A stretch of DNA of 45,703 nt from Desulfobacterales bacterium (GTDB taxonomy: Bacteria > Desulfobacterota > Desulfobacteria > Desulfobacterales > JANQIE01), in the NCBI GenBank assembly GCA_028282295.1, contig JANQIE010000233.1, forward strand, positions 1-45,703, written 5' to 3'. A program made the translations under genes and the position numbers. The notes under the pieces are model-generated. The model searched no databases, was not told where the DNA came from, and saw nothing but the letters and a program-made list of their open reading frames with translations. Numbering within the stretch: the stretch's first letter is position 1; every line of letters begins with the position of its first letter. Below, one piece after another: positions 1 through 45,703 of the stretch.

Positions 1-125
1 TCTCACGAATTTGAAATAATGGCGTAGCCATTCATGTTCTTGCGACGTAGCCTTGCTACGCCTGCGGTTTCAAATTCGCTGCGGCCTTGGCCTGAACCAA
101 GATCTACTATTTCCGGATGGACACT
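1..125. repeat. Dispersed hairpin repeat, copy R1 (left end outside window)
   Basis: This is the right part of a repeat that recurs at 16792-16930, 39642-39785 and about 41559-41681. The inner stem arms CGAATTTGAAA (6-16) and TTTCAAATTCG (68-78) pair perfectly. The loop carries the conserved nested hairpin CGTAGC...GCTACG. It ends in the family terminus TTTCCGGATGGACACT at 110-125. Unlike the other copies, R1 has about 22 extra bases between the left arm and the loop, which themselves contain a small hairpin (AATGG...CCATT). The outer left arm lies beyond the window edge. Confidence 0.85.
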
Positions 126-200
126 CGCTAAGGAAGTTAAAATCGCGCGGTTCGAGCGCCAATGGGACAACAGGTGCTGTGGCCGATCGACAGTTCGTTT

Positions 201-449
201 TTAATTGATCAAGGCGATACCTTTTTCGGTAAGCCGCAGGTTCGGCATGGGATGCTTTACCTGCTCCACGATCCCCCGTTTGACAAGGTCATTGATGGCT
301 TGTTTGCAAAGCTTCTTTTCGTGCTTATCCAACCGATCGATATACTGATATTCCAACCACAGGGGCGGAAGGGTATAGTCTTGTGTCTGGTTGACGGTGC
401 GGAATTTTTCGAGAATATCACGTTTTATCGACTTTTTGTCTTTGTTCAT
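201..449 (-). CDS. Small winged-helix-like hypothetical protein
   Basis: This 82-residue protein is highly charged and has no signal peptide or membrane segment. The C-terminal half (helical KLCKQAINDLVKRGIVEQ, then a turn and LRLTEKGIALI) has the feel of a winged-helix domain such as those in MarR- or PadR-type proteins. That is a pattern judgement, not a family assignment. The start is supported by GAGGGA about six bases before the ATG. The gene stands alone: the repeat R1 lies downstream and a 359-base gap separates it from the ammonium transporter. Its function is unknown; a DNA-binding role is possible. Confidence 0.6.
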   Translation of the reverse strand: MNKDKKSIKRDILEKFRTVNQTQDYTLPPLWLEYQYIDRLDKHEKKLCKQAINDLVKRGIVEQVKHPMPNLRLTEKGIALIN

Positions 450-808
450 ATAAATCCCTCATCTATTTGAAAAGCACATGCTGTTTGACAAGCACTCGCT
501 GTGCTTCGATTGCACGTTTCGTTCGGCTAGGGCGGTTTCTTGTTAGATGCTCAAACATGACCGGCAGTCCGGCCTGTGCGATCGCCTTTTTATTGCTATT
601 CAAATGTCTTGGGCTAATGATAAGCATTTCGTCAACGCTTTCAATTTAGCGTTTTATGAAATTTTGCAGGTGTTGCAGGTATGAATTGAATAGCCTCTAT
701 ATCGATTCGGCCCGCTTTTCGCAAGGGGTAAAATGCACAAAATGGGACTTACGGTAAGGTAAGTCCCATTTTGTGCTAAAACGCGTAAAATTGAAGGATG
801 TTTGAAGG
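450..808. other. Gene-free interval between the small protein and amt
   Basis: No convincing reading frame is seen on either strand. The interval contains the amt terminator hairpin at 735-776. The part nearest 450 should hold the promoter of the small minus-strand gene, but no clear -35/-10 pair stands out. Confidence 0.6.
735..776 (-). terminator. Hairpin terminator downstream of the ammonium transporter
   Basis: A perfect 18-bp inverted repeat: arm 735-752 (starting GCACAAAATGGGAC) pairs with 759-776 around a 6-base loop. It lies about 33 bases past the stop of the amt gene on the minus strand. There is only a short U-tract, so it may also protect the mRNA end. Confidence 0.7.
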
Positions 809-2215
809 TTAGCCGGCTTCGTGCAGTGTCGTCGCGCGGCCGATGGCTGCTCGGTGTTGTGGGCCGCCACCAGTGGGGGAGGCGGGGATGATCGAAGATG
901 AGGTCACATTGAAATCCGGGTAAGCTGAGCCACCATGTTCGACATAATCGAGCCCTTCCAGTTCCTCTTCCGCCGATACCCGCAGGCCGACCGTCTTGGC
1001 AATCAGTTTGAACATTAAATAGGCAACGGGAAATACCCAGATGAAACAGGCGCCGATACCCAAAACCTGGACACCGATGATTTTCAGCGAGGTCCCGCCG
1101 GCATTGAAAATACCCGCTGCCAATGTACCCCAGGCGCCGCACACCCCGTGTACGGAAATGGCTCCCACCGGGTCGTCGATTTTCAACTTGTCAAAAAAGA
1201 GTACTGCGTAGACTACAATGACACCGGCGGCGGCACCGATCAGTACGGCGCTGAGCGGCGAAACCGTGGCGCAGGGGCTCGTGATGGCAACCAAGCCGGC
1301 CAGAGCGCCATTAAGACTCATGCTGATTTCCGATTTGCCGAACCGCAGCCACGAGGCCGCCATGGCCAAAACGGCGCCGGCCGCCGCGGCCAGGTTGGTA
1401 TTGACGAAAATCAAGGCAATATCTTTATTGGCCGCTGTAGTGGAGCCCGGATTAAAGCCGAACCATCCCAGCCACAAGATAAATACCCCCAATGCCGCCA
1501 ATGGAATGTTATGACCCAGGATCGGCCGCACACTGCCGTCCTGGTTGTATTTGCCAAGACGCGGGCCCAAAACCATGGTGCCGGCCAATGCCGCCCAACC
1601 GCCCACTGAATGAACCACGGTTGAGCCGGCAAAATCGATGAATCCCAAACCTTCCAACCAGCCTCCGCCCTTGTAAAGGCTGCCCCAGGCCCAGCTTCCG
1701 AAAATGGGGTAAATTATCGCGCTGATACCGACACTATACATCAGATAACCGACAAATTTAGTGCGTTCGGCCATGGCGCCCGAAACAATTGTGGCCGCGG
1801 TGGCAGCAAAGACGACCTGGAACATCCAAAACGCCAGTACCCAAGGGTCCTGACCAATGGAAAAGTCACTTAAAAAGAAGCCCGACGTTCCAAATAGCCC
1901 GGTTTTTGATACGCCGAACATCAAGCCAAAGCCTACGGCCCAGAACGCCAGGGTACCCATGGAAAAATCCATCAGGTTTTTCATCATAATATTGATCGTA
2001 TTTTTAGCACGTGTGAAACCCGCTTCCACCATGGCGAAACCTGCTTGCATGAAAAACACAAGGGCCGCCGCGATAAGGGTCCAAATATAGTCGGCGTGTG
2101 CTTGAACCAGATCGATTGCGGTCTTATTGGCTTCAGCGGTTGGCGGGGGTTCACCAGCCAGGGCCGTGTGGGCGAATAGTATTGTTGTTGCAAGGGCGCT
2201 TAACACTGTTTTCAT
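809..2215 (-). CDS. amt: Ammonium transporter (Amt/Rh family)
   Basis: This is a trimeric inner-membrane channel that conducts ammonium/ammonia. The ATG at 2215 is chosen because GGAGGAGAAAACC lies directly upstream; an in-frame ATG at 2233 would sit before this ribosome site. The N-terminus (MKTVLSALATTILFAHTALA) looks like a cleavable signal peptide, as in AmtB. About eleven hydrophobic segments follow. The twin pore histidines are present in VVHSVGGW and ISVHGVCGAW, and the family signature around MVEAGFTRAKN is intact. The cytoplasmic tail has the usual GLD.VEHGG.AYPDF region, then about 30 extra residues rich in Ser, Pro and Gly. No glnK/glnB P-II gene adjoins it, which is unusual for amt. 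Confidence 0.95.
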   Translation of the reverse strand: MKTVLSALATTILFAHTALAGEPPPTAEANKTAIDLVQAHADYIWTLIAAALVFFMQAGFAMVEAGFTRAKNTINIMMKNLMDFSMGTLAFWAVGFGLMFGVSKTGLFGTSGFFLSDFSIGQDPWVLAFWMFQVVFAATAATIVSGAMAERTKFVGYLMYSVGISAIIYPIFGSWAWGSLYKGGGWLEGLGFIDFAGSTVVHSVGGWAALAGTMVLGPRLGKYNQDGSVRPILGHNIPLAALGVFILWLGWFGFNPGSTTAANKDIALIFVNTNLAAAAGAVLAMAASWLRFGKSEISMSLNGALAGLVAITSPCATVSPLSAVLIGAAAGVIVVYAVLFFDKLKIDDPVGAISVHGVCGAWGTLAAGIFNAGGTSLKIIGVQVLGIGACFIWVFPVAYLMFKLIAKTVGLRVSAEEELEGLDYVEHGGSAYPDFNVTSSSIIPASPTGGGPQHRAAIGRATTLHEAG

Positions 2216-2275
2216 GGTTTTCTCCTCCAGCATAAAATTTGGATGGCCGGGTTTTCCGGTTTGGCATATTTACTT

Positions 2276-2291
2276 TACAAACGCCATGCCA
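2276..2291 (-). promoter_or_regulatory. Possible sigma-54 promoter upstream of amt
   Basis: Read on the minus strand, the site is TGGCATGGCGTTTGTA. It resembles the sigma-54 consensus TGGCAC-N5-TTGCA, with the -12 GC changed to GT. It lies about 60 bases before the amt start. Ammonium transporters are often nitrogen-regulated through sigma-54, but the imperfect -12 element makes this tentative. Confidence 0.3.
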
Positions 2292-2574
2292 CGCGCCGTA
2301 AACGATAAATGGTTCTGAAAATATTAGGAATATTTGACGAGAAGTGCTGGGAAGGGAAGGCTTGGAGTTGACAAAAATGTATAATATTGAAAGAAAAAAT
2401 ACAAAAATGAATTATTTAATCTATTCTTTGCTGCTATGGATATATCATGCTGATAAAATCATCATATCAAATTATTTGCCTTTACTGATGACAATGCAGA
2501 GTAATTACAATTTTGTACTTTTGTTCGAAATTTTGATCGAAAGCAAAGCGCCTGAAGGCCGCCGCAAACTAAAA

Positions 2575-2603
2575 AACCGGAACCGACAGGGTCGGTCCCG
2601 GTT
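2575..2603 (-). terminator. Rho-independent terminator of the superoxide dismutase gene
   Basis: A 13-bp stem is formed by AACCGGAACCGAC (2575-2587) and GTCGGTCCCGGTT (2591-2603), with one mismatched pair and a 3-base loop. On the minus strand it is followed by a run of T (the A-run at 2571-2576). It starts a few bases after the dismutase stop codon. Confidence 0.85.
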
Positions 2604-2609
2604 AACAGG

Positions 2610-3212
2610 TTAAGATATGGCCAGATAATTGTCATTTACCTGGTGCCAGTTGATAATGTTGAAAAAAGCCTCGATATACGCCGGCCGCCGATTCTGGTAT
2701 TTCAAATAGTAGGCGTGTTCCCAGACATCCAGACCAAGCAGCGGGGTCAAGCCCCGGCTAAGCGGGGAATCCTGATTGGGGGTGGTGGTAATGCGCAATT
2801 TGCCGCCATCATGAACCAACCATGTCCAGCCGCTTCCAAAAAGCAGAGTCGCCCGATTGGTAAATTCATCTTTGAACGACTCGTAGCCGCCTAAGTCCGA
2901 ATCGATGGCCCGGGCGATGTCGCCACCCAAGGTAATATCCTTCTTAAGCAACGGCCAGAAAAAGCAATGATTGGCATGCCCGCCGCCATGATTGCGAACG
3001 GCGGTACGAATCCGTTCCGGGACCATATCCAAATTGGCCAATAGCTCCTGAACGGGCCGCTTTTGAAGATCAGGATACTCTTCCAGGGCAAGGTTGAGTT
3101 TGTCGACATAGGTTTGGTGATGCTTGTCATGATGGACAGCCATTGTTTCCGCGTCGATAAACGGCTCCAGCGCATCAACCGCATAAGGCAAAGGGCTGAG
3201 GGTATGCTTCAT
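2610..3212 (-). CDS. sodA: Superoxide dismutase, Fe/Mn family (Mn-type features)
   Basis: This 200-residue cytoplasmic enzyme dismutates superoxide to oxygen and peroxide. The four metal ligands can be placed at H27 (in [12 protein letters not shown]), H82 ([10 protein letters not shown]), D162 and H166 ([11 protein letters not shown]). The second-shell Gln lies in the C-terminal domain (NQDSPL, Q147), and the first half has GGHANH rather than an AAQ-type motif. Both point to the Mn or cambialistic subtype rather than Fe. There is no signal peptide. AAAGGAGG precedes the ATG at good spacing. The gene is monocistronic with its own terminator. In an anaerobe it would serve oxygen tolerance. Confidence 0.93.
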
Positions 3213-3612
3213 GGAAAGACCTCCTTTATCGTCAAGAATACCGCGTAACGGTTGCTCGTATTGTAACCTATGATCAGAGAGGTTAGCGGGTTTTCGGTTA
3301 GCAGGAATGTCGTTGATTGCCGGTTCAATGCGAACCGGTGTTCGAACGTCGCCGTAAATCGCGACGACTGGTGCTTAAGATAAGCACTTCGGGCTGGGCC
3401 TCAAGCGCGATGCGGGACTAATTGCAATTAACACGATTCATCCGCGCATTGGTGCGCAAATGTACACCGGGTCGCCTGATTTGGCCGCTATTGCACATTG
3501 CCCCGCCGACCTCCCCATCCGAGTTCATAAAGGCGATAGCATCGATCGGTGGATCATTGCCGGGTTTCAGACGTGTTTTCAGAATATTTTGCGGTGGATG
3601 TTGGCGCGAGCC
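3213..3612. other. Gene-free interval between sod and the helicase gene
   Basis: About 400 bases without a convincing gene. The sod promoter should lie near its right-hand 5' end. A small hairpin, GTGCTTA/TAAGCAC, is seen near 3371-3387. The right end contains a solo arm of the stop-codon hairpin family (GCGCGAGCCCTAA, 3604-3616). Confidence 0.5.
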
Positions 3613-5481
3613 CTAATGATCGGAAGTTTCCAATGCCTGCTCGATCTCTTCCATAAAGCGGCTCTTGAGGTTGAACTGTCCTTTGCGCAGATTGGAGCAG
3701 CTCACAAACAAGTACTGTTCCGGACGTGTTATGGCTACGTACATCAGGCGGCGTTCTTCTTGCAGGCCGGAAGGCGACTCCAGGGATTTCCAGTGCGGCA
3801 GGAGTTGTTCTTCGCACGCAACGACAAAAACAACCTGAAACTCGAGGCCCTTGGCCGCATGAATAGTGGATAGTCTCACCCCGCCCTTGTTATCCTCTTC
3901 GTCCTCTTTTTTGTCTTCCTGAACCAGCGCGGTTTCTTCCAGAAATTCCGCCATGGTATCTTTCTGGCCGGCGGCATAGATCAATTGTTCGATGTTTTCT
4001 TCACGCTGAGTGAAATCCATGCTGGCGGCTTTGGCGTATTGTTCCAGATGGTCTTTATACCGGGTGGCCTCCAGCACTTCGACCAGTGCCTCCCGGGGCG
4101 AGAGAGATTTAATTCGATCCAGTATCGCGATAACCTCGGTTATGGCCTTGTAGAGCTTCGGAGTAAGTAATTTTTCCCTCAATGCTCTGCGGGCCGCGTC
4201 CTGAAGGCTCATGTCGCTGTGACGCATTTGGTGCAGTTTGCGAATTGTACCCGGACCGATTCCCCGTTTGGGTGTATTGGCAACCCGTTCAAACGCAACA
4301 TCGTCTTTGGGAAACACTGCGGCGTTTAAATAGGATAGAAGATCCAGGATCTCCTTGCGATCGAAAAAACCTTTGCCGCCCAACATGGCGTAAGGGACCT
4401 GAAATGCGCGAAAGGCTTGCTCAAAAGCCAATGAACAGAATTTGGTGCGGTATAACACCGCCATTTCATGCCATTTGATACCTTTGTTTTTTAATTGAAT
4501 GATTTTACGGACAACCCATTCGGCTTCTTCCGAATCGACGTAAAATTCATTGAGTTTAATTTGGCCGCCTTTTTTTTGAGAAAAGCATTCCTTCTCCATT
4601 TTGTCGGGATTGTTTTCAATCAAATCGTTGGCGAGCCTTACAATTTCATCCGTACTGCGAAAATTCTGCTCAAGTCGAAAAATGCGGGCCCCGGCGTAGC
4701 TGCGTGGAAAGGCCAGAAAATGCTCGATATTACTACCTCGAAATGAATAGATTGCCTGCCAGTCGTCGCCCACACAAAACAAGTTCCCGTCGTTAATCAG
4801 TAAGCGGGTCAGTTCTTCCTGCAGGTTGTTGGTATCCTGGTATTCGTCCACCAGAATGAATTGGAATAACTCCTGATACTGCCTGCGAATCTGCGGGTTG
4901 TCGCGTAACAGATCGCGTACCAGAAGTAATATGTTGTCAAAATCGACGGCGTTTTTGTTCTTTAACTCTTTTTCGTACAGACCATGTGCTTCCGCCAGGG
5001 GAACTTGGTTGACATAGGGTTTGGCATCAAAATAGGCTGCCGGATCAGCGAAATTCTTCGCGTTCGATATTTGGGCTAACACCGCGCCGGCATGTTTTTT
5101 TTCGATATTTAGTTTGGTGACCAAAATCTCCTGGATGATTTTCTGTTGCTGATAACTTGTATAGACTTGCACCGGTTGCTGGTAACCCAACAATTCGCAG
5201 TGGGCTTTGAGGATTTTGAAGCAGGCGGAATGATATGTACGCACCCAGGGAAAGCGAAACAATGGCAAACCGGTGGCCTCAACCAGCCGGTCTTTCATTT
5301 CCTGGGCGGCTTTGTTGGTAAAGGTGATAGCCAGCAGGCGTTCCGGGGCATACCCTTTTTTAGTCAGATGGATAATTTTGGCCGTGAGGGTCCTGGTTTT
5401 TCCCGAGCCTGCCCCGGCGACAACCAGAGCCGGGGTGCCTAAATAATCGACGGCTTTTTGTTGTTGTGGTGTTAGCTGCAT
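3613..5481 (-). CDS. UvrD/Rep/PcrA-family ATP-dependent DNA helicase
   Basis: A superfamily 1A 3'-5' helicase of 622 residues, a little shorter than Rep or PcrA. The start at 5481 is chosen for MQLTPQQQKAVDYL, the typical N-terminus, with GGAGAGG upstream; an in-frame ATG at 5529 is less likely. Visible motifs in order are Walker A (GAGSGKTRTL), Ia (AITFTNKAAQEM), II (ILVDEYQDTN), III (LFCVGDDWQAIYSFRG), IV (LEQNFRST), V (LSTIHAAKGLEFQVVFV) and VI (EERRLMYVAITRPE). The family role is DNA repair or replication restart; which of the three paralogs it is cannot be decided here. The stop TAG lies inside a TTAGGGCTCGCG sequence shared with other gene ends in the window. Confidence 0.93.
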   Translation of the reverse strand: MQLTPQQQKAVDYLGTPALVVAGAGSGKTRTLTAKIIHLTKKGYAPERLLAITFTNKAAQEMKDRLVEATGLPLFRFPWVRTYHSACFKILKAHCELLGYQQPVQVYTSYQQQKIIQEILVTKLNIEKKHAGAVLAQISNAKNFADPAAYFDAKPYVNQVPLAEAHGLYEKELKNKNAVDFDNILLLVRDLLRDNPQIRRQYQELFQFILVDEYQDTNNLQEELTRLLINDGNLFCVGDDWQAIYSFRGSNIEHFLAFPRSYAGARIFRLEQNFRSTDEIVRLANDLIENNPDKMEKECFSQKKGGQIKLNEFYVDSEEAEWVVRKIIQLKNKGIKWHEMAVLYRTKFCSLAFEQAFRAFQVPYAMLGGKGFFDRKEILDLLSYLNAAVFPKDDVAFERVANTPKRGIGPGTIRKLHQMRHSDMSLQDAARRALREKLLTPKLYKAITEVIAILDRIKSLSPREALVEVLEATRYKDHLEQYAKAASMDFTQREENIEQLIYAAGQKDTMAEFLEETALVQEDKKEDEEDNKGGVRLSTIHAAKGLEFQVVFVVACEEQLLPHWKSLESPSGLQEERRLMYVAITRPEQYLFVSCSNLRKGQFNLKSRFMEEIEQALETSDH

Positions 5482-5712
5482 GCAAAACCTCTCCAAGGTC
5501 GGATGGACACGAGCCTGGATCATTAGCACAGCCCATGACGTCAGACAAGCAGGGAAACGCCTGGTTTAAAAAAAAGATTGGCGAGTGATGTGTCCACTCA
5601 ATGTCCGGTGTGAATAAATTATGGCATCGAGTTTGGTTTCACCGCTTCAGGTAAGCATGCAACCGGGCAATAGCGCTTGGTGTATATCAAGCACAAGGGG
5701 GGGCAACGCCTC

Positions 5713-6252
5713 TTAGTCCGGATTTATGTCATATTTGTGACATACTTTGCTGATGGTTTGCGCGTGCCATTTACCCTTACCCGAAAAAGTCGGAACATTC
5801 AGATCTTCGAGATGCGCCGCGATTTTACCGAAACTGTCTCCGTCGTTGCGCATGTTGCGAATAATGTTCAAGACCTCGTCACGATCCATGGATACTGCCG
5901 GTTCCGTTGCCTCTGAGATTTTATCAAGGGCGGGAACAATGTCGTCACGGGCGATTGCAGCGGCAATGCGTTCAAGGGCCTCGGCTTTGCGTTCTTCCGC
6001 GGCGGCGCGGCGCTCCTGGACTTCAATTAAACTTTTTTGACCTTCGGCGAGCGATGCGATGCAGGTGTGCAGTGCCGGCAGGGTTTCTTCCAGTAACTGC
6101 TCAACCTGGCCCTGAGTGTTCGATCTGCGTCGGTTGTCTTTGTTGGATCGGCGTTCAACGCCACGGTAGGTTTGCTGGGAAGGATATTGACGCCGGCGAT
6201 CATAACGTCTTTCCTTCGCAGCGTTGCGAAGGTTTTGCAGAAAATCGTTCAT
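5713..6252 (-). CDS. Hypothetical protein with coiled coil and recombinase-like C-terminus
   Basis: This 179-residue protein starts at MNDFLQNLRN, chosen because AGGAGGAAAA directly precedes the ATG at 6252; a further upstream in-frame ATG lacks this site. Residues about 15-50 are very rich in Arg, Gln and Asn (RRYDRRRQYPSQQ). The middle (about 55-110) is a likely coiled coil with alternating Glu, Ala and Arg. The C-terminal 40 residues (KIAAHLEDLNVPTFSGKG.W then TISKV) resemble the helical linker of large serine recombinases, where a phrase like LN..G.PT..GK.W occurs. No catalytic recombinase domain is present. A nucleic-acid-binding protein is a reasonable inference. It stands alone between the helicase gene and comEC. 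Confidence 0.75.
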   Translation of the reverse strand: MNDFLQNLRNAAKERRYDRRRQYPSQQTYRGVERRSNKDNRRRSNTQGQVEQLLEETLPALHTCIASLAEGQKSLIEVQERRAAAEERKAEALERIAAAIARDDIVPALDKISEATEPAVSMDRDEVLNIIRNMRNDGDSFGKIAAHLEDLNVPTFSGKGKWHAQTISKVCHKYDINPD

Positions 6253-6476
6253 TTTTCCTCCTGATAATTTTACGGCAGCCCGGCGATCCGATTGTTCCAG
6301 GACCCGTGGCTTTCCGTCCCCCGATTGCTCGGGGTTTGGCATTTACATAAAATCATAAAAATTAATCATATGTGATTTGGATAGTGGTGTCAAAATAAAA
6401 TAAAAGTATTTGTCTGCCGGCACTTGCTAACCGGTCTGGGCTTGTGAAAAAGGTGATATTATTTTTTCGACAGCCC

Positions 6477-8996
6477 TTAATTTATGGCACCGGTCAATGT
6501 CGGTGTAATGCTCAATCGCCGGCCGTCAGTGGTAAAATGGATGGCGCCCTGCCGCCGGGTTTGCAGGATTTGGCAGCCGACAGCGTCGTAGCGTTCGAGG
6601 ACAGTCGGGTGAGGGATGCTGTTTGGGTAGCGCCAACCCGAGGATATCACCACATGCTTGGGGTTCGTGGCCCGAATAAATGCCATTGTGCTGGATGTAC
6701 GGCTGCCATGATGGGGCGCCCACAATACCGTGCAGTTTAGTTTCTCCTTTTGTTGGCGAACCAGACGCCGTTCCGTGCCAGCCATGATGTCGCCTGGAAT
6801 TAAAAAAGACGTTTCGCCGTATTGCACTCGGATGACAAGTGAATTGTTGTTAAAATGACGCGATGTGTTTTCGGGGTGTTGCTTTAATCTATCGGACGGT
6901 GGACTCAGGATATTAAATTTTACCCCATTGATAACCTTGCTTTCGCTGGTTTGTGAACAAATACGTGTCAGGATTTGTTTGGCGGCGATGATTTCCAATA
7001 ATCGTTGGTAGCCATGCGTGTCGGCGTGATCGTCGTTTTTCCAGAGGTTTTTGACGTTAAAACATTGCGCAATGTAAAGCAGCCCGTTGAGATGATCGCT
7101 TTCAGGATGTGTGAGAATCAGGGTGTCGATGGTCGTTATCTTTTTGCGCCATAAATAAGGGGCGATGATTCGCCGGCCCACATCGAAAAGGGTGTTGTCT
7201 GCGAATCCGCCGCCATCGATCAAGACCGTGTAGCCTCGGGGTAACTCCAAAAGCGTGGCGCTGCCTTGGCCGACGTCCAGCGCGGTTACCTGTAGATCGT
7301 TACGGCCGTAACGCTGGTACACCCAATAGGCCGTGTCACAGCCCAAGACCGTTACAGCCAGGCCCAAAAGTATGAGTGCCCGTCGCCGTGCGGCAAGATA
7401 TGGCCTGGTGCTCGCGCTGGATCGCGCCGTAGGATGGCTTTGAATCGATTTATGAAGGTGAAACAGTTTTAAAAGGGTGCCCCCAATCACATAGCCGCAG
7501 GTAATTTCCAGGATATTCGGCGTGATGGTCCTGCAGGCTGCAAAGGGCAAATCCGCACAGAACATAACAACATCCATGGCAACCGCGAGCCCCTGCATAG
7601 CAAGCGACAGCACAACGGTGGCACCGGGTAGATGCATAAGATACAACAACGTGGCCGCGAGCCCCAACGGCAAGGCGAACCAGCCGACCAATGGAATCAA
7701 CAGGAAATTGGCCAGCGGGCCGATGATGGAAAATTGGTTGAAATAATACATCCCCAACGGCAAGGTGCCGAGAATGGCAAATACCGATACGCCGAAAAAA
7801 ATGCCGAGTTTGTGTGATATGTTTAAATACCAAGGCTTTTGTTGGAAGGTGTGCGGTGGGTAGGCCGGGCGGATCACATGACTCCAACCGAATAAAATGG
7901 CCGTCACGGCGGCAAACGACAATTGAAATGAAACCGTCCAAAGAGCCGGCGGGTAGATGCCCAGGATAAGCAGGGCGGCCAACGCCAGGGTGTTTAGTGG
8001 ATCATGTTCGGCGTCAAACACGTAAGCCGCCAGAAAAACAGCGGCCATAATCAGGGCGCGTTGGGTTGCCGGTGACAGGCCGGCCAGCAGGGCATAGGCA
8101 ATTGCCGGCAGCAGGGCGAGCACGGCCGCGCCTTTTTTTACCCAGGCGTTCCAAAGTAGCGGTTTAAAATAGCCCAGCAGGCAGAAGCCGATAAAATAGG
8201 TCCCGGCAACCACCAAACCGATATGCAGGCCGGAAATCGCGAGCAGATGACTGGCCCCGGCGCGGGCAAAGGCGTCGCGCGTGGCAGGGGTAATCTGCTG
8301 GCGCAGCCCCACGATAAGGGCCTGCATTACGGCGCCGACCTGCGGATTTGTTGCGGTTTGAGTGATCCAGCCGCCGATTGCCGTGCGAAGTTGCGCCAGT
8401 TGTGCTTGTTTGGATTTCTGGTTGTGGTTGAGAATGATGAGTTCCCGGGCTGAGCCTGAGGTGGCCGCCTCGATTCCTTTCAGACGCATGTAGCGAATAT
8501 AGTCGAAGCCCCCCGGATTGTTGAAATTGCGTAGCGGACGAATCTTGCCGGGGAATCTTATGACATCGCCCCAGGCGAGCGGCATGGGCGGGCCGTAGAT
8601 CGACACGCGTAAATTTCCCTGTACCTTGTTGGATTCGGTATCGCGTTCAATTTGCGTCGCCGCCAGCTTGAAAACCGTTCGGCGTCGATCCACTTGGGGC
8701 TGTGAAACAACCTCTCCCTGAATCATCCATTTGCTTGCATTGCTGAATCGAAGGACGTGATTGGCCGGCAAATCCGGGTGGCTCCAGGCCTGCATGATGC
8801 TGAACCCGCAAAGCAGCCATAGCCCAAGCCAGGTAAAAGGAACGGCTCGCTTCCAGCTAAAATAGGCGCTTGCCAGCCAAACCAGCACGCCGCCCGCCAA
8901 TCCAAACAACAAGGTATATTGGGCGGTTAGAAAATGGCTGGCGATTGATCCGCTCAAAAAGGCGATCGATATGGGAATAACCGGGCGTTTAAACAC
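6477..8996 (-). CDS. comEC: DNA internalization-related competence protein ComEC/Rec2
   Basis: A polytopic membrane protein that moves single-stranded DNA across the inner membrane during transformation. In order it shows an N-terminal membrane region with a soluble OB-like part, the competence domain (ATRDAFARAGASHLLAISGLHIGL is the family core) with many hydrophobic helices, and a C-terminal metallo-beta-lactamase-like domain (LDVGQGSATLLE, LTHPESDHLNG, WAPHHGSR). The start is uncertain. The frame stays open to an ATG at 9143, which would overlap murA. The GTG at 8996 (FKRPVIPISIAFLSG) is used here because it begins just before the first helix, but it lacks a clear ribosome site. It sits directly downstream of murA on the same strand. 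Confidence 0.88.
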   Translation of the reverse strand: MFKRPVIPISIAFLSGSIASHFLTAQYTLLFGLAGGVLVWLASAYFSWKRAVPFTWLGLWLLCGFSIMQAWSHPDLPANHVLRFSNASKWMIQGEVVSQPQVDRRRTVFKLAATQIERDTESNKVQGNLRVSIYGPPMPLAWGDVIRFPGKIRPLRNFNNPGGFDYIRYMRLKGIEAATSGSARELIILNHNQKSKQAQLAQLRTAIGGWITQTATNPQVGAVMQALIVGLRQQITPATRDAFARAGASHLLAISGLHIGLVVAGTYFIGFCLLGYFKPLLWNAWVKKGAAVLALLPAIAYALLAGLSPATQRALIMAAVFLAAYVFDAEHDPLNTLALAALLILGIYPPALWTVSFQLSFAAVTAILFGWSHVIRPAYPPHTFQQKPWYLNISHKLGIFFGVSVFAILGTLPLGMYYFNQFSIIGPLANFLLIPLVGWFALPLGLAATLLYLMHLPGATVVLSLAMQGLAVAMDVVMFCADLPFAACRTITPNILEITCGYVIGGTLLKLFHLHKSIQSHPTARSSASTRPYLAARRRALILLGLAVTVLGCDTAYWVYQRYGRNDLQVTALDVGQGSATLLELPRGYTVLIDGGGFADNTLFDVGRRIIAPYLWRKKITTIDTLILTHPESDHLNGLLYIAQCFNVKNLWKNDDHADTHGYQRLLEIIAAKQILTRICSQTSESKVINGVKFNILSPPSDRLKQHPENTSRHFNNNSLVIRVQYGETSFLIPGDIMAGTERRLVRQQKEKLNCTVLWAPHHGSRTSSTMAFIRATNPKHVVISSGWRYPNSIPHPTVLERYDAVGCQILQTRRQGAIHFTTDGRRLSITPTLTGAIN

Positions 8997-9057
8997 GTTA
9001 AGCGGTAATTGTAATGATGTGGTTGGGCAATAGTGGTTAAGCTGCTGTATTTGGTTG

Positions 9058-10314
9058 TCAAACCGGCAGCCGTTTGATGGCTGCGCCCAAGGCCGCGAAT
9101 TTTTTCTCCATGGCTTCGTAGCCCCTGTCCAGATGATAGACACGCTGAACTTCGGTGCGGCCTTTTGCGACCAGACCGGCCAAAATCAAGGAGGCGCTGG
9201 CCCGCAGATCGGTGGCCATCACCGGTGCCGCCGACAACGCGGCCATACCGCGGACCATGGCCGTATTGCCCGAAACGGTGATGTCGGCGCCCATACGTTT
9301 TAGTTCGCTGACGTGGATGAATCGGTTTTCAAAAATGGTTTCGGAAATCACACTCAAACCTTTTGCCACCGACATGAGGACCATAAACTGGGCTTGCATA
9401 TCGGTGGGAAATCCCGGGTACGGCAGGGTTTTAATATCAATGCTTGCGATTTCGTCGCGGCCCTGGATGGTCAGACTGTCCTTTCGGATATCGATTTGCG
9501 CCCCGGTTAACCTCAGTTTGTGGATCACCGCGTTTAAATGTGTTGGTTCACAATCGCATATCTCGATTCGGCTACCGGTCAGGGCCGCCGCGGTCATGAA
9601 GGTGCCGGTTTCGATCCGGTCGGGTATGATAGCGACTTTTACTGGTTGCAACGCTGACACGCCGGTAATGGTGATTTCAGACGTGCCCGCGCCCTGAATG
9701 TCGGCCCCCATTTGTGTGAGTACTTCGGCCAAAGCAATGATTTCAGGCTCACGCGCCGCGTTCTTCAGGACCGTGACGCCCTCGGCCAGGACCGCGGCCA
9801 TCATCATGTTCTCGGTTCCGGTGACGGTTACGACATCAAAATAGATATCGGCGCCACACAGCTTTTCAGCTGCGGCCTCCACATAACCGTGTTCCAGTTC
9901 GATGCGGGCCCCAAGACGTTGCAGACCGCGCAGATGCAGATTGATGGGCCGCGATCCGATCGCGCAGCCGCCGGGTAAGGATACCCGCGCTTTTTGAAGG
10001 CGGGCGACCAGCGGCCCTAACACCAATACCGAGGCCCGCATTTTACGAACCAGGTCGTAGGGCGCTTCGTGGTTGCACAAACCGCCGGCGTTGATACGAA
10101 CAACTCCCGGTTCGGGTGTTTCGACCTGAGCGCCCAGGTGAGTGATCAGTTGCTTGATGCTGTCGACATCTCTTAGTTGAGGCACATTGGTAAACTCACA
10201 CCAGCCATCAACCAGAAGGGCGGCTGCCAGGATCGGCAACGCCGCGTTTTTTGCACCGCTTATTTTTACCTGACCGCTTAACCGCCAGCCTCCTTCAACA
10301 ATAATCTTGTCCAT
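9058..10314 (-). CDS. murA: UDP-N-acetylglucosamine 1-carboxyvinyltransferase MurA
   Basis: This catalyses the first committed step of peptidoglycan synthesis, transfer of enolpyruvate from PEP to UDP-GlcNAc, in the cytoplasm. At 418 residues it is of normal length. The N-terminal K22-N23 pair (SGAKNAALP) and the catalytic loop Cys (C117 in [11 protein letters not shown]) are present; this Cys is the fosfomycin target in the family. The C-terminal region has the expected [13 protein letters not shown]. The gene directly precedes comEC and probably shares its transcript. The start follows a plausible but weak ribosome site. Confidence 0.96.
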
Positions 10315-10394
10315 TTAATACCTTAAATAACCGGTGTTTTTGAATGAATGCGAAAAAATAAAAAAGCGCTTATCTTCGAAATCTCAAACGGATA

Positions 10395-10466
10395 AGGGCC
10401 GCGGAAAAAACAAAATGTCCCAAATACGGACCGAAATTTGGGATATTTTATTTTTTCCGCGGCCCT
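10395..10466 (-). terminator. Long palindromic hairpin after the qrc operon, copy H1
   Basis: A 72-base inverted repeat with outer arms AGGGCCGCGGAAAAAA (10395-10410) and TTTTTTCCGCGGCCCT (10451-10466). The stem of about 30 bp has one mismatch and one wobble pair. It lies 36 bases after the last qrc-cluster gene on the minus strand, so it can end or stabilise that transcript. A nearly identical hairpin (H2) is at 28490-28562, so this is also a dispersed repeat. Confidence 0.75.
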
Positions 10467-10501
10467 AAGCGATTTGGATATTCGGAATTCAGGCGGTCGG
10501 A

Positions 10502-10663
10502 CTAATGGTGATGGCCGCCACCCTTGCCTTTGGCTGTGTCGATGACGGCTTTGATGACGCAATACGTAACCCCCATGCCAAGGATCGACAGCGCGTACCA
10601 CAAGCCGCCATGAAAAACCATATGGCCCATATCCCAAACCCATTCAAATAAAAAGGGAAACAT
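10502..10663 (-). CDS. Small membrane protein at the end of the qrc operon
   Basis: A 53-residue reading frame whose ATG at 10663 is preceded by GGAGGAAAAAA. It begins MFPFLFEWVWDMGHMVFHGG, continues with one hydrophobic segment (LWYALSILGMGVTYCVIKAV, residues 21-40) and ends in a Lys/Gly/His tail (KGKGGGHHH). It follows qrcD by 46 bases on the same strand, and the operon hairpin H1 comes after it. This context and the strong ribosome site make it a credible fifth gene of the qrc cluster. The family is not recognised. A small accessory subunit of the membrane complex is inferred; the His and Met residues near the membrane could also bind metal or heme. Confidence 0.75.
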   Translation of the reverse strand: MFPFLFEWVWDMGHMVFHGGLWYALSILGMGVTYCVIKAVIDTAKGKGGGHHH

Positions 10664-10709
10664 TTTTTTCCTCCGCTATAGGGGCGTTAATCTTGGATGA
10701 GTACTAAAT

Positions 10710-11948
10710 CTATTCGACCGGATTCAATTCCTTTTCCTGCGGAAAAATCGGCAGGTACCGGTAAGATATCATGATCAGGATAATACCGTAGGCTACCGGC
10801 AGAATCGTCGTGGCCACTTCCTGCCAACTCGGCATATACAATTCCCAGGATTCGAACGGTAACACCGGTACGGCCAATACTTGCAGAACCATCACCCAGC
10901 GGTTCAGGCAAACACCCACCGCTGCCAGGATAACTGCGCTAATCAAGGTAAATTTGTTTTTGCGGCCGCCATTGGTAACCAGGATGATGGCCGGGACAAA
11001 GCCGCAGACAACCAGTTCGGTAAACAGGATCCAATAGCCGTAAAGCGCATTATTGGAGTAAAAATGGCTCACGTGCAGCCCCATTTCCGGGGCGGTATGG
11101 GTGGCCCAGTACCAGGTGTCGACCGATTTGGCGATGATGTAAGTCAACAGCATCCAGCCGCTGATTTTCGCCAGCAGTTCGATGACGTTATCCCTGACCA
11201 GTTTTTTGCCGGATATTTTTTCCGTCAGTTTGGTGATGCAAATGGTGAAGCAGGGGCCGCAAGCCGCCGCCGACCAGGTAAACAGAAAAAAGGTGTAGGG
11301 CCAGATCAAGATGTGTTCGCGATACCCAAAAGGCCGGCCGAACAGGACACCGGCCACGCCACCTAAAGAGCCTTGGTGGAAAAAAGACAGGAACGCGCCG
11401 GTGGCCGCAAAGATGGCCATGATTTCATGCATGTTATGGCTCAGATTATGGAAAAAAGGGACCTTGTCGATTTGTTTGTTTTCCAGAATCAGGGGGATGT
11501 ATTCGATGGTCAACACGCCGAAGTAACACGACAGACAAAAGGCCACTTCGGTAAGCATTGAATGCACATTGGCATGCCAGAAGATGAACCAGCCGCGCAG
11601 GGGCTGACCGATATCGATTGCCAGGATCAACAACGCGGAGCTGTAGCAGATAAAACCGATGAGGACAGCGTAGTTGATGATGTTTTTCAACTCGTCCTTC
11701 CCCACGATATACTTTAAAAAACCGGTGAAAAAGGCCCCTCCGCCCAAGGCGATGACCGCAAGGTCGGCCCAGATCCACAATGCAAACCCATAGGCATTGT
11801 TCATGTTGGTTTGATTCAGGCCCTTGATCCAGCACAGCAGCATCGCATATACGCCCCATGCCAGTACCAATCCGACAAGAGTTAGACCAATAGCGAATTT
11901 GGGCAATGGACAGCGCTTGACCCCGTCGGGAATTAATGCAGTATCCAT
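10710..11948 (-). CDS. qrcD: Menaquinone reductase Qrc, integral membrane subunit QrcD (NrfD-like)
   Basis: A 412-residue polytopic protein of the NrfD/PsrC family with about ten transmembrane helices, beginning with VGLVLAWGVYAMLLCWIKGL. In Qrc it carries the menaquinone site in the inner membrane. It is encoded last of the four recognised qrc genes, after the iron-sulfur subunit. AAGGAG lies about ten bases before the ATG. Conserved NrfD features seen include the polar helix region with LRGWFIFWHANVHSMLTE and the WAYT-like stretches HILIWPYTFFLFTWSAAACG. The assignment to Qrc rather than another NrfD complex rests on the operon partners. Confidence 0.92.
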   Translation of the reverse strand: MDTALIPDGVKRCPLPKFAIGLTLVGLVLAWGVYAMLLCWIKGLNQTNMNNAYGFALWIWADLAVIALGGGAFFTGFLKYIVGKDELKNIINYAVLIGFICYSSALLILAIDIGQPLRGWFIFWHANVHSMLTEVAFCLSCYFGVLTIEYIPLILENKQIDKVPFFHNLSHNMHEIMAIFAATGAFLSFFHQGSLGGVAGVLFGRPFGYREHILIWPYTFFLFTWSAAACGPCFTICITKLTEKISGKKLVRDNVIELLAKISGWMLLTYIIAKSVDTWYWATHTAPEMGLHVSHFYSNNALYGYWILFTELVVCGFVPAIILVTNGGRKNKFTLISAVILAAVGVCLNRWVMVLQVLAVPVLPFESWELYMPSWQEVATTILPVAYGIILIMISYRYLPIFPQEKELNPVE

Positions 11949-12017
11949 AATTTAAGAGCTCCTTACGTCGTTCAAATTAAATTGCAAATATAACGGAATG
12001 AGCGACCAAGCATGTCG

Positions 12018-12836
12018 CTAATGGCTTCCGGCCTGTTTTTCATTCTTGAGATAGTTGTCGCCCATTTTACGCACCCACTCACGGCTTGAAAGGTAGTAGA
12101 CCTTGGCGTTGGTTCCCAAGCGTTCGAGCAGGCGAAAAGCGTGCGGCGCCTGGGGACGACCGTGATGCTTATGATCCGGTTTGACAAGTTGGGTAACGGC
12201 ATGGCTCGGATTGTTCAGGTCTCCGAACGTGATTGCGCCAGCCGGGCAGGCCTGGGTGCAGGAGGTCTGATAGTCTTGCTCATCAATGTCGCGTTTACCC
12301 TTGGCATAAGCCCGGTCCTTAGCCTGCTGGAAGCGGTGAAAGCAGAAGCTGCATTTTTCAACGACCCCGCGCATCCGCACCGAGACTTTCGGATTGAGCA
12401 TTTTTTCCATGCCTTCCGGCCAAACCGGGTCCCACCAATTGAAAAGGCGCACGTGGTACGGACAGGCGGCCATGCAATAACGGCAACCAAAGCAGCGTGT
12501 GTAAATCTGGCTGACAATTCCGGTATTTTGATCATAGTCGGTGGCGGTTGCCGGGCATACGGAGACGCAAGGAGAATGCCCTTCATGTTGACCGGCGCAC
12601 TGCATGCACGGGCGCGGCAGGTAACAAACATCATGATCCGGGTAGGCTTTGCCGTTGGTCAGTTTATAGACCCGCAACCATTTCATGCTAAGCAGTTGGT
12701 CGGTTTCGTCTCTGCGAAAAGGCACATTGTTTTCCGACATGCAGGCAACCATGCAAGCTCCGCAACCGGTGCATTTGTCCAGATCGATGGCCATTGCGTA
12801 CAGGTAGTTCTTCGTATGATTTTGCGCTTGTTTCAT
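12018..12836 (-). CDS. qrcC: Menaquinone reductase Qrc, iron-sulfur subunit QrcC
   Basis: A 272-residue ferredoxin-like electron-transfer subunit with four cysteine groups: CTGCGACMVAC, CMQCAGQHEGHSPCVSVCP, CFGCRYCMAACP and CSFC plus a late CTQACP. This matches the pattern of the PsrB/NrfC/DmsB family with up to four clusters. It has no signal peptide, as expected for a subunit carried with its Tat-exported partner or tethered to it. It is expected to pass electrons between QrcB/QrcA on the periplasmic side and QrcD in the membrane. It lies 19 bases downstream of qrcB. Confidence 0.93.
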   Translation of the reverse strand: MKQAQNHTKNYLYAMAIDLDKCTGCGACMVACMSENNVPFRRDETDQLLSMKWLRVYKLTNGKAYPDHDVCYLPRPCMQCAGQHEGHSPCVSVCPATATDYDQNTGIVSQIYTRCFGCRYCMAACPYHVRLFNWWDPVWPEGMEKMLNPKVSVRMRGVVEKCSFCFHRFQQAKDRAYAKGKRDIDEQDYQTSCTQACPAGAITFGDLNNPSHAVTQLVKPDHKHHGRPQAPHAFRLLERLGTNAKVYYLSSREWVRKMGDNYLKNEKQAGSH

Positions 12837-12855
12837 CAGAACCTCATTCTATGCG

Positions 12856-15078
12856 TTAGGCTTTGGACAATTTTGCCCGAATTCCCCAGGTCGCATCCAA
12901 ACCGGATACCGGATCTTCGGTCATTCCAACCAAGGCATTGTAGTTTACGCCTTTGCCGGCTAAAAAATCATCGTAAGCCGTATGCCCCAATCCTCGGGGA
13001 AGCGCCACCACATCGGGGGCCACACCCTCGGTAATATGCACCCGCACCTTGGCTTCACCTTTGGGCGTTTTCAGTTTGGCGGGTTTGCCGTCGGCCAATT
13101 GCAGGGCAGCGGCTGTTTTGGGATTCACTTCCACTAGTACGTCATTGCCTTGCAAAACAGTTTCGTCCACCGATTTGACCAAAAAGGGCGGTGATCCAAT
13201 GGGCCCGGAGGCAATGCGCATGGTATCGTAGGGTAAAAGCAAATGCGGGTAAGTTGTAGCATCGCCCTGCGGTAAAGCCGGCTGGGATTCCAAGGCTGCG
13301 TTCAGGTCCGGGTTGCTGAATTCGAATTTCGACGACGCCGTATCAAAGGTGCCGAACCCAAGGGGCGCCGCAACCTCTGGGCCTTGCCAGTAGCCCTTGC
13401 GGTTTAGTTCATTCCATTTGTCGCCAAGGGTTTCCCGTAAGCAGGTTGGGTAGTCCTGCCATGGAAAAGCTGCGGCAATGTTGCCGCCCAAGGCGTGCGC
13501 CAGGGCGATAATCACATCGCCGGTGTGTCGCGTGTCGAACAAGGGGCCGATTGCCGGACGGCTCAGTCCGATGATATTTGCCGGATAGGCGGCCGGCGAG
13601 GGAACATCTTCGAGTCGCTCCAGATACATGTGGTTCGGCAGGATCAAGTCGGCCATTTGAGCGGTTTCATCCATAAACGATGCGAAACTGACGATAAACG
13701 GAATTTGGGCCAACGCAGCACGGGTCGCTTCGGCATCGGGCATTGTATATAATGGATTGACATCCGCAACGAAAAGAGTTTCGATGCTGTCCCCCTTGCC
13801 GGTATTCAAGACTTCGGGTAGTTGGTTTAGGAGAGAACGGCTATGCGGGTAGCGGCTGCTGCCCGCGCCATCGATGCGTCCTTTCTGCATGCCGGCAACG
13901 GCGATGGCGTCCATGGTCGCTTCCGGCCAATCGATGTCGTCGGCTTCCGGAATCGCAATCACACCGCCTTGTCGGTTTATATTGCCCACCAGGGCGTTGA
14001 GGGCATGCACGGCGATGTAGTCGCTCAGGTGGCCCGGTGTAAGGCCCTGACCGCGACCGCAAATCGCCAGCGGTTTGCGCGCACGGGCAAATGCCCGGGC
14101 CAGCGCCACGATCTTTTCAGCGGGCACGTCCGTGATGCCGGCAACAGTTTCCGGTGCATATTTGCCAAGTACCAGTTGTTTGAACGTTTCGAATCCAGTG
14201 CTGTAATTGACGACAAAATCGCTGTTGTGCAGATTTTCATTGATGATAACATGGGCCAAGCCTAAAGCCAGGGCCCCCTCGGTGCCCGGTTTGACGGCGA
14301 CCCATTCATCGGCCTTGGCCGCCGATACCGATAGGCGCGGTTCCACTTGAACGACGCGTCCAGTCGATTTTAACAGGCTATTGGCCTTGAACATATAAAC
14401 GCTGGAACCCCAACCCTGAATCATGCCGCTGCCGAAACTCAGGATGAAATCGGCATTTTTCGCATCCACGCCGACACTGGCGCGCATTCCGTGCATGAGG
14501 TAGAGGGTCATTTCATAGTTGTCCAGATAAGAAGGGGTGCTGAAGAAATTGGGTGAACCGTATACGGTCAACAAGCGCTGGAAAAGCTGCGCCACGGTGC
14601 CCCGGTCACGTCCGAAGACACCGGCTACGCTGTGGCTTTTGTCGGCAGCGCGCAAGGTTTTGAGTTTGTCAATGACCATCGCCAAGGCATCTTGCCATGA
14701 AATCGGTTCCCATCGGCCTTCACCCCGGTTGCCGATGCGCTTTAGCGGCTTTTGAACCCGAGTCGGGCTGTAGAGCAATTGCGGACCGGCTATCCCCAAA
14801 ATACAGACACCGCCCTGGTTGACGGGATAATCTTCGATGCCTTCAACTCTTATGACACGGTCGCCCGCTTTTTTTACCGTGATACCGCAACCGCCCGGGC
14901 AGAGATCGCAAACGGAGTGGGTGTAGGTGATCGCGCCTTTGTCCGGCACCGGTGTCCACGGCCAGTTTTGCGACCAGATGGACAGGTCGTCGGTCAGCTT
15001 CCAGGGAAGCGGCGTCAACGCGGTTCCGGCAGCCCCACCGATCGACAGTGCCAGAAAACATCTTCGGTCTAGTTTCAT
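12856..15078 (-). CDS. qrcB: Menaquinone reductase Qrc, molybdopterin-family subunit QrcB
   Basis: A 740-residue protein of the molybdopterin oxidoreductase superfamily. The N-terminus has an RRCFLALS motif like a Tat signal. A [4Fe-4S] motif follows (CDLCPGGCG, with the fourth Cys in GGVCILG). The large central domain and the C-terminal dinucleotide-binding fold (VEVNPKTAAALQLADG) are present. In characterised Qrc complexes this subunit is reported to lack functional Mo cofactor chemistry and to serve as an electron-transfer scaffold. No obvious Cys or Sec metal ligand can be singled out here, but that needs alignment. It lies between qrcA and qrcC on one strand. Confidence 0.92.
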   Translation of the reverse strand: MKLDRRCFLALSIGGAAGTALTPLPWKLTDDLSIWSQNWPWTPVPDKGAITYTHSVCDLCPGGCGITVKKAGDRVIRVEGIEDYPVNQGGVCILGIAGPQLLYSPTRVQKPLKRIGNRGEGRWEPISWQDALAMVIDKLKTLRAADKSHSVAGVFGRDRGTVAQLFQRLLTVYGSPNFFSTPSYLDNYEMTLYLMHGMRASVGVDAKNADFILSFGSGMIQGWGSSVYMFKANSLLKSTGRVVQVEPRLSVSAAKADEWVAVKPGTEGALALGLAHVIINENLHNSDFVVNYSTGFETFKQLVLGKYAPETVAGITDVPAEKIVALARAFARARKPLAICGRGQGLTPGHLSDYIAVHALNALVGNINRQGGVIAIPEADDIDWPEATMDAIAVAGMQKGRIDGAGSSRYPHSRSLLNQLPEVLNTGKGDSIETLFVADVNPLYTMPDAEATRAALAQIPFIVSFASFMDETAQMADLILPNHMYLERLEDVPSPAAYPANIIGLSRPAIGPLFDTRHTGDVIIALAHALGGNIAAAFPWQDYPTCLRETLGDKWNELNRKGYWQGPEVAAPLGFGTFDTASSKFEFSNPDLNAALESQPALPQGDATTYPHLLLPYDTMRIASGPIGSPPFLVKSVDETVLQGNDVLVEVNPKTAAALQLADGKPAKLKTPKGEAKVRVHITEGVAPDVVALPRGLGHTAYDDFLAGKGVNYNALVGMTEDPVSGLDATWGIRAKLSKA

Positions 15079-15149
15079 AAGCTTTCCCTCAATCTCGTCA
15101 ACAGCCCGATTTGCGGCTAAGCCGCCGACAGGCCGATTCTATCTCCCGT

Positions 15150-15860
15150 TTATTTATGGCAGACGAAACATCCACCGCGTAGCGTCTGCACACTACCCTG
15201 ATTGACATTGTTGGCTTTGTGACATTCGGCGCAATCATCCATCTTCATACGGTCCCAAGTGTTTTTCTTGAACCCGGCAATGTTTTTGCCCCAGATATCA
15301 CGGCTGTAGCCGGTGATGCGGTTCTCTTCATAGACACGCGTTTGCGTACTGACACCAATGTCGCCATGGCAGGTTTTGCATTCCATATTTCCCATCTTGA
15401 CATGGGCGATATGGGAAAAGAAAACACAGTCCGGTTGACGGGCATAAACCAGCCAGGGAACTTCCTTGCCGGTTTTGACATATTCTTCGACAAACCGGGC
15501 CTCTTCTTCACTTTCGCCCAGGACGTCTTCATGGCATTCCGCACAACTTGCCAGTTTAGGGATTCCCGAAAAACTGCCGTCTTCCCGGAAATAGTGGCAG
15601 CTCGCACAGCCTTCTGCACTTATTTCCGGATCCATATGCATGGCATGATTGAAATTGACGGGTTGGGTTTTTTGCGAGTAGAGTAACTTGGGAAAGACGG
15701 CCCAGCCGATAATGAGACTGATCACAATCCCGATGATGAAGGACAACATCACCGGGGCATTGGAATCGGCGGCCGGGGCCGGGTCATGTTTGGGGTGCCC
15801 ATTCTCATCCTCAGGTGTTTGCGGCACATCCGCTGTGGTTTGATCATCTATTGTGCTCAT
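15150..15860 (-). CDS. qrcA: Menaquinone reductase Qrc, multiheme cytochrome c subunit QrcA
   Basis: First gene of the qrc operon, 236 residues. The ATG at 15860 is chosen because GGAG lies five bases before it; the frame extends further upstream without such a site. One N-terminal membrane anchor (residues about 37-57) follows a hydrophilic lead. Five CxxCH heme motifs start at residues 85, 106, 161, 210 and 231. A lone Cys at 145 in PDCVFFSH is suggestive of the atypical sixth site, since QrcA is described as hexaheme. The protein receives electrons from periplasmic hydrogenases or formate dehydrogenases through cytochrome c3 and delivers them toward menaquinone. Confidence 0.92.
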   Translation of the reverse strand: MSTIDDQTTADVPQTPEDENGHPKHDPAPAADSNAPVMLSFIIGIVISLIIGWAVFPKLLYSQKTQPVNFNHAMHMDPEISAEGCASCHYFREDGSFSGIPKLASCAECHEDVLGESEEEARFVEEYVKTGKEVPWLVYARQPDCVFFSHIAHVKMGNMECKTCHGDIGVSTQTRVYEENRITGYSRDIWGKNIAGFKKNTWDRMKMDDCAECHKANNVNQGSVQTLRGGCFVCHK

Positions 15861-16791
15861 GGAATCTCCATTAATATTTAGGGGCGATTGAATTCTTCGG
15901 TTTTTCCGCCCGTCACCGATCCTGAACAACACACCCCAAGTTTAACTTGGCTATCCGGATTGCCGACCGCCTTGTTTTTAACTTGCCCGGACCGCTCGAA
16001 AAGCGCCTCAAACCGGCATTTTAGAGCCTTTTATCATCGCAAAGTCAAGCGTAAAAACGCTGCCCCTGCTTACATTGAGTTCTTTTTTTTGTCAAGGGAA
16101 ATCGGATTTCCCTGAAGGCTCTTAACGATGCGGGATTGCTATGTAATTTGGTCTGCGCAGGAACTACCCGAGTCCGGCGCAAGGAGGAGGCCCCGTGCTC
16201 TTTTCCTAATCAAATTAGGAGGGCAAGAACGTATTGTCCGATGAGTTTTTGAGATTGTTGCCGGCCCATATTGATGGGCGGTCAGGGCTACCTATGTGTT
16301 TTGAACTTTCGGTATCGATTTCGGTTTAAACGCGATGCTTCCGGCGTTTGGATGCCAAACACCGTGCGAGATCGATAATGGCGTATAAGTTTTTGAAATT
16401 GATGGTTAAATCTGAAATAAAGGCGTAATTTCGCTCGACCGGCGGCATTGCACAAGATTTGATCAGACGTCACGTTTTCAAAGGCGGGGCATAAAGCTGT
16501 TTTAATGGTTTAATATGCTAAAATTATTGATTAAAAGTTGATTTATACGAGCTGCCTACATTTTTGTGTGGTGATGCACACTTTTATATGCAATTTATTT
16601 TTTTTGTAAAAATATTAAATAATAATAGATAGTTAATGGTTTGGCACGTGGCCGCGCTGACAGCATTCAATATATCCGTTTTTTTACACGAGAATTCAGA
16701 CGCCTTGGCGACAAAACGTTTCGGTTGTAAAGACAGCATCCTGATTATCAGCGTAAAGGGCGTTTGGTTGTTATTGAATTTATAGTTTGTA
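15861..16791. other. Long non-coding interval upstream of qrcA
   Basis: About 930 bases with no convincing gene on either strand; it becomes distinctly AT-rich after 16490. Short hairpins are visible: TCCTAAT/ATTAGGA at about 16205-16221 and GCCCAT/ATGGGC at about 16263-16279. The qrc promoter is expected near 15870-16000, but no consensus elements are clear. Confidence 0.5.
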
Positions 16792-16930
16792 CCCATCCGG
16801 AAATAGTATCTTTTGGTCCAGGCCGGCGTTCTCGCCCAATTGCGGTCCTCGACATAGCGTTGCTACGCCTGCGGTCGCAATTGGGCTGCGGCCTTGGCCT
16901 TAAACAAAAGCTACTATTTCCGGATGGGCA
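16792..16930. repeat. Dispersed hairpin repeat, copy R2 (complete)
   Basis: A full-length copy. The outer arms run CCCATCCGGAAATAGTA... and ...TACTATTTCCGGATGGG. The inner stem is GCCCAATTGCG (16834-16844) with CGCAATTGGGC (16876-16886), a perfect 11-bp pair that differs in sequence from R1, R3 and R4. The loop is the conserved CCTCGACATAGC...GCTACGCCTGCGG. The outermost pair is C-G here and T-A in R3, so the end also covaries. Confidence 0.88.
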
Positions 16931-17292
16931 TTAGTTAATGTTTCCCGGCAAATCCTGTCTTTTGGGCTTGGCCGGCACTCTCTGCCCAGTTAAAATCTCA
17001 AGCGTGCCGTTGTGAAGCCCGTTGTTTCAAATTCCTTGCGACCTTATAAGCCGGATTCGGTGCCGATAGCCGGGCATTGGCTCGATCTGTCAAGAAACGG
17101 AATGGAATCAATATTGGTTTGCCCAGTAAAGTGGGCACCACCTGCCCCCTATGTTGAGCAAAATCCACATGGCTGGAATTTATTTGTAGATAATTCAGAT
17201 AGTTAAAATGTGGCATAGGCTTTGCTCATATTCAGACGGGATAGTGCACTATCACTATGGAGTTCAATTTTTGACGCGTGTAAAGGGTTTTT
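16931..17292. other. Non-coding interval upstream of the histidine kinase gene
   Basis: About 360 bases without a supported gene. It should contain the promoter of the plus-strand kinase. No clear promoter, terminator or RNA gene is recognised. Confidence 0.4.
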
Positions 17293-18843
17293 ATGTTTCA
17301 GCAGCAGCAAAGCTTCGATAACTTGGAGCACAGGGGTAAAGGATTGCAGGGTAGCGCATTGGATCATGTCAATGGCTCCCGGCACAATTTGCGGAATGAA
17401 CTGGCGCTTTGTCGCCAATTGATGGATCATGCGCCTTCAGGGCTCTTGCTTTTAGATTGCCATAATCTCGAATTTGTCTATGCCAATCAAAAAGTGTCCA
17501 CATTGTCCGGTTATGCGACGCATGAATTGGAACGGTTTGAGCGGCTTGCGCTTTTTACCCCTCAAAGCCGGTCAATTTTAAACGCTTTAATTGCAAGTAC
17601 TTGGCCCGGTAACAAGGCTTTTCGCGAATTGCGATTGGACTTGGTCACCAAAAACGGGATTGTCATACCGTGTAATTGCAATATTGCCTACAATTTTGGA
17701 AAGAGCACCCTTGACCTTATCGCACTATGGATCAGCGCAAAAGAACCAGCACCGCTCCACGGCGAAACGTATCACGCCGATAACCATAGCGACGAGCAGG
17801 CGACTGAAGCAGATGAACTCATTTGCGGTCTGTTCAAGTGCCAGGATGGACAGTTCACGTATGTCAATCATGCGTTGGTTGACATGTTCGGTTATGCGCG
17901 TAGTGAACTCATCGGACGCAGTATCTGTGATCTTGCCGATGCTGAAGAGCGTCCGCGAATCCAAAAAGAGCTTCAGCAACATAACACCGCAGTCGGAGAC
18001 GCGTGGGAAGATATCATCAAGTGCAATCACAAAAATGGCAAGTCGATCTGGGTGAAGTGCCGCAACAAGGTGACGACGATTGACGGTCGTCCGGCAATCC
18101 AGGGAAGTCTGATTGATATTACGGCCGAAATTGAGACCAAGCGGAAACATCGCAAAAGTAAGATGCATGCCAAACAGTTGGCCAATAAATTGTTGACGGC
18201 CCAGGAAACGGAACGGAAGAAAATCGCATTGGAATTGCACGATACTGTTGCCCAGAATTTAAGTGCAGTAAAACTGTCGTTGAGCGAAAAAATCAAACAA
18301 ATGGACAAGGATTCACGTCCGAGCGGCATATCGCTTGAATCGATCCTTGCCGTGGTGCAATCGAATATCAAGGAATTGCGGTGTTTTTTAACCGATCTCA
18401 GGCCGGTGATTCTTGAAGATTTGGGGCTTCTGGCCGCGATACGCTTGCAGTGCCGTAAATTCAGGAGTTTGAACTCACATATTATCTTGGAGCAGGATCT
18501 GGCGTTTCAGGAGGATGATGTGCCCCCGCTGCTTAAACGGGTTATGTACCGCATTTTATCCGAGGCGATGAACAACATTGCCAAACACAGCCAGGCATCG
18601 CGGGTGTCGGTGGCGTTGCGCAGGAACAACGGTAAGATTGAAATGGAAATTGCCGACAACGGCAGTGGTTTTGACGTAAAAAAGATACTATCCGTGCGGG
18701 GCTACAAGAAAGGTCTCGGATTGATCGGTATGCAGGAACAAGCCGATCTCTCGGGGGGTGTTTTCACCCTGGCTTCCCGCGAGGGGCGCGGCACACTGGT
18801 TCGCGTCGCTTGGCAGCAAGACTGTTTGGTTAACTGCAACTAG
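17293..18843 (+). CDS. PAS-domain sensor histidine kinase (HisKA_3/NarX-like)
   Basis: A 516-residue, apparently soluble kinase. The first PAS-like segment spans about residues 40-150 (MDHAPSGLLLLD...VYANQKVSTLSGY). The second spans about 175-285 (FTYVNHALVDMFGYARSELIG). The dimerisation domain has the phosphorylatable His at 316 in ERKKIALELHDTVAQNLS, typical of NarX/UhpB-type kinases. The ATPase domain has the N-box (EAMNNIAKHS), G1 (DNGSGFD) and GLGLIGMQEQA. AAAGGG precedes the ATG. No NarL-type response regulator adjoins it, so it is an orphan in this window. It converges with ccsA, with only 26 bases between the two stop codons. Confidence 0.9.
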   Translation: MFQQQQSFDNLEHRGKGLQGSALDHVNGSRHNLRNELALCRQLMDHAPSGLLLLDCHNLEFVYANQKVSTLSGYATHELERFERLALFTPQSRSILNALIASTWPGNKAFRELRLDLVTKNGIVIPCNCNIAYNFGKSTLDLIALWISAKEPAPLHGETYHADNHSDEQATEADELICGLFKCQDGQFTYVNHALVDMFGYARSELIGRSICDLADAEERPRIQKELQQHNTAVGDAWEDIIKCNHKNGKSIWVKCRNKVTTIDGRPAIQGSLIDITAEIETKRKHRKSKMHAKQLANKLLTAQETERKKIALELHDTVAQNLSAVKLSLSEKIKQMDKDSRPSGISLESILAVVQSNIKELRCFLTDLRPVILEDLGLLAAIRLQCRKFRSLNSHIILEQDLAFQEDDVPPLLKRVMYRILSEAMNNIAKHSQASRVSVALRRNNGKIEMEIADNGSGFDVKKILSVRGYKKGLGLIGMQEQADLSGGVFTLASREGRGTLVRVAWQQDCLVNCN

Positions 18844-18869
18844 ATCAATATCATTCATCAAAATTAAAT

Positions 18870-19715
18870 TCACGAACCGCCGACACCATAACTATGCAGA
18901 CCTGGCAGGTAATTAACGCCGAAATAGGTGAAGAGGACGGCCAAAAAGCCGACAATCGATATGAGTGCAATGCGGGTGCCGCGCCAACCGGCCATCAACC
19001 GGCAATGAAGCAGGATCAAATAGATAAACCAGGTGATCAATGACCAGGTTTCTTTTGGATCCCAACCCCAGTAACGTCCCCATGCAGAATACGCCCAGAC
19101 CGATCCTGAAATAATACCCATGGACAAGAAGAGAAAGCCGAACATGACCACCTGATGGGTGAGTTCGTCGATCAACTCGATTCTGGGCAACTGGTTTAAG
19201 ACCGAATCCGGATTTGAGCCGGCCCTGGCCTTGAACAGGTACATGATGCTCAAACCGAAACCGATGGCAAAGGCCGCGTAACCAATAAAACAGGTTATGA
19301 CGTGCGCGATAAGCCAATTACTCTTCAAGGCCGGTATCAACGGCCGGATCTGATCGCTGATGTTCGGATTCAATGAGGCGTATGCCATGGCGGCGAAGGC
19401 CAGCGGGGTGACAAAAGCACCGATGATTCTGCGCTTGTATTTGCGCTCGATAACCAAATAGATTACGACAATGGCAAATGCGAAAAACACCAGCGATTCG
19501 TATAGATTGGATAACGGTGCATGTCCCATGCCCAGCCGGTACGACTCGATCCAGCGCAGGATAATACCGGTGAGATTTCCCAATGCCGCCGTGATGGCAG
19601 CAATGCTGCCGATTTTACCCGCAGCCTCCTTTTTAAATACGATCGATAGGATATAAAAAAACGCCGCCGCCGCGTAGACGAAAGTTATAACGGAAAGGAT
19701 CGTAGAGCTGGTCAT
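18870..19715 (-). CDS. ccsA: Cytochrome c biogenesis protein CcsA/ResC (System II)
   Basis: A 281-residue polytopic membrane protein of the heme-handling family. The tryptophan-rich WWD motif is present in WGRYWGWDPKETWSL. Conserved histidines flank it in the surrounding helices (LIAHVITCF, LTHQVVMFG). The start at 19715 is chosen because GAGGGA lies upstream of MTSSTILSV. It acts with CcsB to deliver heme to apocytochromes c on the periplasmic side, which this organism needs for multiheme proteins such as QrcA. It lies 82 bases downstream of ccsB in the same direction. Confidence 0.93.
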   Translation of the reverse strand: MTSSTILSVITFVYAAAAFFYILSIVFKKEAAGKIGSIAAITAALGNLTGIILRWIESYRLGMGHAPLSNLYESLVFFAFAIVVIYLVIERKYKRRIIGAFVTPLAFAAMAYASLNPNISDQIRPLIPALKSNWLIAHVITCFIGYAAFAIGFGLSIMYLFKARAGSNPDSVLNQLPRIELIDELTHQVVMFGFLFLSMGIISGSVWAYSAWGRYWGWDPKETWSLITWFIYLILLHCRLMAGWRGTRIALISIVGFLAVLFTYFGVNYLPGLHSYGVGGS

Positions 19716-19797
19716 TATTAAGTTTCCCTCTAAATAATAAAAAGCGCCGAGCGATTGAAACGGGTCTGGTCGATGCAATCTGGTGGTGAGACCAGGA

Positions 19798-21174
19798 TCA
19801 GGCCAGTTTTTTCAATTTGTCGACGAGCAATTGGACCGCATTCTCCATGCCAACTTTATTCTGGGACGTTGTACCGGCCACAGCGATTTGAGTTTGGTTG
19901 TCGCGGCGGCTGATTTCGATACAAACCCGCTGGTGCGGTACAAAAAAAGTGATATAGCACCCTATTATCATAATGATGAAACCTGTGTAAACCACGCCCA
20001 CCCCCGGATCCCGGGCGACCTGCAAGCCGGTGTAATACCGTTTTTCGTAATCCACCACCGAGATAACCCACTGTCCTTTGCGCATCTGGTCAAATTCCGG
20101 AAACTGGACCGGCATGCGAACGCGTTGGGCGGGGCCATCAGTAGGCGTCAATGTGCCAATGAACGTTTCTCCAATATTTCGACTGCGAAACTGATCCGCA
20201 TGACGAAAATCCTCGACGATAAACCGACCACCACCTTCGGGTAAATCGATGGGTTTTCCGGGTTGCGCCCGGCGTTCGTATTCCATCTGGGATTGCCGGT
20301 TGGTAAATTTAAGCGTTACTGCCTTGGGGCCCATTTCGCCCAGGCTTGCTTGGTAAATACTGATTCCGGCATGACGCAACGGATCGTTGACGATAATGTC
20401 TTTCTGGGCAACCGGCTTGCCGTTGTTCAACAGGGTCAGCGAACTGCGAAATTCTTTAGGTGCGCCTGAATCGTAATAGCTAACATCGAAATCGTCGCAC
20501 CGGATTGTGAATGGGAGTTTGAGGCGCCGGTTTTGATTGCGAAGTGAAATAACATCAGTGGCTTCACCCTCGGGGATATTCACATAACCGTCAAATCCAA
20601 AACGGGAGCCGATGATGCCGCCCAACAGCAACAGAATTACGCTCAGATGCACCGTATAAACGCCCAGGCGGCCCCAGCGGCCTTTTTCAGCAAATAGGCA
20701 AATCCCGTTGCCGTTGGCGTTGTTTTCAATGCGATGAAAACGGTATTTGCGCGCGATTAGCGGTGCAAACCGTTCTTGTAGTTCCGTCACCGATTGATCA
20801 CTGTCAAACGTTTTACGATTGGACAGGCGTCGAAAGCGATCGGGATTGAAAGCCGGTTTCTGTTTAAATACGATTTTCCATGTGGCGCCCAGGCGTTCGA
20901 TTGAACAAACGACAATGTTGACCACCAGCAGGAAAAGCAACAGTTGAAACCACCAGCTATGGTACATGTCGAATAAATCGAGCGCGTGAAACAGATTGTA
21001 AAAAAAGCGGCCAAAGGCACGCAAATACTCGGCGGGGTCGGCGTTTTGCGGAATTACGGTGCCGAAAATCGAAGTCACCGCCAGGATCAATAGCAGTACA
21101 ACCGAAAGTTTAATCGAGGCAAAAAATTTCCAGAGTCCCTCAAAGGGATCATTTGTGGATTTTGATTTTCCCAT
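19798..21174 (-). CDS. ccsB: Cytochrome c biogenesis protein ResB/CcsB (System II)
   Basis: A 458-residue membrane protein with three N-terminal helices (VVLLLILAVTSIFGTVIPQN; FQLLLFLLVVNIVVCSIERL; VYTVHLSVILLLLGGIIGS), a large periplasmic domain (about 190-395) and a last helix (VVYTGFIIMIIGCYITFF). This is the ResB layout. The start at 21174 (MGKSKSTNDPF) is chosen because the frame upstream of it is low-quality and AAAAGGTAACGG precedes this ATG. It forms the heme-ligation complex with CcsA, encoded next. No thiol-handling partner (CcdA or CcsX) is nearby. Confidence 0.92.
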   Translation of the reverse strand: MGKSKSTNDPFEGLWKFFASIKLSVVLLLILAVTSIFGTVIPQNADPAEYLRAFGRFFYNLFHALDLFDMYHSWWFQLLLFLLVVNIVVCSIERLGATWKIVFKQKPAFNPDRFRRLSNRKTFDSDQSVTELQERFAPLIARKYRFHRIENNANGNGICLFAEKGRWGRLGVYTVHLSVILLLLGGIIGSRFGFDGYVNIPEGEATDVISLRNQNRRLKLPFTIRCDDFDVSYYDSGAPKEFRSSLTLLNNGKPVAQKDIIVNDPLRHAGISIYQASLGEMGPKAVTLKFTNRQSQMEYERRAQPGKPIDLPEGGGRFIVEDFRHADQFRSRNIGETFIGTLTPTDGPAQRVRMPVQFPEFDQMRKGQWVISVVDYEKRYYTGLQVARDPGVGVVYTGFIIMIIGCYITFFVPHQRVCIEISRRDNQTQIAVAGTTSQNKVGMENAVQLLVDKLKKLA

Positions 21175-21676
21175 TCCGTTACCTTTTTTGTATAGCGATT
21201 GAACAGGCCACGATAGCAAATGAATTGCTAAATGACAACCGTTCATACCACATTGTTGTAGCTTTTTGGCGATTGATTGATTGGCAACAATAACAATTGG
21301 TTGAAGACTGTTGCGCGGAATGGTAAGGGGTTGACACCGGTTTATCGGCAACCTGAATTTTGCGGCCCCTATTTTGGGGCGCATGCCATCTGCGCGGGAA
21401 CAGATTTTGGCGTAACCGTGACAGGAGTTCAACTCAGGTCCGGCTTGACATCCAAACCAAAAATATTTAATTATCTTGGCGCAATTATCGCTTTTGCTTT
21501 TATCGTAAAATCTGCCGTCAATTATGCTTTGGGGAAGTAAATCTTCGATTTTCCGTGGAGGCCCGACAGTCTGCTTTGGGATGCAGACATAATTCTGGCA
21601 ATCAGCCTGTACGGGTTTTTTAAAAAAAAGGGTGAAGCAGCAGGTTTGCACGTCAATCGTATCGTGAGGAGTAGGA
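21175..21676. other. Intergenic region between divergent ccsB and the ABC operon
   Basis: About 500 bases between two diverging operons. The open frame running through it on the minus strand is an extension of ccsB without coding character. Both promoters should lie here, but no strong consensus or hairpin is recognised. Confidence 0.5.
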
Positions 21677-22624
21677 ATGGCTATGATCGAGATTAAAAAT
21701 TTAACTAAATTTTTCGGCGCGTACAAAGCCGTGGACGATGTCTCATTCACGGTTAAAAAGGGCGAAATTTTAGGTTTTTTAGGGCCTAACGGTGCCGGCA
21801 AATCGACTACCATGCGCATGATCACCGGTTTTATTCCTCCGTCCGCGGGCACGGCGCTTATCGGCGGTTGCGACATCATTGAAGATTCATTGGCAGCGCG
21901 TGAAAAACTAGGATATTTACCCGAAAACGCTCCGGTTTATCCTGATATGACCGTTGTCCGGTATCTGGATTTTTGTGCCCGCATTCGAGGGTTTGTCGAG
22001 CCTGAACGCAGCCGTAAAGTTGAGGAAACCTTGGAAAAATGTTTCCTGACCGAAGTGACATACCAGAGTATCGATACCCTTTCCAAAGGATTCAAACAGC
22101 GGGTTTGCTTTGCCCAGAGTATTTTACACGATCCGGAATATTTGATTCTGGATGAGCCCACGGACGGTCTGGACCCCAATCAAAAACATGAAGTTCGCCA
22201 AATGATCAGGCAGATGAGCCCGCAAAAGGTCATTATCTTGTCGACGCATATACTAGATGAAGTGGATGCGGTCTGCAGTCGCGCTATTATTATCGCCAAT
22301 GGGCGCATTGTGGCTGACGCAACCCCGGACGCCTTGCGCGCCCAATCGCCTTCCCACGGTGCGGTGTGTGTTACTGTCGGCGCCGCGGCGCCGGAACCGC
22401 TCATACAGCAGCTAACTCAAATTGAGGGTGTTAAAACCACCGAGGTGCTGGCGCAATCCGATGGGGATCTGAAACTGCGGGTCTATCCACAAAGCGATAC
22501 CACCGTCATCGCCGATAGCGTCGTTGCCAGCTTGATGCAAGGTGACGTTGCCGTCAAATCGGTATTTGTCGAGCAGGGGCGTCTGGATGAAGTATTTCGC
22601 AATATAACAAGTAATTCACACTAA
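21677..22624 (+). CDS. ABC transporter ATP-binding protein (GldA-like)
   Basis: A 315-residue ABC ATPase. Walker A (GPNGAGKST), Q-loop region (LGYLPENAPVYPDMTV), signature (LSKGFKQRV), Walker B (YLILDEPTDGLDP) and H-loop (ILSTHILDEV) are all present. A C-terminal extension of about 90 residues follows, as in GldA and NosF types. GAGGAG lies five bases before the ATG. The next genes encode a permease, a GldG-like protein and a DUF4340 protein, a known gene set. The transported substrate is not established for such clusters; gliding is only one context in which they occur. Confidence 0.92.
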   Translation: MAMIEIKNLTKFFGAYKAVDDVSFTVKKGEILGFLGPNGAGKSTTMRMITGFIPPSAGTALIGGCDIIEDSLAAREKLGYLPENAPVYPDMTVVRYLDFCARIRGFVEPERSRKVEETLEKCFLTEVTYQSIDTLSKGFKQRVCFAQSILHDPEYLILDEPTDGLDPNQKHEVRQMIRQMSPQKVIILSTHILDEVDAVCSRAIIIANGRIVADATPDALRAQSPSHGAVCVTVGAAAPEPLIQQLTQIEGVKTTEVLAQSDGDLKLRVYPQSDTTVIADSVVASLMQGDVAVKSVFVEQGRLDEVFRNITSNSH

Positions 22625-22638
22625 AGGTGATGGTCAAG

Positions 22639-23391
22639 ATGAACAAGCAGTCGTTACGCAATGTTTGGGCGATTTACACACGCGAGCTCGCAGGGTACTT
22701 CGGTTCGCCGGTAGCCTACGTGTTTATCGTGATTTTCCTCTTGTTGCTCGGTTTTTTTACATTTTACGTCAGCAATTTCTTTGAGTTCGGGCAAGCCGAT
22801 TTAAGAGGTTTTTTTCAGTGGCACCCCTGGGTCTTTGTGATCTTGGTCCCGGCGGTCGCCATGCGGCTATGGGCCGAAGAACAAAGACTGGGAACCATCG
22901 AGTTACTACTTACGTTTCCGGTCAGTTTGCCGCAAATCATGCTGGGCAAATTCCTGTCGGCCTGGTCGTTTTTGGGAATTGCCCTTTTACTGACCTTTCC
23001 GATGGTTTTTACGGTTATCTATCTTGGACAGCCGGATATGGGCGGCGTTATCAGCGGGTATCTCGGCAGCTTTTTACTTGCCGGTGCATTTTTGAGCGTG
23101 GGACAAATGACCTCGTCCATGACCCGCAGTCAAGTTGTGAGTTTCATTCTGGCCGTAGTGATCAGTCTTTTTCTCATTCTCGCCGGTTATCCGCCTGTTA
23201 ATGCCGTGCTAAACGGCTGGGGCGCCCCCATGGTGCTGGTCAATTTGATATCGGATTTGAGTTTTTTAACCCATTTTATTTCAATGCAAAAAGGGATCAT
23301 TGATCTGCGGGATGTGCTTTATTTTGCTTCCGTCATCGGGTTTATGCTGTTTGCAGGGGCGGTTGTGATCCAAAACCGGCGCATTGCCTGA
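22639..23391 (+). CDS. ABC transporter permease (GldF-like)
   Basis: About 250 residues with six hydrophobic segments, beginning IYTRELAGYFGSPVAYVFIVIF, the typical opening of ABC-2 permeases such as GldF. The start is ambiguous: GTG at 22627, ATG at 22630 or ATG at 22639. The last is chosen for its spacing from AAAGGTG. It starts within 15 bases of the ATPase stop, so the two are translated together. The periplasmic loop is short and no soluble domain is fused. Confidence 0.9.
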   Translation: MNKQSLRNVWAIYTRELAGYFGSPVAYVFIVIFLLLLGFFTFYVSNFFEFGQADLRGFFQWHPWVFVILVPAVAMRLWAEEQRLGTIELLLTFPVSLPQIMLGKFLSAWSFLGIALLLTFPMVFTVIYLGQPDMGGVISGYLGSFLLAGAFLSVGQMTSSMTRSQVVSFILAVVISLFLILAGYPPVNAVLNGWGAPMVLVNLISDLSFLTHFISMQKGIIDLRDVLYFASVIGFMLFAGAVVIQNRRIA

Positions 23392-23441
23392 GCCGACGAC
23401 ACGACACCCCGTCGACCAACGCTAAGATCGCGTGCAAAATG

Positions 23442-23460
23442 CCATTTCCGGATGGACACT
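23442..23460. repeat. Solo end of the dispersed hairpin repeat (R5)
   Basis: The 19-base end CCATTTCCGGATGGACACT matches the outer arm of the R1-R4 repeats; it is closest to the reverse complement of the left end of R3. No partner arm is seen nearby. It lies in the gap between the permease gene and the GldG-like gene. Confidence 0.6.
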
Positions 23461-23518
23461 AACTTGATTTTACGTACACATAACTTCGGTTAAACCGGTA
23501 ATCGGGAGAAGATCAAAG

Positions 23519-25381
23519 ATGGACGCCAATAAACAATCGGTAATTTCGAAATCAATCCTGTCCGTGGGTGGATTAATTTTGGTTTTGGTTATTCTGATTC
23601 TGGTGAACGTGCTGTTCAGCAAAGCCACGCTACGTTGGGATATCACCCAGGACAAACTCTACTCTTTGTCGGCTAATACCAGAAGTATTCTTGCGGATTT
23701 AGAGCAACCGGTAACGTTGAAAGTTTTTTTTAGCCAGAGTATCCCGAACGTGCCGGTCACGATAAAATCCTATGCCGGTCGATTGATCGATTTTCTTTCG
23801 GAGTATGAGCAGCATAGCAGCGGCAAGCTTGTCCTGGAGATTTTTGACCCTAAGCAGGACTCCGACGAAGAAGAGTGGGCGCACAACTTCGGCATTGAAG
23901 GGATTGATCTGCCCACCGGCGACCGGATGTACCTGGGTCTTGTGGCCGCCGCGGCCGATCAGCAGCAGGCGATTCCCATGATGGACCCGGCCGGCGAGGA
24001 GCGCTTGGAATATGATATCACCCGCTTGATCTGGCGCGTTCAATCCGCCCAAAAGCCGAAGATCGGTGTGGTTAGCTCCCTGCCGGTTTTTGGCGGAGGC
24101 CCGCGTGGATTCGGCATGCCTCAGCAGGGGATGCAACCATGGGTGTTCATAAATGAATTGCGCAAAACCTATGATGTGCAGAAAATCGAACCTTCCTCGG
24201 AACGGATTGACGAAAATGTTAATCTGCTACTTTTAATGCATCCTAAAAACCTGGATGATAAACTGCTCTACGCCATCGACCAATTTATCCTCAAGGGGGG
24301 CAATGTGGTTGCATTCATCGACCCGGTGTCGGTGACCGACAGCACCCCCGGCCCATCCAAGGCATCCGCGGCGGATAAGCTCCTCACAGCATGGGGACTC
24401 AGCCTCGACACCGTGAAGGTCGTGGCCGATTATGACATGGCCACTCGTTTGCGCGGCCGGGACAACCGCGTGGAAGACAACCCGTTGTGGCTTTCCGTCG
24501 GTGTTGACGCATTTAATACGAAAAACATAATCACGGCGCAGCTGGAGAAAATGCTACTACCGGTTGCCGGGGCCCTGAAGTTCAAGGAGACCGAGGGGAT
24601 CGAATATGAAGTCCTGATCCAATCCAGTTTGAACTCAACCCTTGAAGATACATTTAAAGCCCGCATGGGTGCAGATGAAATACGCCGCAACTTTAAACCT
24701 TCCGCAGATCAATACGATTTGGCCGCCCGGCTCACCGGCCGGTTCAACAGTATCTATGGCGATGCGCCGCCGCCGGCAACCGCCAAGGACGCCGAATCCA
24801 AAGACAAACCAAAGCATTTGAAAACCGGTCAAACTAAAGCGACGGTGATCGTTGTCGCCGATACCGACTTTTTGTATGACGGGTATTATGTGAACCGGCA
24901 GAGTTTTTTAGGTTTCCAGATTGCCCAGGTATTTAACGATAATTTGAATTTTTTACTGAATGCCTGCGAGATGCTCACCGGCAGCCGGGATTTGATCGGG
25001 CTGCGTACCCGCGCCAAGCTGGAAAGACCATTTACCCGTGTCGAGGCATTGCGTAAAAGGGCTCAGGCACAGTGGCTTGTGGAAGAACAGGAGCTGGTCG
25101 CCAAAGTGGAAGCGACCAATCGCAAGTTAAGTGAATTGGAACGGCAGAAAGATCCGAGTCAGAAGATGATCGTCAGTCAAGCCCAGGAAGAAGAAATCCG
25201 CCGGTTCCAGCAGGAAAAACGGGATGTCAGCAAACGCTTGAAGGAAGTACGCCGAAACCTGAACGCCGATATCGAGGCCTTGGGAAATCGAATCAAATTC
25301 ATCAATATCTTTTTGATACCGCTGTGTGTGTTGATCGCGGGCGCACTTTTCGGGCTCACGAAGATGGGCCGACACCGCTGA
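23519..25381 (+). CDS. GldG-like ABC transporter auxiliary protein
   Basis: A 620-residue protein with one N-terminal transmembrane helix (residues about 13-33), a large periplasmic domain beginning with LRWDITQDKLYSLS, a phrase typical of GldG-type proteins (ABC_transp_aux), a likely coiled coil near 520-590 rich in Glu, Arg and Gln, and a last transmembrane helix (IFLIPLCVLIAGALFGL). CGGGAGAAG precedes the ATG. A 127-base gap with a repeat fragment separates it from the permease. It is expected to work with the ABC pair at the membrane; the molecular role is not known. Confidence 0.88.
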   Translation: MDANKQSVISKSILSVGGLILVLVILILVNVLFSKATLRWDITQDKLYSLSANTRSILADLEQPVTLKVFFSQSIPNVPVTIKSYAGRLIDFLSEYEQHSSGKLVLEIFDPKQDSDEEEWAHNFGIEGIDLPTGDRMYLGLVAAAADQQQAIPMMDPAGEERLEYDITRLIWRVQSAQKPKIGVVSSLPVFGGGPRGFGMPQQGMQPWVFINELRKTYDVQKIEPSSERIDENVNLLLLMHPKNLDDKLLYAIDQFILKGGNVVAFIDPVSVTDSTPGPSKASAADKLLTAWGLSLDTVKVVADYDMATRLRGRDNRVEDNPLWLSVGVDAFNTKNIITAQLEKMLLPVAGALKFKETEGIEYEVLIQSSLNSTLEDTFKARMGADEIRRNFKPSADQYDLAARLTGRFNSIYGDAPPPATAKDAESKDKPKHLKTGQTKATVIVVADTDFLYDGYYVNRQSFLGFQIAQVFNDNLNFLLNACEMLTGSRDLIGLRTRAKLERPFTRVEALRKRAQAQWLVEEQELVAKVEATNRKLSELERQKDPSQKMIVSQAQEEEIRRFQQEKRDVSKRLKEVRRNLNADIEALGNRIKFINIFLIPLCVLIAGALFGLTKMGRHR

Positions 25382-25520
25382 TGGGGTTGCCCTGCCGGAA
25401 ATTGAGAACGGTTTTTCAGCACAATAAAGCAGGTAGCATTCTTACTGTTTGTCTAAAATCAAAAAAAACCGTAAGGTTTAATTTTCGCTGCGGTGTGCGC
25501 AGCATTTTGGAGAAGAAATC

Positions 25521-26675
25521 ATGAAATCAAAAACATTCCTTATTCTGCTTGCCTTGGGAGTCGTGCTTGCGGCCGCTACGTATTTGATTTCAAAACCAGG
25601 GATCCAAGCCAACACCAAAAAAACGATGGGGCAAGCCTTGCTGGCCGATTTGCCGATCAATGATATCAGGACCATTGAGTTGTCTTCGGTTGAAAACCGG
25701 GTTGTATTGAAAAAAAATCCGGAAATCTGGGTTGTTAACAGCCATTATGATTACCCGGCCGATTTTTCCAAGATCTTTGATCTGGCCAAAAAGATTAAAG
25801 CGATCAAAATTGGCCGCAGCTTCAAGGGGGAGGCCGACATCCTGGCGCGATTGGGACTGGCCACACCGGCCAAGGACGTTAAGGACCCCGCCGCTGCCGG
25901 GTTGCGGTTGAAGCTGGCCGACAAAGACGGCAAGCAATTGGTGGATCTTGTATTGGCGCACCCGGACAAAACAAACTCGGCCGCCGCGGCATACTATGTA
26001 CGTAAAACCGACTCGAATCAGGTGTATCAGGTCGACAAAAATTTCAAGTTTATTGAACGTACGGATCAGGAATGGATGGCTGCCAGACCCTTTGAGGTCG
26101 ACGCCGAACAGATTTTCAAGGTCGATTGCCGTCGCGCAGGAGACTCAAAGCCACTGTTTACCCTTCAACGGCCGGAAAAAGGTAAGGATCCGGTTATATT
26201 GGATGCCCCTGCCGGTGTCAATGTCGATAAAAGTAAAGTGGATCAGGTGTTCGCGGCGTTGGGTGCTTTTGAGATCGAAGATGTTGAGGTGCCGGGAAAA
26301 CACGGTGATGCCGCCACGGATGATAAAAGGGCTTACGTTTTTGACTATGCGTTCTATGATGGGACGGTATTTTCCGTTAAGCCGCTGTCCCGAGTAGCCG
26401 CTGGCCAGGACCGGTTTTTATACCGAGTGACGGTGACGTGGGACGCCAAAGCCGCACAGCCGTCCGGAGCTGATTCCAAACAAACAGGTCGTGACGCGAA
26501 GCAGGACGCTGACACGGATAAAGTGGATAAAAAGGCTGACGATCCAGCAGCCCAAGCCGAGGCGCTGAATAAACGCATCGGGCAATGGACCTATGTCGTA
26601 TCTCAGTGGGTTAACGACGCGTTTATCAACGACCGGGCGCAGCTTTTCAAAAAGGATGAAAAACCGTCAAGTTAG
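25521..26675 (+). CDS. DUF4340 domain-containing protein
   Basis: A 384-residue protein with an N-terminal signal anchor (TFLILLALGVVLAAATYLIS) and the DUF4340 pattern of repeated beta-rich units (VVLKKNPEIWVVNSHYDYPAD...). The stretch at about 315-350 is low-complexity and rich in Asp, Lys, Gln and Ala. It is the last gene of the Gld-like operon, the usual place for this family, and is followed by a strong terminator. GGAGAAGAAATC precedes the ATG. The function is unknown. Confidence 0.87.
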   Translation: MKSKTFLILLALGVVLAAATYLISKPGIQANTKKTMGQALLADLPINDIRTIELSSVENRVVLKKNPEIWVVNSHYDYPADFSKIFDLAKKIKAIKIGRSFKGEADILARLGLATPAKDVKDPAAAGLRLKLADKDGKQLVDLVLAHPDKTNSAAAAYYVRKTDSNQVYQVDKNFKFIERTDQEWMAARPFEVDAEQIFKVDCRRAGDSKPLFTLQRPEKGKDPVILDAPAGVNVDKSKVDQVFAALGAFEIEDVEVPGKHGDAATDDKRAYVFDYAFYDGTVFSVKPLSRVAAGQDRFLYRVTVTWDAKAAQPSGADSKQTGRDAKQDADTDKVDKKADDPAAQAEALNKRIGQWTYVVSQWVNDAFINDRAQLFKKDEKPSS

Positions 26676-26751
26676 ATTGGACAGTCAGATAAGCCCATGT
26701 TCATATAGTGTCCTGCACCTGTGTGTGGATCTGGAAACGGGGCTACCACGT

Positions 26752-26793
26752 AAAAAAGCCAAATTGGTTAAATCTCTAACCATTTGGCTTTTT
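26752..26793. terminator. Terminator of the Gld-like ABC operon
   Basis: A 17-bp stem (AAAAAGCCAAATTGGTTA with TAACCATTTGGCTTTTT), closed by a short loop, with an A-run on one side and a T-run on the other. It can end transcripts from both directions and lies about 77 bases after the DUF4340 stop codon. Confidence 0.88.
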
Positions 26794-26951
26794 CATTAGG
26801 CGAAGCTGTCAACCAAATCAGGGCTTAACCGGTGGGCCGCGCTTTCAGGTCTGCTTCCGACAACGGTCACTCGTTTGTCAACCGTCTTTCGAAAGTTCCT
26901 TGAATTGCCTGATTTGTAAAATGACAACCTGCCTTTGGCGTGGCGTGCGAA

Positions 26952-27182
26952 TTACTCGACGATTTCAAGCACCGCACGTTTGTTTTCCTTGGCCGAAGCT
27001 GCGGTCAAAATTGTTCGCATCGACTGGGCGGTTCGGCCGTTTTTACCGATAATCTTGCCCAAATCCTCTTTCGCTACTTTTAGTTCAAAAACTGAGGCTT
27101 GTTTGCCCTCAACCATCTCCACGGATACTTCTTCCGGATGGTCTACAAGAGCTTCCGCCATTTGTTGGATCAGATCTTTCAT
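26952..27182 (-). CDS. khpA: KH-domain RNA-binding protein KhpA
   Basis: A 76-residue single KH domain with the GxxG loop in GKIIGKNGRTAQSMR. The fold order and length match KhpA (YlqC), which binds RNA with KhpB in other bacteria. GGGAGGAAGCG precedes the ATG. In many genomes khpA lies between rpsP and rimM; here it stands alone, which is a modest oddity. Confidence 0.92.
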   Translation of the reverse strand: MKDLIQQMAEALVDHPEEVSVEMVEGKQASVFELKVAKEDLGKIIGKNGRTAQSMRTILTAASAKENKRAVLEIVE

Positions 27183-27506
27183 CGCTTCCTCCCATTTTTA
27201 GAAATCCGAAACCAGGTTTTGATTTCAGGCCCATATTAGATTCTATATGATTGCCGCAAACGTCAAATATGTGTGAAGCACACGTCTAACGCTCCGATAA
27301 TTGCCTTCAGACGTTGGCTGCTTTCATATCTTTTTTGTCTTTTACGTCAAGGAAATACTCAATTATCGGGGACATTTTTTTAAACGAGTTTATACCTTTT
27401 TACCTCAAATGCTCAGGAAGTAAATAGGGTAAACCGTGTATTTGAATAGGAATGATACTGTATTTACCTACCGCCTGGCTGACCCCTGACGTCAGGGGCT
27501 CAATCC
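27183..27506. other. Gene-free interval with a perfect 16-bp palindrome
   Basis: About 320 bases with no gene. The palindrome CCCCTGACGTCAGGGG (27483-27498) lies nine bases past the stop codon of the SYLF gene. It could be a weak terminator or an operator; it lacks a U-run. Confidence 0.5.
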
Positions 27507-28196
27507 TTACTTGGATAATGTGTCCAACTGCTTTTTGAAGCGTGTTGCAACCACGGGCGTTTCGACGCTGTCTTTGTAAAATATTTCATAGGGATTGATG
27601 TACTCCTTGTTGTAAAACCGGCCGTTGGCTTTATCGTCGATTTGCAGGGCCGCACCCTCCAGCGCCACCCCGGCAAACAATCCCCGGCTGCGCGAATACG
27701 AGTAGATTTCAGCCTTTAGGCGCACATCGGTACCGGCCCCGGCGTGCCGTCCCACCGGTCCGGCCGCAATAGAGGCATCGGCACCCAAGGTGAATTTACC
27801 GCTTAGAATGCCACTGATGCTCTTTTTACTTTTGAAAACAAGAATAATGTCGGTCGATTGGGCGCCGATTTGCCACCCGACACTGCCGCCGGCCAGCGAC
27901 ACGAAAGACGGGTCGCTCCAGGTTTTACCTTTGGGGCGAACCACCAGGACACCTGTTCCGTAGCGGCCTCCGACAACAAAGCCGACTTTCACGACGCTTG
28001 GAATGATGGCAATCCCGTGGGCATTGCGAAGCAAGGACGGTGGAATACCCTGTTCCGGAATAGCGGTGATGGCTTTAAGCACATCAATGGCATTTTCAAC
28101 TTTTTCCGTCTCCTTGGCGCCAGCCGCCGCAGGTACGGAGCCGAGTACTGCAAGTAGCATTCCGGCAATTATTAATAAAACTATGCGTAATCGCAT
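27507..28196 (-). CDS. Lipid-binding SYLF/Ysc84 domain protein
   Basis: A 229-residue exported protein. The N-terminal signal peptide (LRIVLLIIAGMLLAVLGSVPAAAGA) is followed by the SYLF domain, seen in AHGIAIIPSVVKVGFVVGGRYGTGVLVVR, GGSVGWQIGAQSTDIILVF and YSYSRSRGLFAGVALEGA. The family binds phospholipids or forms beta-rich exported proteins in bacteria; the exact role is unknown. The gene is monocistronic, with a plausible AGGAGA upstream of the start. Confidence 0.9.
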   Translation of the reverse strand: MRLRIVLLIIAGMLLAVLGSVPAAAGAKETEKVENAIDVLKAITAIPEQGIPPSLLRNAHGIAIIPSVVKVGFVVGGRYGTGVLVVRPKGKTWSDPSFVSLAGGSVGWQIGAQSTDIILVFKSKKSISGILSGKFTLGADASIAAGPVGRHAGAGTDVRLKAEIYSYSRSRGLFAGVALEGAALQIDDKANGRFYNKEYINPYEIFYKDSVETPVVATRFKKQLDTLSK

Positions 28197-28489
28197 ACGT
28201 CGATCTCCTCAGTTTATAGTGTGACATGGTAAGGATGGATAATCGATAATTACGAATCGTTCAGTATCATAATTGCCGCTATAGTCAAGATATCGATTAC
28301 ACAATGACCTCAATTTCCATTCATCCGGCATTAAATCGATAAAACGGCGCGATTCGCAACGATCTGCGTAAAAGGTAAATCTTGGCAAGGGCAATGACAA
28401 GTCACATGGCTTGCGCCAAACGGACGTGCAAGGGGTGATACGAGTTTTGATTTAGCGCAGATGGACGCAGTGCGGGTTTCCGGTTGTGG
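28197..28489. other. Gene-free interval upstream of the SYLF gene
   Basis: Short region without a supported gene. It should contain the SYLF promoter. It ends at the long hairpin H2. Confidence 0.4.
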
Positions 28490-28562
28490 AAGGGCCGCGG
28501 AAAAAATAAAATGTCCCAAATGCAAACGTATTCTGGGACATTTTATTTTTTCCGCGGCCCTT
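28490..28562 (-). terminator. Long palindromic hairpin after the diguanylate cyclase gene, copy H2
   Basis: A stem of about 29 bp: AAGGGCCGCGGAAAAAATAA on the left pairs fully with TTATTTTTTCCGCGGCCCTT on the right, and the pairing continues through ATGTCCCA/TGGGACAT. It is nearly identical to H1 at 10395-10466. A second small hairpin (about 28562-28585) joins it to the gene end. It probably acts as a terminator or mRNA stabiliser for the minus-strand gene. Confidence 0.75.
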
Positions 28563-28581
28563 AGGGCCCGCAACGCGCGCC

Positions 28582-29595
28582 CTAAGCCGGTTTTACAGCC
28601 GGTGGCATCGGTTTGGCTTCAACCCGATTGCGTCCTTTGGATTTGGCTTGGTAAAGACAGGCGTCCGCCTGATGGATCAGGGCTTCTATGACGGCATTAA
28701 TCTCATGGGGTTCTTCTTTTGGGACGTAGTGGGTGACGCCGAAACTGGCCGTTATCCGAATAAGCTGATCGTCGGCACGAATCTGAATTTTCGATATGCA
28801 ATTGCGCAGTCTTTCAGCCGCAATGGTAGCATTGTCCAAATCCGTCTCCGGAAAGGCAATCAGAAATTCCTCGCCCCCATAACGGGCGGCCCAGTCAATG
28901 TCTTGGCGCATCGAATTGCGAATACATTCGGCAAATTGTCTCAATACCCGGTCGCCTGCCTGATGGCCGTAAGTATCATTGACCTTTTTGAAATGATCGA
29001 TATCGCACAATGCAATGGCAAAGGGCCGATTGTAGCGGCTTGCCCTTGAAATCTCATTCAGCAGTTTTTCCGACATATGACCACGGTTGTAGCAGCCGGT
29101 GAGCGGGTCGGTGATCGATAAAACACGGATGGCTTCGTTGGCGGCTTTTAACGATTTTTCCAACTCCAGGATGCGCAGGCCGCTTTTGAGCCGGGCGACC
29201 AGTTCCGGCTGGTTGATCGGTTTGGTCAAATAGTCGTCGGCACCGGCTTCCAGACCGGCGACAATATCTTCCTGTGCATCTTTTGCGGTGAGCAGAATGA
29301 TAAAAATATAGCCGGCATTGTCGCGTGCGCGAATTGCCCGGCACAACTGTAAACCGTCCATTTCCGGCATCACCCAATCGGTTATGATGATCGGGTAAAA
29401 CTGTTCGTCCAGCGCCTTGATGGCTTCTTGTCCGTTTTCAACCGAGGCGACGGTATAGCCTGCTTTTATCAAGGATTTTTCCAGTAGTTTGCGGGATACA
29501 ACGTTGTCTTCGACGATGAGTATGGGGAATTGGGTATTCAATATCAGCGGCCTTTCTTTTATAACCGGTGGTGGCTCAATACGTGACCCATCCAT
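28582..29595 (-). CDS. Response regulator with GGDEF diguanylate cyclase domain (PleD-like)
   Basis: A 337-residue cytoplasmic protein. The receiver domain (about 24-140) has acidic residues E29-D30, phospho-acceptor D73 (IITDWVMPEMDG) and the conserved Lys in YLTKP. The GGDEF domain (about 160-325) has DPLTGCYNR, CDIDHFKKVND and the active GGEEF at 240-244. It should make cyclic di-GMP when phosphorylated. The inhibitory I-site (RxxD upstream of GGEEF) reads QDID, so product inhibition is probably lost. The start is uncertain: ATG 29595 lacks a ribosome site, while a TTG at 29541 follows AGAAAGG. No kinase gene adjoins it. Confidence 0.92.
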   Translation of the reverse strand: MDGSRIEPPPVIKERPLILNTQFPILIVEDNVVSRKLLEKSLIKAGYTVASVENGQEAIKALDEQFYPIIITDWVMPEMDGLQLCRAIRARDNAGYIFIILLTAKDAQEDIVAGLEAGADDYLTKPINQPELVARLKSGLRILELEKSLKAANEAIRVLSITDPLTGCYNRGHMSEKLLNEISRASRYNRPFAIALCDIDHFKKVNDTYGHQAGDRVLRQFAECIRNSMRQDIDWAARYGGEEFLIAFPETDLDNATIAAERLRNCISKIQIRADDQLIRITASFGVTHYVPKEEPHEINAVIEALIHQADACLYQAKSKGRNRVEAKPMPPAVKPA

Positions 29596-29880
29596 GTTAT
29601 TCCGCGGATTCGAGCGCGTAACATCTTTTTTAGTTGGTTACAATAGCGGATGTTTATCCAACGTTACGCATTTGTTACTATCTGAAACTATAGGGTAATA
29701 GGCGTCCGGATGTCAATCCGTAATCGACGGACACGACAGTTGCGTTTATTGTGAAGGTTCGTTAAATTAAAGCGAAAAGCGCAATTTTAACCCATACCCG
29801 CCGGACCTGCCGTACGATGATTGCCAAATTCATGCCCATCCATTTCCGGACGGAAAACAAATGGAAACACAGGGGGCTTT

Positions 29881-31392
29881 ATGAGCTTACGTACCTTTTC
29901 CGTTTATGATTTCTTTCGTCGAAATGCCCGCTCGGCACCGGATAGCCCGGCGGTGGTCTGTGGGGAACAGCGCATCGGTTTTGCGGAATTGAATCGTCAG
30001 ATCGATACATTGGCGGCCGGTCTGGCCCAACAGGGAATCGGTCGTGGCGATCGGGTTGCCTTGCTGGCGCTCAATACTCCCCGCTATTTGTTGATGTATG
30101 GTGTGGCCGCCGCCATGGGCGCAATTCTGGTGCCGTTGAACTGGCGCCTGGCGGCCGAGGAAATCGGTTATATTCTGGCCGATGCCGCCCCCAAGGTGAC
30201 CCTGGTCGACGAACCGCACAGCGCAATCGTTCGGGGGCTCGAAGCCCAAGACGTTCCCACCGGTCGCATCCTGGGCATCGATGCCGCTTGCCGCACATCG
30301 CCGTGCATCGACGATTTGGTCGGCACCGGACCGTTTGTCCCCCCCGCCATCAATCCTGACGATCCGTTTGTGATTATCTACACCGCCGCCATGGAAGGCA
30401 AACCGCGCGGCGCGGTTTTGAGTCATGCCAATGTTGTGGCCGGTAACATGCAAACGATTGCGACCTTGCAATTGACCCCGGCAGATGCTTACCTGAATAT
30501 GTTGCCGCTGTTTCATATCACCGGTATCAACCTGGCTCTGGCCACACTGCATGCGGGTGGAAAAAATGTTGTCATGGAGAAGTTCGATCGCCGGGTTGTG
30601 TGGCAACAAACCGAAACAGAAGCGGTTTCGGTTTTGGGCAGTTTCCCACCCATACTAAGCGAACTGACCGCCGAACTAGATGAAACCGCATACGATACCG
30701 CATCGCTGCGGTGTGTGGTGGGGCTCGACAGTCAAGATGCCATCGCAGCCTTTGAGCAGAAGACCGGCAGCACTTTTTGGACCTTGTACGGTCAAACCGA
30801 AACCGCCGGAATGATAACGTTAGCCCCTGACCGGCAAAAACCGGGCTCAGCCGGCAAAGCCGGTCTGCTGGCGGAAATCGATCTGGTTGACGATCACGAT
30901 CGACCGGTCGCAACAGGGCAAAGCGGTGAGATTGTTGTCCGCGGTCCGCTGGTATTTCAGGGCTTCTGGCAACAGGGCAAAATAGAGCCGCTGACCTTTC
31001 GTAACGAGCGGCATTACACCGGCGACCTGGGACGCTGGGACGATGAAGGCTATCTCTGGTTCGAGGGCCGTAAACCGGAAAAAGAACTAATCAAACCCGG
31101 CGGTGAAAATGTCTACCCGGCCGAAGTGGAGAAAGTGGTATTGGCGCATCCGGCGGTGGCCGAAGTCACGGTGATCGGTGTCCCCGATCCCAAATTCGGT
31201 GAAGGCATCAAAGCGGTGTGCGTGCTAAAAGCGGGACATACATTGACCGCAGCCGATTTGATCGAATTCGTGGCCGGGCGTATCGCCCGTTACAAGAAAC
31301 CCCGTTACGTCGAATTTGTTGCGGTGCTGCCCCGAACGGCATCCGGTGCCATCGACCGAAATGAGGTCAAGAAACAGTATGGGCAGGAATAA
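29881..31392 (+). CDS. Divergent acyl-CoA synthetase / AMP-binding family protein
   Basis: A 503-residue member of the ANL (acyl-CoA synthetase) superfamily. The start at 29881 follows CAGGGGG; an upstream in-frame start at 29821 is less likely. Core motifs are present: YGQTETAGM, YTGDLGRWDDEGYLWFEGR and ELIKPGGENVYPAEVE. Two motifs deviate. The phosphate-binding loop, usually like SSGTTGxPKG, reads TAAMEGKPRG (168-177). The C-terminal A10 motif, usually GK with the catalytic lysine, reads ASGAIDRNEVKK, with Ala at 490. Without this Lys adenylate formation would be impaired in typical members, so the reaction may be altered. It is flanked by unrelated genes. Confidence 0.88.
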   Translation: MSLRTFSVYDFFRRNARSAPDSPAVVCGEQRIGFAELNRQIDTLAAGLAQQGIGRGDRVALLALNTPRYLLMYGVAAAMGAILVPLNWRLAAEEIGYILADAAPKVTLVDEPHSAIVRGLEAQDVPTGRILGIDAACRTSPCIDDLVGTGPFVPPAINPDDPFVIIYTAAMEGKPRGAVLSHANVVAGNMQTIATLQLTPADAYLNMLPLFHITGINLALATLHAGGKNVVMEKFDRRVVWQQTETEAVSVLGSFPPILSELTAELDETAYDTASLRCVVGLDSQDAIAAFEQKTGSTFWTLYGQTETAGMITLAPDRQKPGSAGKAGLLAEIDLVDDHDRPVATGQSGEIVVRGPLVFQGFWQQGKIEPLTFRNERHYTGDLGRWDDEGYLWFEGRKPEKELIKPGGENVYPAEVEKVVLAHPAVAEVTVIGVPDPKFGEGIKAVCVLKAGHTLTAADLIEFVAGRIARYKKPRYVEFVAVLPRTASGAIDRNEVKKQYGQE

Positions 31393-31458
31393 CAAGAATA
31401 ATTCGACGGATTAAAACGCGTTGATCCGTACGAAAACCTGCCGGTGCGACGCCCCGCT

Positions 31459-32682
31459 TTATGCGAGTGCTTTTTTGATCCGCGCCATGGCTTTGGTGGC
31501 ATTGGCATGACTGTTAAACGCACTGATGCGGATATAGCCTTGCCCGCATTTGCCGAAACCGGCGCCGGGGGTGCAGACCACACCGGCTTCGTTGAGCAGT
31601 AAATCGAAAAACGCCCACGAGTCGCGCCGGCCGTCGATCCAGATGTAGGGAGAATTCTCGCCACCGGCACATGTGTAACCGAGCTCGGTCATGGCGTTGC
31701 GAATCAGTGTCGCGTTTTGCATGTATCCGTCGATGAGCGCTTTGACCTGCCGCCGGCCCTCGTCACTGTAGATCGCCGCTGCCGCGCGTTGCACCGGATA
31801 CGAAACCCCGTTGAATTTGGTGGTGTGCCGGCGGTGCCACAACGGTTGCAGCAATTGCTTGCCGCCGTCTTGCATGTAGGCGGCACATTGCTTGGGCACC
31901 ACCGTGAACGCGCAACGGGTGCCGGTGAAACCGGCGGTTTTGGAAAAACTGCGAAACTCGATGGCAACCTCTTGCGCGCCTTCGACTTCATAGATTGACC
32001 GCGGCAGGCTGTCGTCGCTGATAAACGCTTCATAGGCGGCATCGTACAGGATCAGGGCTTTGTTTTCACGGGCATAATCGACCCACTGCTGCAATTGCGC
32101 CTTGGTGATGGTGGCGCCGGTGGGATTGTTGGGGTAGCACAAATAGATCAGATCCACCGGTCGATCGGGAAATTCGGGCACAAAGCCGTTGGCTTGGGTG
32201 CAGTCCAGGTAGTAAAGCCCTTCATAGCGCCCGTTTCGGTATTGGCCGGTGCGCCCGGCCATGACGTTGGTATCCAGATAGACCGGATAAACCGGGTCCG
32301 GGATCGCGATGGCGATGTCCGCGGCGAAAATCTCCTGGATATTGCCGGTGTCGCATTTGGCGCCGTCGCTGACAAAAATCTCATCCGGCGTGATATCGGC
32401 CCCGCGCGCCTGAAAGTCATGCCTGGCAATGGCTTCGCGCAGAAAATCGTATCCTTGTTCCGGCCCGTACCCCCGGAACGATTCAGCCCGCGCCATCTCC
32501 TCCACGGCGGCATGAAACGCTTCGGTGCATACCTGCGGCAGGGGCTGGGTGACATCGCCGATGCCGAGCTTGATAATGGTTTGATCCGGGTTGGCTTCCT
32601 GATAAGCGCCGACCCGTTTGGCGATGTCTGAAAACAGGTAGGAGGCTTGCAACTTTAGATAGTTTTCATTGATTTTGATCAT
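31459..32682 (-). CDS. dapL: LL-diaminopimelate aminotransferase
   Basis: A 407-residue PLP enzyme that converts tetrahydrodipicolinate directly to LL-diaminopimelate, feeding lysine and peptidoglycan synthesis. The N-terminus ([22 protein letters not shown]) and [12 protein letters not shown] are characteristic of DapL. The PLP lysine lies in [14 protein letters not shown]. The [14 protein letters not shown] stretch is also typical. AAGAGGATTCCC precedes the ATG. The gene is divergent from the SGNH hydrolase gene. No other dap genes are in the window. Confidence 0.95.
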
Positions 32683-32771
32683 GGGAATCCTCTTGTTGCG
32701 GCAGGTTTGCGGGCCTCCTGCCGGGTTTGGTTGAACGCGTACAATGCAGCTTTTGCAAACGGCGGGGCGAG

Positions 32772-32777
32772 TATAAT
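32772..32777 (+). promoter_or_regulatory. Consensus -10 element (TATAAT) before the SGNH hydrolase gene
   Basis: TATAAT lies 79 bases before the hydrolase ATG in the dapL/hydrolase divergent region. No good -35 hexamer is found at 16-18 bases (CTTTTG-like only), so the assignment is tentative. Confidence 0.35.
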
Positions 32778-32855
32778 GGCCCTATCCGGATCTGTCAATA
32801 TGATCTGTGGCGCCGGTGAAAACGCCGGCGGATCGCAAGTAAAGGAATCGGGCTT

Positions 32856-33467
32856 ATGGGAAAATTCGGTGTTACGATTGTGGGCTTGATCGTTGCCGCT
32901 ATCGGTTTGTATACGTTGACACGGTCGCCGGAAATTCGCAACCGTCGTCCGCAAGGTCAACACATCATCTGCTTCGGCGACAGCCTGACCGCAGGCACCG
33001 GCGCTACCGCCGGAGAAGATTACCCTTCGCGTCTGGCTGAACTGCTCGCGCAGCCGGTGATCAACGCCGGGCGGCCCGGCGATACCACCGCCGACGCGTT
33101 ACAACGCCTGGAGGATGAAGTTTTGGCGCGTTCCCCGCGCATGGTGTTGATAACTCTGGGTGGGAACGACCTGAAAAACGGGGTTGCCGTCAAAACGGCC
33201 ATGCAAAATCTGGAAGCTATTGTCACGGCAATCCAGGACCGGGGCGCCCTGGTGGTGATCGGCGGTCTTGACGTGCCGTTGCGCGACCGGGGCTATAGTC
33301 AAGCCTACCGGGACCTGGCCCGTGACACCGGATCGGTTTTAATCCCCAACATCATGGACGGCATTTTCGGCCGTCGCGAGCTGATGAGCGACCCGATCCA
33401 TCCGAACGCCGCCGGTTACGCGCTTATCGCCGAGCGTTTTTACGAGGCCGTCGCACCTTATATCTGA
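32856..33467 (+). CDS. SGNH-family hydrolase (TesA-like esterase/lysophospholipase)
   Basis: A 203-residue protein with an N-terminal membrane segment (VTIVGLIVAAIGLYTL), probably a signal anchor. The SGNH blocks are block I GDSLTAGTGA (catalytic Ser), block II with the Gly in NAGRPGDTT, block III GGND, and block V DPIHPN (Asp and His). It should hydrolyse ester or thioester substrates at the periplasmic face. AAAGGAATCGG precedes the ATG. The substrate is not evident. Confidence 0.92.
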   Translation: MGKFGVTIVGLIVAAIGLYTLTRSPEIRNRRPQGQHIICFGDSLTAGTGATAGEDYPSRLAELLAQPVINAGRPGDTTADALQRLEDEVLARSPRMVLITLGGNDLKNGVAVKTAMQNLEAIVTAIQDRGALVVIGGLDVPLRDRGYSQAYRDLARDTGSVLIPNIMDGIFGRRELMSDPIHPNAAGYALIAERFYEAVAPYI

Positions 33468-33483
33468 ATTCGGCTTTTTGGGA

Positions 33484-33963
33484 CTATTGCGCCCCGGGTT
33501 GATCCGCCGCCAGGCAGACCTCCATGGTAAATTTGCCGATTTCAAGGTCGAAAGGGATACCGATTTTAGGACCGCGGGCAACGTGGATCAACATGTGGTT
33601 GCGGCCGGTGATGACCGTCGGGATCGAGCCGTGCAGCAAACGCCCTTTTTCTTCCAGTTCGCGGCGGGCCTGACCGGATATCATATTGGCTAGTTCGCCC
33701 ACCGCATCGGTGATGCCGTCGTCCAGGTCGTTGATCTCTTCGCCCAGCATGGCCGACACAATGTGAAAAATGCTGGGCGAATCAAAGGTTATCGATACCG
33801 TGCCGACAACATCTCCGGTGATACCGACAATGCCGGTGACATCGCCGCAGGCGATGTTATCCTTTTTTAAAAACGGTTTGCCGACTTTGGCCCGGGTCGA
33901 CGCCATGGTGGTCAGGACCTGCATGGTGGCGTTGACAAAGGGATTGATGAGTTTGGCATCCAT
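33484..33963 (-). CDS. cheX: Chemotaxis phosphatase CheX
   Basis: A 159-residue CheC/CheX-family protein. The typical opening DAKLINPFVNAT and the active-site motif ELANMISGQARRELE (ExxxN) are present, fitting CheX, which dephosphorylates CheY-P as a dimer. The frame also has an ATG at 33987. The one at 33963 is preferred because CheX proteins usually begin about two residues before KLINPF, though neither start has a strong ribosome site. No other chemotaxis genes are in the window. Confidence 0.9.
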   Translation of the reverse strand: MDAKLINPFVNATMQVLTTMASTRAKVGKPFLKKDNIACGDVTGIVGITGDVVGTVSITFDSPSIFHIVSAMLGEEINDLDDGITDAVGELANMISGQARRELEEKGRLLHGSIPTVITGRNHMLIHVARGPKIGIPFDLEIGKFTMEVCLAADQPGAQ

Positions 33964-34073
33964 ATCGATTTTAACTACCTTTCGCATGGGGGCGGATAGC
34001 GCCGGACGGCCGGCGTTATCCGCCTGCGGTTTTATTTATTCCGGTTTAAGCGGCATGTGCCGAGAACATGCGC

Positions 34074-36818
34074 TTAAGTTTGGGTTAATAATTTGCGTAA
34101 GACATAGGGTAAAATGCCGCCGTTTTCAAAATAGGCGACATCGACGTCGGTGTCCAGGCGGCAAATCACATCAAATTCTACGGGTTTACCATCGGCAGTT
34201 TCGGCGCGAACCTTCAATGTTTTTCGCGGCGTTATGTTGTTGATACCGCTGATGGAATAGATCTCCGAGCCATCCAGCCCCAGCTTTTGCCATCCGTCCC
34301 CCTCCTTGAAGACCAACGGCAGAACACCCATGCCCACCAGGTTACTGCGGTGGATGCGTTCATACGACTCGGCAATGACGGCCCTGATGCCGAGCAGGTT
34401 GGTCCCCTTGGCGGCCCAGTCGCGTGATGAGCCGGTGCCGTATTCCTTGCCGCCCAGCACGATAAGCGGTGTCTGCTCCTGGCGGTAGGCCATGGCGGCA
34501 TCGTAGATGAAGTCTTCCTGTTCCTTGGTTTTAACGGTGAAACTGCCCTCCTTGGGGGCGACCATCTGGTTTTTGATCCGGATGTTGCCGAAGGTGCCGC
34601 GCATCATCACTTCATGGTTGCCGCGGCGCGAACCGTAGGAATTGTAGGCTTGCACGGCGACCCCTTTGGCGGTCAGGTACTTGCCGGCCGGATAGTCTTC
34701 GGGAATGGCGCCGGCAGGTGAAATGTGGTCGGTGGTGACCGAATCACCGAGTACGGCCAGGGCGCGGGCGGCGGTCACATTGCCGGGTTTGGTCAACTCC
34801 AGACTGAAACCGTCGAAGTACGGCGGTTTTTTGATATAAGTTGACTGCGGATCCCAGGCAAAGGTAACGCTTTCGTCGATGGTCAGATCCTGCCAGAACT
34901 GGTCGCCGTCGAAAATGCGGCCGTACTGCTTTTCGTAGAAGGCTTGTTTGACATGGGTTTGCACCAACGCCTCGATGTCTTCGAAAGCGGGCCAGATGTC
35001 TTCCAGATAGACCGGTTCACCGTTCGGGTCGAGGCCCACCGGTTCCTGTGTCAAGTCCACATCGATACGGCCCGCCAGGGCAAAGGCGACCACCAGCATG
35101 GGCGATGCGAGAAAATTGGCCTTGATGCTCTGGTGGATCCGGGCCTCGAAATTACGGTTGCCCGACAACACCGCCGCCACGGTCAGGTCGTTTTCCTTGA
35201 TGACCTTTTCGATCTCGGGGTGCAGGGGGCCGCTGTTGCCGATACAGGTGGTGCAGCCGTAACCGGCGGTGTGAAAGCCCAGGGCCTTGAGATACGGCAT
35301 CAAGCCGGCGTCCTCCAGGTAGTCGATGACGACCTTGCTGCCCGGCGCCAGTGAGGTTTTAACCGTTGGCGGCACCCGCAACCCGCGCTCGACCGCCTTT
35401 TGGGCCACAAGACCGGCGCCGAGCATCACATAGGGGTTGGAAGTGTTGGTACACGAGGTGATGGCGGCGATGACCAAACACCCGTCGCACAACTTGGCGG
35501 CGGTGTCGTTAATTTGAACATCGAACATGCGTTGGGCAATCGGTTTGCACTTGCGTGGACGGCTGGTTTGGCAGCCCGATTCGTCATGGAATTTGGAGAT
35601 ATGGGCCGTGTCGGTGTCCCGGTCGTAATCGCAGCCGAGCACCTCGGCAAACGCCGGTTTCAAGTTTTGCAGGGTGATGCGGTCCTGGGGCCGGGCCGGG
35701 CCGGCCACAGAAGGCTCGACCGTCGCCAGATCGAGTGTTACCACGTCGCTGTATTCCGGGATCTGCGCGGCGTCGTAGTAAAGGCTCAGCGCCTGACTGC
35801 ACGCTTTGACCATTTCGGCGCGATCGCCCCGGCCGGTCATTTCGAGGTAGTCGATGGTTTTGTCATCCACCGGGAAAAAGCCGAGGGTGGCGCCGTATTC
35901 CGGGGTCATGTTGGAAATGGTGGCCCGGTCCGGGATGGTCAGACTTTGCATCCCCGGACCGAAATACTCGACGAATTTTTCGACCACGCCTTTGTTGCGC
36001 AGCAGTTCGGTCACGGCCAGCACCAGGTCGGTGGCGGTGACGCCCGGTTTCAAGGCGCCGGTCATTTCGACGCCCACCACCTGTGGAATCGACATGTAGT
36101 AGGGCTGGCCCAGCATGACCGCTTCAGCCTCGATACCGCCGACGCCCCAGCCCATGACCCCGATGCCGTTGATCATCGGCGTGTGGGAATCGGTTCCCAC
36201 CAGCGTGTCCGGATAGGCGATGGTGCGGCCGTCGCCGTCATCGGCAATGATGACCCGGCCCAGGTATTCGAGATTGACCTGATGACAAATCCCCGAACTT
36301 GGCGGAACCACCTTGAAGTTGGAGAAGCTTTTCTGGGCCCATTTCAACAAACCGTAGCGTTCGCCGTTGCGCTCGTATTCCTTGGCGACATTATTGGTCA
36401 GGGCCTTATCCGAACCAAAGAAGTCGACCTGGACCGAGTGATCGACAACCAGTTCCACCGGCACCAGGGGGTTGATTTTTTTCGGATCGCCGCCCAGGTC
36501 CTCTACCGCGTCGCGCATCACCGCCAGATCGACCACCGCCGGCACGCCGGTGAAGTCCTGCATCAACACCCGCGCCGGGTGGTAAGGGATTTCCACCGGC
36601 GCGGCATATGTTTTCTGCCATTTGGCGATGTTCATCAGATCGTCGTCCCTGACAATCCGGCCGTCGAGCTTGCGCAGCAAGTTCTCCACCAGGATGCGGA
36701 TCGAATACGGCAACCGGCCGATATCGGCCAGCCCTTGTGCTTCAAGCTGTTTTATATCGTAAATCGTAAACTCCCCCGTGCTGGTCGTTACGCGTTTGGC
36801 AAAATCATCCCTGTTCAT
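34074..36818 (-). CDS. acnA: Aconitate hydratase AcnA
   Basis: A 914-residue TCA-cycle enzyme that interconverts citrate and isocitrate. The [4Fe-4S] ligand cysteines are in SCTNTSNP and GYGCTTCIGNSGP. IRP/AcnA hallmarks are present: VVDHSVQVDFFG, PPSSGICHQVNLEYLG, the C-terminal swivel domain beginning DHISPAGAIP, and GTGSSRDWAAKG. Length fits AcnA rather than AcnB. AAGGAGAGATCTT precedes the ATG. It can serve in oxidative or reductive TCA flow. The gene is upstream of cheX, but the 110-base gap argues against a tight operon. Confidence 0.96.
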   Translation of the reverse strand: MNRDDFAKRVTTSTGEFTIYDIKQLEAQGLADIGRLPYSIRILVENLLRKLDGRIVRDDDLMNIAKWQKTYAAPVEIPYHPARVLMQDFTGVPAVVDLAVMRDAVEDLGGDPKKINPLVPVELVVDHSVQVDFFGSDKALTNNVAKEYERNGERYGLLKWAQKSFSNFKVVPPSSGICHQVNLEYLGRVIIADDGDGRTIAYPDTLVGTDSHTPMINGIGVMGWGVGGIEAEAVMLGQPYYMSIPQVVGVEMTGALKPGVTATDLVLAVTELLRNKGVVEKFVEYFGPGMQSLTIPDRATISNMTPEYGATLGFFPVDDKTIDYLEMTGRGDRAEMVKACSQALSLYYDAAQIPEYSDVVTLDLATVEPSVAGPARPQDRITLQNLKPAFAEVLGCDYDRDTDTAHISKFHDESGCQTSRPRKCKPIAQRMFDVQINDTAAKLCDGCLVIAAITSCTNTSNPYVMLGAGLVAQKAVERGLRVPPTVKTSLAPGSKVVIDYLEDAGLMPYLKALGFHTAGYGCTTCIGNSGPLHPEIEKVIKENDLTVAAVLSGNRNFEARIHQSIKANFLASPMLVVAFALAGRIDVDLTQEPVGLDPNGEPVYLEDIWPAFEDIEALVQTHVKQAFYEKQYGRIFDGDQFWQDLTIDESVTFAWDPQSTYIKKPPYFDGFSLELTKPGNVTAARALAVLGDSVTTDHISPAGAIPEDYPAGKYLTAKGVAVQAYNSYGSRRGNHEVMMRGTFGNIRIKNQMVAPKEGSFTVKTKEQEDFIYDAAMAYRQEQTPLIVLGGKEYGTGSSRDWAAKGTNLLGIRAVIAESYERIHRSNLVGMGVLPLVFKEGDGWQKLGLDGSEIYSISGINNITPRKTLKVRAETADGKPVEFDVICRLDTDVDVAYFENGGILPYVLRKLLTQT

Positions 36819-37272
36819 AAGATCTCTCCTTGGCTAAATTGTTGCGTGTTGCTGTATGCAATTGATAGGTAGTGCCCATATGGGCACTAGCGGCGGTGTC
36901 TTCCAGGCAATCGAAGGGCCCCTTGTTCATGAGTGCTGTCAAATATCCTTAAAATAAAACCGGTTGGGTCGGCAACAACGAAATAAAGCGACTATAAAAA
37001 AATCGACGGCGGCTGTCAATTATCTCCCGATAGCAGCCAGGGAAATTGTATTGGATAGTTAGAAGAGTCGAAATTGATTGAAGGGGTGGTGGGCCGTGAG
37101 GATTGCCGGGAATTGTCTCCGCAACAGATCGCCTTGCTGGCGGCCTGCTTGGCGGGATCTTTGAATTGAAAGGGCCGACCGTCAGGTGTAATGATAACGA
37201 AGGGTCTTGCACCGGTCTTTGGCTGTGTTAAGGGCTCGCGTATAAAATGTGAAATTATTTTTTGCGCGAGCC
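36819..37272. other. Gene-free interval upstream of acnA
   Basis: About 450 bases with no supported gene. The acnA promoter should lie near 36850-36950; the direct repeat GTGCCCATATGGGCACTA at about 36874-36890 is a nearly perfect palindrome (GTGCCCATATGGGCAC) and may be an operator site. Confidence 0.5.
36873..36888. promoter_or_regulatory. Perfect palindrome upstream of acnA, possible operator
   Basis: GTGCCCATATGGGCAC is a 16-base perfect palindrome about 55 bases upstream of the acnA start codon. Its position and symmetry suit a dimeric regulator's binding site. No regulator gene adjoins it, so this is inference. Confidence 0.4.
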
Positions 37273-37274
37273 CT
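37231..37274. repeat. Stop-codon hairpin element, copy H3
   Basis: Outer arms AGGGCTCGCG (37231-37240) and CGCGAGCCCT (37265-37274) pair perfectly; the inner part is AT-rich (TATAAAATGTGAAATTATTT). On the minus strand the element begins within the stop codon of the small gene at 37273-37500. A truncated, inverted copy is at 38214-38245. Confidence 0.7.
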
Positions 37275-37500
37275 AAAGACGGCCGGTGGTGTAGCACACC
37301 GCCGCAATATGAACCGTGTCCTCATCCAGGTCGATGCCGCGCCAGCCGTGTTCAGTCAGACGTTGCTGCAATTGCGGCCGGCCAAGCTCAGGATTGTCGG
37401 CAAAACATTTTTTCATACTGCGGATATAGCAACCGATTAAATTGTCCTCCATGCCCAGTTTTCGTAAACGATCGATTAAAACCAGTCTCAAAGCACTCAT
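37273..37500 (-). CDS. Small hypothetical protein
   Basis: A 75-residue cytoplasmic protein without signal or membrane segment. It starts MSALRLVLIDRLRKLGMEDNL, has a helical N-terminal half (CYIRSMKKCFADNP) and a conserved-looking HGWRGIDLDEDTVHIAAVCY near the end. GGAGAAGTAA precedes the ATG, which supports a real gene. The family is not recognised and no function is suggested. Its stop codon TAG lies in the hairpin element H3. Confidence 0.7.
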   Translation of the reverse strand: MSALRLVLIDRLRKLGMEDNLIGCYIRSMKKCFADNPELGRPQLQQRLTEHGWRGIDLDEDTVHIAAVCYTTGRL

Positions 37501-37853
37501 TTACTTCTCCATCCCTGCTGGCCAATTCGAACGCCCCCCTCCTGCGGTCGAATTTATTGTCGTGCCTTGTGTGATTGGCCTTGCCACACAATTTGAGTAG
37601 AAAATCCTGCAGGAAACATGCCTTCAGGCCGATGGGTGTTTCGCGTATTGATTACAGCAGGTTAACCAACGCAGCGTTATTTGGGGCGGTGTTGGGTTGG
37701 GTAAAAAAAGTTATAAAATTGGTGGGAGTATATAGGGTATGAAAGTTATTACATGATCGCACGGCGCGACGATCGTTAACGCAACACGCCTGTTGACGCA
37801 CGACGGGGCGAGGCGACGTGATACGAAAACTGAGGGAGATAAAACGGGCGCTG
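37501..37853. other. Gene-free interval
   Basis: About 350 bases without a supported gene or obvious structure. It should contain the promoter of the small gene ending at 37273. Confidence 0.4.
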
Positions 37854-38141
37854 CTATTTTTGACGTTTCACAAAACGCAGGAACACGCGATAATTACCGG
37901 ATTGAATATCGCGCGGGATTTTGTAGCCGTCCGGAATCAGCAGCACCATGACGCGCCCGCCGGCCGGGTCTTCAACCGCCGATTGCCGCCCTCGTTTGTT
38001 TTGACCGTCGAAAGTGTTCTGGCGCCGGCCGCGCGGCGGCCTGACATTCAAGACACTGGCTTCCACCGCACCGGGCAGGACCTGCGTGGTTTTATCCTTG
38101 ACCGCGGACATGCGTGCTGTGCGTCCAATTACGATTTCCAT
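37854..38141 (-). CDS. Small basic hypothetical protein
   Basis: A 95-residue protein rich in Arg and Lys. The start at 38141 (MEIVIGRTARMSAVKDKT) is chosen because GGAAAGGAAAAG lies upstream; the frame extends further without a site. The middle (RPPRGRRQNTFDGQNKRGRQ) is likely disordered. The C-terminus (VMVLLIPDGYKIPRDIQSGNYRVFLRFVKRQK) looks beta-rich. No family is recognised. It lies downstream of the radical SAM gene on the same strand. Confidence 0.6.
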   Translation of the reverse strand: MEIVIGRTARMSAVKDKTTQVLPGAVEASVLNVRPPRGRRQNTFDGQNKRGRQSAVEDPAGGRVMVLLIPDGYKIPRDIQSGNYRVFLRFVKRQK

Positions 38142-38213
38142 GGCAACTTTTCCTTTCCGTGATACCGGGTACATTTTACTATCCATCGTATCGGCGAATC
38201 GAGCCGGCGGCTT

Positions 38214-38245
38214 TAGGGCTCGCAAAAAAAAAATCACATTTTATG
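38214..38245. repeat. Truncated inverted copy of the stop-codon hairpin (H4)
   Basis: TAGGGCTCGC followed by an A-run and TCACATTTTAT is the reverse complement of the right half of H3 (37245-37275). The other arm is missing. It lies just past the stop codon of the radical SAM gene. Confidence 0.6.
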
Positions 38246-38251
38246 AATCAG

Positions 38252-39565
38252 TTAGAAATTTTCCCTGGGGGGATTGAAATAGCCCGATTTTAGATGGGGA
38301 AATCGTTTGCGGACCTGTTTGAGCAGCGCTTCGATGCCCATTGCCGGACTGGGCGGCGCGGCCTGGGCCATCGCCCGGCAATACTGCTGCGGGTCGTAAT
38401 TCAAGTTGCGCCACTGGATCAGATGGATCGGGTGGTTTTCCAAAAACCGGAACAGGGCGTCGGCCTCATGGGCTGAATCCGTGAAGCCGGGGCAGTTCAG
38501 GTAGTTAAGGGAGACAAATTTGCCCTGCTCCAGGGCGATGTCGATGGTTTTGATCACATCGGTGAACGCATAGCTTTTAGGCCGGAAATAAGCGGCATAG
38601 CAGGCCGGGCGGACGCTGTTCAAACTGACCCGGATGCTGTCGAGGCCGGCGGTGAACAAGCGTGTGGCGACTTGGGGTAGTGAGCCGTTGCTGTTTAAAT
38701 TGATCGTGCCGTGCGGTGTGGCGCGGCGGATGCGGCGAATTGCCGGTTCGATGACCTGCGCCGCCAGCAGGGGATCCCCCTCACAGCCCTGACCGAAACT
38801 TACCACCGCATTTTCGACCCGTTCAATATGGGTCAAGGCCACGGCGGCGATTTCTTCCGGCGAGGGGGTAAAGTCGATGCGATGCTGACAGCTCGACATG
38901 GTTTTGTCGGCTTGCAGGGAAATACAGCCCAGGCAGCGGGCATTGCAGGTCTGGGCCGTCGGCAAAGGCGCTTCAAAGCGGCGGAGGAAGAAATTTTTAC
39001 CGGCCGGACAGCCGTATTGCAAGGCGCAGGTTTCCAGATGGCGCCGCAAACGGTTGCGCGGCAGGCGGCGGCGCATTTCCGCGACCCCGGCTTTTACTTT
39101 GGCAAGGGGCATGAGCCGTAAGTCCTGGCGCGGCTCACGGTCCACCCGGACCACGGCCGACCGAAATCCGTTGCCCTGCCAGCCCACCGCCCCGTAGGCG
39201 AACAACGGCAGCAGGCCCGCGCCGGCCTCCTCTTCATAAGCGCAGAAGCTGGTGTTGACGTAGCCCGGCGAATTGAACGCCGCCACCGGCCGCAACGGTT
39301 CATCGGGTTGATAGGGATTGCGGGTCAGGGTCTCAAACCCATTGTGCGCAGGATTGAAGACCACCGGATACCGGTCCGGCAGAAACATCAGTTCGCCGCC
39401 GTGAGGCATGGTGACCGTGTTGGCGGTGGTCAGCGGCAGCAACGCATCGCCGGCCATCCCCACGGCGCCATAGCCGTCGAGTTCGAAGATTTCACCCTGG
39501 GCACCGGCCACCACTGCCGTGATCAGGGTCTCCCTGTTTTTTTTGTTGCGCGCAGGTTTCGGCAT
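38252..39565 (-). CDS. Radical SAM protein with unassigned N-terminal domain
   Basis: A 437-residue protein. The cluster motif CNARCLGC (C207, C211, C214) has the CxxxCxxC spacing of radical SAM enzymes. It is followed by SFGQGCEGDPLL and NLNSNGSLPQ, which resemble the SAM-binding GGEP and related strands. Residues 1-200 form a separate, Gly-rich domain (MAGDALLPLTTANTVTMPHGGELMFLPDR) that I cannot assign. The substrate is unknown. The gene is the nearest one to the CRISPR array, but nothing in it suggests a CRISPR role. The ribosome site is weak. Confidence 0.85.
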   Translation of the reverse strand: MPKPARNKKNRETLITAVVAGAQGEIFELDGYGAVGMAGDALLPLTTANTVTMPHGGELMFLPDRYPVVFNPAHNGFETLTRNPYQPDEPLRPVAAFNSPGYVNTSFCAYEEEAGAGLLPLFAYGAVGWQGNGFRSAVVRVDREPRQDLRLMPLAKVKAGVAEMRRRLPRNRLRRHLETCALQYGCPAGKNFFLRRFEAPLPTAQTCNARCLGCISLQADKTMSSCQHRIDFTPSPEEIAAVALTHIERVENAVVSFGQGCEGDPLLAAQVIEPAIRRIRRATPHGTINLNSNGSLPQVATRLFTAGLDSIRVSLNSVRPACYAAYFRPKSYAFTDVIKTIDIALEQGKFVSLNYLNCPGFTDSAHEADALFRFLENHPIHLIQWRNLNYDPQQYCRAMAQAAPPSPAMGIEALLKQVRKRFPHLKSGYFNPPRENF

Positions 39566-39641
39566 GAGTCAATTTCGGTTAGAATGAATTACAGTTGCGT
39601 GTTTCATCATTGCATCGGGATGTGTTTTACGCAATTAGCTT

Positions 39642-39785
39642 GTGTCCATCCGGAAATGGCATCTTTTGGCCCCCGGCGGCGTTCTCGCATTTTTAAAATC
39701 CTCGACATAGCCTGCTATGCCTGCGGTTTTAAAAAATGCTCGGGCCTTGCCGGGAACCAAAACCTACCATTTCCAGATGGACACT
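39642..39785. repeat. Dispersed hairpin repeat, copy R3 (complete)
   Basis: A full copy with outer arms GTGTCCATCCGGAAATGGC and ACCATTTCCAGATGGACAC. The inner stem is GCATTTTTAAAA (39687-39698) with TTTTAAAAAATGC (39727-39739), a third arm sequence that pairs with one bulged A. The loop CCTCGACATAGC...GCTATGCCTGCGG is conserved, with a CATAGC/GCTATG pair replacing the CGTAGC/GCTACG pair of R1 and R4. Confidence 0.88.
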
Positions 39786-39935
39786 AGCTTTAGACCGGTT
39801 GCGCCCGATAGGCAAGAGGCTTTTGGATGTGTGGCTTTTCTAGGCGCGGATTTAAAGCCGGCTACCGATGCGTTGACAGGCATGAAACCGGTCGCTATGA
39901 TGCCCGGCATGACCATCGAGGCGGTGCGGTTCTAA

Positions 39936-40036
39936 ACGGCTGACACCCCAAAAAAAGAGAGAAAAAAAGGGTGTAAATTTTTGGTAAAAAAGTGTCCACC
40001 AAAAAAGTGCCCTGATTTCAAAAAGTTCCAGCAAGA
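39936..40036 (+). promoter_or_regulatory. Probable CRISPR leader
   Basis: An A-rich, gene-free stretch directly before the first complete repeat. Because the degenerate repeat is at the other end of the array, the leader and new-spacer end should be here. It contains AAAAAAAGAGAGAAAAAAAG and lies upstream in the usual orientation for the GTGTTCCCC...ACCG repeat. Confidence 0.65.
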
Positions 40037-40494
40037 GTGTTCCCCGCGCGTGCGGGGATGAACCGACTAAAATTCCGGCCCCTACAACCATTAAAGCGTG
40101 TTCCCCGCGCGTGCGGGGATGAACCGATCTCAACGAAATCAGCATTATGTGGGAATATGTGTTCCCCGCGCGTGCGGGGATGAACCGGGCTGGGCCGTCG
40201 GCGTGGCCCAGGCGGACTACGTGTTCCCCGCGCGTGCGGGGATGAACCGATCCTGCTAACGAGGGAAATTCATCGAAATATGTGTTCCCCGCGCGTGCGG
40301 GGATGAACCGATGAAATCCTTTTGTATAAATGGGAGTGCACAAGTGTTCCCCGGGCGTGCGGGGATGAACCGCCATTAACGACGGCGCTTTCCGCGAATT
40401 AGGTGTGTTCCCCGGGCGTGCGGGGATGAACCGTAAAACTGCCACTGGCTTTGGGTGAATATCGTGTGTTCCCCGCGCGTGCGGGGATTCCCAT
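40037..40494 (+). CRISPR. Type I-E CRISPR array, 8 repeats and 7 spacers
   Basis: Repeats of 29 bases start at 40037, 40098, 40159, 40221, 40282, 40344, 40405 and 40466. The unit begins GTGTTCCCCGCGCGTG and ends GGGGATGAACCG, closely like the E. coli type I-E repeat, with a CCCCGC/GCGGGG stem. Spacers are 32 bases, two of them 33. Repeats 6 and 7 have G in place of C at position 11. The last repeat loses the motif after GGGGAT, marking the trailer end. No cas1, cas2, cas3 or Cascade genes are in the window, so the array is orphan at this scale. Confidence 0.97.
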
Positions 40495-40687
40495 ATTTTA
40501 ATTTCTTGTTGAGTTTTCACGGAAGGCTCAAAAAGTAGCAAGACATATAAGCGGCGGTCAAAAGTCTACGGCTGGATTGTGACTCAAGCTCCAATGTGTC
40601 GTTGAAGGCTGTTCATATGTTTACGGGCGGGGTAGTCTTGCAGACATTAGCGGACAATTACTTCCCGGTGCGCGCGGCTGCTCTTTC

Positions 40688-40716
40688 CGTCATGCCCGCG
40701 AAGGCGGGCATCCAGG
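40688..40716. repeat. REP-like hairpin
   Basis: CGTCATGCCCGCGAAGGCGG continuing to GCATCCAGG forms a TGCCCGC/GCGGGCA stem. A related unit with changed but pairing arms (CCCCGGC/GCCGGGG) is at 45675-45703. This type of short palindrome is common in many proteobacterial genomes. Confidence 0.8.
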
Positions 40717-40827
40717 AACGTACCGCTCGGCAGACAGGGATTCTCAATCACGCGACATTGTGGGATTTTGGCGGTAAAAAAGCTATGCGCCGATTTACTT
40801 TAGTGGTTTTGATTTGATGACACCGGA

Positions 40828-41448
40828 TCAGAACTTACAACTGCCCAGCAGGGTGCAGATCATGTCGCTCGCCTGTTCCATGGCCAGTTGGCTCATGTTG
40901 AAGACCAGGTGATAGTGGTCCGCGCGGTCGTAGTCGACCTTGCCGAACTTGCGGTACAGGTTGATACGCCGTTTGTCTGCCATCTCCACCACCCGCGTGG
41001 CCTGCTTTTTGATCATTTCGTACTTGTTCTCAATGAATTTGACCCGGTGGTCAAAATCGGCAACCAGCAATATGTGGTACGTTTCGGGGCGGTTTCTTAA
41101 AATGTACTGCCCGCCGCGTCCCAGGATGACCGCGTTGCCCTCGTCGGCGATTTTGGTGATAACATGATGAAGCATATCCGTGTAAATTTCTTCATCCAGA
41201 TAACCGCGCTCACCGTCCAGCACCTTGGATACCAGCCCCTTGGGCACCACGCGTGAAATGAACTTTTGAAATTTCCCGCCGGCCTCCTTTTCCATCGCTT
41301 CCACCCAATCGGTGGAAACCTTGGCCTTCTTTGCCACCATTTGGATGACTTCATTGTCGAAGAACGAATATCCCAACCGTTTCGCAATCAATTCACCCAG
41401 GGTCAAACCACCGGCTCCATACATGCGGGAAATCGTGAGTACGGCCAT
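40828..41448 (-). CDS. Cytidylate kinase-like family protein
   Basis: A 206-residue protein of the Cytidylate_kin2 type. The N-terminus VLTISRMYGAGGLTLGELIAKRLGY aligns with the P-loop of cytidylate kinases (ISR.YGSGG...A..L). ILGRGGQYIL and the NLYRKFGKVDYDRADHYHLVF region are characteristic of the family. AAAGGAGGTACC precedes the ATG. It is probably a nucleotide kinase, but the family also includes members of unproven activity. It is flanked by the CRISPR region and the repeat R4. Confidence 0.88.
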   Translation of the reverse strand: MAVLTISRMYGAGGLTLGELIAKRLGYSFFDNEVIQMVAKKAKVSTDWVEAMEKEAGGKFQKFISRVVPKGLVSKVLDGERGYLDEEIYTDMLHHVITKIADEGNAVILGRGGQYILRNRPETYHILLVADFDHRVKFIENKYEMIKKQATRVVEMADKRRINLYRKFGKVDYDRADHYHLVFNMSQLAMEQASDMICTLLGSCKF

Positions 41449-41902
41449 CGGTACCTCCTTTTTGATGTCGGGTTACGTCGTCATTATGTAAATGATCTTT
41501 ATCCGCAATCCTTAATTTTTAATTCATAATTCTTAATTTTCACTGGCCTTCTCAACGATTTTTGGCCCAGACCGGCGTTCTCACGAATTTGAAATCTTCG
41601 ACGTAGCAGGGCTACGCCTGCGGTTTCAAATTCGTTGCGGCCTTGGCCTGAACCAAAAGCTACTATTTCCGGATGGACACTTACGGCCAACGGCTATGGG
41701 CTGTAAGGGGTTTACATTGCAAGATTTTATAAACCATACATTAAGTATGCGGATTTGACAAACGGCAAATTCCCGATTATAAAAACAGAGCCTTATTCTT
41801 TCCTCTTTGCCAATCCCGTCTTAGTATTGGCGGCTGTTTTTGCGACCGGTTAGTGCAGTTTTGAAAGGAACGTTAATCGACGGATATGAACAGCGATACG
41901 CA
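41449..41902. other. Intergenic region between the kinase and the ATP synthase operon
   Basis: About 450 bases holding the repeat R4 (41559-41681). The stretch 41690-41840 is AT-rich and should contain the Fo-operon promoter (TTGCAA at about 41718 is a candidate -35), but a matching -10 is not clear. Confidence 0.5.
41559..41681. repeat. Dispersed hairpin repeat, copy R4 (left end truncated)
   Basis: The inner stem CGAATTTGAAA (41584-41594) with TTTCAAATTCG (41624-41634) is the same as in R1. The loop carries CGTAGC/GCTACG. The right outer arm, ending TTTCCGGATGGACACT at 41681, is complete, but the left outer arm keeps only its inner part (TTTTTGGCCCAGACCGGCG). Confidence 0.88.
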
Positions 41903-42187
41903 ATGGTTTTGAACTACAAAAAGCATCAAGGGTGGTCTGAAAACCTACAGATTGTCATGCAACTGGGTCTGACAATGGCCGGCTGCATTTTTTTTTGCTT
42001 TTTTGCAGGGCGTTACCTCGATGTCTGGCTTGACGGCAAGGGCGTTTTCACCGTTTTGGCAACGTTATTCGGCATTGTCGGCGGGGCCGTGGTGTCATAT
42101 CGTCAGATTATGGAGGTTTTGAACCGTCCTGCCAAGGCGTCACCATCGGATGCGTCACAATCGAACGATGATAAAGACACCGGTTAG
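41903..42187 (+). CDS. AtpZ/AtpI-like ATP synthase accessory protein
   Basis: About 94 residues with two transmembrane helices (LTMAGCIFFCFFAGRYLDVWL; VFTVLATLFGIVGGAVVSY). The GRYLDVWL...G..FTVLATLFGIV pattern is that of the AtpZ/AtpQ family encoded at the front of ATP synthase operons. The start is uncertain: the frame is open from a TTG at 41840, and the ATG at 41903 is chosen as the first good start before conserved sequence. The family is thought to aid assembly or supply Mg2+. Its end overlaps the next gene by 20 bases. Confidence 0.82.
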   Translation: MVLNYKKHQGWSENLQIVMQLGLTMAGCIFFCFFAGRYLDVWLDGKGVFTVLATLFGIVGGAVVSYRQIMEVLNRPAKASPSDASQSNDDKDTG

Positions 42188-42560
42188 GCAACTTACGCGG
42201 CGCTATTGCAAGGGCGCCTTGATCATCGGTGCCGCCACGGGGGTTGCCGCTTTTGCGGCGGGCTATCCGGCCGTTGGCCGGGGGGGCGTGTTGGGCACGG
42301 TTTTCAGCATGCTCAATTTCATCCTGATGGGGGCGACGCTTCCCTGGAAAATCGCGGTCGACCGCCGCCGGGCGTTGGCCGGGTCTTTGGTCTCGTTGAC
42401 GGGGCGCTGCGCCGTGATGGCCGTGGCCCTGGTGATCGCCGCCAGGTCCGACCGCTTTGAGTTGTGGAGCACGGCGGCCGGTCTGTTCGCGGTGCCGCTT
42501 TGTATTTTGGGCGATCACCTGGGGCAGGCGGGAGCGCGTAAACTGGCAATTAAGAATTGA
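42168..42560 (+). CDS. atpI: ATP synthase subunit I (AtpI-like)
   Basis: About 130 residues with four hydrophobic helices (CKGALIIGAATGVAAFAAGY; GTVFSMLNFILMG; GRCAVMAVALVIAAR; WSTAAGLFAVPLCILGDHL). This matches AtpI, the accessory protein that assists assembly of the c ring. The ATG at 42168 overlaps the upstream gene; an in-frame ATG at 42150 is also possible. It immediately precedes the a-subunit gene. Confidence 0.85.
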   Translation: MIKTPVRQLTRRYCKGALIIGAATGVAAFAAGYPAVGRGGVLGTVFSMLNFILMGATLPWKIAVDRRRALAGSLVSLTGRCAVMAVALVIAARSDRFELWSTAAGLFAVPLCILGDHLGQAGARKLAIKN

Positions 42561-42590
42561 GAATTAAAAATCAGGGATTAAGGGTATCGC

Positions 42591-43265
42591 ATGGAAGGGT
42601 TGGGTCGCCTGCATCAGATTGTCTTCACTATTGCCGGCCAGCGGTTTGTTGTGAATCTGGAGCCGCTGGTGATGACGTGGATCGTGTTCGGTCTGCTGAT
42701 CATATTCGGCATTGCCGCCGCTCACAAGAAAAAGCGGTTGCCCGGACCTGTGCAACTTGTGGGTGAACTGGTGGTGACGCAGCTTTACGGTTTGACCGAG
42801 GAGGCGCTCGGCGCCAGGCACGCCCGGGTTTATTCCCCCTTGATCTGCGCTTTGTTTATATTCCTGCTGCTCTCCAATTGGCTGGGTATTTTACCGCATC
42901 TGGAAGAACCGACCCGGGACCTGAATACCCCCTTGAGCCTCGGGCTGCTCGGTTTTGTCATCGCCCATTACGCCGGGATCAGGGAAAAGGGCTTCAAAAC
43001 TTATTTTAAATCGTATTTTGAACCGGTCTTTTTTTTGATGCCGCTCAATTTGATCGGCGAATTGGCTAAAATCGTTTCGATTTCATTCCGGCTGTTCGGC
43101 AACATCATGGGCGGGGCAATCATTATCCTGGTCGTTTCCCACCTGACCTACAGCATTTTGCTGCCGCCGTTTCTTAACGCCTTTTTCGGCCTGTTCGTCG
43201 GCACGATTCAGGCGTTTGTGTTTACGATGTTAACGGTCGTATACATTTCGGTGCAGATTAAATAA
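42591..43265 (+). CDS. atpB: ATP synthase Fo subunit a
   Basis: A 224-residue membrane subunit forming the stator half-channels. The essential arginine is R167 in IVSISFRLFGNIMGG, in the expected fourth large helix. The C-terminal helix has the typical TIQAFVFTMLTVVYIS. The conserved LLSNWLGILP is also present. AAGGG lies before the ATG. It is the partner of the two c-type subunits encoded next, so its Arg must work with a ring in which many hairpins lack a carboxylate. Confidence 0.96.
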   Translation: MEGLGRLHQIVFTIAGQRFVVNLEPLVMTWIVFGLLIIFGIAAAHKKKRLPGPVQLVGELVVTQLYGLTEEALGARHARVYSPLICALFIFLLLSNWLGILPHLEEPTRDLNTPLSLGLLGFVIAHYAGIREKGFKTYFKSYFEPVFFLMPLNLIGELAKIVSISFRLFGNIMGGAIIILVVSHLTYSILLPPFLNAFFGLFVGTIQAFVFTMLTVVYISVQIK

Positions 43266-43276
43266 CAAGGCAATCT

Positions 43277-44251
43277 ATGGACTTGGACCCGCAAACACTG
43301 ACAAAGGCCGCCGCATTCACCGGCGGCGCCATTGCCATGGGATTGGGCGCCATCGGCGCTGCTTCCGGCGAGGGGTATACGGCCGGTCACGCCACCGAAG
43401 CCATTGCCCGCGCCAATGACCGGGCCGGGGATATTATCAAGAACATGCTGGTCGGTCAGGCCATCTCCGAGTCCGCGTCGATTTTCTCCCTGGTGATCGC
43501 GATTTTACTGCTGTTTTTATCGACCCCGGAGCCCGGCGTATTGAAAGCCGCCTCGCTGTTCGGCGCGGGGCTGTGCATGGGCTTTGGCGCCATCGGCTCC
43601 GGTGTCGGGGCCGGATTGCCGGCGGGCAAGTCCTGCATCGGCATTGCCCGTCAGCCGGCCGTGGGCGGCCGTTTGACCACCAATATGCTCATCGGCACGG
43701 CGGTCTGTCAGACCCCGGCGATTTTCGCCATGGTGGTGGCCCTGTTGCTGATGTTCAAGGAACCCGGCACTACCGCCGCGTCACCCACCTGGGCGGCGTT
43801 GATCGGTGCGGGGCTGAGCACCGGTCTGGCGGCCATCGGTTCGGGTTACGGCGGCGGCATGGCGGCCGGGGCCAGTTGCGAAGGGGTGGCCCGGCAACCC
43901 GACACCGCCGCATCGGTCACCACGACCATGCTGGTGGGCCAGGCCGTATCCCAAACCCCTTCCGTGTTCGGTCTGCTGATCAGTTTCATCCTGCTGTTCA
44001 AAGCATTTCCGGAATCGGCCGCCCTGAGTGACTCGGTGGGCCTGCTTGCCGCGGGCCTTTGCATGGGCCTGGGCGGTTTGGGGCCGGGAATCGGCAATGG
44101 CATGGTGGCGGAAGGCGCGGTGCGCTGGGTGGCGCGCAATATTGAAAACGCCGGCGATTTGATGCGCGTTATGCTGGTGGGGCAGGCGGTGTCGCAGTCC
44201 ACGGCGATTTACGCCATGGTGGTGAGTTTGGTGCTGATATTTGTGGTATAG
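43277..44251 (+). CDS. Fused four-hairpin c-type subunit with one ion-binding Glu
   Basis: A 324-residue protein made of four tandem c-subunit hairpins (about 10-83, 90-162, 171-243, 253-324), or eight transmembrane helices. An ordinary c has one hairpin of about 80 residues. Hairpin 1 keeps E32 in the first helix (GEGYTAG) and E65 in the second ([11 protein letters not shown]). The equivalent second-helix position is Gln in hairpins 2-4: Q145 (AVCQTPAIF), Q226 (AVSQTPSVF) and Q307 (AVSQSTAIY). The first-helix position is Ala112, Gly193 and Asn274. So only one of four hairpins can bind the coupling ion. The Shine-Dalgarno (CAAGG) is weak next to that of the single c gene that follows. Confidence 0.95.
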
Positions 44252-44295
44252 CCACCGGCGGATTTAAAAGACAAATCCAATTAAAGGAGTTTGCT

Positions 44296-44544
44296 ATGGC
44301 GATTGAAGGTGTTGATCTGGTAAAAGCGGCCGCCTTGCTTGGCGCCGGCTTGTCAATGGGCTTGGGGGCGATCGGACCGGGGATCGGTGAAGGCATGGCG
44401 GCGGCCAAGGCCTGTGAGGCCATCGGCAGGAATCCCAAGGAAGCGGGGCTGTTGACACGCACCATGCTGGTGGGGCAGGCCGTGGCGGAATCGACCGGCA
44501 TATACTCGTTGGTCATCGCCTTGTTGTTGCTTTTCGTGGTATGA
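44296..44544 (+). CDS. atpE: ATP synthase Fo subunit c, Na+-type
   Basis: An 82-residue hairpin. In Ilyobacter numbering it matches the sodium-binding set: E32 (in place of Gln32), V63, E65, S66, T67 and Y70, seen in [12 protein letters not shown] and [13 protein letters not shown]. It is a typical ring subunit and the Tyr/Ser/Thr set suggests sodium coupling. AAAGGAG lies six bases before the ATG, a strong site, consistent with high-copy expression. It follows the four-hairpin gene by 44 bases; both are expected in one rotor. Confidence 0.95.
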
Positions 44545-44552
44545 GCCTTGCA

Positions 44553-44584
44553 CCCGGGACGGAATTTACCCGGGACGGAATTTA
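44553..44584. repeat. Two tandem copies of a 16-base unit
   Basis: CCCGGGACGGAATTTA occurs twice in direct contact (44553-44568, 44569-44584) in the gap between the c and b genes. The second copy overlaps the region where the b gene's ribosome site should be. Confidence 0.85.
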
Positions 44585-44597
44585 ATGGGATAGTCCG

Positions 44598-45053
44598 ATG
44601 GAAATCATAGAAACCACCGCCCTGATCAGCATCAACACAACCTTGTGGGTGCAACTGTTTTCGTTTCTGATTTTCCTGTTTATTATCAACCGGGTGATGT
44701 TTCGCCCCTTGCGGCGCACCATGTCCGCGCGCAAGGAATACATCGACCGGATTAAGCAGGAGATACAGGCCGACCGATCCGAGATCGAAGCGATTCTGGC
44801 CGAAATGGCGGCCAGTGAACAACGCATTAAATTCGAGGCCCACAAGATTCGTGAAAAAATGGTGCAGAAAGGTGTCAAGCAGGCCGAAGGTGTGTTGGCG
44901 GAAACCCGGCAGGAAGCGCAATTGATGCAACGCCAGGCCGGTAAGGAACTGGCCGTGGCCCTGGTGGATGCCCGCGTGCAAATCGAAGGTCAGGCCCGGC
45001 AGGTGGCCACCACCATTGTTGATCACATTCTGGAACGGAGGATGACCCAATGA
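44598..45053 (+). CDS. atpF: ATP synthase Fo subunit b (first of two)
   Basis: A 151-residue peripheral stalk subunit with one N-terminal helix (TLWVQLFSFLIFLFIINRVMF) and a long charged helical domain (residues about 35-150). It overlaps the next b gene by an ATGA, so the two are coupled and likely form a b/b' heterodimer. The ribosome site is weak. Confidence 0.9.
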   Translation: MEIIETTALISINTTLWVQLFSFLIFLFIINRVMFRPLRRTMSARKEYIDRIKQEIQADRSEIEAILAEMAASEQRIKFEAHKIREKMVQKGVKQAEGVLAETRQEAQLMQRQAGKELAVALVDARVQIEGQARQVATTIVDHILERRMTQ

Positions 45054-45643
45054 GTCGACCGCCACACCGGGTTGTTGTGATTTTTGCGTCAGCCGCCGCA
45101 CTGCTGGTGGCCACACCGGCCGTGGCTGCCGACAGCGGGGCTTCCGACTGGCGGGCAACTTACGACACCATCATGATGTGGGTCAATTTTGTCATCCTGG
45201 CCGCCCTGCTGATCAAATTATCCCGCAAACCGTTGCGCGAATTTTTTGCGACCCAGCGCCGCACCCTGGCTGCTCAAATCGAAAAGCTGGAAGCCGAGAA
45301 GCAACAGACCAGCGAGGAAATCCGTCGGATCAGAAATGAACTCGAAGCTCATCGTGCCCGTTTTGAAACGGTGCGCGATAAAATTATCGCGCAGGGTGAA
45401 AAACAGTGCGATCTACTCATGGCGCAAGCCCGGCAGCAGGCCGCGCTTGTCCTGAACACCACCCGTCAGCGTATCGAGGCCAACCTGCGGGAAGCAGGCG
45501 CCACCTTGAAAAGCGAACTTATCGATACGGCCATTGCTCTTGCGGTAAAATCCCTTCCCCGTCAAATTACTCCCGCCGACAACCACAAGTGGGTTGAACG
45601 CTTTGTTGAACAGGTCGGTTCGGATAATGATACGGCCAAGTGA
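45050..45643 (+). CDS. atpF: ATP synthase Fo subunit b (second, with leader)
   Basis: A 197-residue subunit b. It begins with a hydrophobic, signal-like segment (VVVIFASAAALLVATPAVAA), then a membrane helix (MMWVNFVILAALLIKL), RKPLREFF (a common b-subunit motif) and a long coiled coil. Such an N-terminal leader is common in Desulfobacterota b subunits. GGAGGATGACCCA precedes the ATG, within the upstream gene's end. No subunit delta or F1 gene follows in the remaining 60 bases. Confidence 0.92.
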   Translation: MSRPPHRVVVIFASAAALLVATPAVAADSGASDWRATYDTIMMWVNFVILAALLIKLSRKPLREFFATQRRTLAAQIEKLEAEKQQTSEEIRRIRNELEAHRARFETVRDKIIAQGEKQCDLLMAQARQQAALVLNTTRQRIEANLREAGATLKSELIDTAIALAVKSLPRQITPADNHKWVERFVEQVGSDNDTAK

Positions 45644-45674
45644 GTTCGACCAAGAGGTATCTTGTCGTTTAGAT

Positions 45675-45703
45675 TCTGGACCCCGGCGTTCGCCGGGGTG
45701 ACG
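45675..45703. repeat. REP-like hairpin at the end of the Fo genes
   Basis: CTGGACCCCGGCGTTCGCCG followed by GGGTGACG forms a CCCCGGC/GCCGGGG stem. It belongs to the same family as 40688-40716 with a compensatory stem change. It sits 32 bases after the last b gene, up to the window edge. Confidence 0.8.

Follow-up and report, generated by a model that had tools for sequence, protein, structure and literature searches.

The DNA analysed here (the window) is a stretch of 45,703 nucleotides from a Desulfobacterales bacterium (GenBank assembly GCA_028282295.1, contig JANQIE010000233.1) whose minus strand carries the genes of the menaquinone reductase complex Qrc. Qrc is described as an electrogenic complex that passes electrons from periplasmic hydrogen or formate to the menaquinone pool of sulfate reducers (PMC6303296; PMC13059093). 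Three of its genes score above the equivalog cut-offs of the corresponding NCBIfam models: qrcB (12856..15078), encoding the molybdopterin-binding-like subunit of 740 aa (NF041783.2, 536 bits, cut-off 440); qrcC (12018..12836), encoding the iron-sulfur subunit of 272 aa (NF041782.1, 438.3 bits, cut-off 400); and qrcD (10710..11948), encoding the integral membrane subunit of 412 aa (NF041784.1, 690.7 bits, cut-off 570). The qrcA candidate, a gene for a membrane-anchored multi-haem cytochrome c on the same strand (15150..15932), was assigned from its position and from CxxCH motifs recognised by eye, and its start codon possibly lies further in. Some 1.36 kb (15933-17292) separate the qrcA candidate from a sensor kinase-like ORF, and this interval holds no ORF of at least 100 aa and no Rfam or tRNA match. 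Near the qrc genes, the region 18870-21879 contains two ORFs that by eye resemble CcsA/ResB cytochrome c biogenesis proteins; qrcABCD adjoining ccsAB has been reported in a paper on Desulfococcus multivorans.

Following the qrcD stop codon by 46 nt, a small ORF on the minus strand (10502..10663) starts with ATG and encodes a protein of 53 aa, MFPFLFEWVWDMGHMVFHGGLWYALSILGMGVTYCVIKAVIDTAKGKGGGHHH, for which the working name QrcE is proposed. The ribosome-binding sequence GGAGGAAAAAA, which contains GGAGG, stands immediately 5' of this start codon (10664..10674, minus strand). The product consists of an N-terminal segment with the motif FEWxWDxxH, one transmembrane helix (a single hydrophobic segment at residues 23-41 in a 19-residue hydropathy scan), and a Lys/His-rich C-terminus. 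An initial annotation of this DNA, which gave no strand, had described a 53-residue frame with a strong ribosome site, one transmembrane segment, and a distance of 46 bases from qrcD; each of these points was confirmed. It had also placed the gene last before the operon hairpin. A long hairpin does lie between the small gene and murA (about 10395..10466, minus strand; -47.2 kcal/mol, z -8.0), the latter being the next gene downstream (9058..10314, minus strand), identified by family scan and used below as a non-Qrc control. Because no T-run follows the hairpin and it is missing from the output of the terminator scan, its role as the operon end is presumptive. Nearly perfect and very long, it may act as a terminator or stabilise RNA, or it may be a mobile palindrome.

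Searching 40 order-level genomes, the source genome among them, gave homologues of the small protein in 35, with E ≤ 4e-12. Across 30 loci, differences at the first, second, and third codon positions amount to 0.248, 0.124, and 0.557, respectively, with a pN/pS of 0.23 and a median dN/dS of 0.12 over the 136 of 435 pairs whose dS is unsaturated. The frame is under purifying selection and is a real gene. Twelve positions are invariant in the 30-sequence alignment (M1, P3, F6, E7, W8, W10, D11, H14, F17, G19, C35, and K38). The initial annotation had singled out the N-terminal Trp, His, and Met residues and the His tail, and these observations stand in part. Trp8, Trp10, and His14 are invariant among the 30 sequences, but, the initiator aside, the N-terminal Met residues vary. 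Likewise, the His tail is common but not universal: at least two His occur among the last eight residues in 113 of 129 distinct proteins from genes linked to qrcD and in 11 of 15 proteins from orphan genes. The C-terminal tail is the least conserved part of the protein; some lineages lack it or have another sequence in its place.

The description of the protein as unrecognised was borne out, as no Pfam, NCBIfam, or PDB family accounts for it. Assignment to a named small-protein family was rejected after 36 aligned members were compared with Pfam-A and NCBIfam, where the best stray match (E 0.011) involved one member. Two profiles of the small protein, A1 and A2, retrieved no convincing chain from the PDB (best E 1.6 and 0.33) and no chain of alternative complex III.

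The small gene immediately follows qrcD, in the same orientation, in 30 of 30 fetched order-level loci, with gaps of -1 to 510 nt. From 221 relatives recovered in a scan of named contigs, the best 80, selected by the small protein itself, were kept; their contig titles read Desulfobacterales, Desulfobacteraceae, Desulfosarcina, Deltaproteobacteria, and similar. The end of qrcD was readable in 76 of these 80 loci, and in all 76 the small gene lay within 900 nt of it (median gap 21 nt). Elsewhere in the phylum, in other orders or classes, 21 of the fetched loci show the same arrangement. The initial annotation had made its proposal depend on conservation of this frame 3' of qrcD in related genomes, and such conservation was found in all three sets of loci. 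Its view of the gene as the fifth of the qrc operon applies to 41 of 79 carriers in a phylum-wide sample, where it is adjacent to qrcD; in the other 38 it is an orphan gene located elsewhere.

This phylum-wide sample of 395 genomes was searched with A2, a broad 36-row profile. The small gene was detected in 79 of 80 genomes with QrcD and in 0 of 315 without it, numbers in which the positives are not independent, since some of the hits used to build A2 came from these very genomes, while the negatives are. Accepted and rejected matches are separated by a wide score gap, the weakest accepted match having an E of 2.6e-13 and the next one, inside a long frame, an E of 2.0e-4. QrcD itself scored above the NF041784 cut-off in 77 of the 395 genomes, and three more with fragments split between contigs (G043, G116, and G348) bring the count to 80. 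The sole QrcD-bearing exception, G041, is a 66% complete genome in which the contig stops 126 nt after qrcD. A gene of general sulfate reduction was also considered and rejected: dsrA was detected in 190 of the 395 genomes, and among these the small gene is present in 71 of 71 with QrcD and in 0 of 119 without. It is likewise present in eight of the nine QrcD-bearing genomes in which dsrA was not detected. In the order-level set, QrcD scored above the cut-off in none of the five genomes without the small gene.

A second sample comprised 109 genomes of a single family, the one that includes the nearest relatives of Desulfovibrio vulgaris by cytochrome c3; some of these genomes are shared with the phylum sample. 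Here, 83 genomes have QrcD above the cut-off, and 81 of them carry the small gene; of the remaining 26, three do. The exceptions are G521 and G528, which have QrcD and no small gene, and G461 (72% complete), G523, and G489 (which has a QrcD-like protein of 451 bits), which have the small gene and no QrcD above the cut-off. When 19 genomes of this family were compared by position, 14 had the small gene and qrcD on a shared contig, separated by at least 203 kb, and five had them on separate contigs. Thus the presence of the small protein family follows QrcD almost one-to-one, also outside the operon, with few exceptions. As a separate observation, two genomes of one genus encode QrcD-like proteins (G463:C14:12157-13305, 383 bits; G490:C284:13501-14643, 357 bits) that score well below the cut-off and well above other NrfD relatives; these genomes do not carry the small gene, and the proteins possibly belong to a different complex.

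The surroundings of 29 of the 38 unlinked genes were fetched, and none of them contains a qrcABCD match. This bears on the explanation that the frame is spurious or a mere operon passenger that contributes nothing to Qrc, in favour of which its small size and its place next to the hairpin and murA could be cited. Selection acting on the frame, its conservation throughout the phylum, and its co-occurrence with QrcD even when the two genes are unlinked leave this explanation with a negligible probability, and both forms of it were rejected.

The unlinked homologues are recognisable by a core, W..D..H..F....Y.......G, a Lys-rich end, and often a His tail. Their neighbours are lineage-specific; for example, one downstream gene family, phosphomannomutase by eye, is common to nine orphan loci and another to six. 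In a number of orphan loci (L174, L175, L178-L184, L187, and L188), the core is preceded by a conserved N-terminal extension, roughly FLCxxLKRSVxSMLPWDIPW, that is absent from the operon-encoded form.

Desulfovibrio-type genomes follow the orphan pattern. The D. vulgaris cytochrome c3, typed in as a query and identical to PDB 1a2i/2cth, has its best matches (85-89%) in six of the eight genomes of one genus. The small gene is present in eight of eight genomes of this genus; in the four in which QrcD was also placed, it lies on another contig (two genomes) or more than 1.2 Mb away (two genomes). In a relative, G509, it is an orphan ORF of 62 aa starting MLHGETIHSPLPQDIPWW and flanked by rpsU/yqeY and HU/rsmA genes, as recognised by eye. 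A qrcABCD deletion is reported to be complemented by qrcABCD alone (PMC13059093). This outcome would be expected if, as the placement in relatives suggests, an unlinked chromosomal copy of the small gene remained in the deletion strain.

In 129 distinct linked proteins, the mean number of Lys and Arg residues is 0.02 in the N-flank of the hydrophobic segment and 2.02 in its C-flank; in 15 orphan proteins the means are 0.8 and 2.73. According to the positive-inside rule, the N-terminus with FEWxWDxxH would be periplasmic and the C-terminus cytoplasmic. The small protein is thus predicted to be a single-pass, N-out/C-in protein, membrane-spanning like QrcD; QrcABC are placed on the periplasmic side (PMC6303296). 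A His-rich C-terminus, present in most linked and orphan members and predicted to be cytoplasmic, might be expected of a protein that, rather than forming part of the quinone module, serves as a linker or regulator between Qrc and a further partner, such as a second respiratory complex or a metal or redox signal sensed by the tail. However, the tail is the least conserved part, the invariant residues lie at the opposite end, and the gene occurs in Qrc genomes both with and without dsrA, so that such a role appears improbable.

Sequence comparisons link the small protein to QrcD rather than to MurA. Over 72 loci, divergence of the small protein tracks that of QrcD beyond what MurA explains (partial r 0.33, p 0.0005), whereas it does not track MurA beyond QrcD (partial r 0.04, p 0.27). 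The strongest coupling in these loci pairs residue 18 of the small protein (His/Met) with QrcD residue 214 (Leu/Phe), with a z of 13.8, whereas no MurA column exceeds 7.7, in runs whose effective sequence numbers are unequal (16.7 for QrcD and 49.3 for MurA). The same pair leads in a set of 130 protein pairs (z 9.8; next 7.6), and an aromatic residue occupies QrcD 214 in only 2 of 45 proteins with His18. Simulations along a 73-locus QrcB+QrcC tree gave p values of 0.0013 and 0.0003 for this one pair, which was chosen post hoc and for which the fitted rates fell at the edge of the grid. With the C-terminus inside, both residues would lie on the periplasmic side, and their covariation hints at a contact at the periplasmic end. 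The remaining couplings are scattered over most QrcD helices, and helix-face conservation of the small protein is borderline (p 0.053).

An assembly or stability factor dedicated to Qrc, which would aid the insertion of QrcD or the docking of QrcC and then depart, leaving no trace in the finished complex, also fits the co-occurrence and operon data. The gene is unlinked in 38 of 79 genomes, and an unlinked gene is not unusual for an assembly factor. Qrc preparations with four bands (PMC6303296; PMC13059093) agree with this explanation too. The very high conservation with invariant residues and the covariation with QrcD favour a lasting interface over a transient one, which could nevertheless produce both. 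On balance, an assembly factor is an unlikely account of the protein, more plausible than the linker or regulator considered above.

For locus L013, an AlphaFold2 model of QrcD joined to the small protein by intergenic read-through (pLDDT 79.4, pTM 0.82) contains a disordered tail as well as a confident helix (model residues 455-487); structure searches with this model returned matches in the QrcD part alone. A model of QrcC, QrcD, and the small protein was poor (pLDDT 67.4, pTM 0.60), with QrcC badly folded, and is uninformative on the N-terminal motif. By sequence, QrcD matches no PDB chain at E ≤ 0.01. By structure, the closest solved relative of the Qrc membrane part is alternative complex III, with Z scores of 29.5-32.0 between the QrcD model and ActC, and the QrcD model also shares the fold of CydA/CydB (Z 14.5-16.9).

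Single-helix small subunits that long escaped notice are known from other complexes. Of the subunits compared with the small protein, ActG, ActD, and ActH belong to alternative complex III, in which ActG is such a small single-helix subunit and ActH was an unexpected extra subunit (PMC5928083). The small protein is likened to ActG by description, with the difference that ActG is missing from some Act clusters (PMC5928083) while the small protein is present in 79 of 80 genomes with QrcD. In cytochrome bd, CydX/CydS and CydH (CydY, ynhF) are likewise small subunits of a single helix that accompany a quinol-reactive helix-bundle subunit; the gene for CydH is an orphan located outside the operon, and the original two-subunit picture did not include this protein (PMC8951039). 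The CydX families are nonetheless distinct, as they gave no Pfam or NCBIfam match among the 36 aligned members at E ≤ 0.1 and their conserved residues differ. In the succinate dehydrogenase of Mycobacterium smegmatis, a menaquinone-reactive complex unrelated to Qrc, the 3 kDa single-helix subunit SdhF was invisible on SDS-PAGE and was revealed by cryo-EM and MS (PMC7447783). Judged by its size, topology, gene placement, and co-occurrence, the small protein probably works like CydX, CydH, SdhF, and ActG.

Overall, it is probable that the small ORF encodes a Qrc-specific supernumerary subunit, QrcE. Qrc has been described with four subunits (PMC13059093; PMC6303296; PMC8076601) and resolved as four bands, to which the small protein would add a fifth; its gene stands in the same operon beside qrcD in 41 of 79 carriers and is present almost solely with QrcD. 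The proposal of the initial annotation that a small Qrc subunit had been overlooked is supported by this distribution; physical membership in Qrc, contact with QrcD, and an effect on quinone chemistry or stability are inferred. Most likely, the single QrcE helix would pack against QrcD, the quinone-reactive subunit of ten helices, with the aromatic and acidic FEWxWDxxH segment on the periplasmic side and the Lys/His-rich tail in the cytoplasm, and would stabilise or tune the menaquinone-reducing module QrcCD. In Desulfobacterales and several other lineages, QrcE would be encoded by the last qrc gene; in Desulfovibrio-type genomes and others, it would be encoded elsewhere and retained wherever Qrc is retained.

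A stronger version of this proposal, that the invariant FEWxWDxxH segment borders the quinone site between QrcC and QrcD, helps to bind menaquinone or carry a proton, and makes QrcE an obligatory functional part, is possible but doubtful. If it were true, every description of Qrc to date, the 2026 mutant study included, would miss a working part, and in that study the chromosomal copy would have acted in trans, since genomes of the Desulfovibrio type have this gene apart from the operon.

The terms 'QrcE' and 'small protein' are absent from the available portions of PMC13059093 and PMC6303296, and the matches listed for 'QrcE' as a name concern reference electrodes, judging by their titles. 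In the accessible parts of the fitness literature on D. vulgaris and D. alaskensis, no unnamed small gene is tied to Qrc; 'qrc' occurs 0 times in those of PMC10102598. MS tables of purified Qrc are given in Supplementary Data 1 of PMC6303296. A protein like this one could be missed since it is tiny and, in Desulfovibrio-type genomes, encoded outside the operon. The small protein represents an unnamed family of Qrc-linked membrane proteins, the link to Qrc being evident from its distribution. As the structural models and mutants of Qrc rest on four subunits, a fifth protein retained together with QrcD alters what to purify, delete, or model.
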